IMG/VR virus record: IMGVR_UViG_3300036944_001289
Span: 124,001 to 188,000 of that record
Direction: 5' to 3' (one strand)
Source: a virus
DNA: 64,000 nucleotides
The notes beneath the pieces are model-generated. The model was given only the letters and a program-made list of their open reading frames with translations. It did no database searches and was not told where the DNA came from. Position 1 is the stretch's first letter, and every line of letters begins with the position of its first letter. Of this stretch, positions 1 to 64,000 are shown piece after piece. A program made the position numbers and the translations under genes.

Positions 1-281
1 GTTGGTCTAACTACCTTTGGTATATCTTTATCAATATCTAGGTTTACATCAGTAAAACTTACAGATATAAATTTACATATATCAAAAAATAGCCCCGGCT
101 CAAACATACCTGTAGGTGTTATAAAGTATTTTCTATCAGCAACAAACCTCATCCCTTTTTTTCTCATAAAAAAGGCACCTTCGTTCTTTACACTGAAATG
201 TTCCCTTATTTCAGTTAGAAAATCACCAGATAACCTACAAAGTCCACGATTTTTTAGATAATCTATACGTATACTTTTCAT
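1..281 (-). CDS. UvsW-like DNA helicase, N-terminal part (runs off window)
   Basis: Only the first ~93 codons are present; the gene continues beyond base 1. The ATG at 281 overlaps the stop of the upstream gene (TAATG). The visible part reads like the N-terminal domain of UvsW-type phage helicases, which unwind branched DNA during recombination-dependent replication: a segment LTEIREHFSVKNEGAFFMR is followed by a pattern FVADRKYFITPTGMFEPGL. No helicase motifs are reached. In T4 uvsY directly precedes uvsW, and the same order is seen here. The call rests on that order plus loose N-terminal resemblance; another phage helicase is possible. Confidence 0.45.
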   Translation of the reverse strand, partial: MKSIRIDYLKNRGLCRLSGDFLTEIREHFSVKNEGAFFMRKKGMRFVADRKYFITPTGMFEPGLFFDICKFISVSFTDVNLDIDKDIPKVVRP

Positions 282-676
282 TACAATTGCTCTAATTGCA
301 TTATTTTTATAATATTTGAAACATCGTAGGTCATAGATGAAAATGTCTTTTCTGTCTTTTCAAGAAATTCTATGATTATTTTCTCTTCACCTATTTTAAT
401 ATTCATCTCTCTCATTTTATCATGGTTTTCAGCAGCATTTTCTGCTGTAATCAAACTTAATTTAACAGGTGACTGTGTTTGTAGTTCAGTCATTACAGTT
501 TTTTTAAAAAAATTCTTATCGTTTTCGAGCTTTAATAGATTACGTTTATGATTGATCAGTCTACTAACCCAAAAATGTTTACGAGCAGGTATTCTTAGGC
601 CTACTTCTTTTATGTTAAATTCGTCAATCTTAAGATCTTCTTCGATTTCTTTTATATATCGTTCTAACAATTCCAT
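281..676 (-). CDS. UvsY-like recombination mediator protein
   Basis: 131 aa, close to T4 UvsY (137 aa). UvsY loads the UvsX recombinase onto gp32-coated single-stranded DNA. The sequence is highly charged and helical, with a W-x-x-x-L-I-N-H-K pattern near residue 37, basic residues in the middle and a helical C-terminus, the general plan of UvsY. It overlaps the helicase-like gene downstream by 1 nt. Primary-sequence similarity is weak, so the call depends on size, charge pattern and position beside a UvsW candidate. Confidence 0.5.
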   Translation of the reverse strand: MELLERYIKEIEEDLKIDEFNIKEVGLRIPARKHFWVSRLINHKRNLLKLENDKNFFKKTVMTELQTQSPVKLSLITAENAAENHDKMREMNIKIGEEKIIIEFLEKTEKTFSSMTYDVSNIIKIMQLEQL

Positions 677-707
677 ATTATATTATAAATATATAATACA
701 ATTATCA

Positions 708-917
708 ATGATAAGTTTTAAAAAATTCTATGCTATTTTTAAAGAAGATAGCTCTTACTCAGATGGTACATTAGGGCCTGCTGCAAATGTATCTCACAAT
801 GCAATAGCCAATAGCGATTGGTATGCACCTGGTGACTATAGAATACCAAAAGGTGGTAGAGTATATAGACGCAGTGGTGTTGTAAAGCGTAAAAAGAGAC
901 GTAAATACAAAAAATGA
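708..917 (+). CDS. Small basic late protein with N-terminal tag
   Basis: 69 aa. I chose ATG 708 because the longer frame upstream lies inside the opposite-strand UvsY-like gene. The N-terminus MISFKKFYAIFKED has the hydrophobic/basic helix plus x-K-E ending shared by many proteins here (see findings). The C-terminus is very basic (VVKRKKRRKYKK). A T-A-T-A-A-A-T-A octamer lies 16 nt upstream, at 684-691. It overlaps the next gene by 4 nt (ATGA). Function unknown; DNA contact or packaging in the head is possible. Confidence 0.6.
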   Translation: MISFKKFYAIFKEDSSYSDGTLGPAANVSHNAIANSDWYAPGDYRIPKGGRVYRRSGVVKRKKRRKYKK

Positions 918-1339
918 TAACAGATTTTGGTCATTGGATTAATTGCACATCATTAAATGTTGAGGAGTTACCCTATGGCTTTATCTATTTGATAGAGAAT
1001 AAAGTAACAAATAAAAAGTATATAGGTAAAAAACAAATTAAAAGTGTAAAAAAGCTTAAACCATTAAAAGGTAAGAAGAATAAAAGGCATTTTGACGTTG
1101 AGACAGATTGGAAGACTTATACATCTTCTTCTAATGAGGTTAATAGTGACATAGAAAAGTACGGAAAAGATAACTTTTCGTTCTCAATTATAAAATTTTG
1201 TGATTCTAAAAGTGAATTAGCATACTTTGAAGCAAAATTACAATTCGAAGAGAACGTACTATTACGTGAGGATTACTATAACGGTATCATAAATTTGAGA
1301 ATAGGTAAAAATTGTTTTATAAAAAAGTTGAAAACATAA
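914..1339 (+). CDS. GIY-YIG nuclease-like protein
   Basis: 141 aa. Residues 21-39 (YGFIYLIENKVTNKKYIGK) carry the two hallmark tripeptide positions of the GIY-YIG nuclease fold: G-F-I-Y in place of GIY and K-Y-I-G-K for YIG. A downstream conserved Glu near residue 107 (A-Y-F-E-A-K) could be the metal ligand. Related domains occur in free-standing phage homing endonucleases and in small T4-type proteins. It has no added DNA-binding domain, so it may be a structure-specific nuclease rather than a homing enzyme. Confidence 0.6.
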   Translation: MITDFGHWINCTSLNVEELPYGFIYLIENKVTNKKYIGKKQIKSVKKLKPLKGKKNKRHFDVETDWKTYTSSSNEVNSDIEKYGKDNFSFSIIKFCDSKSELAYFEAKLQFEENVLLREDYYNGIINLRIGKNCFIKKLKT

Positions 1340-1359
1340 AATACAGTATATAATACAGT

Positions 1360-1917
1360 ATGTCTGTTATATACGATGTTGCTGATGATATTAATATAAT
1401 CGACGTTAATTCGATGTTTGTTGAAAAAACCTACGTAGATATAGTTAATGATTTATATAAGCTAGATCTATTGAAACCTAAAATAACTACAGATGTTAAG
1501 CGAATAATGTATCATCATGTAATACATGATATTTGTGAGTTTTATTTATGTAGTCCTCTTAGAAAACCTGTGGTATTATTCAATAATACTCAGTTAGAAG
1601 ACTGTCTAATCTTTCAATACTTTACAGAAGAAGATATATTGGGCATATTAACAAGTGTATTTGCAAAAATACAAAAGACTTTACCTATTAGATGCTACTT
1701 AAGTAAGTATAGTGGCAAGCATCTAAAGTACAAATCTAACTCTGATGATGGTAAAATACTAAATACCTTGAATTTAATAAAGGAAATTAGTAATTCACCT
1801 GTTAAATCTGATATAACATTCGAGAATATTAAAAAATTTACTAAGAAATACGGATTGATATACTTAAATCAAGAATACTTTACCAGGCTTGCAACTAAAC
1901 ATCTTTATATTCGTTAA
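1360..1917 (+). CDS. Hypothetical protein
   Basis: 185 aa, no family recognised. The protein is mixed alpha/beta with a His/Cys patch near residues 51-62 (YHHVIHDICEFYLC) that could bind a metal or simply be buried. It sits 20 nt after the GIY-YIG gene on the same strand and 17 nt before the next gene, which has its own late-type promoter, so it is probably co-transcribed with the genes before it. Confidence 0.55.
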   Translation: MSVIYDVADDINIIDVNSMFVEKTYVDIVNDLYKLDLLKPKITTDVKRIMYHHVIHDICEFYLCSPLRKPVVLFNNTQLEDCLIFQYFTEEDILGILTSVFAKIQKTLPIRCYLSKYSGKHLKYKSNSDDGKILNTLNLIKEISNSPVKSDITFENIKKFTKKYGLIYLNQEYFTRLATKHLYIR

Positions 1918-1921
1918 TAAA

Positions 1922-1929
1922 TATAAATA
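1922..1929 (+). promoter_or_regulatory. Late promoter-like TATAAATA
   Basis: Exact TATAAATA followed by TTATT and then the ATG at 1935 (5-nt gap). No ribosome-binding site fits between them. Confidence 0.6.
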
Positions 1930-1934
1930 TTATT

Positions 1935-2465
1935 ATGAGTATTTTCGATAAAAAAGCTAACCAGATCATTTCATCATTTTTATTAGAAGGTGTAGATTCC
2001 GGATGCACAGTTGTAAAAGTTTCAACACCAACAGGTAAAGTTGATATTAATGCAAAATGTATACAAACGGCTTCAGGTTTATCATACGTGGCTGATGAAG
2101 TTGTTGAAAATATTAATAAAGGTGACGATATTACCGATCTAGTTGTTACCGATGAAGATGAAGAGTTTGATTTTAAGAAAGCTGATCTTGATAAAGACGG
2201 TAAATTATCTTCATATGAAAAAGCACGTGGTGAGGCAGTAGCAGGTGCTAAAGAAGAGAGCGAAGAAGTAGAAGACCCACAACTTAAGAAAATGGGTTTA
2301 GGTAAAGACGCAATTGCCGCTGTAACAGTTGCAGGTAAATTAGCAACAAAAGCAGGCGGGCTTGGTGCTGCAGCACTAACACAAAACAGAATGAATGCTG
2401 CTTACGGTACATTAATGAGAAAAATTGCTAAAAAGGTCACAGATATTTCAAATAAAATACAATGA
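1935..2465 (+). CDS. Tagged protein with an EF-hand calcium-binding loop
   Basis: 176 aa. The N-terminal ~18 residues form a helix ending F-L-L-E-G, a fit to the gp21-type (L/I)-x-E cleavage rule. Residues near 84-95 read DLDKDGKLSSYE, a canonical EF-hand/dockerin calcium loop (D-x-D-x-D-G-x-L-x-x-x-E). A Gly/Ala-rich helical C-terminus follows. It overlaps the next gene by 4 nt. Calcium binding is inferred from the loop; the role in the virion or cell is unknown. Confidence 0.65.
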   Translation: MSIFDKKANQIISSFLLEGVDSGCTVVKVSTPTGKVDINAKCIQTASGLSYVADEVVENINKGDDITDLVVTDEDEEFDFKKADLDKDGKLSSYEKARGEAVAGAKEESEEVEDPQLKKMGLGKDAIAAVTVAGKLATKAGGLGAAALTQNRMNAAYGTLMRKIAKKVTDISNKIQ

Positions 2466-2812
2466 AATTTTTAAGTAAATTAAATTTTTATAAGAATCAG
2501 CTAATTAATGAAGCTGATGAGGAAGCCCCATTACCTCCTAATACTGAAGAGAATCCAACACCTCAAGAAGCTCAACAAACAGAAGAGCAACCAGCTGAAC
2601 CTGAACAACAAACTAAAGAGCTAACACCAGAAGGTGAAGTTCTTTTAATAAGGTTACTTAAGAAAGCATTCGTAATATCACCCAAACCTGAGGATATAGA
2701 GCAGATGTCTGATATTGATAATATCAACGAAAATAATGCAAGAGAATCTCTATCTAAGATAATAGGTTTAATGAAAAAATATTCTACAGATATAGAGTTA
2801 GATATCGATTAA
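2462..2812 (+). CDS. Tagged acidic, Pro/Gln-rich protein
   Basis: 116 aa. It opens with MKFLSKLNFYKNQLINEADE, again a basic/hydrophobic helix ending I-N-E-A. An acidic Pro/Glu/Gln-rich linker (about residues 22-55) follows, then a helical C-terminal domain. It is in a chain of overlapping genes (4 nt with the previous, 1 nt with the next), consistent with translational coupling in a late operon starting at 1922. No function recognised. Confidence 0.6.
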   Translation: MKFLSKLNFYKNQLINEADEEAPLPPNTEENPTPQEAQQTEEQPAEPEQQTKELTPEGEVLLIRLLKKAFVISPKPEDIEQMSDIDNINENNARESLSKIIGLMKKYSTDIELDID

Positions 2813-2973
2813 TGAAAAAATTTAAAGAGTTTTTTACAGAACGTAAGGTTATAAAACGTAAATTAAAAAAGAAGCCTGCATACTCTAATAATCAGTATAG
2901 AAATACTGTAAATTATATAAATCAACCACCATATGGTGCTGAAGGTAGAACATTAACACCTACAATTAATTAA
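2812..2973 (+). CDS. Small tagged basic protein (53 aa)
   Basis: A short gene starting MKKFKEFFTERK at 2812 (TAATG overlap with the previous stop) and ending TAA at 2971-2973. The N-terminus follows the tag pattern, ending F-T-E-R; the rest is Lys-rich, then Asn/Tyr/Pro-rich (YINQPPYGAEGRT). The overlap and tag are the reasons to call it. It converges with a minus-strand frame by 4 nt. Function unknown. Confidence 0.55.
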   Translation: MKKFKEFFTERKVIKRKLKKKPAYSNNQYRNTVNYINQPPYGAEGRTLTPTIN

Positions 2974-3323
2974 TCTTTTAGTGGTGTACTATAAGGTATA
3001 GAACCGTAATACTCTGCAACACTCTCTGCTTTCTTAATAGATTCCTTAGGTGTTGTACCTGGTTTATATTCTATGTCCATACCTGCATCTATATCTATAA
3101 CATCAAATACGCACCTAACAAACCCTAATTTAAACATTTGTTCGTGTACAAAACTTGTATCGATACCTTTTGTAAGCAAATACGCTCTACCTGTGTTCCA
3201 ATGAGCACCTGGACCACCTCTTACAGGTATAATTTCATTATATTTAATCCAGAAACCATATGGTGCTGATACTGGTAGATCGTATTGAACTGATTCAAAT
3301 AGTTTATCGTTTTCTATTACAGG
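2970..3323 (-). CDS. Second copy of a tandem paralogue pair, no standard start codon
   Basis: This open frame of 117 codons lies immediately after, and in the same frame as, the TAA (3324-3326) that ends the upstream copy. The two encode related domains: both have P-Y-G-F, W-I, I-I-P-V, a Q-M-(F/Y)-x-x-G-F-V-R core and end in a Y-Y-G / H-Y-G helix. The first ATG/GTG/TTG is a TTG at 3179, which would cut off the conserved PYGFW segment. Translation may begin at an ATA near 3317, come from stop readthrough, or the copy may be decaying. It also has a tag-like K-L-F-E-S. Confidence 0.4.
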   Translation of the reverse strand, partial: PVIENDKLFESVQYDLPVSAPYGFWIKYNEIIPVRGGPGAHWNTGRAYLLTKGIDTSFVHEQMFKLGFVRCVFDVIDIDAGMDIEYKPGTTPKESIKKAESVAEYYGSIPYSTPLKD

Positions 3324-3763
3324 TTAGAGACCGTAGTGTAATGCTACATCCCTTGCTATCCTTCTTGCTGAGATGTTAGGTTTATTTACAGATGATTGTA
3401 CATACATTATATCTTCACCTTTATCTGCAACTACACGTACAAAACCTCTATTGTACATCTGTGTATACATAGAACCTTCACCAAAATTTCTATTTTTACC
3501 TAGATATCTCGTTGCAGTGGTAATATGATTATCTAGTACAGGTATAATTTGATCTAAACTGATCCAAAACCATAAGGACATGCATCAGGTAGCTTATTAA
3601 AATCTATACTCTCAAAAAAGAACTGTTTAAATGTCTTAAATGATTCATTGGCTGTTGCAATTCTGAGAGCAGTTATATATTTCTTAACAGAACCGTTTGT
3701 ACATCCAACTTTTTTACCAGTGTCCTTACGATAGACACATTTACCTTTTGTTATATATGGCAT
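3324..3763 (-). pseudogene. First copy of the tandem paralogue pair, with apparent frameshift
   Basis: Two overlapping frames (ATG at 3763 and the frame ending at 3324) together encode one protein. The upstream frame has an N-terminal domain with K-V-G-C-T-N-G-S-V-K-K-Y, then FKTFKQFFFES (tag-like) and D-A-C-P-Y-G-F; the downstream frame continues W-I-S-L-D-Q-I-I-P-V. The second copy encodes P-Y-G-F-W-I without interruption, placing the break at an A-run (3566-3569; T-run on the coding strand) that is one base short. It may be a sequencing error, programmed frameshift or true mutation. Confidence 0.5.
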
Positions 3764-3766
3764 GAT

Positions 3767-4066
3767 TTACCAGTCCTTACAAGCCATGTATCTAGCTGTA
3801 CCAGGTTTTGCAGTAGAGCACTTATGTCTAGCTCTAAAACTCTTTTTACGTTTAGTATTACCTGATTTACCTGTAACACGTACACCTGCTTGACCCCAAT
3901 GTATGCGCTTAAATCCACCACCAGGCTTACGTACACATTGCATCCACTTCTTACCAGGCCTTGTAGATGATGCCTTTTTAGTTGCCTTCGTGCATCTTGC
4001 TGAAGATTTTTCTTCTAATACATCATATTGTGTTAATAACTGTTCGACAATTACGTTAAAACTCAT
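3767..4066 (-). CDS. Basic Cys-containing late protein
   Basis: 99 aa starting at ATG 4066, chosen because a late-promoter octamer ends 5 nt before it. After an N-terminal helix (MSFNVIVEQLLTQYDVLEEK, tag-like V-L-E) comes a strongly basic domain rich in Lys/Arg/Gly with regularly placed Cys and Trp (A-R-C-T-K, W-M-Q-C-V-R-K-P-G-G-G, R-H-K-C-S-T-A-K-P-G). The composition suggests nucleic-acid binding. I have an impression of similar domains in other marine viruses but cannot name a family with confidence. Confidence 0.6.
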   Translation of the reverse strand: MSFNVIVEQLLTQYDVLEEKSSARCTKATKKASSTRPGKKWMQCVRKPGGGFKRIHWGQAGVRVTGKSGNTKRKKSFRARHKCSTAKPGTARYMACKDW

Positions 4067-4079
4067 AAATATATTTATG
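4064..4079. promoter_or_regulatory. Palindromic divergent late promoter containing both start codons
   Basis: CATAAATATATTTATG is a perfect 16-bp palindrome. Read on either strand it is CATAAATA, 5-nt gap, ATG. The outward start codons at 4066 (minus) and 4077 (plus) are only 10 nt apart, so each gene's octamer overlaps the other gene's start codon. Confidence 0.6.
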
Positions 4080-4451
4080 GCATCAAACAATAATGATCAG
4101 CAAAAACTTTTCGAAAGTTATATAAGGATATTAAACGAAGATGTAGGTCTTGGACCTAAACATAAGGGTACTGATAATATGAATGTTACTTCAATTGGCT
4201 CTACAGGTAAGCCAGGCACATCACATATGGATATTTCTAAGAGTAATCTTACACCGGCGAGTGAAAACGAAGAAGTTCAGAACTATAAAGGTAGCTTAGA
4301 TCAAGTAATAGATGATATTGTTCAGAATCTAGAATTTATAAGAACTAAGAAACCTGTATTAAAAACAACAGATCGTAAACTATTACTAAAAAGCGTACAA
4401 CATGAAGTTGATCGCGTAGTGCACATAATAAGTAAAGGTGAGATACAATAA
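4077..4451 (+). CDS. Tagged hypothetical late protein
   Basis: 124 aa from ATG 4077, the start set by the promoter palindrome. N-terminal QQKLFESYIRILNED has two tag-like endings (L-F-E, L-N-E). A Gly/Ser/Thr-rich linker follows, and the last ~60 residues are helical with many Lys/Asp, ending H-E-V-D-R-V-V-H-I-I. It lies 1 nt before the Hc1-like gene. Function unknown. Confidence 0.6.
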   Translation: MASNNNDQQKLFESYIRILNEDVGLGPKHKGTDNMNVTSIGSTGKPGTSHMDISKSNLTPASENEEVQNYKGSLDQVIDDIVQNLEFIRTKKPVLKTTDRKLLLKSVQHEVDRVVHIISKGEIQ

Positions 4452-4452
4452 T

Positions 4453-4647
4453 ATGAACGAAAACATTGAAACAATAAAACAAGAATACTCAGCATTTATA
4501 GAAGATATTAGCAAATTTACCGAAAAAGGTACTGTTGCTGCTGCCAGTAGAGCACGCAAATCATTGCTTAAAATAGGAAAGACAGTAAAAGTCCTAAGAA
4601 AGCAAATTCAAGAAAGAAAAAAAGAGCTTCAAACTACCAATAAATAA
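4453..4647 (+). CDS. Hc1/histone H1-like DNA-binding protein
   Basis: 64 aa from ATG 4453. The core F-I-E-D-I-S-K-F-T-E-K-G-T, then AAASRARKSLLKIGK and a Lys/Arg-rich helix, matches the plan of small bacterial histone H1-like (Hc1 family) proteins: a short acidic helix, K-G-x-x-A-A-x-x-R-A-R-K, then a basic helix. Such proteins bind and compact DNA and are common in Bacteroidota and Chlamydiae. It could coat phage or host DNA. The lineage hint is inference. Confidence 0.6.
   Translation: MNENIETIKQEYSAFIEDISKFTEKGTVAAASRARKSLLKIGKTVKVLRKQIQERKKELQTTNK
4639..4646 (+). promoter_or_regulatory. Late promoter-like AATAAATA
   Basis: Overlaps the end of the Hc1-like gene. It sits exactly 5 nt before a GTG at 4652, which favours GTG 4652 over TTG 4649 as the next gene's start. 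Confidence 0.5.
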
Positions 4648-4651
4648 TTTG

Positions 4652-5050
4652 GTGATAACATTTAAGATATTTTTTGAACAAAAAGCCCTCGGTCTAATCG
4701 AGACGATTAATATCGAGGGTATTGGACCTATTGCTGCAAAAGTAGATAGCGGTAACGGTGCCTATAATGTATTACACGGTACAGATGTATCTGTTAAAGG
4801 TGATAAGGTAACTTTTACTACAGTAAATGGTAAGAAGTTAAATAAACCTTTTAAAGGCTATATAGATATCAATATTGGTTCTGGTAATATTGAACAAAGA
4901 CCAACTATAGAGTTTAGTGTATCTATAAATGGAGAAGATCATGAAAATGTACGGTTTTCCATTGCAGATAGAACCCAGAACGAAGAAAAAGTGCTGCTAG
5001 GTAAAGACTTCATAGCAGCACTTGGTGGTTTAATAGACGTAAATAAATAA
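4652..5050 (+). CDS. Retropepsin-like aspartic protease domain protein
   Basis: About 132 aa. Residues near 24-36 read IAAKVDSGNGAYN, resembling the catalytic D-(S/T)-G loop of retropepsin-fold proteases such as the RimK-associated family; a later L-L-G-x-D-F-I and an I-x-F-S-V strand pattern fit the same beta fold. The N-terminus (VITFKIFFEQ) carries the tag pattern. The GTG start is chosen by promoter spacing. In a T4-type phage it might process head or internal proteins, but no target is visible. The domain call is by motif only. Confidence 0.5.
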   Translation: MITFKIFFEQKALGLIETINIEGIGPIAAKVDSGNGAYNVLHGTDVSVKGDKVTFTTVNGKKLNKPFKGYIDINIGSGNIEQRPTIEFSVSINGEDHENVRFSIADRTQNEEKVLLGKDFIAALGGLIDVNK

Positions 5051-5064
5051 GTTACTTACGATTA

Positions 5065-6060
5065 CTAGCGTTTGAGACTTCTGTACGTCTCAAACGAGAC
5101 GTCTGCATTAAACCCGTCTTTAACACCTTTTATAATAACAGCTATCGCGTCGTGTGAATGTAGAGATTCAAGATGACTTAATACCACTTTAAAATCTAAA
5201 ATCTTATCGTTTGTATTGAGTGCTTTGTATAAAAGTCTTGCTGCGTCTTCAACAAACTTAGGGTTCGCACCGTTTAATTCAGCAAAAGCTTGTTCATCCT
5301 CACGTAATACCATTACTTGAGTTTCTGTCTTAAGTGCAGATAAACAGAGTTGCTGTAAATCTTCTAACCAAATAAGATCGTTACACATTACAGATACTCT
5401 CGCTGTAGATCTTTGTGAGTGTGGAATTGCAGCTCTATTCCTGTACTTTCTTGCATGTTCACTTAATTCATTAGAGCAAGGGCATGCACTACTATATACG
5501 AAATCGAAATGGATTACTTTTTTAATTTCATTATTGCGATTTACAGATATCTCAAACGTGACATCATAATATTGATATCCTGATAGCCCTGTTCTTAGTG
5601 ATTCTTGTAATATAGGATAGCTTATATGTAGCGCTATTTTAGCATCGAAAGAACCTATTTTATTTCTATATTCTTGTAATACTTTTTCGACGAGATTGAT
5701 ATTAAAATGTTCTTCTTTATACTCATAAAATGATCTAACTATGCGAGACATATTAATACCTCTTGACTCTGCATCGAGAGAGACTGTACCAGTAACAATA
5801 GTTTCGAGTTCTATGGGTGTGTAGTCTTTTCTGTCCCATTTGAGAGGTAATCTGAAACCGTGTATACCAACATGTTCTATGTGTTCACGTATACCTCCAT
5901 ATATATCATTTTGTAAATCTGGTAACGTTTGTTTATACTCTGCAGATGTTTTAAAATCTACATCATATTCCTTGATAGGTTCAATATATTGACTTGAATA
6001 TAGTGTTCCTATCAATTGTTCTGCTAATTTATTCTTGTCTTGTGTATTCATCGAGATCAT
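5065..6060 (-). CDS. folE2: GTP cyclohydrolase IB (FolE2 type)
   Basis: 331 aa. GTP cyclohydrolase converts GTP to dihydroneopterin triphosphate, the first step of both folate and 7-deazaguanine synthesis. Diagnostic segments of the metal-dependent IB type are present: ACPCSNELSEHA with the metal-binding/active-site Cys, and IPHSQRSTARV with the conserved His. The C-terminal L-S-H-L-E-S-L-H-S-H-D-A also fits. A second ATG at 6051 is equally likely as start; the ATG at 6060 overlaps the upstream nuclease gene by 32 nt. With queD, queE and queF in this window it most likely feeds preQ0/preQ1 synthesis. Confidence 0.85.
   Translation of the reverse strand: MISMNTQDKNKLAEQLIGTLYSSQYIEPIKEYDVDFKTSAEYKQTLPDLQNDIYGGIREHIEHVGIHGFRLPLKWDRKDYTPIELETIVTGTVSLDAESRGINMSRIVRSFYEYKEEHFNINLVEKVLQEYRNKIGSFDAKIALHISYPILQESLRTGLSGYQYYDVTFEISVNRNNEIKKVIHFDFVYSSACPCSNELSEHARKYRNRAAIPHSQRSTARVSVMCNDLIWLEDLQQLCLSALKTETQVMVLREDEQAFAELNGANPKFVEDAARLLYKALNTNDKILDFKVVLSHLESLHSHDAIAVIIKGVKDGFNADVSFETYRSLKR
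5069..5096 (-). other. Perfect 10-bp inverted repeat at the end of folE2
   Basis: CGTTTGAGAC at 5069-5078 pairs with GTCTCAAACG at 5087-5096, with an 8-nt loop, just inside the folE2 stop codon. There is no T-run on either side, so it is at best a weak or factor-dependent terminator or an RNA-stabilising hairpin. Confidence 0.35.
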
Positions 6061-6859
6061 TATAGTATATAATTGTTTTCTTAGAAATCCAAAAAACTCC
6101 TACTTTTTTTGATATTTTTAATGCGTGTGATATTTTTGCACAATCTCTGTCGAAAGATTCTTTTTTAGTTAGGGATTGTGGTTGAAAATATACACATTTT
6201 CCATCTGGGTCTAGATCTACCTGTTGTTTGGTAAAATGGTATGGTCCGTGATATTCCAATATTAGCTTAATACTACCATCTTCGTCTAGACAAACAAAAT
6301 CATAACTACAAAAACGCTTAATACCATTTATTTCTAAAACTTGATAATATTCTTTACCATTTATACCACCATTTTTAAAATAACACATTTTTTCATCAAT
6401 ACCATTTTCGTTGCAAAACTTTTTTATAAAAATAAATGCCGATTTAGAAAATCTACCGTTTATGTTTAAAGTGTTTATAGTACCGTAGCGCTCAAACATA
6501 GTTTTCCTGCGTTTAATAGATGTTTCAGATGTTATTCCTAATTTTATGTTTAATTTACGCTCTTCAGGGTTTTTATAAATACCACACTTTTGTTTTCTTA
6601 TTTCTAGTTGTTCTCTAGAAAGCATCTGTTTTTTAGCTTTTTCAGATCTTATTTTCTTCATTTTTTGGGCTAACTCAACACCATACCTCTCTTCATATGT
6701 AAGACCTTTAACTGTATTGACATACTTATCAATAGTTTCCTTATTTTTTAAGCAACTTACATTAAAACGTTGTTTATATTCCTCTGCTGTTAGATTATGT
6801 TGTTTGAGATGGGTGTTAGTTATTGCGTTAAATTCTTTATCACATATTAAACATATCAT
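6029..6859 (-). CDS. Zinc-finger homing-endonuclease-like protein
   Basis: 276 aa. The N-terminus has a MucR/Ros-like zinc finger (C-L-I-C-D-K-E-F ... H-L-K-Q-H-N-L-T-A-E-E-Y). The middle is Lys/Arg-rich and resembles nuclease-associated DNA-binding repeats. The C-terminus contains LILEYHGPYHF followed by spaced Asp/Lys, similar to Vsr/PD-(D/E)xK-type phage nucleases. It lies directly upstream of folE2 and overlaps it, typical of free-standing homing endonucleases that sit beside metabolic genes. No late or GGAAC promoter is seen upstream. Confidence 0.55.
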   Translation of the reverse strand: MICLICDKEFNAITNTHLKQHNLTAEEYKQRFNVSCLKNKETIDKYVNTVKGLTYEERYGVELAQKMKKIRSEKAKKQMLSREQLEIRKQKCGIYKNPEERKLNIKLGITSETSIKRRKTMFERYGTINTLNINGRFSKSAFIFIKKFCNENGIDEKMCYFKNGGINGKEYYQVLEINGIKRFCSYDFVCLDEDGSIKLILEYHGPYHFTKQQVDLDPDGKCVYFQPQSLTKKESFDRDCAKISHALKISKKVGVFWISKKTIIYYNDLDEYTRQE

Positions 6860-6925
6860 ATATTATTATTTAATGTTCACATCACCATTTAGACGTATAT
6901 AAATATGTGAAATAAACTGAAAATC

Positions 6926-6933
6926 AATAAATA
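6926..6933 (+). promoter_or_regulatory. Late promoter-like AATAAATA
   Basis: Five nucleotides (TTAAT) separate it from ATG 6939. Confidence 0.55.
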
Positions 6934-6938
6934 TTAAT

Positions 6939-7322
6939 ATGCGTATCAATAAAGTAATAGAGAATACTTTTAACACATTAAACTTAAAGAGAATCAGACT
7001 TAAAAGTGATCCTAACAATAACATAGTTCCTTATGAAGGTTATGTATTAGAAGAATGTGATGATGGCACTATGCAGATATATGCAATAGGTGCTGAAAAT
7101 CCTTATATGCAAGTAACACCTGATATGGTTGATGTACAGCAATCACTAACACCTTTAGATAAAATTAAGCTTATAATAGCTGGATGCATAGATAAAGGTG
7201 TTGCATGTCAAATTAAAGACTTAAATAATTTATCTGATATTGAAGCAACATTACTTTCAAGTGGATGTACAATGGAAGATATGTATAACATTTTCAAAAA
7301 ATACTTCTTAACAAATGAGTAA
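6939..7322 (+). CDS. Hypothetical late protein
   Basis: 127 aa, unrecognised. It begins with a basic helix (MRINKVIENTFNTLNLKRIR), followed by a short beta-rich segment with G-Y-V-L-E-E-C-D-D-G-T and an all-helical C-terminal half. It lacks a clear tag cleavage site. It overlaps the next gene by 8 nt, so the two are likely co-translated from the late promoter at 6926. Confidence 0.55.
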   Translation: MRINKVIENTFNTLNLKRIRLKSDPNNNIVPYEGYVLEECDDGTMQIYAIGAENPYMQVTPDMVDVQQSLTPLDKIKLIIAGCIDKGVACQIKDLNNLSDIEATLLSSGCTMEDMYNIFKKYFLTNE

Positions 7323-8505
7323 ATTTTTACAAACAATAAATGAACAAGCTCCTACAGGTAAAATGCCAATTGGTAGTATACCTACAGGTAAAGGTATAAA
7401 GCCACAGCAACCTGTTCCACCTAAACCCACAACCCCACAAAACTATCAGAACAAAAGTTCATTAGGTCAAATAGGTGGCGCTTTAAGAAAAATTGGTTCT
7501 GGATTTCAAAAAGTAAAAGGAGCAGTCTCTGCTGTAAAAGACTTCACAGCTACAGGTGATCTTAGTGTATTACAACAACTTGGACAACAACTAATCAATA
7601 GAGCACTTGATTTAGATACATATAAAATATCTGCTTTTGGTAAAAAGGGATATACAGATGTTTTACTTATCGATGAAGAGTTGATAGCAAAAATTGGATT
7701 ACTAACACCGACAAAAAAAGTTAAAGCAGAGAGCGCAGACATTATTTTACAAAGCGGATTATTGAATGGTAATAAATTCTTACAAGTGTTAAAAGAAGCA
7801 AAACCAGCTGTAAAACAAAAACCGCAAGTTGCTATTGCTCCTCAATTTTTATTTGAACTAACAAAAGAAAGAAATCTAGGTACAAATGGTAAGCAATATA
7901 CGTTAACACCTAAGACACCTGAAGTGCAACAATATCTTAATGATAAAGGTATTAAGTTTGTAACATTTCTACGTGATCCAAATAACTCACCAGAAAATAT
8001 AGTAGGTAATGTCAGATTTGATGATAACTCAGGTAAGTTACAGTTTTATGATCTAGAAAATCAATTTATACAATCATTAGAAACAGAAGTAAAATTTGAA
8101 TATTCACCACAGGATAAACTATATAAAATAGGTTCATCTTTAACAGACCGCTCTTTTGAAGATATAGATCAAACTAAAGAATTACTAAAGAAAGGTATAT
8201 TGCTAATACATCCAAGAGAGAAATTATTTAGATTAGAAGGACCTACACAGGAAGGTAAATTTGCTAATTTTACTAATACACAGACGAAAGAACAATTTCA
8301 CGGTTTGCTAAACACATATCAGACTCCAGATAAAAAGACAAACTTTATTGTAATGTCTAGTATTAAACCTGGGCTAAAACCTTACACACAACCAACTGTA
8401 AGTAAACCAAGTACACCAAAAGTTGTAGCACCTAAGAAGGTTACTAAACCAGTGGCTGCTCCAGCCAAGCCAGCTACAACTGCACCAAATAAAACCACAC
8501 CTTAA
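7315..8505 (+). CDS. Large tagged hypothetical protein with Pro-rich ends
   Basis: 396 aa. The tag MSKFLQTINEQ is followed by a Gly/Pro/Gln-rich linker (to ~45), a Gly/Ala amphipathic stretch (~45-80), a globular mixed domain (~90-360) and a Pro/Lys/Ala/Thr-rich tail resembling a flexible linker. The layout suggests a secreted, ejected or virion protein rather than an enzyme. No family recognised. It converges by 4 nt with the next gene. Confidence 0.6.
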   Translation: MSKFLQTINEQAPTGKMPIGSIPTGKGIKPQQPVPPKPTTPQNYQNKSSLGQIGGALRKIGSGFQKVKGAVSAVKDFTATGDLSVLQQLGQQLINRALDLDTYKISAFGKKGYTDVLLIDEELIAKIGLLTPTKKVKAESADIILQSGLLNGNKFLQVLKEAKPAVKQKPQVAIAPQFLFELTKERNLGTNGKQYTLTPKTPEVQQYLNDKGIKFVTFLRDPNNSPENIVGNVRFDDNSGKLQFYDLENQFIQSLETEVKFEYSPQDKLYKIGSSLTDRSFEDIDQTKELLKKGILLIHPREKLFRLEGPTQEGKFANFTNTQTKEQFHGLLNTYQTPDKKTNFIVMSSIKPGLKPYTQPTVSKPSTPKVVAPKKVTKPVAAPAKPATTAPNKTTP

Positions 8506-8735
8506 GGGTCAAACTCTACGAGTAATGCGTCTTCACCACAAATGACGTTATAACCATCTTTTCGTAGTCTTTTTACTATATCATTTTTATATATACCTAG
8601 GTGTTCATTTAGGATTGTCGATCTCACTTGATTATTTCTTGTCAGAAATATTGGAACTATATTATCTGGTATTAGTTCATAAATTTCACACATCTTTTTG
8701 TCGAAGAGCTTCTTAGCCATCTGTGTAGATTTCAT
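8502..8735 (-). CDS. Hypothetical small protein
   Basis: 77 aa, unrecognised. It is alpha/beta with a central R-N-N-Q-V-R-S-T and a C-terminal V-K-R-L-R-K-D-G-Y-N-V pattern reminiscent of small DNA-binding domains, but not diagnostic. It is transcribed away from queD, sharing a ~100-bp divergent control region that holds repeated TTGAAAATC elements. Confidence 0.5.
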   Translation of the reverse strand: MKSTQMAKKLFDKKMCEIYELIPDNIVPIFLTRNNQVRSTILNEHLGIYKNDIVKRLRKDGYNVICGEDALLVEFDP

Positions 8736-8737
8736 AT

Positions 8738-8811
8738 ATTTTCAATAATGTTAAAATACGTTAGTTGATTTTCAACTTAACAAAAATAAATAATTTAGAG
8801 TATTGAAAATC
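8738..8811. promoter_or_regulatory. Inverted repeats in a divergent promoter region
   Basis: ATTTTCAATA (8738-8747) and TATTGAAAAT (8801-8810) are perfect inverted copies. A third copy of the TTGAAAATC core lies within the small palindrome GTTGATTTTCAAC at 8764-8776. Their position between divergent genes suggests operator or sigma-factor sites. Confidence 0.45.
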
Positions 8812-8836
8812 GAATAAAAGTTATAATATAACAGAT

Positions 8837-9469
8837 ATGATATATCAATCGAGTAAAATAATACCGTTAGGTTCTTGTGCATTTAGACAGCCATTTGCAG
8901 AGTCACATTGTAAATTCTTACACGGTTATAGATTACAAGCAAAGATTTGGGTTGCTTGTGATAAATTAGATAATAAAAACTGGGTCTTTGATTTTGGTGG
9001 TTTTAAAAGTATTAAAACTATTCTAGAAGATCAATTTGATCACACTACTGTTGTCGCTGAGAATGATCCTCATATCAATACGTTTAAAGAATTACATGCA
9101 AAGGGTATAATTGATCTAAGAGTCATGTCTGGTGTAGGTATCGAGAAGTTTGCAGAGTATGTACTTGAAGTGGCTAACACATACATAAAGAATTCAACAA
9201 ATGGTCGCTGTTGGGTGTCTCAAGTTGAAGTATGGGAGCATGAGCAAAACTCTGCAATGGCAATTAACTTCTGTAAAGAAGATATTAAACAAGCAGTTAA
9301 TAATATAGTTGCTAACGAAAACAAAACAGAGGTAAAGATTGAAGAGCCTGTTAAACCAGTAGAAAATATAACCCAACAAACAACCAATCAAACCGCAAAT
9401 CCATTATATGCTAAAAAGAGTACTGGGTGGTCTGATCCATTTAAAGGCACTTCTTGGGGTAATAAATAA
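8837..9469 (+). CDS. queD: QueD-like 6-carboxy-tetrahydropterin synthase
   Basis: 210 aa; the first ~145 residues form the QueD/PTPS-like domain, which converts dihydroneopterin triphosphate to 6-carboxytetrahydropterin. Visible landmarks are SHCKFLHGYRLQ (active-site Cys and a zinc His), D-F-G-G-F-K, F-D-H-T-T and W-E-H-E near the end. The usual zinc motif H-G-H is H-G-Y and the first A-A-H ligand is replaced by A-F-R. The last ~60 residues are a low-complexity extension. Position near queE and folE2 supports the pathway. Confidence 0.75.
   Translation: MIYQSSKIIPLGSCAFRQPFAESHCKFLHGYRLQAKIWVACDKLDNKNWVFDFGGFKSIKTILEDQFDHTTVVAENDPHINTFKELHAKGIIDLRVMSGVGIEKFAEYVLEVANTYIKNSTNGRCWVSQVEVWEHEQNSAMAINFCKEDIKQAVNNIVANENKTEVKIEEPVKPVENITQQTTNQTANPLYAKKSTGWSDPFKGTSWGNK
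9461..9468 (+). promoter_or_regulatory. Late promoter-like AATAAATA
   Basis: Overlaps the queD stop codon. A 5-nt gap (ATTAA) precedes ATG 9474. Confidence 0.5.
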
Positions 9470-9473
9470 TTAA

Positions 9474-9683
9474 ATGCTGCCGTTATACTACTCATCAAAT
9501 AGTGGAATTACAAGAGAGTCCAATAATAAACAAGATGAAGTAGCTATAAATGTATTGAATCAACTAAATCAAATACAAAGGCAATTCGAACCAAATGAAA
9601 AACCTCTACAGTCTAAAACAGCTGTAGAGGTTGTTTCTGTTGAGCAAGCTCTTAAAGAGCTTAGAGAATTAGGTGCTATTTAA
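9474..9683 (+). CDS. Small hypothetical late protein
   Basis: 69 aa: a polar, disordered first half and a helical second half ending ALKELRELGAI. Nothing recognised. Its own late octamer lies 5 nt upstream, so it is probably expressed separately from queD. It converges with phoH by 8 nt. Confidence 0.5.
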   Translation: MLPLYYSSNSGITRESNNKQDEVAINVLNQLNQIQRQFEPNEKPLQSKTAVEVVSVEQALKELRELGAI

Positions 9684-10476
9684 CAAACATCTGATCACTA
9701 ACGTGGTGTGAATGTTGATGTCTTGGTTTAGTCTCTATTCTTTCAACAATATACTTCAATATACCAGATCTTACGATATCTTCTTTAGTGAATGAGAAAC
9801 AATGTATCCCTTGTGATTTACTTGTTTCATCGTTAAAAAGATCAAACATGTCCATAAATCCTGACCTTTTACCTATATCAGATTGTAGAGGGTCTCCAAC
9901 AATAATAAATTTGCTGAACTTACCTATTCTGGTTATAGATGTCGTAATCTCTTCAAATGTAAGATTTTGTGCTTCATCTATAAGAACAAACTTTGCGTTT
10001 ATAGATGCACCACGTAGATAATTAACAGGAATACCTTCTATTCTTTCTTCCTTTACAAGCTGTTTTACTTGATTTAAAGGTAATAATTCTTCTAATTTAT
10101 CGTATAAAGGCATTAAAAACGGCTCCATCTTATCGTTAGCCTCACCAGGTAATGAACCCAGTGATTTTGAAGCACTCTCAGCAATACTTCTTACATATAC
10201 TATATCGCTTACCGTCTTTTTATTCATTAACTTAAGACCGGCGTACATAGCAGTGAAAGTTTTACTAGTACCTGCAGGTCCTTGAATAAACACAACTCTA
10301 GTGGATTTATCCTCTATTAAGTCTATTAATTCTTTTTGTTTATTAGTAAAATCATTTCTTTCAATGATCTGTAGTTCGAAATCTATTTTACTATTTTGGT
10401 GTACCCTAGGTGTTATGTCCTTTTTAAGTGCTAACAATTCTTTATCTGTGTTTAGTTTTTTAGAACGTTTTGACAT
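9676..10476 (-). CDS. phoH: PhoH-like P-loop ATPase
   Basis: 266 aa from ATG 10476 (a TTG lies one codon earlier). Walker A is GPAGTSKTFTA near residue 72; Walker B appears as FVLIDEAQNLT, and G-D-P-L-Q-S-D follows, all typical of the PhoH family (superfamily I-type ATPase found in many marine phages). Proposed roles are in RNA handling or phosphate stress, with no settled function. It is divergent from queE. Confidence 0.85.
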   Translation of the reverse strand: MSKRSKKLNTDKELLALKKDITPRVHQNSKIDFELQIIERNDFTNKQKELIDLIEDKSTRVVFIQGPAGTSKTFTAMYAGLKLMNKKTVSDIVYVRSIAESASKSLGSLPGEANDKMEPFLMPLYDKLEELLPLNQVKQLVKEERIEGIPVNYLRGASINAKFVLIDEAQNLTFEEITTSITRIGKFSKFIIVGDPLQSDIGKRSGFMDMFDLFNDETSKSQGIHCFSFTKEDIVRSGILKYIVERIETKPRHQHSHHVSDQMFVK

Positions 10477-10534
10477 CAACTATATTTAATGAACCTTAAC
10501 AGATATCAATACTGTAATAAATTTGTTGATTTAA

Positions 10535-10556
10535 GGAACTTAATTATATAATATAA
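10535..10556 (+). promoter_or_regulatory. GGAAC-type (early) promoter candidate before queE
   Basis: GGAAC at 10535-10539 is followed by TTAATTATATAATATAA, just upstream of ATG 10560, the same layout as the GGAAC elements of 59-63 kb. Confidence 0.45.
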
Positions 10557-10559
10557 ATT

Positions 10560-11330
10560 ATGAATGATATACTTTCAATATCCGACGATAAAGCATTCTA
10601 TACGCTTGAAGGAGAAGGTCGCTTTGTAGGTCAACCATCAGTTTTCTTGAGGTTGGCAATGTGTAATTTAACGTGTAAAGGGTTTGCATCTGAAGACTCA
10701 CCACACGGTTGTGATTCTTATATCTCTTGGTCAATTAAGAATCGTTTCTCATACGAAGATCTAAACAAATACTTTAGTGATAATGGTTTTGTAGAAAAGT
10801 TAAAAGAAGGTGCAATCTTAAAGTTAACTGGTGGAGAACCATTTCTACAACAGAAAAGACTATATGAATGGGTTGTACAATTCAAGAAGACATTTGGATT
10901 TAGAGAGACCTATCTTGGTGATGAACCTATTCTAAAGATAGACTTTGAAACAAACGGTACTATTTTACCGGATGATAAATGGTCAAGCGTTTTAAACGCT
11001 ACATTTACTACATCACCTAAAATGTCAAATAACGGTGATGAAGAGAAACTAAGATACAAACCAGAAGTACTAAAGTATCTCATTTCAAAAAATGCATGCT
11101 TTAAGTTTGTAATTAACAACCAATCTGATCTAGATGAACTGTATACAAAGTATATCCTCTCTACGGATGTTCTACTACCTAAAGATCTTATCTGGTTAAT
11201 GCCTTGTTGTGGTTCTCGTAAAGAACATGAGTTAAAAGCACCAATGGTTGCAGAGTTATGTAAGGAACATGGATTTAATTTCAGTCCAAGATTGCATTTA
11301 ATTCTTTGGAACCAAGCTTTACGTGTATAA
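10560..11330 (+). CDS. queE: QueE-like 7-carboxy-7-deazaguanine synthase (radical SAM)
   Basis: 256 aa. QueE rearranges 6-carboxytetrahydropterin to 7-carboxy-7-deazaguanine using S-adenosylmethionine and a [4Fe-4S] cluster. Key features are FYTLEGEGRFVGQPSVFLR at the N-terminus, cluster cysteines C35, C39 and C51 (CNLTC plus an 11-residue insertion before C-D-S), and KLTGGEPFLQ. Canonical enzymes have C-x3-C-x2-C; longer insertions are known in some bacterial and phage QueE. A terminator follows at 11364. Confidence 0.85.
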   Translation: MNDILSISDDKAFYTLEGEGRFVGQPSVFLRLAMCNLTCKGFASEDSPHGCDSYISWSIKNRFSYEDLNKYFSDNGFVEKLKEGAILKLTGGEPFLQQKRLYEWVVQFKKTFGFRETYLGDEPILKIDFETNGTILPDDKWSSVLNATFTTSPKMSNNGDEEKLRYKPEVLKYLISKNACFKFVINNQSDLDELYTKYILSTDVLLPKDLIWLMPCCGSRKEHELKAPMVAELCKEHGFNFSPRLHLILWNQALRV

Positions 11331-11363
11331 TCTTAGTATTATATCATATGTTAGGTTGTTGAG

Positions 11364-11400
11364 AAAAGAGCTCTATGATTAATCATAGAGCTCTTTTTTA
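11364..11400 (+). terminator. Rho-independent terminator after queE
   Basis: A perfect inverted repeat, AAAAGAGCTCTATGATT and its complement (11364-11397), is followed by a run of T. It precedes the late promoter of the next gene. Confidence 0.8.
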
Positions 11401-11401
11401 T

Positions 11402-11409
11402 TATAAATA
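11402..11409 (+). promoter_or_regulatory. Late promoter-like TATAAATA
   Basis: Directly abuts the terminator. TTATT separates it from ATG 11415. Confidence 0.6.
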
Positions 11410-11414
11410 TTATT

Positions 11415-11783
11415 ATGAAGTTATCATATATTTTGGGATGTATCAATCAAATAAAGATACATCACTGGTTTACAGGTTCTTATGCTGAACATAAAGCTTT
11501 ACAAAAAGCTTATAATAATTTAGATGAATTATTCGATAGATTAGTGGAAGTGTATTTAGGTAAAAATGGTAAAAGTACTAACGTTGTATCAAATTATGAT
11601 ATTTCTGTAAACGGTTGGTCACCAACAGAACCACTCGATAAATATTATGAAAATATGCGTAATTCTTTAATAACTTATCTTAGAGGTATTTTTAACCCAG
11701 AAGGGGATAAGGATATACTAAATATAATAGATGAGTTAGAGGGTGAATTTAATCAGCTTATTTATCTTTTAAGGTTGAAGTGA
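11415..11783 (+). CDS. Ferritin/Dps-like helical protein
   Basis: 122 aa, all helical. The segment IHHWFTGSYAEHKALQKAY resembles the first helix of Dps/ferritin-like small proteins of T4-type phages (H-x-W-x-T-x-S-Y-A-E-H-K), followed by D-E-L-F-D-R-L-V-E. In Dps this helix provides ferroxidase ligands. DNA protection or iron binding is possible but unproven. A late octamer lies 5 nt upstream. Confidence 0.5.
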   Translation: MKLSYILGCINQIKIHHWFTGSYAEHKALQKAYNNLDELFDRLVEVYLGKNGKSTNVVSNYDISVNGWSPTEPLDKYYENMRNSLITYLRGIFNPEGDKDILNIIDELEGEFNQLIYLLRLK

Positions 11784-11789
11784 TTTTTG

Positions 11790-11797
11790 ATTAAATA
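11790..11797 (+). promoter_or_regulatory. Variant late promoter ATTAAATA
   Basis: A 5-nt gap (ATTAG) precedes ATG 11803; one mismatch to the octamer. Confidence 0.4.
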
Positions 11798-11802
11798 ATT
11801 AG

Positions 11803-12234
11803 ATGATACCTACAGAAATCATAAGCCTATTTGGTGGAGCGCTTACAGGTTTCGTGTTCAGATTCTTGGCAGCAAAAGCTGAGGCTGATAAAGTCAGATT
11901 TGAACGAATGATGCAAGCTATTGATAAAAAGGATGCATCAGCAGATAAAGCAGCAGCAAGAGATGGTGATACCGGTAAGGTAGTAAGAAGATTTATAGTT
12001 GTAACAGTAATGTTTTCATTAATTGCATCACCACTCATAATGGCTATATTAGGCATACCTACATATATAGAAGTACCTTTTATAGAAAAAGGTTTCTTTG
12101 GACTTACTGATGATATTACACGTACATCTTTTGTACAGGTTACAGGTAACTTAATAACAGCAGAGGTTAGACAATCATTGATTGCTATTACCGGTTTCTA
12201 CTTCGGTTCTGCATCTGCAAGCAATAAGTCATGA
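11803..12234 (+). CDS. Holin-like membrane protein
   Basis: 143 aa with membrane segments near residues 5-22 (EIISLFGGALTGFVFRFLA), 65-86 (FIVVTVMFSLIASPLIMAIL) and 125-138 (SLIAITGFYFGSA), separated by a charged helix. This matches the three-TM holin plan seen in marine phages and gene-transfer agents. Holins set lysis timing by opening the inner membrane. The adjacent u-spanin-like gene (4-nt overlap) strengthens the call. Confidence 0.6.
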   Translation: MIPTEIISLFGGALTGFVFRFLAAKAEADKVRFERMMQAIDKKDASADKAAARDGDTGKVVRRFIVVTVMFSLIASPLIMAILGIPTYIEVPFIEKGFFGLTDDITRTSFVQVTGNLITAEVRQSLIAITGFYFGSASASNKS

Positions 12235-12707
12235 AAAAGGCAGTAACAATAATATTGTTATTTTTACTACTAACAGGTTGTAATACTGTTTTTAATAAAA
12301 ACAAAAACCAACCAGTAATAATAAAAGAAGGTAATACATATGTACCTATAATAACTGATCAACCTCAAGGGGTTGTACTTCTACCTATACATGAAAAAGT
12401 AGAAAATATGTTTACTAAAAACAGGACAGATGCAAAACCTATTTTTGTACCTGCACAAGATGGTAAACAACCGTCTGTTGCTGTTGTAAAAGAAGCCGTT
12501 GCTAAACAAGATAAAGATGCAAATATAGTGACTGTAGAGCCTATACCTCAACAAATATCTAAAGTAGAACCTGTTGTATCTAACGAAACACCTGTTTGGA
12601 AGAAAATACTAGGTACTATATTTAATGTAATTATAATTGGTGGTATTATATTCTTTCTTTATAAGAAAAGAGATTGGTTCGGCTTTGATAAAAAAGCAAA
12701 ACAATAA
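12231..12707 (+). CDS. Lipoprotein with C-terminal TM, u-spanin-like
   Basis: 158 aa. The signal peptide ends in a lipobox (L-L-L-T-G-C, Cys at ~17). A ~105-residue periplasmic stretch rich in Val, Pro and Lys follows, then a transmembrane segment (about 131-148, FNVIIIGGIIFFLY) with a basic C-terminal tail. A lipid anchor in the outer membrane plus a C-terminal inner-membrane helix is the defining plan of unimolecular spanins, which fuse the two membranes at lysis of Gram-negative hosts. Directly follows the holin candidate. Confidence 0.6.
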   Translation: MKKAVTIILLFLLLTGCNTVFNKNKNQPVIIKEGNTYVPIITDQPQGVVLLPIHEKVENMFTKNRTDAKPIFVPAQDGKQPSVAVVKEAVAKQDKDANIVTVEPIPQQISKVEPVVSNETPVWKKILGTIFNVIIIGGIIFFLYKKRDWFGFDKKAKQ

Positions 12708-12710
12708 ATA
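12703..12710 (+). promoter_or_regulatory. Late promoter-like AATAAATA
   Basis: ATATT separates it from ATG 12716. Confidence 0.55.
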
Positions 12711-12715
12711 ATATT

Positions 12716-13231
12716 ATGAATAATAGAGAGAACGAACTTATTTTCGAAAAGTACATGGGTACTAATAAACAGGTTGAGAGTTTAAACGAAGGTCTTATTG
12801 ATCGTATTAAGTCAAAAGCAGCAGGTGCTGTAGGTGCTGTACAAGGTATGGGTAAACAAGTATCTGGTAAAGTTAAAGGTGCAATAGCAGGTGCTAAAGG
12901 TAATGTAGCTGGTGTTAAACAAGCTACAATACAAGTTCAGCAAGGAAAGACCGCAGGTCCAGTAGCTAAAGTACAATCTTATAGAAATACAGCTATCAAA
13001 AAGTTTGACAAAGTTTCAAACGAAGTCTTTACTGATTTACAAAAGCTAGGTATTGACTTGAAAAAAATATCTCCACAAAGTCTCAATAATTTTAAGAGCA
13101 ATCTAAACAAAGCATTTGATGAAGTAATTAGTAACATCAAAGGTACATCTGGCAAGGCAACAACCAAGGCAACAACCAAGGCAACAACCAAGCCAAAACC
13201 AAAAGTAGCCGCACCTACTAGTACACCATAA
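12716..13231 (+). CDS. Tagged Gly/Lys-rich protein with KATT repeats
   Basis: 171 aa. The N-terminus ELIFEKYMGTNKQVESLNEG has two tag-like sites (I-F-E, L-N-E-G). A Gly/Ala/Lys/Val-rich amphipathic region follows, then a helix, then three KATT repeats and a Pro/Lys tail. The composition suits a DNA-associated or membrane-active internal protein. Ends at a strong terminator. Function unknown. Confidence 0.55.
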   Translation: MNNRENELIFEKYMGTNKQVESLNEGLIDRIKSKAAGAVGAVQGMGKQVSGKVKGAIAGAKGNVAGVKQATIQVQQGKTAGPVAKVQSYRNTAIKKFDKVSNEVFTDLQKLGIDLKKISPQSLNNFKSNLNKAFDEVISNIKGTSGKATTKATTKATTKPKPKVAAPTSTP

Positions 13232-13244
13232 TTAAAATTAATGT

Positions 13245-13276
13245 AAATCCACGAATTTTTAATTCGTGGATTTTTT
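13245..13276 (+). terminator. Rho-independent terminator
   Basis: A perfect 13-bp stem (AAATCCACGAATT with its complement), a 3-nt loop and a T-run, 14 nt after the preceding stop. Confidence 0.8.
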
Positions 13277-13301
13277 ATGTCTAAAGCATATAATATCAAT
13301 T

Positions 13302-14093
13302 ATGCGTATCGCGATTTCAGGGACGGCTTCACAAGGGAAGAGTACTCTTATTAAAGACTTTCTAACAGAATGGCCTTTATTTAAATCTGAAAGCTCTACT
13401 TATAGAGACTTAATAAAAACTGCAAATTTACCTCATAGTAAAAATGCTACCAAAGACAGCCAGTGGAAGATATTGAACTTTATGTTGGATGAGCTCCAAA
13501 AATATACACTTACTGATAACGTCATATTCGACAGATGTCCGCTAGATAATCTAGTATACTCACTATGGTGCTTTGAAAATAACGTAGGTGATATTGATAA
13601 GGAATTTATCGATAAGTGCATACCTATTGTAAGAGAAAGTTTAAGACATCTAGATATTATCTTTTTTATACCCATTACTAGGGTATCACCTGTTAAGATT
13701 GAAAATGACGGATTGAGAGAATCCGATGGTGTTTATATTAAAGAGATTGACAATATTTTCAAAGCTCTTAATATGCAATATAGATTGGGTTTAGGTAAAA
13801 CACCGTTCTTTCCTACAGATGACTGCCCTGCGGTTATAGAAATATTTGGTAATCGTCAAGAACGTATTCAAATGATCAAGCTATACTTAAATCAGAACGG
13901 TGAATGTATAGGTGGAGACGTTAATGATCCCAATAATATACTAAACCCTAATAATATACTAAACCCTAATAATTTGTTAGTAGATCAAATAGGCTCAATT
14001 CTTAGTGACCAAAAAGCTATCGATAAGAAAGAAAAAGCCTATAAGAAAGAAATTAAACAAATTAAGGAATTTGTAAAGAAAAATAAACGTTAA
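13302..14093 (+). CDS. P-loop kinase/ATPase (AAA_28/NadR-like)
   Basis: 263 aa from ATG 13302; the 12 codons upstream overlap the terminator and are not expected to be translated. Walker A is GTASQGKST at residues 6-14. A D-R-C-P-L-D-N motif near residue 81 is the nucleotide-kinase D-R lid/substrate element. Such proteins phosphorylate nucleosides or small ligands. Near residue 210 there is a tandem repeat of N-P-N-N-I-L. A related gene lies between dpdA and queF at 36.6 kb. Confidence 0.6.
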   Translation: MRIAISGTASQGKSTLIKDFLTEWPLFKSESSTYRDLIKTANLPHSKNATKDSQWKILNFMLDELQKYTLTDNVIFDRCPLDNLVYSLWCFENNVGDIDKEFIDKCIPIVRESLRHLDIIFFIPITRVSPVKIENDGLRESDGVYIKEIDNIFKALNMQYRLGLGKTPFFPTDDCPAVIEIFGNRQERIQMIKLYLNQNGECIGGDVNDPNNILNPNNILNPNNLLVDQIGSILSDQKAIDKKEKAYKKEIKQIKEFVKKNKR

Positions 14094-14434
14094 TTGGTAG
14101 CACTAAGCATTATTGCGTAGTTTGCACCATTTATTCTTATTTTTATATAGTGTGTAGAACTTGTTAAAACAGCAGAAGTCGTAGTTTGCCCGTAAAAAGT
14201 TGAAGATAACGACGATATATTCAACGTATTAGTAGTAACAGCCGAGGACAACGACAATATATCTGATGAGTTGCTACTAATAGTAGACGCAAACGTGACA
14301 TTATCTAAACCTACTATAAAATCTTTAAAATCTAGACGTCTGGTCTCAATACCATTATCTACTATCAGATAATCTCCATTAATAATTTCATTTGTTACAG
14401 GTAACTGATTGATACCTATGTTTACGGTTGACAT
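14090..14434 (-). CDS. Short fibre-like structural protein
   Basis: 114 aa from ATG 14434. The N-terminal pattern (N-Q-L-P-V-T-N-E-I-I-N-G-D-Y-L-I-V-D-N-G) is the module seen at the start of marine phage fibre proteins, with D-F-I-V-G-L as its end. The middle is Ser/Thr-rich beta-repeat. It is compact and stands alone, divergent from the glycosyltransferase cluster with only 26 bp between start codons. A variant octamer ATTAAATA lies 8 nt upstream. Confidence 0.5.
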   Translation of the reverse strand: MSTVNIGINQLPVTNEIINGDYLIVDNGIETRRLDFKDFIVGLDNVTFASTISSNSSDILSLSSAVTTNTLNISSLSSTFYGQTTTSAVLTSSTHYIKIRINGANYAIMLSATN

Positions 14435-14460
14435 ATATAAAATATTTAATATAATACTAT

Positions 14461-15243
14461 ATGAATAAAATAGGTGTAGCTGTAATAACTTGTAATAGAC
14501 GAGCATTATTCAGTGTTTGTTTAGATTCTCTAAAGAAATGTTCATACGATGAATTGATCGTAATCAACGATGGCGCACCTATTAACGATAATTTTGATTG
14601 CGAGATAATAAACAACGAAAAAAACTTAGGTGTTGGTTTATCTAAAAATAAAGCAATGTCAATTCTTTTATCAAGAAACTGTGATTTTCTATTTATCATT
14701 GAAGATGATATGATTATAAAAGATAAAGATATACTTCAAAAATATATACACGCACATAATGTTACCGGTTTACATCACTTTATGTTTGCATATCATGGTT
14801 ATGCAAATAAAGATTATAATACCAAATCTGCTAAACCTAGAGTTATCATAGATTATGATAACGTAAAGGTATCACTAAATAGACATTGTGTTGGTGCTTT
14901 CTGTTTTTATACCAAATCTTCATTACAGGATGTCGGGTTAAACGACGATAAGTTCTATAATGCTTTCGAACATGTAGATCACTCTTTTAGATTAGCTAAG
15001 AAAGGTTATAGTACACCTTATTGGTGGTGGGCTGATATAGCAAATAGCTTAGATTTAATTGATGAGCAGTGTGCACCTGATGTTAACTCATCTATAAGAC
15101 ATAAACCAGACTGGGAAAAAACAATGAATAACTCTATGAAGTATTTTATGGAGAAACACAAAACCTCACCTCTACATGTACCAGACGCAAGTACAGAGGA
15201 AGTAGTAAATTTTCTTAAAAAAATTAAAGTAAAAAATGCATAA
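14461..15243 (+). CDS. Family 2-like glycosyltransferase
   Basis: 260 aa; first gene of a twelve-gene sugar cluster. GT-A fold marks are VAVITCNRR at the N-terminus, a LIVINDGAP strand, N-L-G-V-G-L-S-K-N-K-A and the acidic metal motif FIIEDDM near residue 80. A later A-F-E-H-V-D-H-S-F-R-L fits the acceptor/catalytic Asp region. It overlaps the next gene by 8 nt. Substrates are unknown. Confidence 0.75.
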   Translation: MNKIGVAVITCNRRALFSVCLDSLKKCSYDELIVINDGAPINDNFDCEIINNEKNLGVGLSKNKAMSILLSRNCDFLFIIEDDMIIKDKDILQKYIHAHNVTGLHHFMFAYHGYANKDYNTKSAKPRVIIDYDNVKVSLNRHCVGAFCFYTKSSLQDVGLNDDKFYNAFEHVDHSFRLAKKGYSTPYWWWADIANSLDLIDEQCAPDVNSSIRHKPDWEKTMNNSMKYFMEKHKTSPLHVPDASTEEVVNFLKKIKVKNA

Positions 15244-15982
15244 AGACTTTACGTTAATAACGTGTTCTTATAATACACCTATAATAACTACAACCTTGTT
15301 AAAGTCATGGGCGTTTTACCATGATACACAAACGAAAATTGTACTAGTAGATAACTCTACTGACGAATTAACACATAAAATACTAATTGAAAATAACATA
15401 CCAGTGACTCGTGTTTTTGGTGATACACATGGTAATGGTGTGAATCGAGCTATAGAATTGTGTAAAACAAAATATGCTTTACTTGTGGATACAGATGTAA
15501 TATTTCTAAAACATCACGAAAAACTACTCAATGATTTTATACAATCAAAGCTAACATTAATGGGTAGATTAGAGGGTGATAGAGGTGGTAAAAATATACA
15601 TGATAGAATAGCACCATGTCATTGTTTTATAGATATTGAAAATATTAAAAAACATAATATTACATTCTTTAATATGCAAAAAATGAGAGATAGCTTTAAC
15701 ACAAATAAAATTTACGACATAGGTTCTACTTTTTTTGAAGATATTAAAAATGTGAAACTCGGTATAGGTCATATAGATGTAGAGAATAATTACTACATTC
15801 ATCTTGAAGGTATGAGTTGGTATAAAAATAAATACGATCCTTCTAAAGAGGATACAGGCATAGATTTTGGAGGTACACACAATAATCGTGCGTATGTAGA
15901 TATAGCAAATCAGAAAGAACTAATGTATCAACCATATGTTAAAAAGTTCGAAAACGTCAATATAGGAAACAAGTATATATGA
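15236..15982 (+). CDS. Family 2-like glycosyltransferase
   Basis: 248 aa. It begins FTLITCSYNTP, with KIVLVDNST as the second strand and YALLVDTDVIFL as the D-x-D metal site near residue 83. The C-terminal half lacks the typical GT2 acceptor motifs but has repeated His/Tyr positions. Overlaps the next gene by 4 nt. Confidence 0.65.
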   Translation: MHKDFTLITCSYNTPIITTTLLKSWAFYHDTQTKIVLVDNSTDELTHKILIENNIPVTRVFGDTHGNGVNRAIELCKTKYALLVDTDVIFLKHHEKLLNDFIQSKLTLMGRLEGDRGGKNIHDRIAPCHCFIDIENIKKHNITFFNMQKMRDSFNTNKIYDIGSTFFEDIKNVKLGIGHIDVENNYYIHLEGMSWYKNKYDPSKEDTGIDFGGTHNNRAYVDIANQKELMYQPYVKKFENVNIGNKYI

Positions 15983-16731
15983 AAAATAAAATTTTATTCT
16001 TAATCGTTGTGCATAATAAAAGTATAATAGATTTATTTGAGTCCACTAAAAAGTACCACAAGTTAGCAAATTACAAGTATTTATTAGTAGGTAATCACAA
16101 TACTGATTACTCTAACGACATCATTATACAATGTAATAAACTTCAGAACAATATCGAACACAATGCTAATTATCTAGCATATACAGGTTGGTATGCAGCT
16201 GCACATAATAAAGAAATAACAAATTGTTATGATTATGTATGTCTCTTAGAGTATGATACAGATATCAACGAAAACTTCTCTCTCACAGAATTTTGTAACG
16301 AAGTTGTAACAAAAAATAAAAAATGCTACGGTATAACATTTATAGATAATATTAAAGAGTTGTTTATACGTAATCACTTTTCTGATAAGCTAATTGATTT
16401 TTTAATAAAGAATAAAATCACAGAAATAAAACCAACACAGAATAGATGGATAACAACTAATAACGTCGTCTTCAGTACAGATTTTTTACATGCATATTTT
16501 AATCACGATATGACGAAGGAAATACTAGTATATTTTAATAACGATAAAATGTCTGGACACTTCTTAGAAAGATACCTCAGTGTATTTTGTTTCTTGCAAT
16601 CGGTTGATTTTGACATTATTGAATGCAATAATATGCAACATAGAGGTTACGACAGCCATCGTACACAGAATATTTTTTCATCACATAGGGGCTATGAACA
16701 ATTTAAAATTACTAATAAAATTTCCGACTAG
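15979..16731 (+). CDS. Putative glycosyltransferase (GT-A-like)
   Basis: 250 aa. ILFLIVVHNKS opens a Rossmann-like strand, YKYLLVGNH the second, and YVCLLEYDTDI (~89-99) supplies an acidic metal motif. W-I-T-T-N-N-V-V-F-S near 157 resembles the acceptor-side loop in related enzymes. Less certain than its neighbours; the operon position is the main extra support. Confidence 0.55.
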   Translation: MKNKILFLIVVHNKSIIDLFESTKKYHKLANYKYLLVGNHNTDYSNDIIIQCNKLQNNIEHNANYLAYTGWYAAAHNKEITNCYDYVCLLEYDTDINENFSLTEFCNEVVTKNKKCYGITFIDNIKELFIRNHFSDKLIDFLIKNKITEIKPTQNRWITTNNVVFSTDFLHAYFNHDMTKEILVYFNNDKMSGHFLERYLSVFCFLQSVDFDIIECNNMQHRGYDSHRTQNIFSSHRGYEQFKITNKISD

Positions 16732-17365
16732 ATCTAGACCGGAAAAATTCTTCAACACACTTAACAAGTACTACAGTCTGCTAACTACAGACTCTGTAGA
16801 GTTTGTAGTTTCCTGTGATAATGATGATTATTCAATGAATAATCCTGACGTTATAAGTAAAATGAAGACATATAAGAACCTGTCATTTTTCTTTGATAAT
16901 AATAAATCAAAAGTTGAAGCTTGTAATGCAAACATATCAGGTAAAGAATTCGATATTATTTTACTTGCTTCAGATGATATGGTACCTGAGATAAAAGGTT
17001 ATGACGAAATAATAAAGAAAGTGATGTTTAAGTACTTTCCAGATATGGATGGAGTACTGTGGTTTAATGATGGGTTTCAACAGATGAATCTAAACACACT
17101 ATCCATTTTAGGTAAAAAATATTACGATAGATTTGGATACATATACAACCCTGCATATAAGTCACTATATTGTGATAAAGAGTTTACAGTAGTATCACGT
17201 AGTTTAAAGAAAGTAATCTATATACAGGATTGTATTATTAGACATAAACAATATTCTATTACTAAAGAGAAGCCTGACGAACTTTACATCAAAAACGATA
17301 GACTCGAATCTGACGACTCAAAAACATTTAATATTAGAGCGTTAAACAATTTTCAAAATGGATAA
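16694..17365 (+). CDS. Putative glycosyltransferase (GT-A-like)
   Basis: 223 aa from ATG 16694, overlapping the previous gene by 38 nt; the longer upstream frame would lie wholly within that gene. It starts LKLLIKFPTRSRPEKF, has VEFVVSCDNDD and the motif IILLASDDMVPE (~91-102), typical of short GT-A glycosyltransferases that share the R-S-R-P start. Overlaps the next gene by 8 nt. Confidence 0.65.
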   Translation: MNNLKLLIKFPTRSRPEKFFNTLNKYYSLLTTDSVEFVVSCDNDDYSMNNPDVISKMKTYKNLSFFFDNNKSKVEACNANISGKEFDIILLASDDMVPEIKGYDEIIKKVMFKYFPDMDGVLWFNDGFQQMNLNTLSILGKKYYDRFGYIYNPAYKSLYCDKEFTVVSRSLKKVIYIQDCIIRHKQYSITKEKPDELYIKNDRLESDDSKTFNIRALNNFQNG

Positions 17366-18074
17366 AATATTAGTATCATTTGCAACAAACAATAAATGGT
17401 ATGCTTCACAAGCATTACTAAATAAAACCGCAGCAAAAGGTGGTTTCACAGGTTATATATCTTATACAGATAGAAACTGGAGCTTTAAACACGATTACGA
17501 TGACATCTCCAGTACCAGAGGTTATGGTTATTGGATGTGGAAACCTTTAATTATTTTAGATGTAATGTCTAAACTCAATAATGGTGATATAGTAGGATAT
17601 ATCGATAGTGGTAATAGTATAGTGAATAGTTTAGAGTATATATTCAATCACTGCGCATCTAACGAGATTACCTTATTCGACAATCGCGACGGTAATTTCA
17701 ATAACACCACACATAAAAACAAGACATGGACTAAGCGTGACTGTTTTGTACTAATGAATTGCGACAATGATAGATACTACGAAGCCTCTCAAGTTGATGC
17801 ATCATATCAATTTTATAAAAAGACTGATAAGACTATAGCTTTCCTAGAAGAATATAAAGATTATTGCTGCAATAAAAATATAATATCTGATCTACCTAAC
17901 ATAACCGAAAAAAATCTACAAGACTTTAAGGATCATCGACACGATCAATCAATATTATCATTGTTAGCAGTTAAACATAATATAGAACTACTACCTGAAC
18001 CATCAGAGTGGGGAAATTATTTAAAAGATAGACCATACGTTCAGCTGTTTAGACATCATAGAGGTGTAATCTAA
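17358..18074 (+). CDS. Putative polysaccharide glycosyltransferase
   Basis: 238 aa. RGYGYWMWKPLIILD near residue 55 and VGYIDSGNSIV (D-x-G acidic site, ~80) match a capsular-polysaccharide glycosyltransferase-like group where the G-Y-G-Y-W-x-W-K-P motif precedes the metal site. A C-terminal D-H-R-H-D-Q-S-I-L-S-L fits the same group. Acceptor unknown. Confidence 0.6.
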   Translation: MDKILVSFATNNKWYASQALLNKTAAKGGFTGYISYTDRNWSFKHDYDDISSTRGYGYWMWKPLIILDVMSKLNNGDIVGYIDSGNSIVNSLEYIFNHCASNEITLFDNRDGNFNNTTHKNKTWTKRDCFVLMNCDNDRYYEASQVDASYQFYKKTDKTIAFLEEYKDYCCNKNIISDLPNITEKNLQDFKDHRHDQSILSLLAVKHNIELLPEPSEWGNYLKDRPYVQLFRHHRGVI

Positions 18075-18084
18075 CTACTATAAT

Positions 18085-18849
18085 ATGGAAGTAAATATTA
18101 ATTTTTTCTTAATTACCTATAATATGCTACTGGATAAAGCGGTTCAACACCTCACTCCAGAAGAGCTTGATAAGTTAACTTGTTATACTGTACAGAAAAA
18201 GGTTCCAAAACAAATAACTACCAAGGTAGCTAAGAGAATTAATGAATGGGAATTACCATGGAATGACTATTTTTATCAAAGAAGTCAATGCTATGAATAT
18301 GGTGCTATGGTACATTTATATACAAACAAAGAGTTGATAGAAAAACTAACACATGTTGGTATCATGCATTATGATGTTATTTTTAATACAAACTCTGTGC
18401 AAAGCGTTATTTCAGAACTAACAAAAAATCCAGATACAATTTTCTACCAAATGATAAGACCAAAAGAGCAACTCTCTCTATCAAAGTATGAAGTATCTAA
18501 GCTTTGCGAATTTATGAGTGAAAAAATGGAAACAGAAGTCGATGGATCCATTGCCTGGGATAACGGATGGATAAGTGAAGCTCTAAGCCTAACACCTAAG
18601 TATGTTTTCGAAAAATACGCAAAATTTTTATATGAACACCATCTAGAAATTCTCGATATATTAAAAAACAATAGATGGAATATCATGAACCATTGCCCGC
18701 ACCGGATGTGCGGTATCTTAGAAAGAATGTGGGGATTTTATTTAGTATCTAGAAATTTACCCTTAAAACAATTAGATATTAAACATGATTGGGATTCTTA
18801 CCAACATAAACATATGGAGAGTAATGGTACAGGTGCAAAAATTTTATGA
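18085..18849 (+). CDS. DUF4422-like putative glycosyltransferase
   Basis: 254 aa. HVGIMHYDVIF (~91-101) and a C-terminal helix set with K-Y-V-F-E-K-Y-A-K-F-L-Y, R-M-C-G-I-L-E-R-M-W resemble the DUF4422 group of capsule glycosyltransferases (h-x-M-x-x-x-x-F-x-x-Y-x-x-W-L-F ... E-R-L). A G-A-M-V-H-L-Y start region is atypical. Overlaps the next gene by 4 nt. Confidence 0.5.
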   Translation: MEVNINFFLITYNMLLDKAVQHLTPEELDKLTCYTVQKKVPKQITTKVAKRINEWELPWNDYFYQRSQCYEYGAMVHLYTNKELIEKLTHVGIMHYDVIFNTNSVQSVISELTKNPDTIFYQMIRPKEQLSLSKYEVSKLCEFMSEKMETEVDGSIAWDNGWISEALSLTPKYVFEKYAKFLYEHHLEILDILKNNRWNIMNHCPHRMCGILERMWGFYLVSRNLPLKQLDIKHDWDSYQHKHMESNGTGAKIL

Positions 18850-19511
18850 TAACAAAACTAACAGAATTAGCAAATAAACACGGTACAGATAAAGGTACCA
18901 CATTTAATATAAGACACGGTTATACTGAAGTATATCCTAAATATATACCTGAAAAGGTAAATAAAATTTTAGAGATAGGTGTAAGGTTTGGCTCAAGTAT
19001 AAGGATGTGGTCAGATTACTATCCAGAAGCATCGACTATTTACGGATTAGACTATTGTGTTGAAATTTCTGTAGATCAACTAAAGCAAATTCAATCTGAA
19101 AATCCTAAGTATAAGTTTTTCCACGCAGATCAATCTAATCGAATACATCTCAAAGAAGTTGCAGATACGATTGGTGATAATCAACTTGATTTTATTTTAG
19201 ATGACGGTAGTCACTGCGTTGACCATCAGCAAATATCTCTAGCTGGATTATTTAGAACCGTTAAATCAGGTGGGCTGTATATGATAGAAGATTTAGCAGA
19301 TATGTATTACCCGCAAGGTGGTTGGAATATAAAAGACTTAAAAAACTTTACAGACGTAACACTTAATGTTTTAGATAAATTTAGTAAGACAGGTAAATTT
19401 GAATCACCTTACTTAACAGCAGAAGAAAATACTTATCTCGAAAATGCTATTGATAAAATTGTATTAGAAATTAAGTTGGAAAACAATATAGCGTTTATTT
19501 ATAAACGTTAA
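18846..19511 (+). CDS. Class I SAM methyltransferase, MycE-like sugar type
   Basis: 221 aa. The N-terminal KHGTDKGT and YPKYIPEK, motif I ILEIGVRFGSS, the G-L-D acidic strand end, F-F-H-A-D-Q-S and LDFILDDGSHCVDHQQ resemble sugar O-methyltransferases of the MycE type, which use the D-D-G-S-H metal site. It probably methylates a sugar added by the neighbouring enzymes; inference from context. Confidence 0.65.
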   Translation: MITKLTELANKHGTDKGTTFNIRHGYTEVYPKYIPEKVNKILEIGVRFGSSIRMWSDYYPEASTIYGLDYCVEISVDQLKQIQSENPKYKFFHADQSNRIHLKEVADTIGDNQLDFILDDGSHCVDHQQISLAGLFRTVKSGGLYMIEDLADMYYPQGGWNIKDLKNFTDVTLNVLDKFSKTGKFESPYLTAEENTYLENAIDKIVLEIKLENNIAFIYKR

Positions 19512-19528
19512 TAATTCTTTAAACAATA

Positions 19529-20311
19529 ATGGATTTTCATATAAACAATATTCTGAACGCTGCTAACTACGAGGATATCTGCGATTATTCTATAATACCA
19601 CCATACGGTAAATACTTTAACCCAGAGATTCTAAATAGAGACGCTATTATTTTTTGCAAAACAGATTTTATAGAATATCTGTTTAGTAATATTAAAGACT
19701 CTAAACAAAAATATAATCTAATTACACATCATAGTGATTACCCTATAGATGAATCTCGTTGGAATATAAAACCACATTGTATTAAAAAATGGTTTGCTAT
19801 AAACCCCACTATAAAGCATCCAGATCTCATACCAATACCGTTAGGTCTTAAAACTCATAAGAGTGCCTATTTAGAACCTGTTTACATGACAAGTTGGTTT
19901 GCTGAAAACTTTAAACGATTACAAAACAATAATAAGTCAAATAACGTATACTGTAACTGGAATATCACTAATATAAACCGTAAAGGAATTATAGATAATC
20001 TCAAAAATAATAACGTTAGTTATATCCATGACTCTAACATACCTTTTAATGAATATATTGAAAGAATGTCGCAAAATAAATTCGTACTATCTCCACCTGG
20101 AAACGGTATAGATTGCCATAGAACATGGGAGGCTTTATATGTTGGATGCATACCTATTGTTATCAAAAACTATATCTACGAAAATTGGAATCTACCGATT
20201 TTACAAGTAAATGATTTTTCAGAAGTTACTCAATCTTTGCTAGACAATTTTATTGCTAGTGCAAATTTAGAACAACTTAATATCAACTACTGGAAATCAA
20301 AGTTGATTTAA
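19529..20311 (+). CDS. Exostosin-like glycosyltransferase
   Basis: 260 aa. The C-terminal block KFVLSPPGNGIDCHRTWEAL, followed by V-G-C-I-P-I-V, is the nucleotide-sugar binding signature of exostosin/GT47-like proteins; L-I-P-I-P-L-G in mid-protein also fits. The N-terminal region is degenerate. It lies 17 nt after the methyltransferase gene. Confidence 0.65.
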   Translation: MDFHINNILNAANYEDICDYSIIPPYGKYFNPEILNRDAIIFCKTDFIEYLFSNIKDSKQKYNLITHHSDYPIDESRWNIKPHCIKKWFAINPTIKHPDLIPIPLGLKTHKSAYLEPVYMTSWFAENFKRLQNNNKSNNVYCNWNITNINRKGIIDNLKNNNVSYIHDSNIPFNEYIERMSQNKFVLSPPGNGIDCHRTWEALYVGCIPIVIKNYIYENWNLPILQVNDFSEVTQSLLDNFIASANLEQLNINYWKSKLI

Positions 20312-20334
20312 TCTCGATTACATCTATATTATTA

Positions 20335-21429
20335 ATGAATAGACCGTTAAGAGTATGTGTGTTAGGTAGCTGCAACTATCAGCAATTTCCAAATATAGGT
20401 TATGGTGGTATAGAAGCTTCGATTGAAAATCTCTGTAAAGGTTTGTATAAACACTTTAAAGATACTGTATCATTTACAGTTATTGTACCGAAAATTTTAG
20501 AAAAACGGGAGATAACAAAAACATACGGATTTAATATTGTAGAGACAGGATATACTCCAATGAGTATATCAAACATATATCCTACCCACTTTGCAGCAGC
20601 TGCTAAAGACATTATATTAAGTGCAGACATAAAACCAGATATAATTTGGTCAGTTGGTCACTGGTCAGCACTCATACTTAAAGATATTAATATACCGGTT
20701 ATCACAACAATGCAGGATTCTGGCCCATGGGAGGATCATAAATTTATAAACCATCAAAACATTACGTATCGGTTTATTTCTAAATTTATATATGATTTGA
20801 CATTTAAAGACTCCGCAATAAATGACAATATATGTAAAGTCAAAGAACGTAGTACTTGGTTTCATGTTGGTTTAGATGATTCAGAATTTGAATTTCAAAA
20901 AACAAAACAAGATTATATTTTATGGGTTGCTGGGCTTGGTTGGGGGTATGAAGGAAAAGGGCTAGATACATTTGTTAATCTTGCTAAGAGACTACCTAAT
21001 GAAAAATTTGTAGCATACGGTTCTGGTGATGATAACTTAGCAAAAAAACTTATTGCTCTATCTGATACAGTACCAAATTTTCAATTTAAAGGTAATTTAA
21101 ATAGAGGTAAGGAACATATAGATACATTTAAGAATGCTAAATTATTTGCAATGCTTACTAAAACATCAGAAGCATTCGGTAGAACAAATATTGAGGCCTT
21201 ATCAAAAGGTACACCAGTAATTGGTTCACTACATGGTGCAGTACCAGAGCTAGTAAACTATCCCAATATAGGTTTTTGTTCTAATGATAATGATGAGTTA
21301 GCAAAAGCAATTACGGAATATAATTTTAATACTGAAGCATGTTACAATTTTGCATATGACAAATATCATATCAAGTGTGAGATACAAAAGTTATTAGATT
21401 TAAGTTTAAACATATTAAACAAATCTTGA
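20335..21429 (+). CDS. GT4-family glycosyltransferase
   Basis: 364 aa, normal length for GT-B fold GT4 enzymes. N-terminal domain: YGGIEASIENL (Gly-rich donor/acceptor loop). C-terminal domain: ILWVAGLGWGYEGKGLDTFV, F-K-G-N-L, and TSEAFGRTNIEALSKGTPV, with the E-x7-E catalytic/nucleotide-binding element. The most typical glycosyltransferase of the cluster. Confidence 0.85.
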   Translation: MNRPLRVCVLGSCNYQQFPNIGYGGIEASIENLCKGLYKHFKDTVSFTVIVPKILEKREITKTYGFNIVETGYTPMSISNIYPTHFAAAAKDIILSADIKPDIIWSVGHWSALILKDINIPVITTMQDSGPWEDHKFINHQNITYRFISKFIYDLTFKDSAINDNICKVKERSTWFHVGLDDSEFEFQKTKQDYILWVAGLGWGYEGKGLDTFVNLAKRLPNEKFVAYGSGDDNLAKKLIALSDTVPNFQFKGNLNRGKEHIDTFKNAKLFAMLTKTSEAFGRTNIEALSKGTPVIGSLHGAVPELVNYPNIGFCSNDNDELAKAITEYNFNTEACYNFAYDKYHIKCEIQKLLDLSLNILNKS

Positions 21430-21472
21430 ATTTTTAAGTAAGTTATACTAAAATGTAAAAAAAATCTAAAAT

Positions 21473-22006
21473 ATGAAAACATTAAAAACAAGAAACGATT
21501 TACTAAATTTAGTACCGAAAAACGCTACTATAGCAGAGATTGGTGTATTTAGAGGTGAGTTTGCAAAGTATATAATTCAAGTAACACAACCTGAACATTT
21601 ATACCTAGTCGATATATGGCAAGGTAGTTGGGGATCAGGTGATAAAGACGGTAATAACTATGTTAAAATAGAAAACATGGAAGAGATTTATCTACAGCTA
21701 TTTCACCAAGTAAAAAACAAACCAAATATTCATATAGTAAGATCATCCTCACATAACTTCTTAAAGAGTTGCTCTGAAAATTATTTTGATGCTGTATATG
21801 TTGATGGTGATCATACAGAGGAAGCAGTGTATCAAGATATGGTAGATTCGTTTAGAGTAGTGAAAGCAGGAGGTCTGCTAATGGGTCATGACTATCACCA
21901 TCAAATTAAAATAGCAGTTGATAGATTCTGTATCAATTTTAATCAAAAAATAAAAATAGTTACAGATGATGGATGTCCTTCTTTCCTAATTGAGATTATA
22001 AAATAA
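21473..22006 (+). CDS. Class I SAM methyltransferase (Methyltransf_24-like)
   Basis: 177 aa. Motif I is IAEIGVFRGEF, the acidic end of strand 2 is Y-L-V-D-I-W, and FDAVYVDGDHTEEAVYQD is the metal/substrate motif of this small family, which often modifies sugars or catechols. V-K-A-G-G-L-L-M-G-H-D-Y is also typical. It lies inside the sugar cluster, so a sugar O-methylation role is inferred. Confidence 0.75.
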   Translation: MKTLKTRNDLLNLVPKNATIAEIGVFRGEFAKYIIQVTQPEHLYLVDIWQGSWGSGDKDGNNYVKIENMEEIYLQLFHQVKNKPNIHIVRSSSHNFLKSCSENYFDAVYVDGDHTEEAVYQDMVDSFRVVKAGGLLMGHDYHHQIKIAVDRFCINFNQKIKIVTDDGCPSFLIEIIK

Positions 22007-22007
22007 T

Positions 22008-22844
22008 ATGAAGATACTCATCATACAAGAATATAGCAGACACATTGAAAACGTTAAGTATAGAGAGTGTCTATGTTTTGAACGCGCATTCAAACGGCTC
22101 GGACATGAAGCGTATAGCTGGGGATTGGGACACCCTAATTTCGATAAAACTCCAGACTTTGACAGTTTCGACTTAATACTCTGTTGTGAGAATTACGGAG
22201 ATAATTGGATACCTAATCTATCGAAGTATAAAAAACCATATAAAATATTTTATGCAATAGACCCCCATGTTAGAGGTATTGAACCATACGAAGCTATTGT
22301 ACGTGATAAAGGTTTTGATTTTATGTTTGTAGCTGTTCATGATTTTTGTACAAAGTCTAATACAGCATGGCTACCACCTGCAATTGATGAAGAATTATTC
22401 TATAATAAACAGATAAGACGTGATATACCTATAGGATTTGTAGGTCATGTTGCTACTGTTGAGCGTAGCCATTATTTACAGGTATTAAAATCGAGACTTA
22501 ACTTATCCGTAAATCTTGAAGTTTTCGGTGACGCTATGGTTGATCTACTAAATCGATTTAAGATTTCTTTTAACAAAAATATATCTAATGATACTAATTA
22601 TAGAAACTTTGAAAGTATAGCGTGTGGTTCTTTGCTTATTACAGATGATAATCCTGCGTTATATGATCTTGGATTTAAACATGGTGAAAACTGTCTTATG
22701 TATAAAACAGTCGATGATATCGTATCGTTATTTCCTTTAGATGTAAACAAATACGATACGGTTACTAAAAACGGTATTGAGTTAGCTAAGAAACATACAT
22801 ATACAAAAAGATGTATAAGCATTTTAAATTTTTTAAATAAATGA
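22008..22844 (+). CDS. CgeB-like glycosyltransferase
   Basis: 278 aa. It resembles the CgeB/spore-coat-type GT-B proteins: an N-terminal I-I-Q-E-Y strand, IPIGFVGHVATVERSHYL mid-protein, and N-Y-R-N-F-E-S-I-A-C-G-S-L-L-I-T-D near the C-terminus (donor binding). It overlaps the next gene by 4 nt. Confidence 0.65.
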   Translation: MKILIIQEYSRHIENVKYRECLCFERAFKRLGHEAYSWGLGHPNFDKTPDFDSFDLILCCENYGDNWIPNLSKYKKPYKIFYAIDPHVRGIEPYEAIVRDKGFDFMFVAVHDFCTKSNTAWLPPAIDEELFYNKQIRRDIPIGFVGHVATVERSHYLQVLKSRLNLSVNLEVFGDAMVDLLNRFKISFNKNISNDTNYRNFESIACGSLLITDDNPALYDLGFKHGENCLMYKTVDDIVSLFPLDVNKYDTVTKNGIELAKKHTYTKRCISILNFLNK

Positions 22845-23812
22845 AAAAAATAGCGTTCCACACAAATGAGTTAAATTTACGCGGCACTAATGTTGCATTA
22901 TACGACTACGCGCATTACAACGAACAAATACTCAATAATACCTCTTATATTATTTCAAATAAAAATGCAGACATGTCTGCGTATAAGAAGTTTATTGAAA
23001 GATGGCCTTCTCGTGTATTTCTCTATGATAACTTTTCTGAGGTTGATGCCTTTCTAAAAAAAGAAAATATAGAGTTTATTTATATTGTAAAAGCTGGTGG
23101 TGTAGATGGTAAGACAGTAAACAATGCAAAAAATCTTATACATGCTGTATTTCAACACTACGAACCGCACGGTGAAAAATATGTATACATATCACAGTGG
23201 TTAGCGCAAAAAATGTGTAAAGATAGTGATAACTATATACCTTATATAGTAGACTTACCACCATCTAATGCTAATTTAAGACAGAAATTAAATATACCTG
23301 AAACAGCTACAGTAATGGGTAGACACGGAGGTTATGATGAATTTGATTTTTATTACACAATACAAGCGGTAGTAGAGTCACTAAATAAGCGACAGGATTT
23401 GTACTATGTATTCATGAATACAAGGCCGTTTATTAATCACCCACGTGTATTTTTTATCGAAGGTACATATAATTTACAACATAAGTCAAACTTTATATCT
23501 ATGTGTGATTGTATGATCCATGGCAGACAGCAAGGAGAAACGTTTGGACTTGCAATAGGTGAATTCTTATTCTTTGATAAACCGGTTATTCTATCAACAC
23601 AAGGTATCGATGAAAATCACCGTTATATGTTAAGCGATAAAGGTTTTTGGTATGACGATTATTCTAGTTGTTTATCTATGTTACTAGAGTTTGATAAGAC
23701 TAAGCTTATACCTGGCACATACAAAGCACTAGTAAGTCAGTATACACCACAGAAAGTAATGGAACAATTCAATAGTAAATTTCTTGGGGGTTTAAAGACT
23801 GGTTTTTATTGA
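22841..23812 (+). CDS. GT-B fold glycosyltransferase
   Basis: 323 aa. ELNLRGTNVALYDYA gives the N-terminal Gly-rich loop, ATVMGRHGGYDEFDFY begins the C-terminal domain, and GETFGLAIGEFLFFDKPVI contains the E-x7-E element of GT4 relatives. Last gene of the sugar cluster; a DUF366-like gene follows 20 nt on. Confidence 0.65.
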   Translation: MKKIAFHTNELNLRGTNVALYDYAHYNEQILNNTSYIISNKNADMSAYKKFIERWPSRVFLYDNFSEVDAFLKKENIEFIYIVKAGGVDGKTVNNAKNLIHAVFQHYEPHGEKYVYISQWLAQKMCKDSDNYIPYIVDLPPSNANLRQKLNIPETATVMGRHGGYDEFDFYYTIQAVVESLNKRQDLYYVFMNTRPFINHPRVFFIEGTYNLQHKSNFISMCDCMIHGRQQGETFGLAIGEFLFFDKPVILSTQGIDENHRYMLSDKGFWYDDYSSCLSMLLEFDKTKLIPGTYKALVSQYTPQKVMEQFNSKFLGGLKTGFY

Positions 23813-23832
23813 AACTGATATTATTATAACGA

Positions 23833-24420
23833 ATGATCATTAAAAATCTCAAAAAATACGATGGTTCTTTGATTCATAAGAGATTTGCTTATGAATACTT
23901 TAGAAAGAAAACATTACCTATCGGTAATATAGTAGCATTTCGTGGTGAAATGGATGTAACTACTAATCTTATCGATAGCGAAGATCTACTTAATAACGAC
24001 TATATTCATAGTGAAGATGCAATAAACTTCTGTTGGGAGATTCCTAATCTCGACGCATTTGGTGCAGTAGCCTTTCAAAGACTATTCAATACATATATTG
24101 CAAACATTCTATCATCAAAGTATCTCAAAAAGCCCATTGAAGTAGATGGTGATGACTTAATGGTGCATGATGAGTTTGAAGGTTCAGATGGTTCATTGCA
24201 AAAGGTTGGTAAGTGTAGTGTTAGCATTACATATTCTAAAGATGGTATTGCATTAGGGCATACTGGTATCAATATCGATGCTGGTAGAAAAGCTCCTAAC
24301 TTTGCATATAGTACTAAGCTTACTGATGAACAAGCTGAACAGTTTATGAAAGACGTTATCGACGTATTTTACGCTACGACAGACGATATTTTCATTGCCA
24401 CGACGAAAGTTATCGTGTAA
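23833..24420 (+). CDS. DUF366-like protein
   Basis: 195 aa. From memory of the family, the block IVAFRGEMDVTTNLIDSED, a following FCWEIPNLDAFGAVAFQRL and ITYSKDGIALGHTGINIDA match DUF366, a small fold related to biotin/lipoate ligases with no settled function, mainly known from archaea. It is close to the usual ~190 aa. Its occurrence in a phage with a deazaguanine gene set raises the possibility of a nucleobase- or pterin-linked role. Family assignment needs a profile search. Confidence 0.5.
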   Translation: MIIKNLKKYDGSLIHKRFAYEYFRKKTLPIGNIVAFRGEMDVTTNLIDSEDLLNNDYIHSEDAINFCWEIPNLDAFGAVAFQRLFNTYIANILSSKYLKKPIEVDGDDLMVHDEFEGSDGSLQKVGKCSVSITYSKDGIALGHTGINIDAGRKAPNFAYSTKLTDEQAEQFMKDVIDVFYATTDDIFIATTKVIV

Positions 24421-24463
24421 CAGTCACCCTATTAAGATTTCATCGTCGTTTGTATAAAAAAAA

Positions 24464-24820
24464 ATGACAATATTCGATCAACTTAATAGTATTCTATTTA
24501 CAAAAAAGAAAATTGAACTAAACTGTGATGATGAGTCACAGTTTAGTCCTTTTATGTTAAATAGATGGTTATCTTTTCATAGTAGTGAGATGACATTATT
24601 CATAAATGATACTGCAAACAAGTACCAGCACTTTTCTGATAAACATGAGGCTTACAATTTTTACTTCAACATATGTCCTAGATTGAAGTTTAAGAGAATA
24701 AACTATATTAAAAAAGCTAAAAAAGAAGATACAAAAGAGGAAGAAGTAATATTACCTGACTTTTTGAGTAAAAAAGAATATAATATGTATGTTGATCTAT
24801 TAAAAGAGACTAATATATAA
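24464..24820 (+). CDS. Clamp-loader small subunit (gp62-like)
   Basis: 118 aa. It resembles the short gp62-type clamp-loader subunits of marine T4-like phages: FDQLNSILFTKKKIE at the start, FSPFMLNRWLSFHSSEMTLF, N-D-T-A-N-K-Y-Q-H, then a basic patch and a C-terminal P-x-F-L-S-K-K-E helix. With gp44 it loads the sliding clamp gp45. The large subunit is not in this window. Assignment by motif order only. Confidence 0.5.
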   Translation: MTIFDQLNSILFTKKKIELNCDDESQFSPFMLNRWLSFHSSEMTLFINDTANKYQHFSDKHEAYNFYFNICPRLKFKRINYIKKAKKEDTKEEEVILPDFLSKKEYNMYVDLLKETNI

Positions 24821-24825
24821 CGTAT

Positions 24826-25230
24826 ATGGCACTAAGTGTAGATATTCTAGAAACACAGAGATCTCTTATCGATCTCACATCACATAGTGATGGTAACTTT
24901 GGTTTTGGCGAAGACTTTAAGTTGTCTTTTTTGTTTGAAGACATTGTACTCGTTGAATTTATCGATGAAGCAGATGATGGTCATGGTGATGCAATCCTGA
25001 GAGGTGGTATCTTTGTACCGACCAATACTTTAACTAAAGCATGGAGAAAAGCTAAAGTTATTCTAGCTGGCCCTAATGCACAATACGCTAAAGTTGGAGA
25101 TATAGTTATATTTCCAAATGATAAGGGTGTATCAGTGTCTAATATTGAAATAGAAGGTCATGGTATTCTAAAGAAAGGTATGTTCCTAAACGAAAAAAGA
25201 CTTTTCGGTATTTGTAAGAAGAAAGAGTAA
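24826..25230 (+). CDS. Gp31-like co-chaperonin (GroES fold)
   Basis: 134 aa. A GroES-type beta barrel is suggested by FEDIVLVEFID, the mobile-loop region rich in Gly/Asp (GHGDAILRGGIFVP), V-I-L-A-G-P and V-G-D-I-V-I-F-P-N-D-K-G. In T4, gp31 replaces host GroES so that GroEL can fold the capsid protein gp23; a gp23-type capsid gene is present here at 40 kb. It overlaps the next start by 1 nt. Confidence 0.7.
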   Translation: MALSVDILETQRSLIDLTSHSDGNFGFGEDFKLSFLFEDIVLVEFIDEADDGHGDAILRGGIFVPTNTLTKAWRKAKVILAGPNAQYAKVGDIVIFPNDKGVSVSNIEIEGHGILKKGMFLNEKRLFGICKKKE

Positions 25231-25610
25231 TGCCGCAAGTAACTATAGCATCATTAAAAAACCTGCTTAGGTCTAACGTTTGTGAGATAGAATTCTTACG
25301 GCGTAGACCTAAAGCGGGTCGCCCTTTGTATAGGAAAATGATGTGTACGTTATGTAATGATCTTTTAAACTCAACAAATGGTAGAATATCCTTAAACTAC
25401 AGACCACCAGTTTATGGTTTACCATATAATGCAGAGTCAAAAAATCTATTACCGGTTTGGGACATCTTTATGCAAGATTGGAGAATGGTAAATATGGATG
25501 CTTGTAATCTTCTCAATACAATAAAAGCAGATGATTCATTCTGGAAACATTATAACGAAAATCTATATACTATGTCAGCGCAAGATAAAATCAATTATAT
25601 GGACCTATGA
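25230..25610 (+). CDS. Hypothetical protein (possibly DUF2693-like)
   Basis: 126 aa. The N-terminal NVCEIEFLRRRPKAGRP followed by R-K-M-M-C-T-L-C resembles a small phage beta domain (DUF2693-like) in which V-x-F/E-x-x-F-x-K and M-x-C-T recur. The C-terminal half, D-I-F-M-Q-D-W-R-M-V-N-M, looks like a WYL-type R-x-V-N ending. Function unknown; expression linked to the co-chaperonin gene. Confidence 0.4.
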   Translation: MPQVTIASLKNLLRSNVCEIEFLRRRPKAGRPLYRKMMCTLCNDLLNSTNGRISLNYRPPVYGLPYNAESKNLLPVWDIFMQDWRMVNMDACNLLNTIKADDSFWKHYNENLYTMSAQDKINYMDL

Positions 25611-25951
25611 TAGACCCGCTAATAGAAAATAAAATCAATTCTTTTTTACAAAAAAAGATAAGCATCTTTGTAGAAGGTGCTAAGCCTATGAAAGAAGGTA
25701 AATTTTTAATATTCAGATTTAAAGAGTTTTATCTTAATTTTACTATCAAGCACAGTACAACATCTAAGATTATAGAGCTTCCATATCCCTTTAAAATTAC
25801 AGAAGAGCATAATTGTTTAAAGTTCTCATATAAAGTAGAAGAATTTGCTGCAGAGAACGAAGATTTGCAATTCAAGTTAATGCTATATAAACCAGAAAAG
25901 AAAAATAAATTATATAATTCTGTAGTGGTTTTATCTGCAATTGAAATATAA
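25607..25951 (+). CDS. Hypothetical protein
   Basis: 114 aa, predicted mainly beta with alternating hydrophobic strands (L-I-F-R-F-K-E-F-Y-L-N-F). No family recognised. It overlaps the previous gene by 4 nt and ends 7 nt before the helicase, suggesting one operon from 24.4 to 27.6 kb. Confidence 0.5.
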   Translation: MIDPLIENKINSFLQKKISIFVEGAKPMKEGKFLIFRFKEFYLNFTIKHSTTSKIIELPYPFKITEEHNCLKFSYKVEEFAAENEDLQFKLMLYKPEKKNKLYNSVVVLSAIEI

Positions 25952-25958
25952 TTAACGG

Positions 25959-27590
25959 GTGTTAAAAAATCTAGTCTCTTTCTTTCCCGAAAATTATACA
26001 CCCAGTAATCAGCAGCAAGCGCTCCTAGAAAAAATAGATAAAGCGTTTGAAGAAAATAAGTTTGTAATATGTAATGCACCTACGGGTTCTGGTAAGAGTT
26101 TTTTATCTAAAACATTAGGTAATTACTCTACAGAATGTTCTTCCGAATTTAAACAGCTTATTACAAGTTATGATGCGTTTAAACAGACATACGATGGTTC
26201 GTATGAATATGAACCTGACTGTATGGCAGAAGAACCTTTCGGTTCTTTTGTATTAACAATAACAAAATCTCTTCAAGATCAGTATCAAAAACTATTTCAA
26301 GAAGATGCTATTTTAAAAGGTAAAACCAATTATACATGTCAAGTAGATGATCAATTTGATGTAGACACCGCACCATGCTTATTGACACCTAAATTAAAAG
26401 AGACATGTTGGCAAAAAAACATGTGCCCTTATTATAATGCGAGAAATGATATACTGACAAGTAGGTTCGGTATCTTAAATTATAAGATGTTTCTTTCGTT
26501 GCCAGGTCATGTAAAAAGGAAGCAATTTATCATCTGTGATGAAGCTTCTGAATTGGAAGATACATTGGTTAGTCAATTTTCAGCTACGATTGACCCTGAA
26601 AAGCTTAGAATAGCAGGAGCTAAAGTAACACCTCTTATCAATCATACAGACTATAGTCAAGTTCAAAAATGGCTTAATAATATATGCATTACGGTAAGTG
26701 AGGAAGCTGATCTATTACTTTCTAAACTCCTTTCAAAGAAGAACGATAAAAATGCTCAATCGGATAAAATTAAACTTAATTATTTAAGAAGTATACACGG
26801 TAGTATTAAAATGATTTTAGACACATGGCACGAATGTGAATATGTAGTACAGAAAGAGGATAAGGTCGTTAAATTAACACCTCTAAAGGTAGATACTTTA
26901 TCTAAACATATATTTGAACATGCTGATAAAGTGTTATTAATGTCTGCTACTATAATTGACCATAAGACGTTTGCTAAAACTCTAGGTATAACTGATTACA
27001 AGTATGTAGAGGTTGATAGTACTTTTGATCCTGCTAAAGCTCCAATCTTTATTAATACCAAGCTAAAGCTTAATCATGGCAATCTAAAAGATAATCTACC
27101 TACGATTGCTAAACAAATACAAGCTATTTGCGATAAACATAAAAACGATAAAGGTATTATACATACACATTCGATGGCAATTACTAGTTACTTGCAAGGT
27201 TCAATAAAAGGTAAGAGATTCCTTTTTAGATCTGAAGGTCAGAAGAATGAAGTGCTATTAACACAACATGCAGAATCTACAGAACCTACTGTTGTTGTAA
27301 GCCCATCAGTTGCATTTGGTGTTGACTTTAAAGATGATTTAGCTAGATTCCAGATAATAGTAAAAGCAGCATTTCCACCTTTAGGTGATGCAAGAATAAA
27401 GAAGTTATTTGAAATGGATAAACAATGGTACACTGATAAAATGCTTTGTAATTTTGTACAAGCATGTGGTAGAGGTGTTAGAAGTAAGGATGATCATTGT
27501 ATAACGTATGTGTTAGATGCGTGTATATATGATGCTATTATTAAAAATAACCGTAATCTACCTAAGTACTTTCTCAATAGATTCGTATAA
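25959..27590 (+). CDS. DinG/XPD-like superfamily 2 helicase with Fe-S cysteines
   Basis: 543 aa from GTG 25959. Walker A is NAPTGSGKSF (~35-44), Walker B-like ICDEASELED (~190), motif III L-M-S-A-T and motif VI QACGRGVRS. Four cysteines between motifs I and II (T-C-Q-V, P-C-L-L, T-C-W-Q, M-C-P-Y) are placed like the 4Fe-4S ligands of XPD/DinG helicases. It would unwind 5'-3' on DNA during repair or replication. Shorter than E. coli DinG (716 aa). Confidence 0.75.
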   Translation: MLKNLVSFFPENYTPSNQQQALLEKIDKAFEENKFVICNAPTGSGKSFLSKTLGNYSTECSSEFKQLITSYDAFKQTYDGSYEYEPDCMAEEPFGSFVLTITKSLQDQYQKLFQEDAILKGKTNYTCQVDDQFDVDTAPCLLTPKLKETCWQKNMCPYYNARNDILTSRFGILNYKMFLSLPGHVKRKQFIICDEASELEDTLVSQFSATIDPEKLRIAGAKVTPLINHTDYSQVQKWLNNICITVSEEADLLLSKLLSKKNDKNAQSDKIKLNYLRSIHGSIKMILDTWHECEYVVQKEDKVVKLTPLKVDTLSKHIFEHADKVLLMSATIIDHKTFAKTLGITDYKYVEVDSTFDPAKAPIFINTKLKLNHGNLKDNLPTIAKQIQAICDKHKNDKGIIHTHSMAITSYLQGSIKGKRFLFRSEGQKNEVLLTQHAESTEPTVVVSPSVAFGVDFKDDLARFQIIVKAAFPPLGDARIKKLFEMDKQWYTDKMLCNFVQACGRGVRSKDDHCITYVLDACIYDAIIKNNRNLPKYFLNRFV

Positions 27591-27593
27591 ATA
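27586..27593 (+). promoter_or_regulatory. Late promoter-like TATAAATA
   Basis: Overlaps the end of the helicase gene; TATTT separates it from GTG 27599. Confidence 0.55.
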
Positions 27594-27598
27594 TATTT

Positions 27599-28162
27599 GT
27601 GAAGTTCTCTACATATTACAAATTGGATGAGTCTCTCAAGACTAAACTAAAAGCATTAGGATTAGCAGGTCTAGCTGCTTTAACACCTTACACTAAAGCT
27701 TCAGATATGAGTGTAAATTTTCAGATGCCTGCAACTATCGCACAGTCGCAACGTAATAGGACGGCTTCCAAAACTGCGACAGATATAGATATTGTTGCTG
27801 CTACGTTATATAAGGAAGCTAGAGGTGAAGGTAAGAAAGGTATGGAGGCTGTAAATGAGGTTATACATAATAGATCTAAAAAGAAAAAAAAATCTCTATC
27901 TCAAATATGTACTGAACCTAAGCAATTCTCATGCTGGAATAATATAGCACCTACAAAAGATGTTATAGACTCTATTGCTAAAAAAGATCCAAAAAGTTTT
28001 TCAATAGCTAAGAAAATTGCATCTGATGATTTAACAAACCATACTAAAGGTGCTGAGTATTACCATACACTAGCTGTAAAGCCAACGTGGGGACCAAAAC
28101 TAAAGAAAAGCGGCTACCAAACAGTAATTATAGGTAATCACATTTTTTATTATAAAAAGTAG
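27599..28162 (+). CDS. SleB-type cell-wall hydrolase, tagged
   Basis: 187 aa from GTG. Residues ~65-185 match Hydrolase_2/SleB lytic transglycosylases: AATLYKEARGEGKKGM (catalytic Glu in the E-A-R-G-E block), V-I-H-N-R, C-T-E-P-K-Q-F-S-C-W, and a C-terminal H-I-F-Y-Y. The N-terminus MKFSTYYKLDES fits the tag pattern and is followed by a hydrophobic L-G-L-A-G-L-A-A-L stretch that might be a signal or membrane helix. Candidate endolysin or virion hydrolase. Confidence 0.75.
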   Translation: MKFSTYYKLDESLKTKLKALGLAGLAALTPYTKASDMSVNFQMPATIAQSQRNRTASKTATDIDIVAATLYKEARGEGKKGMEAVNEVIHNRSKKKKKSLSQICTEPKQFSCWNNIAPTKDVIDSIAKKDPKSFSIAKKIASDDLTNHTKGAEYYHTLAVKPTWGPKLKKSGYQTVIIGNHIFYYKK

Positions 28163-28172
28163 ACTACTTTTT
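28154..28172. terminator. Bidirectional terminator spanning two stop codons
   Basis: AAAAAGTAG-A-CTACTTTTT is a palindrome joining the stop codon of the hydrolase and that of the converging small gene; U-rich on both strands. Confidence 0.5.
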
Positions 28173-28391
28173 CTTCTTCTTTCTAGGTAATCTGAATGTT
28201 ACTGTAGATATAGATGGATTTAGTCTATCACCTTTAAATCCACTGTACGCAGAGGGTGTAGACTTATTACCAATAAGAGGGTTCACAGTACCATGATTAG
28301 GCATATTAGGAACCTTTACAGGTCTTTTTGTATCTATAGGTGCTCTAAAACCACCCTCCAATAGAAATTTAACTAATTTATTGAACCCCAT
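28164..28391 (-). CDS. Small tagged basic protein
   Basis: 75 aa. The tag MGFNKLVKFLLEGG ends L-L-E-G, one of the best fits to the gp21-type rule. The rest is Pro/Gly/Asn-rich and ends in a Lys run (RKKKKK), probably disordered and able to bind DNA. Function unknown. Confidence 0.55.
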   Translation of the reverse strand: MGFNKLVKFLLEGGFRAPIDTKRPVKVPNMPNHGTVNPLIGNKSTPSAYSGFKGDRLNPSISTVTFRLPRKKKKK

Positions 28392-28396
28392 ATTAT

Positions 28397-28404
28397 TATT
28401 TATA
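28397..28404 (-). promoter_or_regulatory. Late promoter-like TATAAATA (minus)
   Basis: Five nucleotides before ATG 28391 on the minus strand; it also lies in the leader of the divergent gene at 28415. Confidence 0.55.
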
Positions 28405-28414
28405 TAATAACAGA

Positions 28415-28777
28415 ATGACTAAAACTAAAACTTTAACCTGCGTAGTTACAGGAAGTACTACTGTTTACTCAGGTGAATTCCTTGCAAAGAAAATTGAAGA
28501 GTATGGTTCTGAAGAAAACTTAGAAAAACGATATATTTGTAAAGAAGTAAAAAGCTTTCTTAAAAAGAGATATAAGATTAAAGATATTAGAAAAGTATTA
28601 TCTGTGGATGATAAGATACCACTACCTGATAATGAAACTCTGGTCTTTTTAGAAATGAATTTTAATAGCAGTATTAATACTGAGAACTCAGCATCTACAA
28701 CAATAACAGAATTTACATACAATAAGTCAGATAAAGATGTTGAAGAATTTATCAACAAGTATATAATTCAAAAATGA
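28415..28777 (+). CDS. Hypothetical protein
   Basis: 120 aa. The first part (L-T-C-V-V-T-G-S-T-T-V-Y-S-G-E-F, then Y-I-C-K-E-V) suggests a small nucleic-acid or zinc-ribbon-like fold with a Cys at each end, but the ligand set is incomplete. Overlaps the next gene by 4 nt. Function unknown. Confidence 0.5.
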   Translation: MTKTKTLTCVVTGSTTVYSGEFLAKKIEEYGSEENLEKRYICKEVKSFLKKRYKIKDIRKVLSVDDKIPLPDNETLVFLEMNFNSSINTENSASTTITEFTYNKSDKDVEEFINKYIIQK

Positions 28778-29295
28778 TACCTATATCTTTAGTAGATACA
28801 CCTGTTAATGTGGAGGAATTTAAAATTTTAACACCAGCAGAAACTAAGTACGCGCTCTTTTTAGGATTTATTATTCGTAATGAATATGATAACAAAAGGC
28901 TAAAAATAGCTGAAAATTTTAAGCCGGTAAAGTTTTTACATGTAAAAAGAAAAGATAATCAAATAACAGAGTGTATACCATTGTATGGTGTATTATTAAC
29001 ACCTAATAGTGCTATTGTAAACTTAATGAAGACAGTGCGATCACAAGAAAAAGTAAAAGAAATGCCGCTTATAACATACAGAAACATACTTTCTCAGTAT
29101 AATTTTTCATGTGATAATACATATTCATTATACAGCGATATGATATACCCAATTGATTTCACAAATTTAAAATCAGTTTGCGATGATACATTTAACGAAG
29201 ATAAAAAAGTATTTCAACACCTACTATCATTAGATGAAAAACATTTTGATTTCCAATCTTTTGCATCATTGAAATTATTAATTCTTAACATATAA
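28774..29295 (+). CDS. Hypothetical protein
   Basis: 173 aa, alpha/beta, unrecognised. It is the second gene of a two-gene unit ending 25 nt before nrdB. No membrane segment, no tag and no catalytic motif is evident. Confidence 0.5.
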   Translation: MIPISLVDTPVNVEEFKILTPAETKYALFLGFIIRNEYDNKRLKIAENFKPVKFLHVKRKDNQITECIPLYGVLLTPNSAIVNLMKTVRSQEKVKEMPLITYRNILSQYNFSCDNTYSLYSDMIYPIDFTNLKSVCDDTFNEDKKVFQHLLSLDEKHFDFQSFASLKLLILNI

Positions 29296-29320
29296 TAGCA
29301 GATAAATAATAATCTAATTT

Positions 29321-30292
29321 ATGTTATTCGAAGAGCAAATATCACGCAAACCTAACTTGTACCCTTGGACAAAGGAATTTATCAAAGCAATGCATAACGG
29401 TTTTTGGACAGAAGATGAATTCTCATTTAAATCTGATGTACAGCAATTTAAAGTAAATTTAACTAAACAAGAACAAGATATGATAATCAAAGTTCTATCC
29501 GCTATAGGGCAAATAGAGGTAGAAGTAAAAACATTCTGGGGAGAGCTTGGTAAGAATCTACCACACCCATCGATTAAAGATCTTGGGTTTGTTATGGCTA
29601 ACACCGAAGTTATTCATAATAACGCTTATGAAAAACTTTTAACACTTTTGGGACTAGAAGATATTTTCCAAGAAAATCTCAAGCTAGACTGGATTCAAGG
29701 TAGAGTTAAGTACCTAAAAAAGCACAATCATAGATTTTACAAAGACTCTAAAAAACAATACTTATACGCTATAATTCTATTCACATTATATGTTGAAAAC
29801 GTTTCATTATTTTCTCAGTTTTATATAGTCAACTGGTTTGCAAGATTTAAAAATCTCTTAAAAGATACTGATCAACAAGTCAAATATACACGTAACGAAG
29901 AAAATATACACGCACTAGTAGGTATTAAAATAATTAACACATTGAGAGAAGAATACCCGGAACTTTTTGATAATGAACTCGAAGAAAGAATACTAAGTGA
30001 AGCACGCGAATCTATTAAGGCTGAATCAATCATAATCGATTGGATGGTAGGTGATCTACGTGAAGAAAATGTATCACCAGATATTCTTAAAGAGTTTATT
30101 AAAAACAGAATGAATCAATCATTATTAAACATAGGTTTTAAGAGTATATTTGATATAGATCAAGATCTACTAAGCAAAACAACCTGGTTTGATGAAGAGT
30201 TACTTGGTAATAATATGACCGACTTTTTTCATACTCGACCTGTCGAATACAGCAAAAAAGGGCATTCATTCTCTGAATCTGATTTATTTTAA
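29321..30292 (+). CDS. nrdB: Class I ribonucleotide reductase beta subunit
   Basis: 323 aa. NrdB holds the metal/radical cofactor that starts ribonucleotide reduction. Expected iron ligands appear in order: F-W-T-E-D-E near 31, QIEVEVKTFWGELG (~66-79), MANTEVIHNNAYEKL (E and H, ~99), and RNEENIHALVGIKI (E, E and H, ~192). The candidate radical Tyr lies in the N-N-A-Y segment or nearby. A GATAAATA octamer sits 12 nt upstream. nrdA follows 3 nt after the stop. Confidence 0.9.
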   Translation: MLFEEQISRKPNLYPWTKEFIKAMHNGFWTEDEFSFKSDVQQFKVNLTKQEQDMIIKVLSAIGQIEVEVKTFWGELGKNLPHPSIKDLGFVMANTEVIHNNAYEKLLTLLGLEDIFQENLKLDWIQGRVKYLKKHNHRFYKDSKKQYLYAIILFTLYVENVSLFSQFYIVNWFARFKNLLKDTDQQVKYTRNEENIHALVGIKIINTLREEYPELFDNELEERILSEARESIKAESIIIDWMVGDLREENVSPDILKEFIKNRMNQSLLNIGFKSIFDIDQDLLSKTTWFDEELLGNNMTDFFHTRPVEYSKKGHSFSESDLF

Positions 30293-30295
30293 TTT

Positions 30296-31942
30296 ATGGA
30301 AACAATATATTGGTTAAACGAGGACTCTAGAACGTACTTGCAGCGGGGATATTTATTACCTGGAGAGACTGCAGAGAATCGTATTAGAGATATTGCGGTT
30401 TTTGCAGAAGGTATATTACAAATACAAGGATTTGCGAATAAATTTGAAGACTATTTAAAGAAAGGTTTTTATAGCTTATCAAGCCCTATTTGGAGTAATT
30501 TTGGCAGAAAACGTGGCCTACCTATATCATGTTTTGGTTCGTACATAAACGATGACATCAATGATATTCTATTTAAAATAGGTGAGGTTGGATCAATGTC
30601 TAAATCTGGTGGAGGTACTTCCGGTTATTTCGGTAAAGTTAGATCAAGAGGTTCTAAGATCTCTTCTGGAGGTGAATCAACTGGTGTACATCATCAGTTG
30701 ACTGTCTTCAACGCTATTACAAACTACATCTCACAAGGTAACGTGCGCAGAGGATCATTTGCTGCATATCTACCAATTGATCATGGAGACTTTGATGAGT
30801 TTATAAATATAAGATCTGACGGTGATTCTATTCAGGATCTATCAATAGGTGTTTGTATCACAAATGAGTGGATGGAGGATATGATTGCTGGCAACACCGA
30901 GAAACGTCAACGTTGGGGTAAGGTAATTAAGAAGAGATTCGAATCAGGTTACCCGTACATATTCTTTACAGATAATGCAAATGATCAAGCTCCTAAGGTT
31001 TATAAAGATAAAGGGTTAAAAATAACTCATTCTAACTTATGCTCTGAAATTATGCTTGCAAATGGTATTGATGAATCATTTGTATGTGACCTATCATCTC
31101 TTAATCTTGAAAAATGGGATGAGTGGAAAGATACAGATGCTGTAGAAGTGCTTACATTCTTTCTGGATGCCGTAATGACTGATTTTATTAATAAAACAGA
31201 AGGTGACCTATTTTTATCTCACGCACGTAAATTTGCTATCAATCAACGTGCACTAGGTATAGGTGTATTAGGTTGGCATACATATTTGCAATCTAAAATG
31301 ATTGCATTTGAGTCTGTTCAAGCGAAATCATTAAATGCACAAATCTGGAAAAATATAAGAACTAAAGCAGATAATGCATCGCAGAAATTGGCTGATTTAT
31401 TTGGAGAACCAGAACTACTTAAAGGTTATGGACGTAGAAATACTACTACACTTGCTATCGCACCTACAACGTCGAGTTCTTTTATTTTAGGTCAAGTATC
31501 ACCTTCTATAGAACCATTAAATTCAAATTACTTTGTAAAAGACTTAGCAAAAGGTAAATTTACGTTTAGGAATCCACAATTAGTAAAGCTATTAGAATCT
31601 AAAGATAAAAACAAAGAGGATATTTGGAGATCTATTCTCGTAAAAGGTGGTTCTGTACAGCATTTAGATTTCTTTACGGAAGATGAAAAGAATGTATTTA
31701 AAACATTTGGAGAGATATCTCAAAAAGAAATTATAATACAAGCTGCTACACGCCAAAAGTACATCGACCAAGGTCAATCCCTTAATATAATGATACCACC
31801 CGATACCAAACCTAAAGATGTAAGTGAACTAACGATCTTTGCGTGGAGAGAAGGTATTAAAGCGCTTTATTATCAAAGAAGTGCTAACCCAGCTCAGGAG
31901 CTGGCGAGAAACATATTAAATTGTCAGTCCTGCCAATCATAA
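30296..31942 (+). CDS. nrdA: Class I ribonucleotide reductase alpha subunit
   Basis: 548 aa, shorter than E. coli NrdA (761 aa); no N-terminal ATP-cone is present, so allosteric activity control is probably missing. Core features: S-S-P-I-W-S-N-F near 61, GGGTSGYFGKVRSRGSKI substrate/effector loop, NLCSEIML with an active-site Cys and the N-x-C-x-E motif, IAPTTSSSFILGQVSPSIEP, and a C-terminal C-Q-S-C-Q-S redox tail. Reduces ribonucleotides to deoxyribonucleotides for phage DNA synthesis. Confidence 0.9.
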   Translation: METIYWLNEDSRTYLQRGYLLPGETAENRIRDIAVFAEGILQIQGFANKFEDYLKKGFYSLSSPIWSNFGRKRGLPISCFGSYINDDINDILFKIGEVGSMSKSGGGTSGYFGKVRSRGSKISSGGESTGVHHQLTVFNAITNYISQGNVRRGSFAAYLPIDHGDFDEFINIRSDGDSIQDLSIGVCITNEWMEDMIAGNTEKRQRWGKVIKKRFESGYPYIFFTDNANDQAPKVYKDKGLKITHSNLCSEIMLANGIDESFVCDLSSLNLEKWDEWKDTDAVEVLTFFLDAVMTDFINKTEGDLFLSHARKFAINQRALGIGVLGWHTYLQSKMIAFESVQAKSLNAQIWKNIRTKADNASQKLADLFGEPELLKGYGRRNTTTLAIAPTTSSSFILGQVSPSIEPLNSNYFVKDLAKGKFTFRNPQLVKLLESKDKNKEDIWRSILVKGGSVQHLDFFTEDEKNVFKTFGEISQKEIIIQAATRQKYIDQGQSLNIMIPPDTKPKDVSELTIFAWREGIKALYYQRSANPAQELARNILNCQSCQS

Positions 31943-31949
31943 CAATAAT

Positions 31950-31985
31950 AAAAAAAAGATATCATTTAAATGATATCTTTTTTTA
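31950..31985. terminator. Bidirectional terminator between nrdA and the minus-strand gene
   Basis: A perfect palindrome centred at 31967/31968, AAAAAAAGATATCATTT and its complement; A-run on one side and T-run on the other serve both converging units. Confidence 0.75.
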
Positions 31986-32345
31986 TTATTTTTTAGAAAT
32001 ATTATCTTTGATATATTCTATATCTTTTTGTATCAAACCTATATCTCTTTCCATATTTATGATTTTATTATCATAAATTATCTTACCATCTTCGGTAATG
32101 ATATTGCTCAATCTCTTTTCAATATTTTTTAGTACCGGTACTATGTCTCCCATCTGTCTCTCAAGATTATTAGTCTTAGATTCTACCACGACTATTCTAT
32201 TTGTTAACTCTTTAAACTCGTTTTGTTTAACGTAGTTACTGTTTAACCAAACAACACATGTTGCTATAAAAAAAGTACCTACAACTTTAACTATATTGAT
32301 TGTAGTAAACAACTCTGATAATGTAGAGTTACTTGATGACGGCAT
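31986..32345 (-). CDS. Membrane-anchored coiled-coil protein
   Basis: 119 aa. One N-terminal membrane segment (VVGTFFIATCVVWLN, ~20-34) is followed by a long heptad-like helix (~42-115) rich in Ile/Leu and charged residues. The topology resembles small phage membrane proteins near lysis or tail genes. It is downstream of the baseplate hub genes and carries its own late octamer. Function unknown. Confidence 0.55.
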   Translation of the reverse strand: MPSSSNSTLSELFTTINIVKVVGTFFIATCVVWLNSNYVKQNEFKELTNRIVVVESKTNNLERQMGDIVPVLKNIEKRLSNIITEDGKIIYDNKIINMERDIGLIQKDIEYIKDNISKK

Positions 32346-32351
32346 ATAATC

Positions 32352-32359
32352 TATTTATT
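32352..32359 (-). promoter_or_regulatory. Late promoter-like AATAAATA (minus)
   Basis: Six nucleotides before ATG 32345. Confidence 0.5.
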
Positions 32360-32363
32360 AGTT

Positions 32364-34649
32364 TCACTTACGTTCGTTGTGTATACCTTCAGATACTGAT
32401 CGTTGTGACCCATCGTTTAATTCTTTAGCAGCAACTCTTACAGCATCATTAGTTGCGAGTAATGTGAGAGGTAAGTTTGCAAATGCATGAGAATGCGGAT
32501 AACATTCAATTATATTAGTACCCGTACTGGTATATTCCAATGTTGCAGGACTTCCGTTTATTTTAACATTTACTACTGTACCTGTAACAAATTTACCAAA
32601 TAGTGTAACTTGTTCAGTCACCTGATATTCCTTAGGTGCTGTTATATGCTGTATGTAAGTTTCACCTTCTACGTGTAGACCTCCACCAATAATAACATTA
32701 TTATTAACACCGAGACTTTCGTTTATTAGTACTTGTCTTTGATTTTTATTTCTTAATCTTAGGATTTCAGCAGATATGTTAATTGTTTTTGCATCTATAT
32801 TAATTTCATTAGATGATGCAATATTTACTTGCTCGCCTACTATATTAGTAACAGTGCCTGTTATGTTAGTTTGTCCAAGAGATTTAATATTGATGCCGCC
32901 AGCACCTACTAAAACGTTCATTCTATTACATGCTGTTATCGTATAATTACCACCTGGTAAGTCTTGCACGTGTACCAACTCTACTAATGGACTCTCTTTT
33001 TTGTTTACATATACACCAAAATCATCAACAAGTACTTCATTGCTTAACATTTTACCGATACCATCGTATCGTATACTACCGAAATCATTAAACGTTAAAC
33101 CTATAGTTTCAATTTTATGCTTGGCAATTTGCGATATCTCACTACCACCAACACCAAGTTGTTTTTCTATTTCTGTTAGCTGTTGTATATTAAGTTCTAT
33201 TAACTGGTTTAAAATATCTTTTTGATCTTCTACATCCCAATTACCACCTTGTGAAGATGTGCTCTTACCTACACCACCAGGTCCCCATTCAGTGTTAGAT
33301 TCAGCAAGATATCTTGAAGTAGGTGGTAATGATCTATCAACAGTAGAACCTAAATTATTATTAATATTATAAGCACCGTCAGATGATGCATTTGTTGTTG
33401 TGTTATATGTGTCAAATGATTGACTACCTGTAATAGTATCATACGTTACTGATCCATCTGTTACTGGATGTGCAGCAAAAGCACCTGATCTTGTTTGCAG
33501 TAAACTATTACGTTTTAGTCTTATATTACCGTCTGCATCTAAAACGTTATTATTATCCGTACGCTTAATTTCAAATAGTTGCTTATTTTCATGTATTATA
33601 GCATAAGTTAGTTTCCACTGATCAAATAGTTCACTATTTAATAACCCGACTTTTTTATACTTATCACGCATTACTATTTCATCTAAGCTCTTACCGGTAT
33701 ATACATTATTAAAACCTCTTACCGTTTCATACTGATCATTTAGTACTAGCTTTTGGCTATTCTTTGTAGCGAGCTCTATATTAGATTGATTATTAAATTC
33801 TTTAAACGACCCTGAAAAATGCGTAAACTTTAACTTCTCATTTAAGTCTGTATTAACAACCTCTATAGTACCACCTTTTTGATTTATAACAAATTTATTT
33901 CTGTACGTATCTACATTATTATTATATTCGGTTTGTATCTTATTTTCGAAACTACCAGGGTAATCTATACCACCATTTTCAGAATTAAAAATTCCCTGCC
34001 AATCTATATTACCGTATGTTGTGGCAAAATAAATAGGTGCTGTAGGGTTACCATCTCTGAAAAATACCCATACATGTGAACCTACACTTGGTATAGCGAA
34101 AGAGCCTTTTGCTTTATTAGAATATGATGAAGGTAAATACTCGTAAGATAAAGGATTAGGTCTATTAATATTATTTGAAGCAGAATCAAACGCGTCTTGA
34201 AGTCTATATGTTTGATCTTCGTAGAAAGCAGCAGGTTTCCCAGGTATATCTTTTGAGTCAATATCTGGCGATAGCTGATCTGCAAAATTAGAGTCCGAAG
34301 TAGTACCTACTTGCCTTGTATTATTATACCTACCACTAGTGTTCTCACCTACTAATGGGCATGCACATTCTGCCCAAGGTAATATACGTTTTAATTCTTC
34401 AGCAACGTTTATGATTGTAGAACTAGTCGAAGATTCACCACCTGTCTCTGTTTGTTGCTTTAATATCTGTGTTAGTACAGATTGTATATTATCACCTAAA
34501 AACTTAAATGATTTATTAGTTTTCTGTTGTATCCATCTTTCGTACACAGTAGGTGAAATATAAGGTATGAATACCTTAACTTTACCTGATTTGTCTGGAT
34601 CGTTATTTTGTATAACTATACCTACATGATTGCCGTAATATTTTTTCAT
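32364..34649 (-). CDS. Gp5-like baseplate hub/spike protein
   Basis: 761 aa. The N-terminus (GIVIQNNDPDKSGKVKVFIP) is the OB-fold start of gp5/VgrG-type spikes, and SVGSHVWVFFRDGNPTAPIY is its second conserved block. The C-terminal third has regular short beta repeats (V-N-I-A-S-S-N-E-I-N-I-D-A-K-T-I-N-I) typical of a triple beta-helix needle. No lysozyme domain like that of T4 gp5 is recognisable between them. It overlaps the upstream gene by 4 nt. Confidence 0.75.
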   Translation of the reverse strand: MKKYYGNHVGIVIQNNDPDKSGKVKVFIPYISPTVYERWIQQKTNKSFKFLGDNIQSVLTQILKQQTETGGESSTSSTIINVAEELKRILPWAECACPLVGENTSGRYNNTRQVGTTSDSNFADQLSPDIDSKDIPGKPAAFYEDQTYRLQDAFDSASNNINRPNPLSYEYLPSSYSNKAKGSFAIPSVGSHVWVFFRDGNPTAPIYFATTYGNIDWQGIFNSENGGIDYPGSFENKIQTEYNNNVDTYRNKFVINQKGGTIEVVNTDLNEKLKFTHFSGSFKEFNNQSNIELATKNSQKLVLNDQYETVRGFNNVYTGKSLDEIVMRDKYKKVGLLNSELFDQWKLTYAIIHENKQLFEIKRTDNNNVLDADGNIRLKRNSLLQTRSGAFAAHPVTDGSVTYDTITGSQSFDTYNTTTNASSDGAYNINNNLGSTVDRSLPPTSRYLAESNTEWGPGGVGKSTSSQGGNWDVEDQKDILNQLIELNIQQLTEIEKQLGVGGSEISQIAKHKIETIGLTFNDFGSIRYDGIGKMLSNEVLVDDFGVYVNKKESPLVELVHVQDLPGGNYTITACNRMNVLVGAGGINIKSLGQTNITGTVTNIVGEQVNIASSNEINIDAKTINISAEILRLRNKNQRQVLINESLGVNNNVIIGGGLHVEGETYIQHITAPKEYQVTEQVTLFGKFVTGTVVNVKINGSPATLEYTSTGTNIIECYPHSHAFANLPLTLLATNDAVRVAAKELNDGSQRSVSEGIHNERK

Positions 34650-35728
34650 ACCAATGAACCTTTAATTGTTTTAATTACTAATTTTTTTGGAGGTGTTTTA
34701 GCTTCACCTTCTTGTATTAAAGTAAGTCTTTCTCGTAGTGTTTTATTAATATTCTGTATATATGTTTCTGATGACATCGTACCGTTAGTTTTTTGAACTG
34801 CAAATTTAACTATCATACACTGTTTATTGTTTACATCGAGATTAAATTTTGTATTATCTAGATCTAATTCATTCTGAGTATATAATTTATCTAAACCGTT
34901 AACGTTTTCAACTAACGTGCTATACGTTCTCTTTATGATATTACCTGCAGTAATCTTATCGTCATCAATATATGGTTTAGCATTAGTAAATAAGAAAACC
35001 AAACCTGCTTGTATGTCCTTAAGCAACAGAGTACTTTCGTTATAAAGATTATCTGTATCTTTTTCAAATTTTTCGTCTTGAGGTGCTGATACAGTTTGCA
35101 AAGCGCTTAGAGATGTTGTTTGTGTATTTACTATTTGTTTATTACTTTGTGAATCAGAAGCTTTTGTTGTACCTTTACTTATAGTATCGCTTGTTATCTC
35201 TTGCGTTTTCTTATCTTTATATTCAGTATTTTCTGATACTTTTTTAATTTCACTGTTTGTTAAATTTTTAGTACTAGAAACGCTAGTAGACATAACTGAA
35301 GATTTTATAGCTGTAGTTTCTTGAGTCGATTGTAACGCTTCTGCAGTTGTTTCATCTTCGCAATCAAAAGCTGATTTCATATTTTGATACTGTTTGGATA
35401 TCTCATTTTTTGCAGATATAATACCATTTGCAATGCTTGTTTTGATTCCCTTTAAATCTTCAGGTATACCTGCTTTTAAATCAGTACCTAATCCCGATAC
35501 TAAACCACCTAGATTAGAGAGTTTACCTGTAGCATCATTTGCAAAATTACCTATTTGGTTTCCTACCTGCCTTGTAAGATCTCCAGCCATGTCACCAAAA
35601 CCTTCAGCAATTTTTTTTGCCTTTAATTTTGGTGATAAGCCTTCTAAGCTACTTGGTGTTAATTTCTTAAACTGTTCGTTTATGTTAGATAAGCCTGGTA
35701 AGTTGGATAACTTATTTTTACATGACAT
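34646..35728 (-). CDS. Baseplate-associated protein (hub partner candidate)
   Basis: 360 aa, coupled to the gp5-like gene by a 4-nt overlap. The N-terminal ~110 residues are Gly/Leu-rich amphipathic repeats (e.g. G-D-L-T-R-Q-V-G-N-Q-I-G-N-F), the centre (~125-210) is Ser/Thr/Lys-rich and probably disordered, and the C-terminal ~110 residues are a compact mixed domain. It may join the hub or tape-measure complex. Not recognised by family. A TTTAAATA variant octamer at 35734-35741 lies 5 nt upstream. Confidence 0.5.
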   Translation of the reverse strand: MSCKNKLSNLPGLSNINEQFKKLTPSSLEGLSPKLKAKKIAEGFGDMAGDLTRQVGNQIGNFANDATGKLSNLGGLVSGLGTDLKAGIPEDLKGIKTSIANGIISAKNEISKQYQNMKSAFDCEDETTAEALQSTQETTAIKSSVMSTSVSSTKNLTNSEIKKVSENTEYKDKKTQEITSDTISKGTTKASDSQSNKQIVNTQTTSLSALQTVSAPQDEKFEKDTDNLYNESTLLLKDIQAGLVFLFTNAKPYIDDDKITAGNIIKRTYSTLVENVNGLDKLYTQNELDLDNTKFNLDVNNKQCMIVKFAVQKTNGTMSSETYIQNINKTLRERLTLIQEGEAKTPPKKLVIKTIKGSLV

Positions 35729-35733
35729 ATCAA

Positions 35734-35741
35734 TATTTAAA
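35734..35741 (-). promoter_or_regulatory. Variant late promoter TTTAAATA (minus)
   Basis: One mismatch to the octamer; TTGAT separates it from ATG 35728. Confidence 0.4.
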
Positions 35742-35781
35742 GAAAATATTGATTTTTCAAATTTACATATATAATGAAACT

Positions 35782-36585
35782 ATGAATCATAAGATTTTAA
35801 TTTCACATGAATCACCTATATCAATACTGACCGACTCCCTTCAGTTTAACGATTATGATTACTGTCTAGTACATCTTTTAGAACAGAAACCTGAATATGC
35901 TGAGTTTTTTAAAAGGAGTAAAGCACTCAATCGTGAAATCCTACTAGATAATAGTATATTTGAATTAGGTACATCGTTCGAACCTTCTAAATTTGCTAAG
36001 TATGTAGAATCACTACAACCTAATTGGTATATAGTACCAGATGTTTTAGAAGATGGTTATGCTACGATAGAATCGTTCAATAAGTTTACGTCTACATACA
36101 AAGATCTACCTGGATTAAAAATAGGTGCAGTACAAGGTAAATGTTATGATGAATTAGTTGACTGTTATAAGTATATGTCGCAAAATGCTGACTATATTGC
36201 TATAAGTTTTGATTTTAGCTACTATATCGGTACAGGTATTGGTTTATCAAAATTAGATAGATGGTGTGATGGTAGAAAGCGATTTATTAAATCTTTGATA
36301 AATGATGGTGTATGGGATTGGAATAAACCACACCATTTACTAGGTTGTTCTTTAGCAAAAGAGTTTAGCTATTACGTGAATAATAACATCTATAATATTA
36401 GATCGATTGATACATCAAACCCTGTTGTAGCTGGTATCAAAGGCATGAGATATAATGGAGATTTAGGGTTAAATGATAAACCTTCGATTAAACTTGCTGA
36501 CTTAATTGACCACGAAGTAACAACTGATGAATTGGAAATTATTAATTATAATACACGTCAATTTAAAAACATATTAAAAAGATGA
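35782..36585 (+). CDS. dpdA: DpdA-like DNA guanine transglycosylase
   Basis: 267 aa from ATG 35782. It resembles the phage DpdA branch of the tRNA-guanine transglycosylase fold, which swaps guanine in DNA for a 7-deazaguanine base. Segments fitting the barrel are ILLDNSIFELG, YIVPDVLEDG, IGAVQGK, IAISFDFSYY, HLLGCSLAKEF and IRSIDTSNPVVAG; the Asp residues in D-N-S-I and S-I-D-T-S are candidate catalytic positions. The Cys3-His zinc site of TGT is absent. It overlaps a kinase gene that precedes queF. Confidence 0.75.
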   Translation: MNHKILISHESPISILTDSLQFNDYDYCLVHLLEQKPEYAEFFKRSKALNREILLDNSIFELGTSFEPSKFAKYVESLQPNWYIVPDVLEDGYATIESFNKFTSTYKDLPGLKIGAVQGKCYDELVDCYKYMSQNADYIAISFDFSYYIGTGIGLSKLDRWCDGRKRFIKSLINDGVWDWNKPHHLLGCSLAKEFSYYVNNNIYNIRSIDTSNPVVAGIKGMRYNGDLGLNDKPSIKLADLIDHEVTTDELEIINYNTRQFKNILKR

Positions 36586-37151
36586 TAATAACATTTACAG
36601 GTACACAATCAGTAGGTAAAAGTACTTTGCTTTCAGCTCTTCAAAAAGATGAAAGATATAAAGACTGGATGTTTGAACCGGAAATAACGCGTAGTCTAAA
36701 AGAGAAGTTTGGACTGAATATAAATGAATCAGGTGATTCAATAACGCAGTTATTCGTTCTAAATTCGCATTTAGAAAATGTAGTAAAACATAAGAACAAT
36801 AATGTTATTTTAGATAGATGTATAGTTGATGGGCTTGTATATACAACATATCAGTATATGACAGGTAAGATTCATACAGATGTATTTTTGCATGCAAAGT
36901 ATATGTTCGATCTTATTATAGATAAATATGATATAATATTTCATATTGAGCCTGAATTTCCTGTTGTTGATGATGGTGTAAGAAGTATAGATGAAAAGTT
37001 TAGAACAACTATAGCTTCATTGATAAACGAAGCCTTACAATCTAATAGTGTAGTTAGAACTAAGATAGTAAAGTTAACAGGTACTGTAGAAGAAAGATTG
37101 AAACAAATAGATATAGCTATTGAAAACTTAAAAGCACAAAATATAATATAA
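36582..37151 (+). CDS. P-loop kinase/ATPase between dpdA and queF
   Basis: 189 aa. Walker A is TGTQSVGKSTL (~5-15); VILDRCIVDGLVY (~77-89) supplies the D-R-C kinase element. It is related to the 13.3-kb gene and to NadR/AAA_28-type small-molecule kinases. Position in the dpdA-queF operon (4-nt overlap with dpdA; 2 nt before queF) suggests a role in nucleotide or modified-base metabolism, but no substrate can be read from the sequence. Confidence 0.65.
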   Translation: MIITFTGTQSVGKSTLLSALQKDERYKDWMFEPEITRSLKEKFGLNINESGDSITQLFVLNSHLENVVKHKNNNVILDRCIVDGLVYTTYQYMTGKIHTDVFLHAKYMFDLIIDKYDIIFHIEPEFPVVDDGVRSIDEKFRTTIASLINEALQSNSVVRTKIVKLTGTVEERLKQIDIAIENLKAQNII

Positions 37152-37153
37152 AC

Positions 37154-38074
37154 ATGGCACTTAAAAAACTCGACAATAAAAACATAAGCAAGCACCTTGG
37201 TAAGGTATCACAATACAAATCAACATATGATGCTTCTCTCTTGGTAAGAGAGCCAAGATCATCTAATAGAGTACATCTTAATATTAAAGATGATAACTTA
37301 CCCTTTGTAGGTTATGATACTTGGAATGCATATGAAGTTAGTGCATTAACAGATAGTGGTTTACCTGTTGCAGGTGTAGCTAAAATTGTTTACCCTGCTT
37401 CAAGCAAATATATCGTAGAATCAAAGTCTATTAAACTTTACTTTAATTCTTTTAATATGACTAAACTAGGGTTTCATAGCGATGCAGTTCTTGATAAAAT
37501 AGCAATTACTGCTTCAGAAGATCTCTCAAAACTACTCGAAACAGATGTACAAGTTTACGTACATTCGAATGCTGAAGTACTACGTCAACAAAGCACTGCA
37601 TATACCGAATGGAATCACAAAAAATACTCAACAATAGAGGATGAGTATAATGTTAATGATGTAACCTTTGAAATCTATAAGGAAACACCAGAACTACTAC
37701 AAGTAGTAGATAGTGTTAACGATACAGTTCACTATCATAGTGCTCTACTTAAGAGTAATTGTAGAGTAACATCACAACCAGACTGGGGTGATGTATATAT
37801 AACCATCACAAAAAAAGATAAAACTATTGACCCTATCTCTTTACTAAAGTATATAATATCATTTAGAGATGAGTGCCACTTTCATGAAGAGATATGTGAG
37901 ACAATTTATAAACGCATATATGATAAGCTAACACCTGATGAACTTACGGTAAGATGTTTGTATGCACGTAGGGGTGGTATTGATATAAACCCTGAGCGTG
38001 CAAATAAAGAGGTATTATTAAGTACTAATCTACAACTTAATTGTATACCACATATTAAAACACCTAAGCAATAA
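37154..38074 (+). CDS. queF: QueF-like preQ0 reductase
   Basis: 306 aa; E. coli-type two-domain QueF is about 282. It reduces the nitrile 7-cyano-7-deazaguanine (preQ0) to preQ1 with NADPH. Diagnostic parts: ESKSIKLYFNSFNMTK (QueF signature), LLKSNCRVTSQPDWGDV with the catalytic Cys and Asp (C-x6-D), ISFRDECHFHEEICETIY and YARRGGIDINPER. All key residues look intact. With dpdA it predicts preQ1 or a derivative in the phage DNA. Confidence 0.9.
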   Translation: MALKKLDNKNISKHLGKVSQYKSTYDASLLVREPRSSNRVHLNIKDDNLPFVGYDTWNAYEVSALTDSGLPVAGVAKIVYPASSKYIVESKSIKLYFNSFNMTKLGFHSDAVLDKIAITASEDLSKLLETDVQVYVHSNAEVLRQQSTAYTEWNHKKYSTIEDEYNVNDVTFEIYKETPELLQVVDSVNDTVHYHSALLKSNCRVTSQPDWGDVYITITKKDKTIDPISLLKYIISFRDECHFHEEICETIYKRIYDKLTPDELTVRCLYARRGGIDINPERANKEVLLSTNLQLNCIPHIKTPKQ

Positions 38075-38088
38075 TAACTAAATCAGTT

Positions 38089-38096
38089 AATAAATA
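38089..38096 (+). promoter_or_regulatory. Late promoter-like AATAAATA
   Basis: ATATT separates it from ATG 38102. Confidence 0.55.
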
Positions 38097-38101
38097 ATAT
38101 T

Positions 38102-38689
38102 ATGGCAGATACAAAATTAACAGAGTTAGACGCACTTTCATCAGTGCAAAGTACCGACTTACTGTACGTTGTTAGTCTACAAACTTTACCTTCAGGTGAA
38201 TCCAAGAAAATCACTGTCAATGATTTTCTTGGCAATCTTAGTGATTCTATAGAGACGAGTAGCACGATTACAGCAGCTTCTATATTAGCTAATACGGTAG
38301 CTGGTACTAACGTAAATGCAGTAGCATTTACGAGTAATACAATAAATACGTCTTACATAAATGCAACTTCTGGTAATTTTGATAGTATTACCTCAGGCTT
38401 CTTTCCATTAACGGCAGTTACATCTATAACTGCTGATAATACATATGATAACAGTAGAGTATATAATTTAAATACAAATTCTACTAATTTAAGTGTTATA
38501 CTACCATCAGAACTTTCTAACGGTTTTAATATGGGTATAACAAATATAGGTACAGGTACTATATACATATCATCAACACAAGTGCCAATGATTTGTGCAT
38601 TCTCCAATAGATGCTCCACACAATTCGGTAGCTTATTTATATATAAATCAAATAATATTCTTTTTGGTATAGGTGGCTTCGATCTATGA
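38102..38689 (+). CDS. Fibre-like structural protein
   Basis: 195 aa. The N-terminus KLTELDALSSVQSTDLLYVV followed by K-K-I-T-V-N-D-F-L is the module found at the start of many phage fibre and appendage proteins. A Thr/Asn/Ser-rich beta-repeat follows, then a hydrophobic C-terminal domain. It overlaps the next gene by 4 nt. Confidence 0.6.
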   Translation: MADTKLTELDALSSVQSTDLLYVVSLQTLPSGESKKITVNDFLGNLSDSIETSSTITAASILANTVAGTNVNAVAFTSNTINTSYINATSGNFDSITSGFFPLTAVTSITADNTYDNSRVYNLNTNSTNLSVILPSELSNGFNMGITNIGTGTIYISSTQVPMICAFSNRCSTQFGSLFIYKSNNILFGIGGFDL

Positions 38690-39489
38690 TACTTAAAGAT
38701 TTCATGATATTATGTTGCGCACAAACGTATGATTATGATGCGCTAAAATATATAAAAAGTGTTGAACAAGCAGATGGTCAACCACTGGAAACTATTGTAA
38801 AAGATGCAATACGAACTTTTATCTTTAATTGTAAACGCGATAACACTTGGCAATACATTAACAATTCATGTTTATTGTGTGGCCCACACACTATTCAAGG
38901 TGCTTTAGTACCACTAAAAGGTGCTGCACCTATAAGTTATAATTTTACCTCATCTAATTATGATAGAAAAACTGGATTAGAATCACCATCAACTTCTGTA
39001 AATGCTTATATCGATACAGGATTCGATTCAAAAAGCGTTGGATTAGATGATATACATATAGCAACATATGCTTCATCAATACCTTTCGGATCTTTTGGTA
39101 ATATAATGGGAGATATTACAGATTCAAATTCTAGAATGACATTATTTAGATCTACATTAGGTTTAGGTAGTTATTGCAGAGCTACCAACCCTGATGGATA
39201 TTTTTCTACTGGTTTTGATTACACTAATAATCTGCTGGGTATTACAAGAGCATCATCCACTACATTTAATATGAGAGCTACAAGCACCAATAATTCTTTT
39301 ACGCGTGGATCGAGAGCAACAACTACAGCAAGTAATATTTACGTATATACAAGAAATCTAGGCGGTGCTTCTAATACACCTATAGGTATGACAAGACTAC
39401 AATTTTATTCATGCGGTAGAAACGTAGATCTTCAAAAGATTGAAAATAGAATATCTCAATACGTATCAGCAGTTTCGTTATTACCATGA
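38686..39489 (+). CDS. Appendage/receptor-binding-like protein
   Basis: 267 aa. The C-terminal RLQFYSCGRNVDLQKIENRI and N-L-G-G-A-S-N-T-P-I-G resemble concanavalin-like domains in marine phage appendages. The N-terminal ~60 residues are helical. Grouped with the fibre gene (4-nt overlap) and a small partner, so a head or tail fibre complex is likely. Receptor unknown. Confidence 0.5.
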   Translation: MILKDFMILCCAQTYDYDALKYIKSVEQADGQPLETIVKDAIRTFIFNCKRDNTWQYINNSCLLCGPHTIQGALVPLKGAAPISYNFTSSNYDRKTGLESPSTSVNAYIDTGFDSKSVGLDDIHIATYASSIPFGSFGNIMGDITDSNSRMTLFRSTLGLGSYCRATNPDGYFSTGFDYTNNLLGITRASSTTFNMRATSTNNSFTRGSRATTTASNIYVYTRNLGGASNTPIGMTRLQFYSCGRNVDLQKIENRISQYVSAVSLLP

Positions 39490-39740
39490 CAACATATATC
39501 GACATAATGACAGCTACAGATTTAGAAAACTTTCGTTTTTTAATTTCTGATGAGTTAGGAAACGAAATTAATTTAGCACAACAAGGAAGTAATATGAAGA
39601 TTTCTCTCCATGAAATATCACCAGGTATACAATCTTTTACTTGTTATATTGTAAATGAAATAACAGAAACAGGTATATATAATCATTTATATAGCGTACT
39701 AAAAAATAAACTTTCAAGTATAGAAGTAGAACCTGTATAA
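39486..39740 (+). CDS. Small partner of the appendage gene
   Basis: 84 aa with a 4-nt overlap to the previous gene. It is beta-rich and acidic, resembling small fibre chaperones or accessory subunits by size and position only. Function unknown. Confidence 0.45.
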   Translation: MTTYIDIMTATDLENFRFLISDELGNEINLAQQGSNMKISLHEISPGIQSFTCYIVNEITETGIYNHLYSVLKNKLSSIEVEPV

Positions 39741-39763
39741 CTATTAAATCTAACCATTAGTTT

Positions 39764-39796
39764 AAAAAAGCAGCTTTTTATAGCTGCTTTTTTTTT
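39764..39796 (+). terminator. Terminator after the appendage operon
   Basis: AAAAAAGCAGCT and AGCTGCTTTTTT form a 12-bp stem with a 6-nt loop, followed by more T. Confidence 0.8.
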
Positions 39797-39820
39797 ATGT
39801 CTGTATTACAAATATAGACA

Positions 39821-39850
39821 TAAAAAAGAGCTGCTCTTTCGAGCAGCTCT
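39821..39850 (-). terminator. Terminator of the major capsid gene
   Basis: On the minus strand AGAGCTGCTC-GAAA-GAGCAGCTCT with a T-run after it; a 10-bp stem capped by a GNRA-type loop, 35 nt after the capsid stop. Confidence 0.8.
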
Positions 39851-39885
39851 GAAGTTGTTTATGATTCGTTGTACTAGCGTTAAGC

Positions 39886-41340
39886 TTAGAAGTAAACTGA
39901 CTGATTGCCAGGTGTGAATGCCTGACCGAGTCCGCTTACTATAATAACGTGGTAGTAGAGGTTTGCGCCGAAAATGTTGTCTACAACACCGTAACGGGTT
40001 AATAGACCAACACGTGGTGCAAAGTCGTTCTGACCAATGGTGCGTTGTACCATAACAGGTATGTATGGGCAGTAGATGATACCGGTATCGTAGAATTCTG
40101 GACCCTTGTAGCCAAGTAGTGCATATTCTGGACGATTTGTAGTATCAACGTATTGACCTTCTGTTCTGGTGTCTCTGTAAACCTGGAAACGACCACCAAG
40201 GCTACCTACCTTAGCAACACCGACTGGCTGTGTGTTAACATTGCCTTGAACTGGTACCCATTGGAATTCAGGTAGCATTTCAAGGATTGCGCAAACGCGA
40301 GGTGTTGCAACAATGAAGTTTGCAGCGCCACGACGATTACGTACAGCAATACGGTTAGCTTCGATAATTAGTCTTTGATAGAAGTCACGGTTACGTTCGA
40401 CCAACCAACGGCCATCTGCTGAAGCAGGAGACCAGATAGAATAACCAACGCCAGCACCTGCATTGAGGGCGACTTGGATCATTCTAATAATCATTTCACG
40501 GTCGATTTCGGCCTGAATTTCATAGCTCATAGCGTTTGTTAATTCAGTGTCGATATCAATACCGTTCATGTTCTTGAGGTCTTGCTCAAGCTCTACGGAC
40601 CAGCGGGCGCCTAAGCGTCTTGTACCAGCTTCAACAGCAGTCTTTTCAAATGAAACTTCAAATGTCGGAATGTTTTCCGAGATTTCAAAGCTTGATAGAA
40701 GAGCTGCTACACCGTTATTTTGACCGTTATTAATAAAATTAACGGGCAATGCAGAGCTACCAGAAAGGTAGGCTGCGGATGTACCGGTGTAAGCACTGTT
40801 AAGGTACTGATAGCCTGCTTCCTGACCAGCTGCAGAGGTAAGAATACCAGACTGACCGGCAGGAGCGTTGCCATTAGAACCTAAAGTGCTACCTGTGTAG
40901 CGATAACGAAGAGCGAATGCGAGACCTACTGGACCAGCCATTGGTTGAACGCCGACAATTTCGTTAGAGATAAGCTCTGGGAAAGTACGGCGGATCATGG
41001 GGATCAAGATTTTTGGAAGACGGTAGTCACCAGGTGCGTATGTATCTGTACCAGGTGTACCGGTAGAGTTCCATGAGTTCATACCTGCTGTGCCACCAAC
41101 TGCACCACCGAAACCGGCAGTATTAACTGTACCGGATGGGTTGTAGTTAGGACCAGCTTCGTTAACCATACACCATTGCTCTTGGTTTTCCAATAGCATT
41201 GCTGTATTTAAACGGGTGTGGTTGTCTTCAATCGGAGCAACGTTCTTAGAAGAGTAATCCAAAACTGGACCCCACTTCTCAAGAAGCGCCTTTGCTCTTG
41301 ATTCATTGATATATGCTTGTGTAGGACGAATAGTGTTCAT
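39886..41340 (-). CDS. Major capsid protein (gp23-like)
   Basis: 484 aa, near the T4 gp23 length (521). The N-terminal ~65 residues are helical and include ALLEKWGPVL, T-A-M-L-L-E and CMVNEAGPNY, so cleavage by the prohead protease is expected after V-N-E or a nearby (L/I)-x-E. The body has gp23-like blocks such as LPKILIPMIRRTFPELISN, ELEQDLKNMNGIDIDTE and RMIQVALNAG. Its codons look clearly richer in G+C than the neighbours', as expected for the most highly expressed gene. Confidence 0.9.
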   Translation of the reverse strand: MNTIRPTQAYINESRAKALLEKWGPVLDYSSKNVAPIEDNHTRLNTAMLLENQEQWCMVNEAGPNYNPSGTVNTAGFGGAVGGTAGMNSWNSTGTPGTDTYAPGDYRLPKILIPMIRRTFPELISNEIVGVQPMAGPVGLAFALRYRYTGSTLGSNGNAPAGQSGILTSAAGQEAGYQYLNSAYTGTSAAYLSGSSALPVNFINNGQNNGVAALLSSFEISENIPTFEVSFEKTAVEAGTRRLGARWSVELEQDLKNMNGIDIDTELTNAMSYEIQAEIDREMIIRMIQVALNAGAGVGYSIWSPASADGRWLVERNRDFYQRLIIEANRIAVRNRRGAANFIVATPRVCAILEMLPEFQWVPVQGNVNTQPVGVAKVGSLGGRFQVYRDTRTEGQYVDTTNRPEYALLGYKGPEFYDTGIIYCPYIPVMVQRTIGQNDFAPRVGLLTRYGVVDNIFGANLYYHVIIVSGLGQAFTPGNQSVYF

Positions 41341-41347
41341 CGATAAT

Positions 41348-41355
41348 TATTTATT
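41348..41355 (-). promoter_or_regulatory. Late promoter-like AATAAATA (minus), capsid gene
   Basis: Seven nucleotides before the capsid ATG at 41340. Confidence 0.6.
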
Positions 41356-41420
41356 CCTTTTTTCTTCGACCCCAGGGTTTTTTACCAGGTAACTCAGGAA
41401 AAAATAGCCTAATTCTTCTC

Positions 41421-42275
41421 TTAGTACTTACCTAATTCTTTTAGGTAAGGAGAAATTTGTTGCACGCCTTCTGTGATCACTTCTTCTGTCTGTTCTGTAA
41501 CAACATGATCAACATCTTGGCGCTCATTTAGTGCTTCTTCTTTCAAGACTTCGAGTCTATCTGTTAATTTCTTATTGAAGAGTTTGACTGTGTAATCAAA
41601 ATTTTCATTTATAAATTCCAGCGATTTGCCAGCCATTACTTTCTTAACGTAATATTTTTCTTGATCGTTAAGTTTGGCGGTTTTTTGTTCTAGAATCAAA
41701 CCAGCTTGTATTTGCTGTAGGGATTCTTTTAACATAGCGTTTTCGCTTTGGATAGACTCAAGCTTTTTAGAAGCTTCATTTATTTGGTTTTTACCATCAA
41801 GCACTGCATCTTTGATAGAATCTCTTTCAAGTGCAGATGTGACAGCTAAAGTGTTTCGTAGTGATTCAAGTAGTTTGGCTGCTTTCTTGTTTTTAACAGC
41901 TTCTTGAATGTCAGCAGCAGGTACTATCTCTTCAAGATAAGCTTCGAGATAGTCACTGATAGATTCAACTAAGGTTTGTTTAAACTTCTTAGCATCTTCA
42001 TTTAGTGTTCTCTCATACTTAGAAACAACCTTCTTAAGTTTGTTTGCTCTATCTAGTTCAATAGCTTCTACTACCTTTTCTAATTTAATTGTATGATCTT
42101 TATCAATAGCTTCGAGTAGTTGCTCGAGCTTCTTAGTATAAAGTTCATCTTGTTCAGCAAGAGCTTTCTCAACATGGAGTTCAACTTTTGCTTTTACCTT
42201 TGATTCAATAGCCTCTTGAATCATTTTTAAAGATTCAGGTGAGAGGTCTTTTAATTGTTCGTTAATATTCTCCAT
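41421..42275 (-). CDS. Prohead scaffolding core protein (gp22-like)
   Basis: 284 aa, almost entirely charged alpha-helix/coiled coil (K-L-E-Q-L-L-E-A-I-D-K, etc.), with several (L/I)-x-E sites where the prohead protease could degrade it after assembly. It sits between the protease/core genes and the capsid gene exactly as gp22 does in T4. A 9-bp inverted repeat (41427-41449) overlaps its last codons and may tune expression relative to the capsid gene. Confidence 0.8.
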   Translation of the reverse strand: MENINEQLKDLSPESLKMIQEAIESKVKAKVELHVEKALAEQDELYTKKLEQLLEAIDKDHTIKLEKVVEAIELDRANKLKKVVSKYERTLNEDAKKFKQTLVESISDYLEAYLEEIVPAADIQEAVKNKKAAKLLESLRNTLAVTSALERDSIKDAVLDGKNQINEASKKLESIQSENAMLKESLQQIQAGLILEQKTAKLNDQEKYYVKKVMAGKSLEFINENFDYTVKLFNKKLTDRLEVLKEEALNERQDVDHVVTEQTEEVITEGVQQISPYLKELGKY

Positions 42276-42278
42276 AAA

Positions 42279-42473
42279 TTAGAAAAGTTTTGCGTTATTA
42301 TTATTTATTATTTTTTGCTTTATTTTTTGTTCAATGGCAACTTTTATTGAGTCTTTAGCAGATTTAGGCTTATTACTCAATATATTGTCAATAAAATTAT
42401 GCAAGGACTCTTTAACTACAGAACGCTTACTGTGTTTTTTTACCTTTTCTTTTATCTTATGTTTTTTTCTCAT
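42279..42473 (-). CDS. Small prohead core protein (gp68/gp67-like)
   Basis: 64 aa, Lys-rich. The block NFIDNILSNKPKSAKDSI, then A-I-E-Q-K-I ... A-K-L-F, matches the pattern of small core proteins encoded next to the prohead protease in T4-like phages. Located between protease and scaffold genes. Confidence 0.55.
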   Translation of the reverse strand: MRKKHKIKEKVKKHSKRSVVKESLHNFIDNILSNKPKSAKDSIKVAIEQKIKQKIINNNNAKLF

Positions 42474-42474
42474 A

Positions 42475-43137
42475 TTATAATTTATTTATAAAACTAAGAA
42501 TCGCGCTACGTAGATATTGATCTTTATCGGAGCGAGGTAAAGTTATTAACTTCTTTTCAAAAGTATCATATAATTCTTCATAATGTCCATTCTCTCTCAA
42601 TACATATTGTTTAGATTCGAGAATACCATTAACAAACGCTTTACCGAAACTTGGATCTGCAACGCAATCGATTGCTACTAGTCTAAAATCTTTTACTCTA
42701 TTACAACCGTTTGATTCAGGTATTAATTGCCCTAAAGCTCTAGAACTCATACCAACTTTAACACCGTCGTTAATAAGTGAGCGAACTATAAGACCTGTAG
42801 GTGTTGATAGTACTTTACTTTTACCGTAAAATACATTACCATCTCTTTTTAGTTCTGTAACTAAGTGACAGACTCTAGATAGATCTACGTCAGCTGTGGT
42901 AGGGTGATTAAGTTCACCCATTGCTCTACCAGGCTTAATCATATCATCTTCGTAGCGCTGAACTTCACGGACCATTTCATCGATAGGATATAGACGCTTA
43001 TTTCTATTGACACCCTCTGCCATCATATATGGCCCCTTTATATAGAGTGTTCTAGGTTCATTAGCATTACGCTCTTCAACGATATAAGAAAAATCGTTGT
43101 TATTAGTAGGTGTCTCAACTATTAGTCTAAAACTCAT
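42475..43137 (-). CDS. Prohead maturation protease (gp21-like)
   Basis: 220 aa. Serine protease of the T4 gp21/herpes assemblin type: MGELNHPTTADVD carries the catalytic His and VKVGMSSRALGQL the catalytic Ser; the last third (residues ~160-220) is the usual linker/core region. It cleaves scaffold and internal proteins after (L/I)-x-E, which makes it the presumed processing enzyme for the N-terminal tags described in the findings. Confidence 0.85.
   Translation of the reverse strand: MSFRLIVETPTNNNDFSYIVEERNANEPRTLYIKGPYMMAEGVNRNKRLYPIDEMVREVQRYEDDMIKPGRAMGELNHPTTADVDLSRVCHLVTELKRDGNVFYGKSKVLSTPTGLIVRSLINDGVKVGMSSRALGQLIPESNGCNRVKDFRLVAIDCVADPSFGKAFVNGILESKQYVLRENGHYEELYDTFEKKLITLPRSDKDQYLRSAILSFINKL
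42483..42490 (-). promoter_or_regulatory. Late promoter-like TATAAATA (minus)
   Basis: Nine nucleotides before ATG 42473; overlaps the end of the protease gene. Confidence 0.45.
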
Positions 43138-43144
43138 TTAATAT

Positions 43145-43152
43145 TATTTATA
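43145..43152 (-). promoter_or_regulatory. Late promoter-like TATAAATA (minus), protease gene
   Basis: Seven nucleotides before ATG 43137. Confidence 0.55.
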
Positions 43153-43171
43153 TGATGGTGTATCATATCCA

Positions 43172-43621
43172 TTAAGTTTTTATATTTAATTCTTTTTCTG
43201 TTAGTATAATAAACTCCATATTCTTTCTTTTAGCCCATTCTTTAGCTGCTATCCATTTTGCTTGATTGGTAATCCAGGTAGTTTGTTCGTATAGTATTGT
43301 TTTTTTATGTTTACCTTTTGTAGGTACTGGTTGTACCGTTTGTTTGCTAGGCTTAATTTCTATCAAAAGTTTTTGTTTATTACCGTCTTTATCTTTAAAG
43401 ACAACAAAATTATCTACAAAATATCTGTGAACTTTCTGATCTAAAGGGTTGATATATGGTACAATTATATTTTCACTACCCCATGCTAATATATTAGGAT
43501 TTGTATCAGCCCATCTAAAGAATTTTAACTCCCAACCACTACGATATACAGGATTGTTCTTTCCTAGATATTTTTCTATATTAATCGGTCGGTAAATTCC
43601 TTGCTTATATTTATTGGCCAT
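43172..43621 (-). CDS. Head completion protein (gp4-like nuclease fold)
   Basis: 149 aa, the size of T4 gp4 (150 aa). KYLGKNNPVYRSGWELKFFR, W-A-D-T-N-P-N-I-L-A-W-G-S-E and LLIEIKPSKQT show the endonuclease-like fold (E ... D ... E-x-K) seen in gp4, which is needed to finish filled heads. A TTTAAATA variant octamer lies 8 nt upstream. Confidence 0.8.
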   Translation of the reverse strand: MANKYKQGIYRPINIEKYLGKNNPVYRSGWELKFFRWADTNPNILAWGSENIIVPYINPLDQKVHRYFVDNFVVFKDKDGNKQKLLIEIKPSKQTVQPVPTKGKHKKTILYEQTTWITNQAKWIAAKEWAKRKNMEFIILTEKELNIKT

Positions 43622-43650
43622 AAATTAACTATTTAAAAAGTTAAATGTTT

Positions 43651-44496
43651 TCATTTTACAAACACACCACTATACATCATTGCATTACCCCATTTACTCG
43701 GATATAAAGACACATGTACATGTTTGAGACCATGGCTAATCAAATTAGCAGTAGTGTAGTTAGCATTTTTAACTTGTAGTAGGTTGTTCTTAATATTTTT
43801 ACCTATGTTTATGTTAAACTCATCTATATATGCGTCTTCCGGTAACTCATAGAAATTAGCATCATCTGGTTCAGTAGTGTTTATTGTATCACTCTCATCA
43901 TACTTAGACCTATTAATTCTGGTATCTATATAAGACTTAGATCTAATTAGATTAGTGAATGTAACATGAATAAATCCATTAGGTGTAAGATTATTGAATA
44001 CATGTGCTATCGCATCTATAGCCTCTGGTATTGCTGTAGTAGTAGTATCATAATCGACTATATCGAATAATATTGGTTTGTCTACAATATTATTATCAAC
44101 AACATTGATGAATTTTTGCGGTTGTTGTAATACATTTTCAAACTTAACAATTTTTCTTTTTGTAAAAGGCACATACACACTTAATTTATTATTAGATGCA
44201 TCTCTAATAAATCTTCGACCTTGTTCAAAAGCTTTAGTAGGGGTATAATCGACACCATATATCTCTATGGTTGGATTAGGTAGATTTGATATTATTTTAC
44301 GTTCAAAATCATAGGTATCTGGGAGAGATGCTATTCTAACCACTGGCTGTGCATTTAATTTATCAAACACCCCAAGTCTAGATAATATAGATATATAATT
44401 TTCTCTATCTTTAAGTTTGTTCTCGATAGAGAACCCAGTATGATACTCCTCTCTACGTTTACGTTCAATTAAAAAATAGTCCTTAAATGTTATCAT
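43651..44496 (-). CDS. Tagged protein with methyltransferase-like core
   Basis: 281 aa. The N-terminus MITFKDYFLIERKRREEY has the tag pattern (L-I-E-R). The centre reads P-I-L-F-D-I-V-D-Y-D and LTPNGFIHVTFTN, resembling the post-motif strands of a class I methyltransferase, but a clear motif I (G-x-G) is missing, so it may be inactive or a structural relative. It lies between head-completion and neck genes. Function unknown. Confidence 0.45.
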   Translation of the reverse strand: MITFKDYFLIERKRREEYHTGFSIENKLKDRENYISILSRLGVFDKLNAQPVVRIASLPDTYDFERKIISNLPNPTIEIYGVDYTPTKAFEQGRRFIRDASNNKLSVYVPFTKRKIVKFENVLQQPQKFINVVDNNIVDKPILFDIVDYDTTTTAIPEAIDAIAHVFNNLTPNGFIHVTFTNLIRSKSYIDTRINRSKYDESDTINTTEPDDANFYELPEDAYIDEFNINIGKNIKNNLLQVKNANYTTANLISHGLKHVHVSLYPSKWGNAMMYSGVFVK

Positions 44497-44517
44497 TATT
44501 ATTATGTGACCTAGTCC

Positions 44518-45666
44518 CTAGCCGACAAAGAATAGAGGAGGTTCATTATCACCAAGCCCGGGTGTAGCACCGGTATATAGTTGCTCTTCGAGTTTTTCCT
44601 TCTCAGCAAGACCTTCCGATAACATGTCTGCATTTACAGATCCACCACCGAATAATGTAGTACCTTGGTACTTACCACGCACTCTTGCAAGTACTATTTT
44701 TGTTAATGCAAGAGAATATTGATATACCCACTGCTCTTGTATTACATCTCTTAAAGGCTTTTCAACATAACAGCTTATAACACCATAATATTGTGAAGTG
44801 CTTTCACCAGCTTTTGGTTGAGGATATATTCTCATTAACTGAGTTCTTTCATTAAAGTCGTATGAAGGTTTAATTGCCAGTAACTTCTCTCTATTGTTTA
44901 ACCAGTCCTTTAATACATACCAGCTTATTAAATCAAAGCCGTAATTACCCATCGCATAACTGAAATAGGTTTGTTGTGCTAATGTTTGTTCAATTGTAAA
45001 CAGCGTATTAATACCTGTTGTAGATCCTTGTTCAAAGTCTGTAATAGCGATTACTTTACGATAATCCATTACGTCATAATCAAAAGAGTTATTATATTTT
45101 GTAGATGATACTGGTGTACCTAATTGTGTTATCTGTCTTTGAGATGTTTGTGTAAAATTAGCTGATAGAGATGAATTAAAAGCAGTAATTTGACTATATA
45201 TTGTTGTATCAAATATTTCATTTACAAATAGACCACCACTTAGTGCTGCAGATAAACTTGTAGATGTATTAAAGTAACCTGAATTTGTTGCTGTATTTAC
45301 TACGTATGCAACAGTTTGCTGTGGTACGTAATTTGTATATTGAGGGTTAGAAGTTTTACCTTTTGTCTGATCTAACACACTTGCATCGTTTAATGTTACT
45401 AAAGAGTCTAGTCTAATACCAACATCTTTCTCATAAAGGTTACTATTGAATAATATATACTCTCTGGTATAACCGGCAAATTTAGTAAACATTTCACAAG
45501 CTATGCTAATATTTTCATATAACTGGTCTCTATGAACCTCTACATTTATAAATGGGTAACCAAGGCTTCTAAGAATTCTTTCTGATAATCTATTAAAAGA
45601 AGTTATCTTGTTTGAAAGATTAGTACTTTGAAAAGCAGAGATGGGTGTTATATCGCACTGTGACAT
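44518..45666 (-). CDS. Neck protein (gp13-like)
   Basis: 382 aa. The N-terminal block LGYPFINVEVHRDQLYENIS followed by A-C-E-M-F-T-K-F-A-G is characteristic of gp13-type neck proteins in marine T4-like phages; a C-terminal Y-V-L-K-D-W-L ... R-G-K-Y-Q-G segment also fits. Neck proteins close the head and prepare it for tail joining. Longer than T4 gp13 (309 aa), mainly through a Ser/Thr-rich insert at ~85-175. Confidence 0.6.
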   Translation of the reverse strand: MSQCDITPISAFQSTNLSNKITSFNRLSERILRSLGYPFINVEVHRDQLYENISIACEMFTKFAGYTREYILFNSNLYEKDVGIRLDSLVTLNDASVLDQTKGKTSNPQYTNYVPQQTVAYVVNTATNSGYFNTSTSLSAALSGGLFVNEIFDTTIYSQITAFNSSLSANFTQTSQRQITQLGTPVSSTKYNNSFDYDVMDYRKVIAITDFEQGSTTGINTLFTIEQTLAQQTYFSYAMGNYGFDLISWYVLKDWLNNREKLLAIKPSYDFNERTQLMRIYPQPKAGESTSQYYGVISCYVEKPLRDVIQEQWVYQYSLALTKIVLARVRGKYQGTTLFGGGSVNADMLSEGLAEKEKLEEQLYTGATPGLGDNEPPLFFVG

Positions 45667-45671
45667 ATAGT

Positions 45672-45679
45672 TATTTATT
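45672..45679 (-). promoter_or_regulatory. Late promoter-like AATAAATA (minus), neck gene
   Basis: Five nucleotides (ACTAT) before ATG 45666; close to the portal stop codon. Confidence 0.55.
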
Positions 45680-45705
45680 AAGAGTCTATGATGTCAATGT
45701 TTTCG

Positions 45706-47475
45706 TTATTGTGGTGCGGGTGTTTCAGCTGGTGCTGCTTCTGCACCACCAGTTTCAACTGGAGCTTCTCCACCTACTTCAGCGGGACCTCCACCAAACT
45801 CCGGTGGTGAACCTGCTGGTGATTGTTGCTCACCCGCACCACCTATTTCACTACCTGCTGCTGCTTGATTTTGTTGACTCATTGTCTGTAGTTGATCTCT
45901 CCAATTTGGACCAGCATTTGTAATATTATTAAGCTCCCACTCAAGCTCTTTATCCTTACGGAGGAATTCACGATTTGCCTTAATGTCAATATCACTCCAA
46001 CCAAGAATTTTCTTTTGTAAATATGTAGGAGAGATAGTAGGATTGCTCGCAAGGGTATTAAAGTTATTTGTTTTAAGTTCTAATTTTTGGCTCTCTCTTA
46101 ACTCATAAAAGTTAGTAGGTACATTAAATTCTAATGATATATGCTGTTCTTTAATGTCGTATTTTTCTACTAGACCTTTAAGATTTAAGTGTGTTAAAAA
46201 TCCATTTTTTAATGCACCTGCAAATTGTTGTTGTAAGCGAATAATAAACTTAGCAAACTTGAGCTCTTCTCTTAAAATTTCTGCACCATCTTTGAAAGTA
46301 CTCTCAGAGTTAAGTCTATTAGTAGGTACTTTTAATGATTTGTAAAGTTTGTTTACAAAGTACATTAAGTCTGTTAGCTCACCAAGATTTGCACCACCAG
46401 CTAATTGTGTAACAGATGTGCCTTCGCTACCTTGTCTTTTTGCAAACCAAAAAGAGTCCAACATTGATTGTGGATTAAATTTCTGAACTATACCAGATTG
46501 ATTGACGTCGAAAGTCTTCTTGCTCCAGTACTCTTGAATTAATTTACGTAAATAAGCTTCAGCTTTTGGTGGTGGCATGTTACCAACATCAACATTAAAT
46601 ACTAGACGTTCAGGAGCTCTTACCAATCTATATATTACTATAGAGTCTTCTATAAGAGATAACTGTCTGTAAGCTCTTCTTGAATTTTCAATAAACGGTA
46701 ATCTAAAAGATTTATCTTGATTCCATATGCCAGAATTAATATATGTAACCTGGTTTTTATCCATAGGGATAAACTCATACTTAATTACTTTATTAGGCTT
46801 AGCAGGATCAAAAATAGGCTTTCTTAGAATATAACCTTTAATAATCATATTCTGAATATTATCAAAAATAGGATCGATTAACTCCGTAGGCAACTGTACC
46901 ACGCCAAGTATACCTTCTTCTGGAAACTTTTTATGAACTACATGTTCAAAGTAAACTTCACCCTCCACTATTAACTGTCTAAAATATTCCCAGCCTTTTC
47001 TTTCAAGATTAAAATATTCTACGTATTTTTGAAACTCTTTAATTATCTGTTCCTTATCTATATCTTTTAAGTCAATATTTTTAAATTGTAACTTAACAAT
47101 ATCACCTGCTTGATCTTTATTGATTGTTTCATCACAAATCTCATCTAAACAATCAGATATTTCAGAGAATGCCGCCATCACTCTGTAATCCATTATTCTC
47201 GCACCCTTATCAGCCTGTATATTGGCATATACCATATCATTGTATATGCCACCTTTTGCTATAGAACCAGATGGTGTGTTATTATAATCATTATCAAAAA
47301 ATACGCTATTACGAGCTAAAGCTTCGGAACGTTTAGACCCTGTGTCCTGGAATATTTGATACTTAGGATTTATCTGATTTAAGTATCCATTTAGATCAAG
47401 AGTTTGGTATGGTAACTTATTTACAAGGTTTTTAAAGAAACCACCGGATACTGTATTTTTATCGTCTGCAGCCAT
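45706..47475 (-). CDS. Portal protein (gp20-like)
   Basis: 589 aa (T4 gp20 is 524). Typical portal blocks include YRVMAAFSEISDCLDEICDE near 96, YFEHVVHKKFPEEGIL, FRLPFIENSRRAYRQLSLIE, IYRLVRAPERLVFNVDVGNM and DSFWFAKRQGSEGT. The C-terminal ~60 residues are a Gly/Ala/Pro/Glu-rich extension, probably disordered. Forms the dodecameric DNA channel of the head. An ATTAAATA variant octamer lies 6 nt upstream. Confidence 0.9.
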   Translation of the reverse strand: MAADDKNTVSGGFFKNLVNKLPYQTLDLNGYLNQINPKYQIFQDTGSKRSEALARNSVFFDNDYNNTPSGSIAKGGIYNDMVYANIQADKGARIMDYRVMAAFSEISDCLDEICDETINKDQAGDIVKLQFKNIDLKDIDKEQIIKEFQKYVEYFNLERKGWEYFRQLIVEGEVYFEHVVHKKFPEEGILGVVQLPTELIDPIFDNIQNMIIKGYILRKPIFDPAKPNKVIKYEFIPMDKNQVTYINSGIWNQDKSFRLPFIENSRRAYRQLSLIEDSIVIYRLVRAPERLVFNVDVGNMPPPKAEAYLRKLIQEYWSKKTFDVNQSGIVQKFNPQSMLDSFWFAKRQGSEGTSVTQLAGGANLGELTDLMYFVNKLYKSLKVPTNRLNSESTFKDGAEILREELKFAKFIIRLQQQFAGALKNGFLTHLNLKGLVEKYDIKEQHISLEFNVPTNFYELRESQKLELKTNNFNTLASNPTISPTYLQKKILGWSDIDIKANREFLRKDKELEWELNNITNAGPNWRDQLQTMSQQNQAAAGSEIGGAGEQQSPAGSPPEFGGGPAEVGGEAPVETGGAEAAPAETPAPQ

Positions 47476-47496
47476 TTTAAATATTTAATATAAAAA

Positions 47497-47524
47497 ATAG
47501 ATTTATCAATTATAATAAATCTAT
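47497..47524 (-). terminator. Terminator between the repeat fibre and the portal gene
   Basis: A 10-bp stem (ATAGATTTAT with its complement, 47497-47506 and 47515-47524) and, on the minus strand, a following T-run; it lies downstream of the fibre gene. Confidence 0.55.
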
Positions 47525-47539
47525 AGATTTTAATTTATA

Positions 47540-49792
47540 TTAAGTATATAAACCACCCGTTGCTGCTACACCAAGAGCATTACCAAGTAAATAATTACTG
47601 GCACCACCATTTGTATAAATTAATGAATTATTCCATACATTATAATATTTACCTGAATAAACAGCGACACCAGAAAAGGTAGGTCTAGTTCCAAATGTTG
47701 GTGTAAGGTTAATTGTAGCAAGGTTACGTGCAACAGCAAAAGCATCTGTTAATGTCAAATTACCAGCACCATAAGCCAAATTAGACCCTGGATTAACACG
47801 TATATATCCATTGTTTTCAGCTAACATATGTGCATAAATTTGCGAACCACTTACGACACTTATATTCCAACTAGCATTTACCCATATTTCACCACCTTCT
47901 GTAGCATACAGATGAATTAACGCAGAATTACTACCTATAAACGTTATACCTGTACCTATTAACAATCTTGCTGTAGATCTTGCACAAGATGCAAATGTAA
48001 CTAATAAGTTTGATATACTTACCTGACCTCTACCTATACGAAATGGATTAGTATTATTTCCTAGTGTAACTGTACCGACACCAATACCACTTAGTGTCGT
48101 TAAATTAACATTCGTTGGTCCAAGAAGAAGATTACTAGATATTTCATATGTACCTGGTTTTAATAATATTGTTGGTGATACTGATGTTTGTATAGCTAAA
48201 CCACCAATGTAGTCAAATGCTTTTTGAACAGTTAAAAAAGGATTATCATCAGTACCGGTACCTGATAAATTACTACCTGTAGTTGAAACGTATAGTGTAA
48301 AATTAGTATCTATAGCGTTAGCTGTATTGACAGTTACATCTATATTTTGAGAACCAGCATCGGTAGCAGATATAGTTGTACCAACAAAATTAATACCAGT
48401 AACACCTACAACAACGGTAGTACCTTCATCCTTTATTGTTAACGATGATACAGCAAGGTTAGGATTAAAACTACTTAGAGTATTTAATACTATTTTCTCT
48501 GCAGATGTTATTAAACCTTTTGTTGAGGTAGTAGCTAGATCAAGCATCGAAGTTACTTGTGTAGGTGTTAAATCCTCAACATTACCGGTACCTGCTGTTA
48601 TTCTACCTTTAATGACATTAGTTGATACTTGCGATAATTTAGTATTACCAATTACACCGCTATCAACAGTCCAAGATGTACCGCTACCTGATACAGTTAT
48701 ATCACCTTTATCACCGTCAGTAAGACTGCCTGAAACACTTACTGTAATATTACCTGGTGAAGATAATGATGATTGAACACTTGCACCAATAAAATTAATA
48801 GATGATACAGATGTGGATATAGTAATACCTTCATCTTTTACGGTTAAAGATGGTGAGATGATATTGGGGTTGAAACTACTTAGAGTATTTAATACTATTT
48901 TCTCTGCAGATGTTATTAAACCTTTTGAAGACGTAGTAGCTAGATCAAGCATTAAAGTTGCTTGTGTAGTCGTTAAGTCTTCTAGATTACCTGTACCTGC
49001 TGTTGTTCTACCTTTAAAAACACCTGAAGATACTTGTGATAATTTAGCGTTACTAACTACATTAGAATCAATTGTCCAAGATGTACCTGAGCCAGATACA
49101 GTTATATCACCTTTATCGCCATCGGTAATTGCTCCAGAAACACTTACTATAATATTACTCGGTGATGATAATGATGATTGAACGCTTGCACCAATAAAGT
49201 TAATCGATGTTACAGAAGTTGATACAGTAGTACCTTCATCCTTTATTGTTAACGATGATACAGCAAGGTTAGGATTGAAACTACTTAGAGTATTTAATAC
49301 TATTTTCTCTGCAGATGTTATTAAACCTTTTGTGGAGGTAGTGGCTAAATCAAGCATTGAAGTTATCTGTGCTGTAGTTAGGTCTTGTACATCGCCCATA
49401 CCAGTTGATATTCTACCTTTAATAGTATTAGCAGATATAGTAGCTAATTTTGTATTTGTTACTGCATTAGAATCAATAGTCCAGGTAGCTCCTGAACTAG
49501 ACACGGTTATATCGCCTTTATCACCATCTGTAATTGATCCAGAAACACTTACAGTTATATTACCAGGAGAAGAGATAGATGCTTGTACTGTAGCTCCGAC
49601 AAAATTAATTGATGATACAGTAGTTGAAACTGTTGTACCTTCGTCTTTTATAGTTAAAACTTGTGGTATAGAAGACTTTATATCTGAAAATGTAATTTTA
49701 TTAACAACACCATCTGTGGTAGATATAGGAATAATATCACTATCACTTGGAGTTGTAATAGAAGATAAATCAATAAACTGTTTGTATTTCAT
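47540..49792 (-). CDS. Repeat-built tail fibre/adhesin-like protein
   Basis: 750 aa. The N-terminal attachment module (I-P-I-S-T-T-D-G-V-V-N-K-I-T-F-S-D-I) is followed by three ~125-residue tandem repeats, each with L-T-(I/V)-K-D-E-G-T, V-S-G-x-x-T-D-G-D-K-G-D-I-T-V, K-G-R-(I/T)-T-A-G-T-G-N-(V/L)-E-D-L and LITSAEKIVLNTLSSFNPN. The C-terminal ~270 residues look like a beta-helix domain (S-G-I-G-V-G-T-V-T-L-G-N) plus a tip. Nucleotide repeats are near identical, allowing domain gain or loss. Probably host recognition. Confidence 0.7.
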   Translation of the reverse strand: MKYKQFIDLSSITTPSDSDIIPISTTDGVVNKITFSDIKSSIPQVLTIKDEGTTVSTTVSSINFVGATVQASISSPGNITVSVSGSITDGDKGDITVSSSGATWTIDSNAVTNTKLATISANTIKGRISTGMGDVQDLTTAQITSMLDLATTSTKGLITSAEKIVLNTLSSFNPNLAVSSLTIKDEGTTVSTSVTSINFIGASVQSSLSSPSNIIVSVSGAITDGDKGDITVSGSGTSWTIDSNVVSNAKLSQVSSGVFKGRTTAGTGNLEDLTTTQATLMLDLATTSSKGLITSAEKIVLNTLSSFNPNIISPSLTVKDEGITISTSVSSINFIGASVQSSLSSPGNITVSVSGSLTDGDKGDITVSGSGTSWTVDSGVIGNTKLSQVSTNVIKGRITAGTGNVEDLTPTQVTSMLDLATTSTKGLITSAEKIVLNTLSSFNPNLAVSSLTIKDEGTTVVVGVTGINFVGTTISATDAGSQNIDVTVNTANAIDTNFTLYVSTTGSNLSGTGTDDNPFLTVQKAFDYIGGLAIQTSVSPTILLKPGTYEISSNLLLGPTNVNLTTLSGIGVGTVTLGNNTNPFRIGRGQVSISNLLVTFASCARSTARLLIGTGITFIGSNSALIHLYATEGGEIWVNASWNISVVSGSQIYAHMLAENNGYIRVNPGSNLAYGAGNLTLTDAFAVARNLATINLTPTFGTRPTFSGVAVYSGKYYNVWNNSLIYTNGGASNYLLGNALGVAATGGLYT
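47900..49700 (-). repeat. Three tandem ~380-bp coding repeats in the fibre gene
   Basis: The same string recurs near 48465-48520, 48880-48935 and 49275-49330 (coding ITSAEKIVLNTLSSFN), with matching upstream blocks about 380-400 bp apart. Boundaries are approximate. Confidence 0.6.
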
Positions 49793-49798
49793 TGTTAT

Positions 49799-49806
49799 TA
49801 TTTATA
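49799..49806 (-). promoter_or_regulatory. Late promoter-like TATAAATA (minus), fibre gene
   Basis: Six nucleotides before ATG 49792; overlaps the end of the upstream gene. Confidence 0.5.
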
Positions 49807-50335
49807 TAAGATAAATAGCGCTTGTGCTATCTACAAAAACATTATTATCGTTATCTACACATATGCTTAATAAAGACTCTGGCGTTAGGAATAACGATCT
49901 ACCATCTGGTCTTCTATATGTAAAAGATGATACGGGTCTAATATAGGTTATTATTAATGGTGTTGTTACAGATATTACAGTACTATTTGAAGATAAATAT
50001 GGTGAAAATAACGTTTTAGAGCTCTCTGAGTACCCAGCAACATTATATGGTATGAATTGTATATCACAATCACCTATTAATCTAGGTACATTTATTAAAA
50101 TATTATTTTTGTCTATAACAGTATAATCAACTAAAGAACCTGTAATAGGCTGCTGTCTTTTGAATATGTTTATACTAGTTAGTGATGGTAAAGAAAATGT
50201 ATCGTTACTCGATAACATAACATTTAAAAGCTTATCAAAATTATATCCCTGTAAACCTACAACACTTAAATTATTTGTGTTTGTGGTTAACGTATCGTAT
50301 AATTTTATACCATCGACTGTAATGCTGGTTATCAT
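49802..50335 (-). CDS. Hypothetical structural protein
   Basis: 177 aa from ATG 50335, chosen because it overlaps the gp15-like stop by 4 nt (ATGA). Beta-rich with immunoglobulin-like spacing (S-I-T-V-D-G ... L-S-V-V-G-L-Q-G-Y-N) and a C-terminal S-I-C-V-D-N-D-N-N-V-F. Probably a virion protein by position and composition. No family recognised. Confidence 0.5.
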   Translation of the reverse strand: MITSITVDGIKLYDTLTTNTNNLSVVGLQGYNFDKLLNVMLSSNDTFSLPSLTSINIFKRQQPITGSLVDYTVIDKNNILINVPRLIGDCDIQFIPYNVAGYSESSKTLFSPYLSSNSTVISVTTPLIITYIRPVSSFTYRRPDGRSLFLTPESLLSICVDNDNNVFVDSTSAIYLI

Positions 50336-51090
50336 GGATTTGCTGATACTCCTACAAATTCCGTTTCTGTTAAAATACCTGTAGATACAGGCCATGTATA
50401 GGTATTACCTGAGAGACTATCATAGGTTGTTATCCTACTCTCAACATTAAAATTATTATTAATATAATATATTAATCCTTTTGGATTTTGCTGAGTCTTA
50501 AACAACCAACCTTTTATCGTAAAAGACGTGTCAGCTGTACATCTATATTTATCGGTACTTGAGATATCTGTAGGGTATGATAATGCAATACCACCTTCCC
50601 AGAGAACTTCGCTTCTTATTTCTTGATTTAATGATAGACCTAAATCCTCTGGTACCTTCCAACCTATTATAATGTATGGATTAGCATAAGGTACAAAGTT
50701 ACTTAGTATTTGATCCATGTCTGTCTGATATTTTGTTATTATCGACATACTTACACTTATATTAATAGGTACAGGTGATAAAAGATGAGATACACTATTT
50801 TGAGTACCATCGTTTTTACCATAATAGAAACCATCAAGTTTATTGAAAACTCTATTAACATCCCTAGATATATTTGTTATAGATACAGATACTACTGGTA
50901 GTGTTAAGTTTTTAGCTTGGTTTATTATATCATATAATACACGCTGTTTAGGTGCATATACATATCTTACTTCAATTGACTGTTCTGTTTTTCTTTCTCT
51001 ATTATATCGCTGAATTACAGTATCGTCAAACGCAGCAATAAACTGCGTTATAAGATCTTTTACTTCGAAAAAATACGTTTTTGATTTAAT
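50332..51090 (-). CDS. Tail completion/sheath stabilizer (gp15-like) with ATT start
   Basis: 252 aa when read from ATT at 51088-51090; the first in-frame ATG is 114 codons later (50748) and would remove a conserved domain. A textbook Shine-Dalgarno (AAGGAGGTG) lies 6 nt upstream of the ATT. Similarity to T4 gp15 is spread over both halves: Y-F-F-E-V-K-D-L near the start, P-V-P-I-N-I-S, MSIITKYQTDMDQILSNFVP (gp15 has a like F-T-R-Y-E-D-D-M-x-Q-I-x-x-x-x-P-Y) and FTIKGWLFKTQQNPKGLIYY. It caps the sheath and links tail to neck. Confidence 0.65.
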   Translation of the reverse strand: MKSKTYFFEVKDLITQFIAAFDDTVIQRYNRERKTEQSIEVRYVYAPKQRVLYDIINQAKNLTLPVVSVSITNISRDVNRVFNKLDGFYYGKNDGTQNSVSHLLSPVPINISVSMSIITKYQTDMDQILSNFVPYANPYIIIGWKVPEDLGLSLNQEIRSEVLWEGGIALSYPTDISSTDKYRCTADTSFTIKGWLFKTQQNPKGLIYYINNNFNVESRITTYDSLSGNTYTWPVSTGILTETEFVGVSANP

Positions 51091-51115
51091 GTTGCACCTC
51101 CTTATAATATTTATT
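51088..51115 (-). promoter_or_regulatory. Late promoter, leader with Shine-Dalgarno and ATT start
   Basis: AATAAATA at 51108-51115 is followed by a 17-nt stretch containing AAGGAGGTG and then ATT. It is the only late unit seen with a clear leader and ribosome-binding site. Confidence 0.6.
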
Positions 51116-51506
51116 AGTTATAATGCTTTAATAGAGTCGCAAGCATTTCCAGTTTTGTTGTAATCTGACTATATTTTTTAAGCTTCTTCATTTCGGATAC
51201 AGAATCAACAGTTTTATCTATCAAATTTTTTAGTTGATTTTTAGTCATCTTACCGTATCCTTTTACCATAATTTCTTCACTTTCACTAAACGAACCTGAT
51301 GCTCCTGGAATACCTGCAGTGTTTGTTTTAGCTGAATTACCTGGTAAGTTACTAGTACTGTTAGCATTAGCGTAGCTGTTCTTTACGTCAGATGTTGGCA
51401 TATTATTATGTGCTTGATTTTTTTGCTGTGTATCAGCAATAGCCCACATATTGAGACCGCTTTCATACAACATACCTATCTGCTTTATGTCATTAAGTTT
51501 ATCCAT
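51114..51506 (-). CDS. Hypothetical late protein
   Basis: 130 aa. The N-terminus contains Q-I-G-M-L-Y-E-S (tag-like L-Y-E). An Asn/Ser/Gly-rich linker (~30-75) leads to a C-terminal Lys-rich helical domain (K-N-L-I-D-K-T-V-D-S-V). It lies just upstream of the gp15-like gene. Function unknown. Confidence 0.5.
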   Translation of the reverse strand: MDKLNDIKQIGMLYESGLNMWAIADTQQKNQAHNNMPTSDVKNSYANANSTSNLPGNSAKTNTAGIPGASGSFSESEEIMVKGYGKMTKNQLKNLIDKTVDSVSEMKKLKKYSQITTKLEMLATLLKHYN

Positions 51507-51511
51507 AATTA

Positions 51512-51519
51512 TATTTACA
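51512..51519 (-). promoter_or_regulatory. Variant late promoter TGTAAATA (minus)
   Basis: Five nucleotides before ATG 51506. Confidence 0.4.
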
Positions 51520-51520
51520 T

Positions 51521-51556
51521 AAAAAAAGCTGGGTTGTTAACAACCCAGCTTTTTTT
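51521..51556 (-). terminator. Rho-independent terminator
   Basis: A perfect palindrome AAAAAAAGCTGGGTTGTT plus its complement. On the minus strand it ends in a T-run and terminates the gene ending at 51571. Confidence 0.8.
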
Positions 51557-51570
51557 AAAATTTTTATATA

Positions 51571-51972
51571 TTATCCGTTAAGATTCCAACGACGTCTATT
51601 ATCTGGACCAATATTATCAAACCCACCAGCACTAACTCTTGCTATTATAGTTGAGCTAGAAGTTAGTACTGTAAATGAGGTTGTAAAGTTATTTGACGCT
51701 TGAAGGCAGAGTGTTACACCTGTAGCAGATCCGGATAGTAGTCTTACTATTGTAGATGTATCTCCAGGGCTTGAAATTGTTACTACTTGTGTGGTAGACA
51801 GCGATGCTGTAAATTCTGTAGAATTGTACAATACACCCTCTACATCTACACCATTAAATGTACCAGCACTAGAAAGTACTATTGCATTGTTAACACCACT
51901 CAGAGAGTAGATTAAAGGTGCTGGGTTACCCATTTTTGTTACATCGTATACTGCGTCTGTAAAGCTTGCCAT
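51571..51972 (-). CDS. Small beta-rich structural protein
   Basis: 133 aa, rich in Ser/Thr/Val/Ala beta strands (V-V-T-I-S-S-P-G-D-T-S-T-I-V), resembling head-decoration or fibre-tip domains by composition only. Transcribed as its own unit: octamer upstream, strong terminator downstream. Function unknown; a decoration protein is one possibility. Confidence 0.5.
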   Translation of the reverse strand: MASFTDAVYDVTKMGNPAPLIYSLSGVNNAIVLSSAGTFNGVDVEGVLYNSTEFTASLSTTQVVTISSPGDTSTIVRLLSGSATGVTLCLQASNNFTTSFTVLTSSSTIIARVSAGGFDNIGPDNRRRWNLNG

Positions 51973-51981
51973 ATGTATTAT

Positions 51982-51989
51982 TATTTATT
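51982..51989 (-). promoter_or_regulatory. Late promoter-like AATAAATA (minus)
   Basis: Nine nucleotides before ATG 51972. Confidence 0.45.
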
Positions 51990-52015
51990 GTTTTTGATCA
52001 GAATTTATTGAATTT

Positions 52016-52023
52016 AATAAATA
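52016..52023 (+). promoter_or_regulatory. Late promoter-like AATAAATA
   Basis: ATTAT separates it from ATG 52029; it opens the plus-strand accessory block. Confidence 0.55.
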
Positions 52024-52028
52024 ATTAT

Positions 52029-52679
52029 ATGAGCTTTCACGAAGAATTAAATAATCTTTACGCAAAACAAATAGCAGGTAAATCTATACTTGTAAATGAA
52101 AATAGTCAAAAGACAGTAAATGAAGCATTCCCACCCTATGAAGCAGGTGAATATGCCCCCGAACATCCTACTGCTCGTGAAAAAATGTTAGCTTTAGCAA
52201 AGAGTACACATGAAGAAACACCAGAAGGTGAAAGACCACGTGTTGCATATCAAGGTGCAGAACCTGGTACACATACATGGCGCTTCTATTTAGCGTTTAT
52301 AACAAAATTTAGAGAAATGTCACCAGAAACATCTGTTAAAGTTGCTAATTTAATTTTAACACAAATACTTGATAAACTATCTGAAAGCCCAGATGGTAGA
52401 TTTATGGGTACAAATCTTCAATTTAGAGAGCAAGTAGTTAAGCCTATTGTTGCAAGAGCAATACCTGAAATGACAAAAGGTGATGTAAAGATAGGTAAAA
52501 CATATGTTGAGTATATTGCAAGAGGTATAACCGATGCTGCAGTACAATCAGGTATATTAAGAAACTTCTCTGATGACGAGTTTCCACGCAACAAACCAAA
52601 GGATAAACCAATTACAGATCCTGCAGGTCTAGGTAAGTACTCAGCACAAAATCTAGATAAATTACTCGGACTAGATTAA
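52029..52679 (+). CDS. Tagged hypothetical late protein
   Basis: 216 aa from ATG 52029 (promoter spacing). The N-terminus MSFHEELNNLYAKQIAGKSI, then L-V-N-E-N, resembles the tags. A conserved-looking domain (~60-180) has T-W-R-F-Y-L-A-F-I-T-K-F-R-E-M and I-G-K-T-Y-V-E-Y-I-A-R-G-I. The 4 bases at its end overlap the next start (TAATG). Function unknown. Confidence 0.55.
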   Translation: MSFHEELNNLYAKQIAGKSILVNENSQKTVNEAFPPYEAGEYAPEHPTAREKMLALAKSTHEETPEGERPRVAYQGAEPGTHTWRFYLAFITKFREMSPETSVKVANLILTQILDKLSESPDGRFMGTNLQFREQVVKPIVARAIPEMTKGDVKIGKTYVEYIARGITDAAVQSGILRNFSDDEFPRNKPKDKPITDPAGLGKYSAQNLDKLLGLD

Positions 52680-53374
52680 TGTACGTTACACCTACAAGCG
52701 AGCTTGCTACTGCTGTACGTGAAAACTTACGTAGAGCAGTATTAAATAAAGAATCCTGCTGGGTGTTTGATAAAATCGAACCTTCAGGTAAGTACTTTAC
52801 ATCTTTTAAGATAGTCGATGAGAATAACATAATTATGTACGCTTACAGAAATGGTAACGTATATAAGCTAAATAATCTTAACGGACCTGCATTCTATCAC
52901 GTAAGAGGTAATAAAAAAATGTTCTTTATTGATAATGAAGCTTATTCTGAGTTTGATTATAGTAGACACTACGCTATTAAATTTATCAAAAATTTACAGC
53001 TTAGAGATCCTAATCAACCTATAGTTGGACCTGGACGCTACAGATTAGTAAATAATGGTATACTTGAGATAAAAATAAATTACAGCGGTGATATGTCATT
53101 AAAAACATATAATTCAAGAGGTAATCTACATAATGAAAACGGACCTGCAGTTATTGATTTTGCTTTCTATCATATGATAGAATATTATAGAAACGGTGAA
53201 TTACATAATTCAACAGGACCTGCAGTCCTCAAATTGAGTAAAGATTCTAATGTAGATACACAAGAGCTATTTTTTATAGGCGGTAAAGCGCTGACACAAA
53301 ATGAATTCAAGTCATTTGCTAAAGGTTATGATTCTACTGACATTGACTTATACTCGGATTTAACAGGACTTTAA
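52679..53374 (+). CDS. YwqK/MORN-like repeat protein (divergent copy)
   Basis: 231 aa. Repeat units with N-G-P-A and N-x-x-G recur (L-N-G-P-A-F-Y, N-L-H-N-E-N-G-P-A-V, E-L-H-N-S-T-G-P-A-V). The C-terminal F-I-G-G-K-A-L-T-Q-N-E-F-K-S module is shared with the copies at 56.8-59.2 kb. Such repeats occur in YwqK-type antitoxin-like proteins; the role here is unknown. No tag is evident. Confidence 0.6.
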   Translation: MYVTPTSELATAVRENLRRAVLNKESCWVFDKIEPSGKYFTSFKIVDENNIIMYAYRNGNVYKLNNLNGPAFYHVRGNKKMFFIDNEAYSEFDYSRHYAIKFIKNLQLRDPNQPIVGPGRYRLVNNGILEIKINYSGDMSLKTYNSRGNLHNENGPAVIDFAFYHMIEYYRNGELHNSTGPAVLKLSKDSNVDTQELFFIGGKALTQNEFKSFAKGYDSTDIDLYSDLTGL

Positions 53375-53375
53375 T

Positions 53376-55007
53376 ATGAGTAATATTTTAGAAGACTATC
53401 ACATATACACAAGATATACTAATAACCTCATTCTTGAGTTTAATGAAGCTACGCTTAAAAAATTGAGCGTAACATACAAGAAAGAGAGACCAGAACTAAC
53501 TGATGATGCTATAACAGCATACTTAGAGGCATATGAACAACTAAAAAACACTCCTAGGTTTATTGGTGTAGTTAATAGATTTTATCCTAAAATTAAAAAC
53601 CCTAAGGATATATATTCATTCACTTGGGAGCAACTTGAACAGGTAATAGATAGTTTAAAAGATATTCAGATAAGTACCGATACTAAAGTCGATAGTACTA
53701 AGTATAAAGAAATTTACGAAGACGATACAATAAAGATAATTCTAGGTAGAGATGCAGAAGAGTGGATATATATTCGTAATACATTATTACCAGCGTTACC
53801 ACCATTTAAGGGTTCTTCATGGTGTATAGGCAACCCCGGTGGTAGTAATATGTATTACTCTTATAGAATTAAAAAGTTAAATCAATATTCACCAGAACAA
53901 TTCTGGTCACAATATCTTATTCATAGCAAAGTACCTACACCTTCTCCTAAGTATCAAAATGCAGTATTGATGATATCACAAGATGGTGAGTATTATTTAA
54001 CTTCTCAAGATAACAGGGATGATACACGCATGGAATGGAGCAGGGTAATACATCTTATACCTGCATTAAAAAATAAAGAGAAGTATATAAAATTTATACC
54101 ATTATCGAAAAAAGAACAAGAAGAATATGCTGTCACAAAAGCTACACCGGAAAGTTTTGACAAACTAAGATATAGAGCAAAACAGGTATATTGTCAAGTA
54201 GGTAAGCCATTATTTATAAAAGATTTTATAAACATGGATAAAGATCTACAAACCATGTACATAAATGGTAGATTTGATAGAGGTGGTTTTTCTCTGTACA
54301 ATAAAAGTACATACGATTCATATAGTAAAAATCTATTTGCAATTCCTGGACCCAAAGAGATAGATTTACCTCAAGGTAATATTCAATCACCTGAGTTTGT
54401 AGAGCGACTTAACAGCCTACTTGGAGATATTTCTATAGAAGATAAGTTTAGTATCTATAAACAACTCTTGTTTTATATATCACCTGAGCTTAAAAACTTT
54501 CCTCAAGCAATACAAACATTCTGCAGACAATGTGAGAAGTATTTACCTGCATTAAAAAATACACTACTTTCAAAACTTATATCAGAGTATAATATTAAAA
54601 ATTTCAAAACATTACCAGATATGATAAAGTATACACTTTGCGAACTGCCTCAAATTTTCATAACAAGTTCTGATTTTATAAACCTACCTGAAAAATCACA
54701 AAATAACTATATTAATAGTAGAAAAACGTTAAGACATTTAGTGTATTTATTTTTTACACCTAAGATGATAAAAAAGATAGAATCTCTAAAACCATCTGAA
54801 ATTAATGAACAAGCAATTACAAATATATGGAAAAATAACTCTGTAACATATAGACAAGTTATTGATATGGCTACAAGAGAAGGACAAAAACAAAAAGGTA
54901 AAGGGATTACATATTTGTTAAACTTCAATAATTTGAGCGGTGATATACCTGTACGAAAATTATACGCTTCAAAAGTCTTAGAAAAGATTAAAGAAGAAAA
55001 CGAATAA
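53376..55007 (+). CDS. Large hypothetical protein with SSWCIG motif
   Basis: 543 aa. The N-terminus has L-I-L-E-F-N-E (tag-like). An early PPFKGSSWCIGNPGGSNMYY segment with a Trp-Cys pair resembles a domain seen in scattered phage hypothetical proteins; the following A-V-L-M-I-S-Q-D-G-E-Y-Y-L-T reads like a small beta sheet. The remainder is helical. No catalytic set recognised. Gene order suggests co-expression with the repeat proteins. Confidence 0.5.
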   Translation: MSNILEDYHIYTRYTNNLILEFNEATLKKLSVTYKKERPELTDDAITAYLEAYEQLKNTPRFIGVVNRFYPKIKNPKDIYSFTWEQLEQVIDSLKDIQISTDTKVDSTKYKEIYEDDTIKIILGRDAEEWIYIRNTLLPALPPFKGSSWCIGNPGGSNMYYSYRIKKLNQYSPEQFWSQYLIHSKVPTPSPKYQNAVLMISQDGEYYLTSQDNRDDTRMEWSRVIHLIPALKNKEKYIKFIPLSKKEQEEYAVTKATPESFDKLRYRAKQVYCQVGKPLFIKDFINMDKDLQTMYINGRFDRGGFSLYNKSTYDSYSKNLFAIPGPKEIDLPQGNIQSPEFVERLNSLLGDISIEDKFSIYKQLLFYISPELKNFPQAIQTFCRQCEKYLPALKNTLLSKLISEYNIKNFKTLPDMIKYTLCELPQIFITSSDFINLPEKSQNNYINSRKTLRHLVYLFFTPKMIKKIESLKPSEINEQAITNIWKNNSVTYRQVIDMATREGQKQKGKGITYLLNFNNLSGDIPVRKLYASKVLEKIKEENE

Positions 55008-55015
55008 CATAAATA
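55008..55015 (+). promoter_or_regulatory. Late promoter-like CATAAATA
   Basis: TTAAC separates it from ATG 55021; it overlaps the previous stop codon. Confidence 0.5.
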
Positions 55016-55020
55016 TTAAC

Positions 55021-55269
55021 ATGGCAAAATTTGACGACTTAATAAAGCACATACTTAGTGAATCACCAGCACCTGCTATTACACCAGAAAAACCTACAGT
55101 AAAACCTGGCACAAAACCAGAAACACCAAGTAAACCATCTAAACCAGAACATCCTTTTGCACCTAAACCAGGTATAAAACCACGCCCTGATGCAAAGAAG
55201 AAATCACGTGAAGAGAATGAAGAAAATGCTGATGTTAAGTTATTTTTATCACACCGTCGTAAAAAATGA
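55021..55269 (+). CDS. Small tagged Pro/Lys-rich protein
   Basis: 82 aa. The tag MAKFDDLIKHILSESPAPAI ends L-S-E-S; the rest is a Pro/Lys/Thr-rich disordered chain with a basic end (SHRRKK). It overlaps the next gene by 4 nt. Like T4 internal proteins it is small, basic and head-targetable; inference. Confidence 0.55.
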   Translation: MAKFDDLIKHILSESPAPAITPEKPTVKPGTKPETPSKPSKPEHPFAPKPGIKPRPDAKKKSREENEENADVKLFLSHRRKK

Positions 55270-56423
55270 AATTTAATAAAAAAATATTCGAAGCTATAGA
55301 TAAAGGTGATGCACCTAATCTCTTTCACAGTGATAAAGAGAAAAAATATAAACCATCTTTAGATGTAGAGAAGTTAATGCCTTCTCTATCTCAAAAAGAA
55401 TCAAATTACATAGAAACAGTTACAAGTGCATCATATAAAAAGGCAATTGAAAGATTAAGAAATTATACCGGGTTAAATCCGGCTAGGACAGGTCTACCGC
55501 AACTACTAACAGTTGCAATGAGTGCTATACCTAAGATACAGCAGGTACAACACGCACACAAACAACATCTTGAAAAATTAGCAGTAGATACAGTTTTAAG
55601 TCTTCCAGAATTTGAGTTTTTTAAGCACATGATTGATCGTGGTCAGCTTAAAATAGTTGCTAAATTAGAGCAAGCAGATTTAAGTAATGCTATTACAAAA
55701 GAGGATCTTGAAAATAAAGAAGAAGAACCTGAAGAGGGCGAACTAACTAATGCTGAAGAAATTACATTAAACCTGGCCGTAGATCTCGGAGATGCAAGCG
55801 ATGATAAGTTAAAATGGAAGTTTGCAAATATGTTAAAACAAGGAAATGCATTTAATAAGACATACTTGTTTAATATGGTTTCTGATGAACTAAATAAAAT
55901 AGATCCAAACTTAGTAAAATTATATGGCACATTATCATCAGTAATACAAGTTGCATACTATGCAATGCCTGATATACCTCTTAATATGCGTTCATCAGAA
56001 TCTGAAATGGGTTCATCTGAAGTTGTTCCAGAAGACGATATTTATACTGTATATGCTTTATCACCTTTCTTTCCGGTATTGATACATGAGATTGTAAAGG
56101 GGTTGTGGACATATCTAACCATGTCACTTGTAGGTCAAGGAGAACATGATGAAAGAACAATAGACGATGAAACTGTTGAGTTAATGACTGGACCTGAATT
56201 ATACGCAAAATTCGTTGAGTTTATACCTTTCAAAGATTCAAAATATCTACCTCAGACAGTAATGCAATTAATAAAGACAAATAAGATTGCTGATGTTCTA
56301 GGTGGTGGTGATAAAGCTAAATCAGCTGTATATACAGCTTTAGATCAGGTAAAACAAATAATGGCAGAGTACGAAGATCAAATGGACGACTTTAACGGTG
56401 ATAAATATAAGGATATAGAATAA
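55266..56423 (+). CDS. Tagged helical protein
   Basis: 385 aa. MKFNKKIFEAIDKG opens the protein (I-F-E). It is mainly helical, with an acidic segment (E-E-E-P-E-E-G-E-L-T-N-A-E-E) near 155 and a hydrophobic, possibly membrane-associated stretch around 250-285 (Y-A-L-S-P-F-F-P-V-L-I-H-E-I). Followed directly by the next tagged gene. Function unknown. Confidence 0.5.
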   Translation: MKFNKKIFEAIDKGDAPNLFHSDKEKKYKPSLDVEKLMPSLSQKESNYIETVTSASYKKAIERLRNYTGLNPARTGLPQLLTVAMSAIPKIQQVQHAHKQHLEKLAVDTVLSLPEFEFFKHMIDRGQLKIVAKLEQADLSNAITKEDLENKEEEPEEGELTNAEEITLNLAVDLGDASDDKLKWKFANMLKQGNAFNKTYLFNMVSDELNKIDPNLVKLYGTLSSVIQVAYYAMPDIPLNMRSSESEMGSSEVVPEDDIYTVYALSPFFPVLIHEIVKGLWTYLTMSLVGQGEHDERTIDDETVELMTGPELYAKFVEFIPFKDSKYLPQTVMQLIKTNKIADVLGGGDKAKSAVYTALDQVKQIMAEYEDQMDDFNGDKYKDIE

Positions 56424-56807
56424 ATGGAAAATATTTTTCTTACACAATATATAAATGAAGCTTTTGATACAAAATCTTTAGCAGCTCATAGAAAAAGTCT
56501 AATATCTAAATACGGTAAAAAGGGTACGACAAGTGTAAAAGACGTAATAATAACTCCAGAGAAATTACAAATGCTCAAGACTATCAGAAATGATATGGGA
56601 TTATTTAATGAAGGTGAGCCTGCACCAGCTTGGAATAGTTTTACAGCAGCGCTACTAAACAATATAAAAACCAATCCAGTTTTTGTTAAGAAGATGCTAT
56701 CTAACGAGCAAACAGCTAAAAAATTTATAGCGTCCTTTATATTAAAGTTTAGACGCGAAATTGAAAGTACTTCCAGCTACCTTAGCGAAAAATTAAAGAC
56801 TGGTTAA
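56424..56807 (+). CDS. Tagged hypothetical protein
   Basis: 127 aa. MENIFLTQYINEAFDTKSL has an I-N-E-A site. The rest is helical and basic, ending K-F-R-R-E-I-E-S-T-S-S-Y-L-S-E-K-L. Convergent with the minus-strand repeat gene by 15 nt. Function unknown. Confidence 0.5.
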   Translation: MENIFLTQYINEAFDTKSLAAHRKSLISKYGKKGTTSVKDVIITPEKLQMLKTIRNDMGLFNEGEPAPAWNSFTAALLNNIKTNPVFVKKMLSNEQTAKKFIASFILKFRREIESTSSYLSEKLKTG

Positions 56808-57611
56808 GTCGTTATACATTTGTATATCTTCTGTACTATACTGCTTAGTTAGTTGCTTAAACTCACCAGGTAATATTTGTTTACCATCAATGTAATACTC
56901 CATAATATCAGGTAGAACTGAGCCTGATGGACTAGTCATACCATAAAAATTAATTATAATGGCAGGGCCTGTTAGACGGTGAAGCTGACCGTGTTTTAAC
57001 CACTTTGTTTCCTTAGTTTTACTAAAAGAAGAAGGCTGTAAGATATAAGCAGGTTTATCATCTTCTCTGTGTAATCTATTTTGAGGATCACGATACTGTA
57101 TAAGTTCTCTATTGCTGGCTGTTATAGAAGTTTGTTTCTTGTATTGTAACTTACCTTCAATATAAAAATCTTCATCTTTAAACTTACCGCTTCCTTGTGA
57201 AATATATACATTTGCAGGTCCACCTATACGGTGATACTTGCCATTTTTGTACCATTCTTGTGATTCTATCTTACCATTTTTTATAGTAGTTTTAGCAGGG
57301 CCATTCTCCCTGTTCAACTTACCGTGTGTATACCAAGCTTCAATATGATGTATATTGGGATACTCTTGTATAATCTCATTAAGATTTAACTCTAGAGACC
57401 ATTCATTATCAGTTAAAATCATAGCAGGTCCATCATCTCTATGTAATCTACCTTGTTTATCTCTCCATGATTTTCTGGTATATACTTCGTCGAATGCTGA
57501 ACTATCTCTTTTAGATACGTGTGTTCGAGTAGTTTTCTCTACATCAGTAGGTGGTATAAGATACTTACTCTTAAGGCCTTCCTGTAAATAAAATTTTTTA
57601 AACGATAACAT
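56793..57611 (-). CDS. Tagged YwqK/MORN-like repeat protein
   Basis: 272 aa. The tag MLSFKKFYLQEGLK (L-Q-E-G) is followed by repeat units such as R-L-H-R-D-D-G-P-A, K-L-N-R-E-N-G-P-A, K-Y-H-R-I-G-G-P-A and Q-L-H-R-L-T-G-P-A, each with a W-Y or E-x-W/Y partner strand. The C-terminal Y-I-D-G-K-Q-I-L-P-G-E-F-K-Q-L module is common to the set. It overlaps the upstream copy by 1 nt. Confidence 0.65.
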   Translation of the reverse strand: MLSFKKFYLQEGLKSKYLIPPTDVEKTTRTHVSKRDSSAFDEVYTRKSWRDKQGRLHRDDGPAMILTDNEWSLELNLNEIIQEYPNIHHIEAWYTHGKLNRENGPAKTTIKNGKIESQEWYKNGKYHRIGGPANVYISQGSGKFKDEDFYIEGKLQYKKQTSITASNRELIQYRDPQNRLHREDDKPAYILQPSSFSKTKETKWLKHGQLHRLTGPAIIINFYGMTSPSGSVLPDIMEYYIDGKQILPGEFKQLTKQYSTEDIQMYNDLTSL

Positions 57612-57988
57612 TACGAATTAAGGTCGTTTAGTATATCAAGATCTTCATCAGTGTAATCTTTAGCTGCTTGAGATACTTCATTAGGTAAGACTTCTTTACC
57701 TTTAATATAGTATTTCTTCTCGATGAGAGAACCGTCTTGATCATACTCTTCTAAAGCAGGACCTTTTATATTGTGTAATTGACCATCTCTATAATGAGAT
57801 ATAAGTTTAGGCTTACCATCTTTATAGAATAGCTCTACAGCAGGACCACTCTCATTATGCAGTACTTTAGTACTTGGCTTAAAAACGACATTAACACCTA
57901 CTACACCATTACCCCAATTTAAAGTGTAAGCATTACTACCAGTCTCAGACATTTCATTTAAGATTTCTAGAAGAGCGTTGAAATTCAT
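57611..57988 (-). CDS. Tagged YwqK/MORN-like repeat protein, short copy
   Basis: 125 aa with two or three repeat units (H-N-E-S-G-P-A-V-E, Q-L-H-N-I-K-G-P-A-L-E) and the shared C-terminus (Y-I-K-G-K-E-V-L-P-N-E). The tag MNFNALLEILNEM has L-N-E. Smallest member of the family. Confidence 0.65.
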   Translation of the reverse strand: MNFNALLEILNEMSETGSNAYTLNWGNGVVGVNVVFKPSTKVLHNESGPAVELFYKDGKPKLISHYRDGQLHNIKGPALEEYDQDGSLIEKKYYIKGKEVLPNEVSQAAKDYTDEDLDILNDLNS

Positions 57989-57995
57989 ATGTTAA

Positions 57996-58003
57996 TATTT
58001 ATT
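57996..58003 (-). promoter_or_regulatory. Late promoter-like AATAAATA (minus)
   Basis: Seven nucleotides before ATG 57988. Confidence 0.45.
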
Positions 58004-58005
58004 AT

Positions 58006-58554
58006 TTATGAATTTAAGTCATCTAAGATATCTAAGTCTTCTTTATCATATTGCTTAGTTAGCTGTTTAAATTCATTTGGTGTTAGTTCTTTACCATCTA
58101 TATAGTACTCTTCTTCTATTTTATCACCATTTTGATTCCACACTTGACTAGCAGGACCATCTAAGCGATGAAGCTTGCTATCTTTATACCATTCTTCACT
58201 TCGCCTTTTACCATTTTTATGCCATGATTGATAAGCAGGTCTATCTAACCTATAACGTTTATTATCTCTAAACCATTCTTCAATATGTTTTTGACCATCT
58301 ATATACCACAGTTGAACAGCAGGACCATCTAAGCGATGAAGCTTGCTATTCTTAAACCACTCTTCAAATTCTTTTTGACCATTTTTATACCACCATTGAC
58401 GAGCAGGACCATCTAATCTATGAAATTCACCATCTTTAAGCCATTCTTCAGACTTAAGCTTTGTATCATCCTCATCCCAATACGTATGTATAACTTTAAT
58501 ATCTTGGTAATCTTCAATATTCTCTACTAATAAAATCAATTGATCAAACTTCAT
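58006..58554 (-). CDS. Tagged YwqK/MORN-like repeat protein
   Basis: 182 aa. The tag MKFDQLILLVENIED (L-V-E) is followed by five ~21-residue units of the type KLHRLDGPA-x3-W-Y-x-(D/N)-G-Q-K-x-x-E-E-W-(F/Y), then the shared end Y-I-D-G-K-E-L-T-P-N-E-F-K. Near-identical blocks are shared with the next gene, implying recent duplication. Confidence 0.7.
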   Translation of the reverse strand: MKFDQLILLVENIEDYQDIKVIHTYWDEDDTKLKSEEWLKDGEFHRLDGPARQWWYKNGQKEFEEWFKNSKLHRLDGPAVQLWYIDGQKHIEEWFRDNKRYRLDRPAYQSWHKNGKRRSEEWYKDSKLHRLDGPASQVWNQNGDKIEEEYYIDGKELTPNEFKQLTKQYDKEDLDILDDLNS

Positions 58555-59160
58555 AAGATTATTTATGAATTTAAGTTATCTAATATATCCATATCTTCTT
58601 TATCGTATTGCTTAGTTAGTTGTTTAAGCTCATTTGGTGGTATTTCTTTACCGTTTATATAGTACTCTTCAATCATCTTTTGACCATCTTCATCCCACTC
58701 TTGACTAGCAGGACCATCTAAGCGATGAAGCTTGCTATCTTTATACCATTCTTCAAATTCTTTTTGACCATTTTTATACCAATCTTGACGAGCAGGTCCA
58801 TCTAAGCGATGAGGTCTACCATCTATATAGTACTCTTCAATCATCTTTTGACCATTTGTATACCAGTATTGACGAGCAGGTCCATCTAATCTATGAAATT
58901 CATCATCTCTAAACCATTCTTCAATATATTTTTGACCATCTATATACCACAGTTGAACAGCAGGACCATCTAAGCGATGAAGCTTGTTATCTTTATACCA
59001 TTCTTCAAATTCTTTTTGACCATTTTTATACCACCCTTGACGAGCAGGACAATCTAATCTATGAGGTTTACCATCTTTATACCAATACTCCTCCTTAGGT
59101 TTTGTCTCAGCATCATCCCAGTACACTCTTTCAACTCGAATATTTTCATTATCTTCTGCT
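58060..59160 (-). repeat. Tandem coding repeats of the YwqK-like genes
   Basis: Blocks such as CTTTATACCATTCTTCAAATT and AGCAGGACCATCTAAGCGAT (both plus-strand) recur many times across the two genes with a period of about 63-69 bp. Confidence 0.7.
58560..58567 (-). promoter_or_regulatory. Late promoter-like CATAAATA (minus)
   Basis: ATCTT separates it from ATG 58554; overlaps the stop of the upstream copy. Confidence 0.55.
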
Positions 59161-59186
59161 AATAAAACTAAATCTTTAAACTTCAT
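58563..59186 (-). CDS. Tagged YwqK/MORN-like repeat protein, longest perfect array
   Basis: 207 aa. The tag MKFKDLVLLAEDNEN (L-A-E) is followed by six units with R-L-D-G-P-A (first R-L-D-C-P-A), alternating E-E-W-Y-K-D and E-E-Y-Y-I-D strands. The repeat period (~63-69 bp) is maintained at nucleotide level, so copy number can change by slippage or recombination. Confidence 0.7.
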   Translation of the reverse strand: MKFKDLVLLAEDNENIRVERVYWDDAETKPKEEYWYKDGKPHRLDCPARQGWYKNGQKEFEEWYKDNKLHRLDGPAVQLWYIDGQKYIEEWFRDDEFHRLDGPARQYWYTNGQKMIEEYYIDGRPHRLDGPARQDWYKNGQKEFEEWYKDSKLHRLDGPASQEWDEDGQKMIEEYYINGKEIPPNELKQLTKQYDKEDMDILDNLNS

Positions 59187-59191
59187 AAGAT

Positions 59192-59199
59192 TATTTATA
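59192..59199 (-). promoter_or_regulatory. Late promoter-like TATAAATA (minus)
   Basis: ATCTT separates it from ATG 59186. Confidence 0.55.
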
Positions 59200-59219
59200 A
59201 GAAAACCTCTCTTTATATT

Positions 59220-59460
59220 TTTACGCCGCCCAAAAATTCCCGAAAGGCGTAATACTATCTATATTACCGAAAGTTCCGGGCCCTATATAGCGTTTCTATT
59301 TTTCTGCGCGCGTCGCGAGAATTTCCGAGGGTTCCGAGCTTTTTATGGTTCCGAGCGCTCTCTGCGGCGAATATAGAATTTCCCGCGACTTTTGCGGCGA
59401 GAATAGCGCTATTTATGGTTCCGAGCGCTCTCTGCGCAGAGAATTGGGCATGGGGCTCAT
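59220..59460. repeat. GC-rich non-coding segment with direct and inverted repeats
   Basis: Unlike the AT-rich surroundings, this stretch has GCGCGCGTCGCG, TTTCCCGCG and two direct copies of TTTATGGTTCCGAGCGCTCT (followed by CTGCG, starting near 59342 and 59412). Inverted pair TTACGCC/GGCGTAA flanks 59221-59252. No gene. Possible origin, packaging or regulatory region. Confidence 0.55.
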
Positions 59461-59594
59461 TATACGAAAGTTCCTTTAACTAATAAGTGAAAACTCCTTT
59501 GCCCTGGTCTCTGAAACCTTTTTATATGAAAACCTTTTTTGAACTAGAGGTTCCGACTTTTCCGAAAAAAGTTATCTGCGATATAACCACTATC
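59461..59594. other. Non-coding DNA with GGAAC elements
   Basis: On the minus strand GGAAC (59470-59474) precedes TTTCGTATAATG, an early-promoter-like layout. Another GGAAC is followed by CTCTAGTTC. A CTTTTCCGAAAAAAG near 59557 is a degenerate copy of the repeat described next. No convincing gene. Confidence 0.4.
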
Positions 59595-59791
59595 TTTTCT
59601 GAAAAGGTTCCTTTTATGCAGCCAAAGGAACATCTATATAATTAATGTAACTATTTATTATGAAGCGACAACCATTAGCTTATCCGAAATGTATAATATG
59701 AAATATTCTTTTAGGAGTTATATATCAAAGCTTTTCTGAAATGTATAATATGAAGATAGTATATAGCAGTTTCTGAAAAGTATAATATGAA
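59595..59791 (+). repeat. Iteron-like repeat array, left cluster
   Basis: Copies of TTTC(T/A)GAAA, mostly followed by AGTATAATATGAA or a variant: 59595-59605, 59682-59703 (degenerate start), 59732-59754 and 59769-59791. The last two are 37 bp apart. Between them are micro-frames that begin at the ATGAA and end at the TGA of the next TTTCTGA. Confidence 0.6.
59627..59646 (+). promoter_or_regulatory. GGAAC-type promoter candidate, plus strand
   Basis: GGAAC (59627-59631) followed by ATCTATATAATTAATG, directed into the repeat array. Confidence 0.4.
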
Positions 59792-59837
59792 GACCAATTA
59801 AGGCTACAAATAATATGCAGCCCTAATAAGTGCTAAC

Positions 59838-60032
59838 TTATCCTTTATTACATTCTTCCCAACAAGTTAGCTCATCCTCGTTTTCTAATATTAATACCAG
59901 ATCTTTTAAGTCATCAATTAGTTGTTGCAAATCTATTTTATCTTTAATGGCGTCTTCCTTTAATAGAGGATGCCCTTTAACAGGTTCTTTTTCTAGATAT
60001 TTCTTTGCAAGTTCTAAATGTTTATTTGTCAT
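59838..60032 (-). CDS. Small early-type hypothetical protein
   Basis: 64 aa, acidic and helical (L-I-D-D-L-K-D-L-V-L-I-L-E-N-E-D-E), with two Cys near the end (C-W-E-E-C). Preceded by a GGAAC...TATATA element. Small host-takeover proteins of this kind are typical of phage early regions; function unknown. Confidence 0.5.
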   Translation of the reverse strand: MTNKHLELAKKYLEKEPVKGHPLLKEDAIKDKIDLQQLIDDLKDLVLILENEDELTCWEECNKG

Positions 60033-60049
60033 AATAATTAGGGTGCATA

Positions 60050-60068
60050 ATAAGTATATACTTGTTCC
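60050..60068 (-). promoter_or_regulatory. GGAAC-type early promoter
   Basis: Minus strand: GGAAC (60064-60068) followed by AAGTATATACTTATTATG, upstream of ATG 60032. Confidence 0.5.
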
Positions 60069-60076
60069 ATCCTATA

Positions 60077-60240
60077 AAGTGAAACATTATTATATGAAAC
60101 CATTATTTAATACCGTTTCAGAAACGCTCTTATATGCAAAAGAGGTGATCAACCGTTTCAGAAAAGTATTATATGAAATATGTACTAGAGCGGTTTCTGA
60201 AAGCTACAAGAGGATATCAGATCAACAAACTTTTCAGAAA
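60077..60240 (+). repeat. Iteron-like repeat array, middle cluster
   Basis: Further copies: 60077-60099 (degenerate), 60115-60139, 60155-60177, 60193-60204 and TTTTCAGAAA at 60231-60240. Starts are spaced 38-40 bp apart, close to the 37 bp in the left cluster. The array fills the gap between two minus-strand genes. Confidence 0.6.
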
Positions 60241-60268
60241 TAAACGGATTTGAAAAATGAGTGAGAAA

Positions 60269-60307
60269 ATAATAGTAGGCTGCTTATATTAAGCAGCCTA
60301 CTATTAT
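60269..60307 (-). terminator. Hairpin after the acidic-tail gene
   Basis: A 17-bp stem (ATAATAGTAGGCTGCTT with its complement, 5-nt loop). Only three T follow on the minus strand before a C, so a weak terminator. Confidence 0.55.
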
Positions 60308-60318
60308 GCTAATTACTT

Positions 60319-60681
60319 TTAGTCAATGCTGGGTTCTGAATCTTCGTCATCCGAATCCATATCTTCATCTTCTACATCCTCCACCATATCATTCTTCTTA
60401 ACCTTACCTGCCGCAATCAAACGACGCGCTTCCTTTTGCGCCTCCTTAAACTCTTCATACTTAGCCTTGCGACGAGCCTCCTTTTCCTCAGCCTCAATCT
60501 TATTCTTAGCTTCCGCTGCCAATTCCATCTCTTCCATATGCTGAATGGCCGCATCCAAAATTGCGGTCATCGTATCTTTTTCCGTCAAGTTAAGCTTCTT
60601 GCGGATTTCGATAATGCGATTCTTATCGGCTTCATGGAGTAGAGCTGCGGTGAACTTGGCTGGCACTTTTAGGGTCTTCAT
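60319..60681 (-). CDS. Small helical protein with acidic tail
   Basis: 120 aa: an N-terminal basic part that could be a ribbon-helix-helix (T-L-K-V-P-A-K-F, then helix, E-K-D-T-M-T-A-I-L-D), an Ala/Lys/Glu coiled coil (~52-95) and an Asp/Glu tail (E-D-V-E-D-E-D-M-D-S-D-D-E-D). Codons are visibly richer in G+C than in neighbours. Candidate DNA-binding regulator or a mimic of DNA; both are speculation. Confidence 0.55.
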   Translation of the reverse strand: MKTLKVPAKFTAALLHEADKNRIIEIRKKLNLTEKDTMTAILDAAIQHMEEMELAAEAKNKIEAEEKEARRKAKYEEFKEAQKEARRLIAAGKVKKNDMVEDVEDEDMDSDDEDSEPSID

Positions 60682-60712
60682 TTTAGTAGTTAGTTTGTTG
60701 TTGTTGTTAATA

Positions 60713-60751
60713 AGGGCTCTATCGGCCCTACATTTATATTACTAAAGTTCC
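60713..60751 (-). promoter_or_regulatory. GGAAC-type early promoter with leader hairpin
   Basis: Minus strand: GGAAC (60747-60751), TTTAGTAATATAAATG, then the hairpin AGGGC-CGATAGA-GCCCT (60713-60729) in the ~30-nt leader before ATG 60681. Confidence 0.5.
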
Positions 60752-61196
60752 GTTGTAAGAGTTGAAGGAGGATCCGAGGAAAAATAAGTCCTAAGCTTTT
60801 CAGAAAAGTAAAAAATGCAAGCCGCACTTTTCTGAAAAAATAGAATACACCTTTCATACCTGACTTTTCTGAAAAGCTTTGAATGCTGCTTCCAATTCGT
60901 AAACCACTTTTCGAGGAACTTTGATATTATAAAGTTTAAGGGTCTATATTTTTCCTGTATACTATTTCAGTTCCTGCGTTTCGTACGCATTAAAATGCAA
61001 GGCTTTATATGATACTAATATAAAAGAAGCTTACAAGTACGCAGGAACAAGTACTTGTGCCTAGTAAGCAGGAACTGGAACAGAGTACTATATAGCCGTA
61101 CTAAGAATCGGAACAATAAGAAAGGAGAGCCGCATAAAGCAGACTCTCCTTGTTCCTATATACTAGCTAACTAAAACTGTTCCTAGATACTATTGA
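60752..61196. other. Non-coding region with repeats and hairpins
   Basis: Contains three more CTTTTC(T/A)GAAAAG copies at 60796-60820, 60827-60843 and 60864-60886; an inverted repeat ACAAGTAC (61033-61040) / GTACTTGT (61051-61058) enclosing a GGAACAA; several further GGAAC; and AAGGAGAG/CTCTCCTT around 61120-61150, a hairpin downstream of the next minus-strand gene. No gene recognised; a small RNA is possible. Confidence 0.5.
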
Positions 61197-61379
61197 TTAC
61201 TTACTAATCTTATCATCGACCTTATTTGAGAAGTATAGCATGATATAACCGAATACTGCCATCTTAATGATTACTAGTACTTGCATTACTAGAGTAGTTT
61301 GTTGCTTGAATGTAGCTCCTTCTAAGATAGCCAGTATTAGAAAGAATAGTGTTAGTAGTAGATTGATAGCTGTACGCAT
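61197..61379 (-). CDS. Small two-helix membrane protein
   Basis: 60 aa with two membrane segments (about 5-20, NLLLTLFFLILAIL, and 31-50, MQVLVIIKMAVFGYIML) and a short basic end. Preceded by an AGAACC...CATATA element. Small membrane proteins in early regions often act in superinfection exclusion or inhibition of host functions; role unknown. Confidence 0.5.
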   Translation of the reverse strand: MRTAINLLLTLFFLILAILEGATFKQQTTLVMQVLVIIKMAVFGYIMLYFSNKVDDKISK

Positions 61380-61439
61380 ATAGTATGATCTAATATGTAT
61401 ATGAGGTTCTTATATCCAAGAATAACAATGTGTTTCGGG

Positions 61440-61469
61440 GCTCTCAGAGCGCTGTTTGTCTCTGAGAGC
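61440..61469. other. Hairpin upstream of the membrane-protein gene
   Basis: GCTCTCAGAG (61440-61449) pairs with CTCTGAGAGC (61460-61469). No T-run, and it lies between two minus-strand genes; a processing site or weak terminator. Confidence 0.4.
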
Positions 61470-61510
61470 TGGGCGGGGCTATGATATCAGTGAGTGGGTT
61501 CTGTGAATGG

Positions 61511-62047
61511 TTAACTCATCTCGTCTAACCAGTTTTTGTAATAGGCTCTACCAGCTTTTGCTGCATTTGGACCACCTATAAATAGTGTTAACCCACCTGA
61601 ACCTACTACGAAACGTGGACCTCCACTTTGTTTATACAAAATCTCAGTGCAAGCCAAAATTGTAAGCTTACCACTAGCAATTGAATTAAAGAATGATAAT
61701 GGATCATCCACGAGTGTGATGTCTTTTGTTTTGAATACTCCTTTAGCAATAGCATCTTCGATAGTTAATTTAGCCTCGTCTGCATCTGGACCTGGTTTAC
61801 CAGTGTCGACGAATTCATAAGGCATATGTAGCATAAGGTCTTCAAACCCATAATTAGTGTAGATGTCTGAATTATTATCTTCTGGTAAAATTATAAAACA
61901 GGTTGGATCATCACCAAGACTATCATAGTTATCTTCGCACCTTACTACCGCGTTAGCTACTTTTGTTCCGTAGTCCTCGTCGGTGTTCTCTTTATAGATA
62001 GAAGCATAAGCTTCTGAAATTAACTTATAATCATGTTTGTCTTTCAT
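61511..62047 (-). CDS. Hypothetical protein with C-terminal GGP-AKA motif
   Basis: 178 aa. The start H-D-Y-K-L-I-S-E-A-Y resembles the tag pattern (I-S-E-A). The C-terminus L-T-L-F-I-G-G-P-N-A-A-K-A resembles that of the gene at 62475 (L-F-V-A-G-P-D-K-A-K-V). A late octamer lies 5 nt upstream, unusual in this otherwise early-type block. Function unknown. Confidence 0.5.
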   Translation of the reverse strand: MKDKHDYKLISEAYASIYKENTDEDYGTKVANAVVRCEDNYDSLGDDPTCFIILPEDNNSDIYTNYGFEDLMLHMPYEFVDTGKPGPDADEAKLTIEDAIAKGVFKTKDITLVDDPLSFFNSIASGKLTILACTEILYKQSGGPRFVVGSGGLTLFIGGPNAAKAGRAYYKNWLDEMS

Positions 62048-62052
62048 AGGTA

Positions 62053-62060
62053 TATTTATT
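62053..62060 (-). promoter_or_regulatory. Late promoter-like AATAAATA (minus)
   Basis: TACCT separates it from ATG 62047; the most distal late octamer seen in the window. Confidence 0.5.
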
Positions 62061-62244
62061 TATTCAGCGCTGCTCATAGATTTGAGAATCTTAGCTTGGG
62101 CTTCGAATTCTCTCTTGAAGCAGCATTATTTTTGTTTATATTTTGTTAGCATTCTGACATTTCTATGATCTCCCATACCTCTCTTGTAAATCCCTCTCCC
62201 ATCCTCCTATAACCTTCCGGTGCCGCATTAGGTTTTTCGTTAAT

Positions 62245-62463
62245 TTAACTATGATTTTTAACTATTTTATTAACGTATTCCTTAGCTTCCTTATTACTTA
62301 CCCCTACTAATACAGGTGTTTGATATAGAGGCTCTCCTACATATTCATATACTGTATATGTATTAAGAGCTACTTGCTTATTCTTCATCCATTGCTTTGT
62401 TACCGGGTTTTGTTCACTCACCCATTTATAGTCTTGTTCGATATGGAAGCTTTGATCGTTCAT
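62245..62463 (-). CDS. Small hypothetical protein
   Basis: 72 aa. The C-terminal P-V-L-V-G-V-S-N-K-E-A-K-E-Y-V-N echoes the V-x-G-P-x-x-A-K pattern of its two neighbours, so the three may share a small fold. Lies 11 nt after the next gene upstream. Function unknown. Confidence 0.45.
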   Translation of the reverse strand: MNDQSFHIEQDYKWVSEQNPVTKQWMKNKQVALNTYTVYEYVGEPLYQTPVLVGVSNKEAKEYVNKIVKNHS

Positions 62464-62474
62464 ATGAGTAATAA

Positions 62475-62867
62475 TTAAAATATACCATCACAGAAGCCTT
62501 GCTCAATACCATTAACAATTTCCAATACCTTAGCCTTATCTGGACCTGCTACAAACAATGCACCATCTACGCAAGTTGCATCTATATACTCTCCTTCTTC
62601 ATCTACCTCATTTGGCGCCGTATAAAGTGCTACATAACCTGTCTTTGCTAACTTCTGGAAGTTAAGCATATTTGCTACTACAGTAACATTCTTAAGTTCT
62701 TTTACCCGTCCCTTAATATAATCCATATGATCTTTATACATATCCATCTCATCTGGATTACTTGTGCGTAAAGCATCCGAAACCTCTTTAATGTTGCTAA
62801 TAAAAGGACCAGGATCAGAGACTTCATGACCTTCATCACCGCCTAGGACTACTTTATAGATATTCAT
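62475..62867 (-). CDS. Hypothetical early-type protein
   Basis: 130 aa, acidic, with G-A-L-F-V-A-G-P-D-K-A-K-V-L-E-I-V near the end, related to the C-terminus of the gene at 61511. A GGAAC...ATATAAT element lies 49-53 nt upstream. Function unknown. Confidence 0.5.
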   Translation of the reverse strand: MNIYKVVLGGDEGHEVSDPGPFISNIKEVSDALRTSNPDEMDMYKDHMDYIKGRVKELKNVTVVANMLNFQKLAKTGYVALYTAPNEVDEEGEYIDATCVDGALFVAGPDKAKVLEIVNGIEQGFCDGIF

Positions 62868-62900
62868 AATGTTTTAGATGTTATTTGTTTTACTGTGCAC

Positions 62901-62920
62901 TATAATTATATGTTTGTTCC
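62901..62920 (-). promoter_or_regulatory. GGAAC-type early promoter
   Basis: Minus strand: GGAAC (62916-62920) followed by AAACATATAATTATA, upstream of ATG 62867. Confidence 0.5.
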
Positions 62921-62940
62921 GAGGGCTAACTAATTACTAA

Positions 62941-63189
62941 TTAAGCTTCCAAGTCAATATAAATCTCATCACCATTCTCATCCATAATAAGCTTACTAAG
63001 CTTATGATCTTTACCCACACCCCAATCACTCAGCTCATCAATAATACGCTGCACAGTGATAAGAGTCTTATCATTGTCGCCGAAACTAAAACTGTTACTT
63101 TCGCAGATGAAGTCGTATTGCTCATCACTGATATACTTTTCATCATACAAGGCACTTAGCTCTAAGATAGGTGTATATGTTGGTTTCAC
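62941..63189 (-). CDS. Hypothetical early-type protein (GTG start)
   Basis: 82 aa if started at GTG 63189, which lies just after a GGAAC...TATAAT element and after the upstream stop (63218); a longer frame to ATG 63285 would overlap that gene by 68 nt. Acidic, with L-S-A-L-Y-D-E-K-Y-I-S-D-E-Q-Y-D-F-I-C-E and I-Y-I-D-L at the end. Function unknown. Confidence 0.45.
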   Translation of the reverse strand: MKPTYTPILELSALYDEKYISDEQYDFICESNSFSFGDNDKTLITVQRIIDELSDWGVGKDHKLSKLIMDENGDEIYIDLEA

Positions 63190-63190
63190 G

Positions 63191-63211
63191 TTATTATAAT
63201 ATATTTGTTCC
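63191..63211 (-). promoter_or_regulatory. GGAAC-type early promoter
   Basis: Minus strand: GGAAC (63207-63211) followed by AAATATATTATAATAAC and then GTG. Confidence 0.5.
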
Positions 63212-63217
63212 CTTTGC

Positions 63218-63400
63218 TTACTCTTCTTCGTCTTTGAAAAGTGCTTCAAGATACTCTCGATCCTGAGCTTTATCAAAAGCTTCATTGACAGATTTTACAA
63301 ACTCTTTAAGCTGTTCAATAGTGTCTACATTATGTAGCGCTTCGCTTAAGTTATCCTTTGCGCACTCAATATAGGTTTCTTGTTTTTCTTTTTGAGTCAT
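63218..63400 (-). CDS. Small acidic helical early-type protein
   Basis: 60 aa, all helix, acidic (E-A-L-H-N-V-D-T-I-E-Q-L-K-E-F ... F-K-D-E-E-E). Its start codon directly abuts a 19-bp palindrome that includes the promoter's AT-rich box. Function unknown. Confidence 0.5.
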   Translation of the reverse strand: MTQKEKQETYIECAKDNLSEALHNVDTIEQLKEFVKSVNEAFDKAQDREYLEALFKDEEE

Positions 63401-63422
63401 ACCAATATATTATATTGGTTCC
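63401..63422 (-). promoter_or_regulatory. GGAAC promoter with palindromic operator at the start codon
   Basis: ACCAATATATTATATTGGT at 63401-63419 is an uninterrupted palindrome (odd centre) that overlaps the GGAAC (63418-63422) and ends at the ATG, a natural position for autorepression or an initiation hairpin. Confidence 0.5.
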
Positions 63423-63431
63423 CGGGGCTTA

Positions 63432-63842
63432 CTATTGGCGTATCCCGTTTTTATATACAATTAGTTTTTTATTTGGATTATCTAATATAATATCCATTAC
63501 ATGATTAGTAATTACTTGTTCTGTATATGTAATTATTACACCGTTACTAAACATATTATTAAACCATTTATAGTACTTTGAACTTTCGAGTATAACAACA
63601 TAGTCTACAATATCAAAGGTAAGTATAAATACATTGTTATCTATACTCTTAAAAGCCAACCAATCTACTTCATCTGGGTCGAACTGTCCTTTACTTTGTA
63701 GATTGTCTATATAGTATTGAAAGATACCATCTGATATCTCTTCTGGTGTATGTCTATTTTCTAGCTGATCTAGACGTGTATTAAAAAAGTGCTCAAGACT
63801 TGTAGTTGTTCTTATAACACATATTATAGCCTTGTTATTCAT
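63432..63842 (-). CDS. Hypothetical early-type protein
   Basis: 136 aa, mixed alpha/beta. Its second half (S-S-K-Y-Y-K-W-F, then L-I-V-Y-K-N-G-I-R-Q at the end) is similar to the partial gene upstream (S-K-Y-Y-K-I-M, L-I-V-Y-R-D-G-E-R-I-K), so the two are paralogues. It overlaps that gene by 4 nt. Function unknown. Confidence 0.5.
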   Translation of the reverse strand: MNNKAIICVIRTTTSLEHFFNTRLDQLENRHTPEEISDGIFQYYIDNLQSKGQFDPDEVDWLAFKSIDNNVFILTFDIVDYVVILESSKYYKWFNNMFSNGVIITYTEQVITNHVMDIILDNPNKKLIVYKNGIRQ

Positions 63843-64000
63843 TTTATACGTTCTCCATCTCTATATACAATAAGCTCAGTATTATTACTATCATGTATAA
63901 GCTTTAATATGTGTTCGTATATATCAATCCAATCGGTATTACTACTCACCATTTTCATGATTTTATAGTACTTAGATGTATCAGGAATAATATATACATC
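63839..64000 (-). CDS. Paralogue of the preceding gene, partial (runs off window)
   Basis: The last 53 codons are visible, ending TGA at 63839-63841. The residues include D-T-S-K-Y-Y-K-I-M-K and LIVYRDGERIK, paralogous to the end of the 63432-63842 product. The start lies beyond base 64000. Confidence 0.55.
   Translation of the reverse strand, partial: DVYIIPDTSKYYKIMKMVSSNTDWIDIYEHILKLIHDSNNTELIVYRDGERIK

Follow-up and report, generated by a model that had tools for sequence, protein, structure and literature searches.

How can two divergent genes be transcribed and translated when only 10 nt separate their start codons? The locus that raises this question lies in a window (the whole stretch of DNA that was analysed, 64,000 nt) comprising bases 124001–188000 of a 209,282-bp virus record. 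An earlier note on this DNA had proposed that a 16-bp palindrome provides an octamer, a 5-nt gap and an ATG on both strands and thereby acts as two promoters and two starts at once.

Geometry of the palindrome and its two genes

The sequence at 4064–4079, CATAAATATATTTATG, is a perfect 16-bp palindrome and matches the earlier description exactly, including the 10 nt between the start codons of the opposite genes at 4066 (−) and 4077 (+). The locus comprises the following features:

4064–4079, both strands: 16-bp palindrome, two interlocked late octamers, each with the 5-nt gap and start codon of the other gene
4064–4071, plus strand: late octamer CATAAATA for the plus gene, predicted −13 to −6 (placement from T4 late promoters, PMC2988020)
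4072–4079 (read 4079–4072), minus strand: late octamer CATAAATA for the minus gene, predicted −13 to −6 (T4-based, as for the plus strand)
4077–4451, plus strand: plus gene, 124 aa, predicted transcription start 4077, the A of the ATG
4453–4647, plus strand: second gene of the plus unit, starting 1 nt past the 124-aa gene's stop; similar to Hc1 in Pfam (possibly owing to composition)
3767–4066, minus strand: minus gene, 99 aa, phrog_7595/DUF5754-like, predicted transcription start 4066, the A of the ATG
3554–3763, minus strand: second gene of the minus unit, 69 aa, starting 3 nt past the stop of the 99-aa gene

On the plus strand, CATAAATA (4064–4071) is followed by TATTT (4072–4076) and the ATG at 4077, and on the minus strand the same octamer (4079–4072) lies 5 nt ahead of the ATG at 4066. 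Reverse-complemented, CATAAATA reads TATTTATG, which consists of 5 nt and an ATG, so that each octamer provides the gap and the start codon of the other gene. The two abutting octamers form a perfect palindrome and hence a symmetric, shared −10 element of the kind expected of a bidirectional promoter. With this geometry, neither gene would be expected to have a normal leader, a point that the earlier note had put more categorically. CATAAATATATTTATG is present in a single copy in the window and in the whole record, whereas the dinucleotide content of the record predicts approximately 0.001 copies, and 0.01 for any NATAAATATATTTATN, both figures being post hoc. Perfect 16-bp palindromes per se are not rare here (n = 20); the unusual part is the octamer/start geometry, not the palindromy. 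A near copy, TATAAATATATTTGTG, is found at 27586–27601 of the window, where a GTG located 5 nt past the octamer opens 187 codons.

Each of the two genes heads a compact unit. The minus protein matches phrog_7595 (E = 2.4e-5), its similarity to DUF5754 being below the Pfam cut-off (20.7 versus 27.4 bits), and has 279 relatives, many of which align from residue 1, so that the start at 4066 is secure. Neither PHROGs nor Pfam gave a match for the plus protein, whose only relative is encoded in a near-identical contig. Given the lack of independent relatives, the start codon of this gene rests on the octamer rule described below, with 4077 being the likeliest position. A candidate homology between the plus protein and the products of genes divergent from the relatives of the minus protein was rejected as too weak (17–25% identity, mainly near the N-terminus).

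Conventional promoters could, in principle, reside inside the opposite genes and yield overlapping antisense leaders, with the palindrome being a regulator site or an RNA hairpin; a 16-bp palindrome is indeed operator-like, and a transcript running across it could form a 6-bp hairpin. However, sigma-70-like matches in the region are no more frequent than expected by chance (5 versus 7.7), the flanking genes contain no further octamer, the RNA hairpin is not significant (z = −1.06), and the octamer unit precedes many unrelated genes without any palindrome. We regard this arrangement as extremely unlikely.

Octamer-to-ATG spacing and the T4-like late genes

The octamer NATAAATA occurs 153 times in the record, and in 31 cases an ORF-opening ATG is located exactly 5 nt downstream, compared to six cases at 6 nt and zero to four at any other spacing up to 39 nt. 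Five control motifs of the same composition show no peak at 5, only smaller ones at 2, 3 and 7, because partial overlap with the real motif falls at these distances. The signal is the spacing to the ATG and not the octamer count: abundance alone was discarded as evidence, being at chance level (TATAAATA, 19 copies versus 20.6 expected in the window). Examples from the window include:

1922–1937, plus strand: octamer TATAAATA, 5 nt, ATG of gene 1935–2465
4639–4654, plus strand: octamer AATAAATA, 5 nt, GTG start of gene 4652–5050
6926–6941, plus strand: octamer AATAAATA, 5 nt, ATG of gene 6939–7322
11402–11417, plus strand: octamer TATAAATA, 5 nt, ATG of gene 11415–11783

The rule extends to GTG starts (4639/4652 and 27586 in the window). 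In T4 late promoters, the first octamer base is at −13, the −35 region is not conserved, and the sequence just downstream is AT-rich (PMC2988020). Given that the T4 octamer spans −13 to −6, a 5-nt gap places +1 on the A of the ATG. Of 88 starts with the 5-nt gap in four genomes, 82 have a pyrimidine at position −1, and positions −5 to −1 are GC-poor; the pyrimidine preference fits an initiation site at the ATG. The late mRNAs of this virus appear to begin at, or a few letters from, the start codon, with the palindrome as the extreme case.

The record shows no Shine-Dalgarno signal before its starts genome-wide, as would be expected of leaderless messages: an ATG follows a Shine-Dalgarno core at 4–9 nt in 6 cases and at 12–17 nt in 15, whereas the corresponding counts are 81 versus 10 in the cultured Pelagibacter phage HTVC008M and 23 versus 3 in T4. 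Nor is Shine-Dalgarno placement before ATG clear in three relatives (G005, G007 and G009). In a record devoid of this signal, some other start signal is to be expected, and the motif is locked to the ATG; thus, the octamer could be taken for a translation signal, namely, an AT-rich, non-Shine-Dalgarno start context within mRNAs that begin further upstream. Nevertheless, the motif is the T4 late promoter octamer, which in T4 and Syn9 precedes the ATG by approximately 20–30 nt, it co-occurs with a homologue of the late sigma factor gp55, and it is absent from the replication genes checked, all of which makes a purely translational role very unlikely and argues for a late promoter.

The record comes from an uncultured, T4-like bacterial virus and encodes homologues of the gp23 capsid protein, gp20 portal, gp18 sheath, gp17 terminase and gp21 protease, as well as of the gp43 polymerase, gp44 clamp loader and gp55 late sigma factor. 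The gp55 homologue (149 aa, record positions 122376–122822) matches phrog_234, late sigma factor, with E = 7.7e-28, and gp55 is also encoded by nine larger relatives (51–100% identity). For gp33 and gp45, we obtained no match to HTVC008M or Syn9 proteins or to PF02916, the clamp model being weak even in HTVC008M, so that the T4 late apparatus beyond gp55 is putative here. Octamers are located 5–8 nt before the ATG of the capsid, sheath, gp21, gp13 and gp6 homologues, the capsid gene being the following:

39886–41355, minus strand: major capsid gene, 484 aa, octamer 41355–41348, 7-nt gap

The gp43, gp44, gp32 and gp62 homologues have no octamer at the starts examined. Among 30 octamer genes, PHROG annotations include baseplate, sheath, neck and protease proteins, but also endonuclease-like ones, so the late-gene assignment is good where the function is known; most of these genes have no PHROG match. 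The capsid protein is at best ~34% identical to cyanophage capsid proteins, placing the virus in a deeply separated group, and megablast against phage records gave no match. Genes for PhoH and QueE (PHROGs) and FolE2 (Pfam) are found nearby. Among cellular FolE2 sequences, the nearest ones found belong to Flavobacteriales (54–60%), which hints weakly at a Bacteroidota host; promoter patterns of the Bacteroidota and sigma-70 types, sought in the record, were not above reversed controls. Several small proteins (window 1935–2465, 2462–2812, 7315–8505, 4077–4451 and 3767–4066) share a short N-terminal segment ending in LLEG, LINE, TINE, ILNE or VLEE. The T4 prohead protease recognizes (I/L)xxE sites, and these small proteins may be head proteins trimmed by gp21.

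Recurrence in other viruses

The earlier note had also suggested a search for the same palindrome between divergent genes of related genomes, and such cases exist. At least 119 copies are present in viral contigs, compared to 15 for a control palindrome of the same composition (complete scan). Once similar contexts among the matches listed had been merged, 62 distinct ones remained, of which 7 have ORFs of at least 80 aa flanking the palindrome on each side; for the other CATN10ATG sites of these contigs, the figure is 3 of 283 (Fisher p = 3e-4). One of the seven (L150) is a near-identical relative of the window. In others, one flanking ORF encodes a named protein, namely, a RuvC-like resolvase (L100), a radical SAM protein (L207; L109 carries this pair too) or a cytidylyltransferase-like protein (L200), and the partner across the palindrome is an unknown protein in each case. 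Furthermore, one gene pair is shared by two contigs, L129 and L134 (71% and 34% amino acid identity), around the same 16 bp, with flanks of 50–57% nucleotide identity; a wider scan for the partner gene of this pair and for the gene in L176 recovered no further relatives. In G003, the palindrome pair retains the 5-nt gap, although Shine-Dalgarno sites and longer leaders are general in that genome; there, at ~45644–45659 (L207), the palindrome lies between two 389-aa ORFs, one of them radical SAM. G003, G005, G007 and G008 were picked for carrying the palindrome and are thus unusable for estimating its frequency.

Most of the listed palindrome copies are flanked by a long ORF on a single side or on neither. 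As a separate observation, a one-sided palindrome precedes a conserved 109-aa ORF (MDKDLIHQILKDY...) in many contigs (L104, L107, L113, L138, L161, L182 and others). The predominance of copies without long ORFs on both sides, along with the plus protein lacking independent relatives, is what would be seen if only one promoter direction were real, the symmetry on the other side being coincidental or carried over and the gene there being weak or expressed from elsewhere. However, both ORFs open exactly where predicted, both starts obey the genome-wide 5-nt rule, and the dual arrangement occurs at other divergent pairs above the local background. A single functional direction is therefore rather unlikely, and we favour dual use, in which one direction might still be much weaker than the other.

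The upstream regions of the minus protein family, gathered by protein similarity independently of the palindrome, provide a further view of the spacing. TAARTA is found 5–12 nt before the ATG in 48 of 49 distinct upstream regions and at exactly 5 nt in 33. Divergent layouts in this family include the exact palindrome (L082 and L085), octamers overlapping by 4 bp (L020, L021 and L024) and outward octamers with 30 nt between the starts (L047 and L088). The gene is often also divergent to a tail sheath-like gene (MASRTIASPGV...), with starts roughly 70–90 nt apart (L028, L030, L033, L035, L041, L049, L060 and L077). Beyond this family, octamer spacing peaks at 5 in G005, G007 and G009, whose gp55 proteins are 56–59% identical. 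The octamer-to-ATG distance is mostly 14–35 nt in T4 (peak at 27–28) and 20–32 nt in Syn9, and in HTVC008M 9 of 45 octamers are exactly 5 nt before an ATG.

Proposed mechanism and comparison with known systems

The proposal of two promoters and two starts in one element is favoured by the genome-wide octamer–5 nt–ATG unit, which is also seen in relatives, by the gp55 homologue, by the absence of a Shine-Dalgarno signal and by the presence of the palindrome between other divergent pairs. We consider it quite probable that the 16 bp are a bidirectional, leaderless late promoter of a T4-superfamily phage, with the start sites and dual use deduced from sequence. Under this model, the host RNA polymerase with phage gp55 would recognize the octamer alone, without a −35 element, on either strand, and would initiate 6 nt past it, on the A of a start codon lying within the facing octamer. 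Both mRNAs would begin with AUG, rightward at 4077 and leftward at 4066, so that no Shine-Dalgarno sequence would be needed. Because the octamers would share one melted region, a single polymerase would act at a time and output would be split between the genes; since each octamer contains the start codon of the other gene, the site should be contested by two polymerases. Such competition is plausible, given the strength of T4 late promoters during infection.

On a broader scale, we lean slightly towards a scenario in which late leaders and Shine-Dalgarno sites were lost from a clade of T4-like phages, with the octamer set such that transcription starts on the AUG. The palindrome would then be an interlocked module that recurs and is close to the minimum size able to accommodate two full promoters and two start codons, making two late genes share one polymerase site. 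As such, it would expose a clade-wide leaderless late-promoter rule, predicting, for dozens of late genes of uncultured T4-like phages, the transcription start to the nucleotide. The octamer–5 nt rule is a simple promoter-finding aid that also fixes start codons for annotation. If the model is true, late transcription and leaderless translation co-evolved in phages that do without Shine-Dalgarno sites, and the palindrome offers a minimal natural example in which to study competition at bidirectional promoters. The literature searched yielded no account of this palindrome or of T4-like phages with leaderless late transcription; an AR9 paper notes that leaderless transcripts are frequent in phages (PMC5312081), and late-promoter prediction failed for pelagimyophages in one study (PMC7029224).

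Among known systems, the T4-type late promoter (gp55/gp33/gp45) shares with the present one the octamer NATAAATA, the lack of a −35 element, the AT-rich downstream sequence, the gp55 homologue and the association with structural genes, with TATAAATA-like octamers found upstream of late genes and gp55 encoded in the record. By contrast, the octamer here is 5–8 nt from the ATG rather than about 20–30 nt as in T4, there is no Shine-Dalgarno leader, and gp33 and gp45 were not found. Closest in layout are the divergent late promoters of T4 (gene 4/53 and inh/segE), in which two facing octamers likewise lie between divergent genes. However, the T4 octamers are 6–7 bp apart, with starts ~50 bp apart and normal leaders, whereas those of the palindrome adjoin directly, with the start codons inside them, suggesting that leader loss permits compression to 16 bp. 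HTVC008M also has octamers 5 nt before ATG, and its divergent gp2/gp4 pair has abutting outward octamers with 26 nt between the start codons; unlike in the present record, Shine-Dalgarno leaders are widely used and the octamers are not interlocked. In prokaryotic bidirectional promoters, as described by Warman, Grainger and colleagues, start separations of ~10, 18 and 23 bp are common, steric limits bar simultaneous binding of two polymerases, and competition appears at high activity (PMC12825309). The palindrome resembles these promoters in its symmetric −10 element read either way, with a predicted separation of 11 bp, but differs in being a phage late sigma octamer without a −35 element and in having the start codons within the promoter element. 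Thus, the T4 late promoter, the bidirectional promoter and the leaderless mRNA are each known, and the palindrome would combine them as a new variant.
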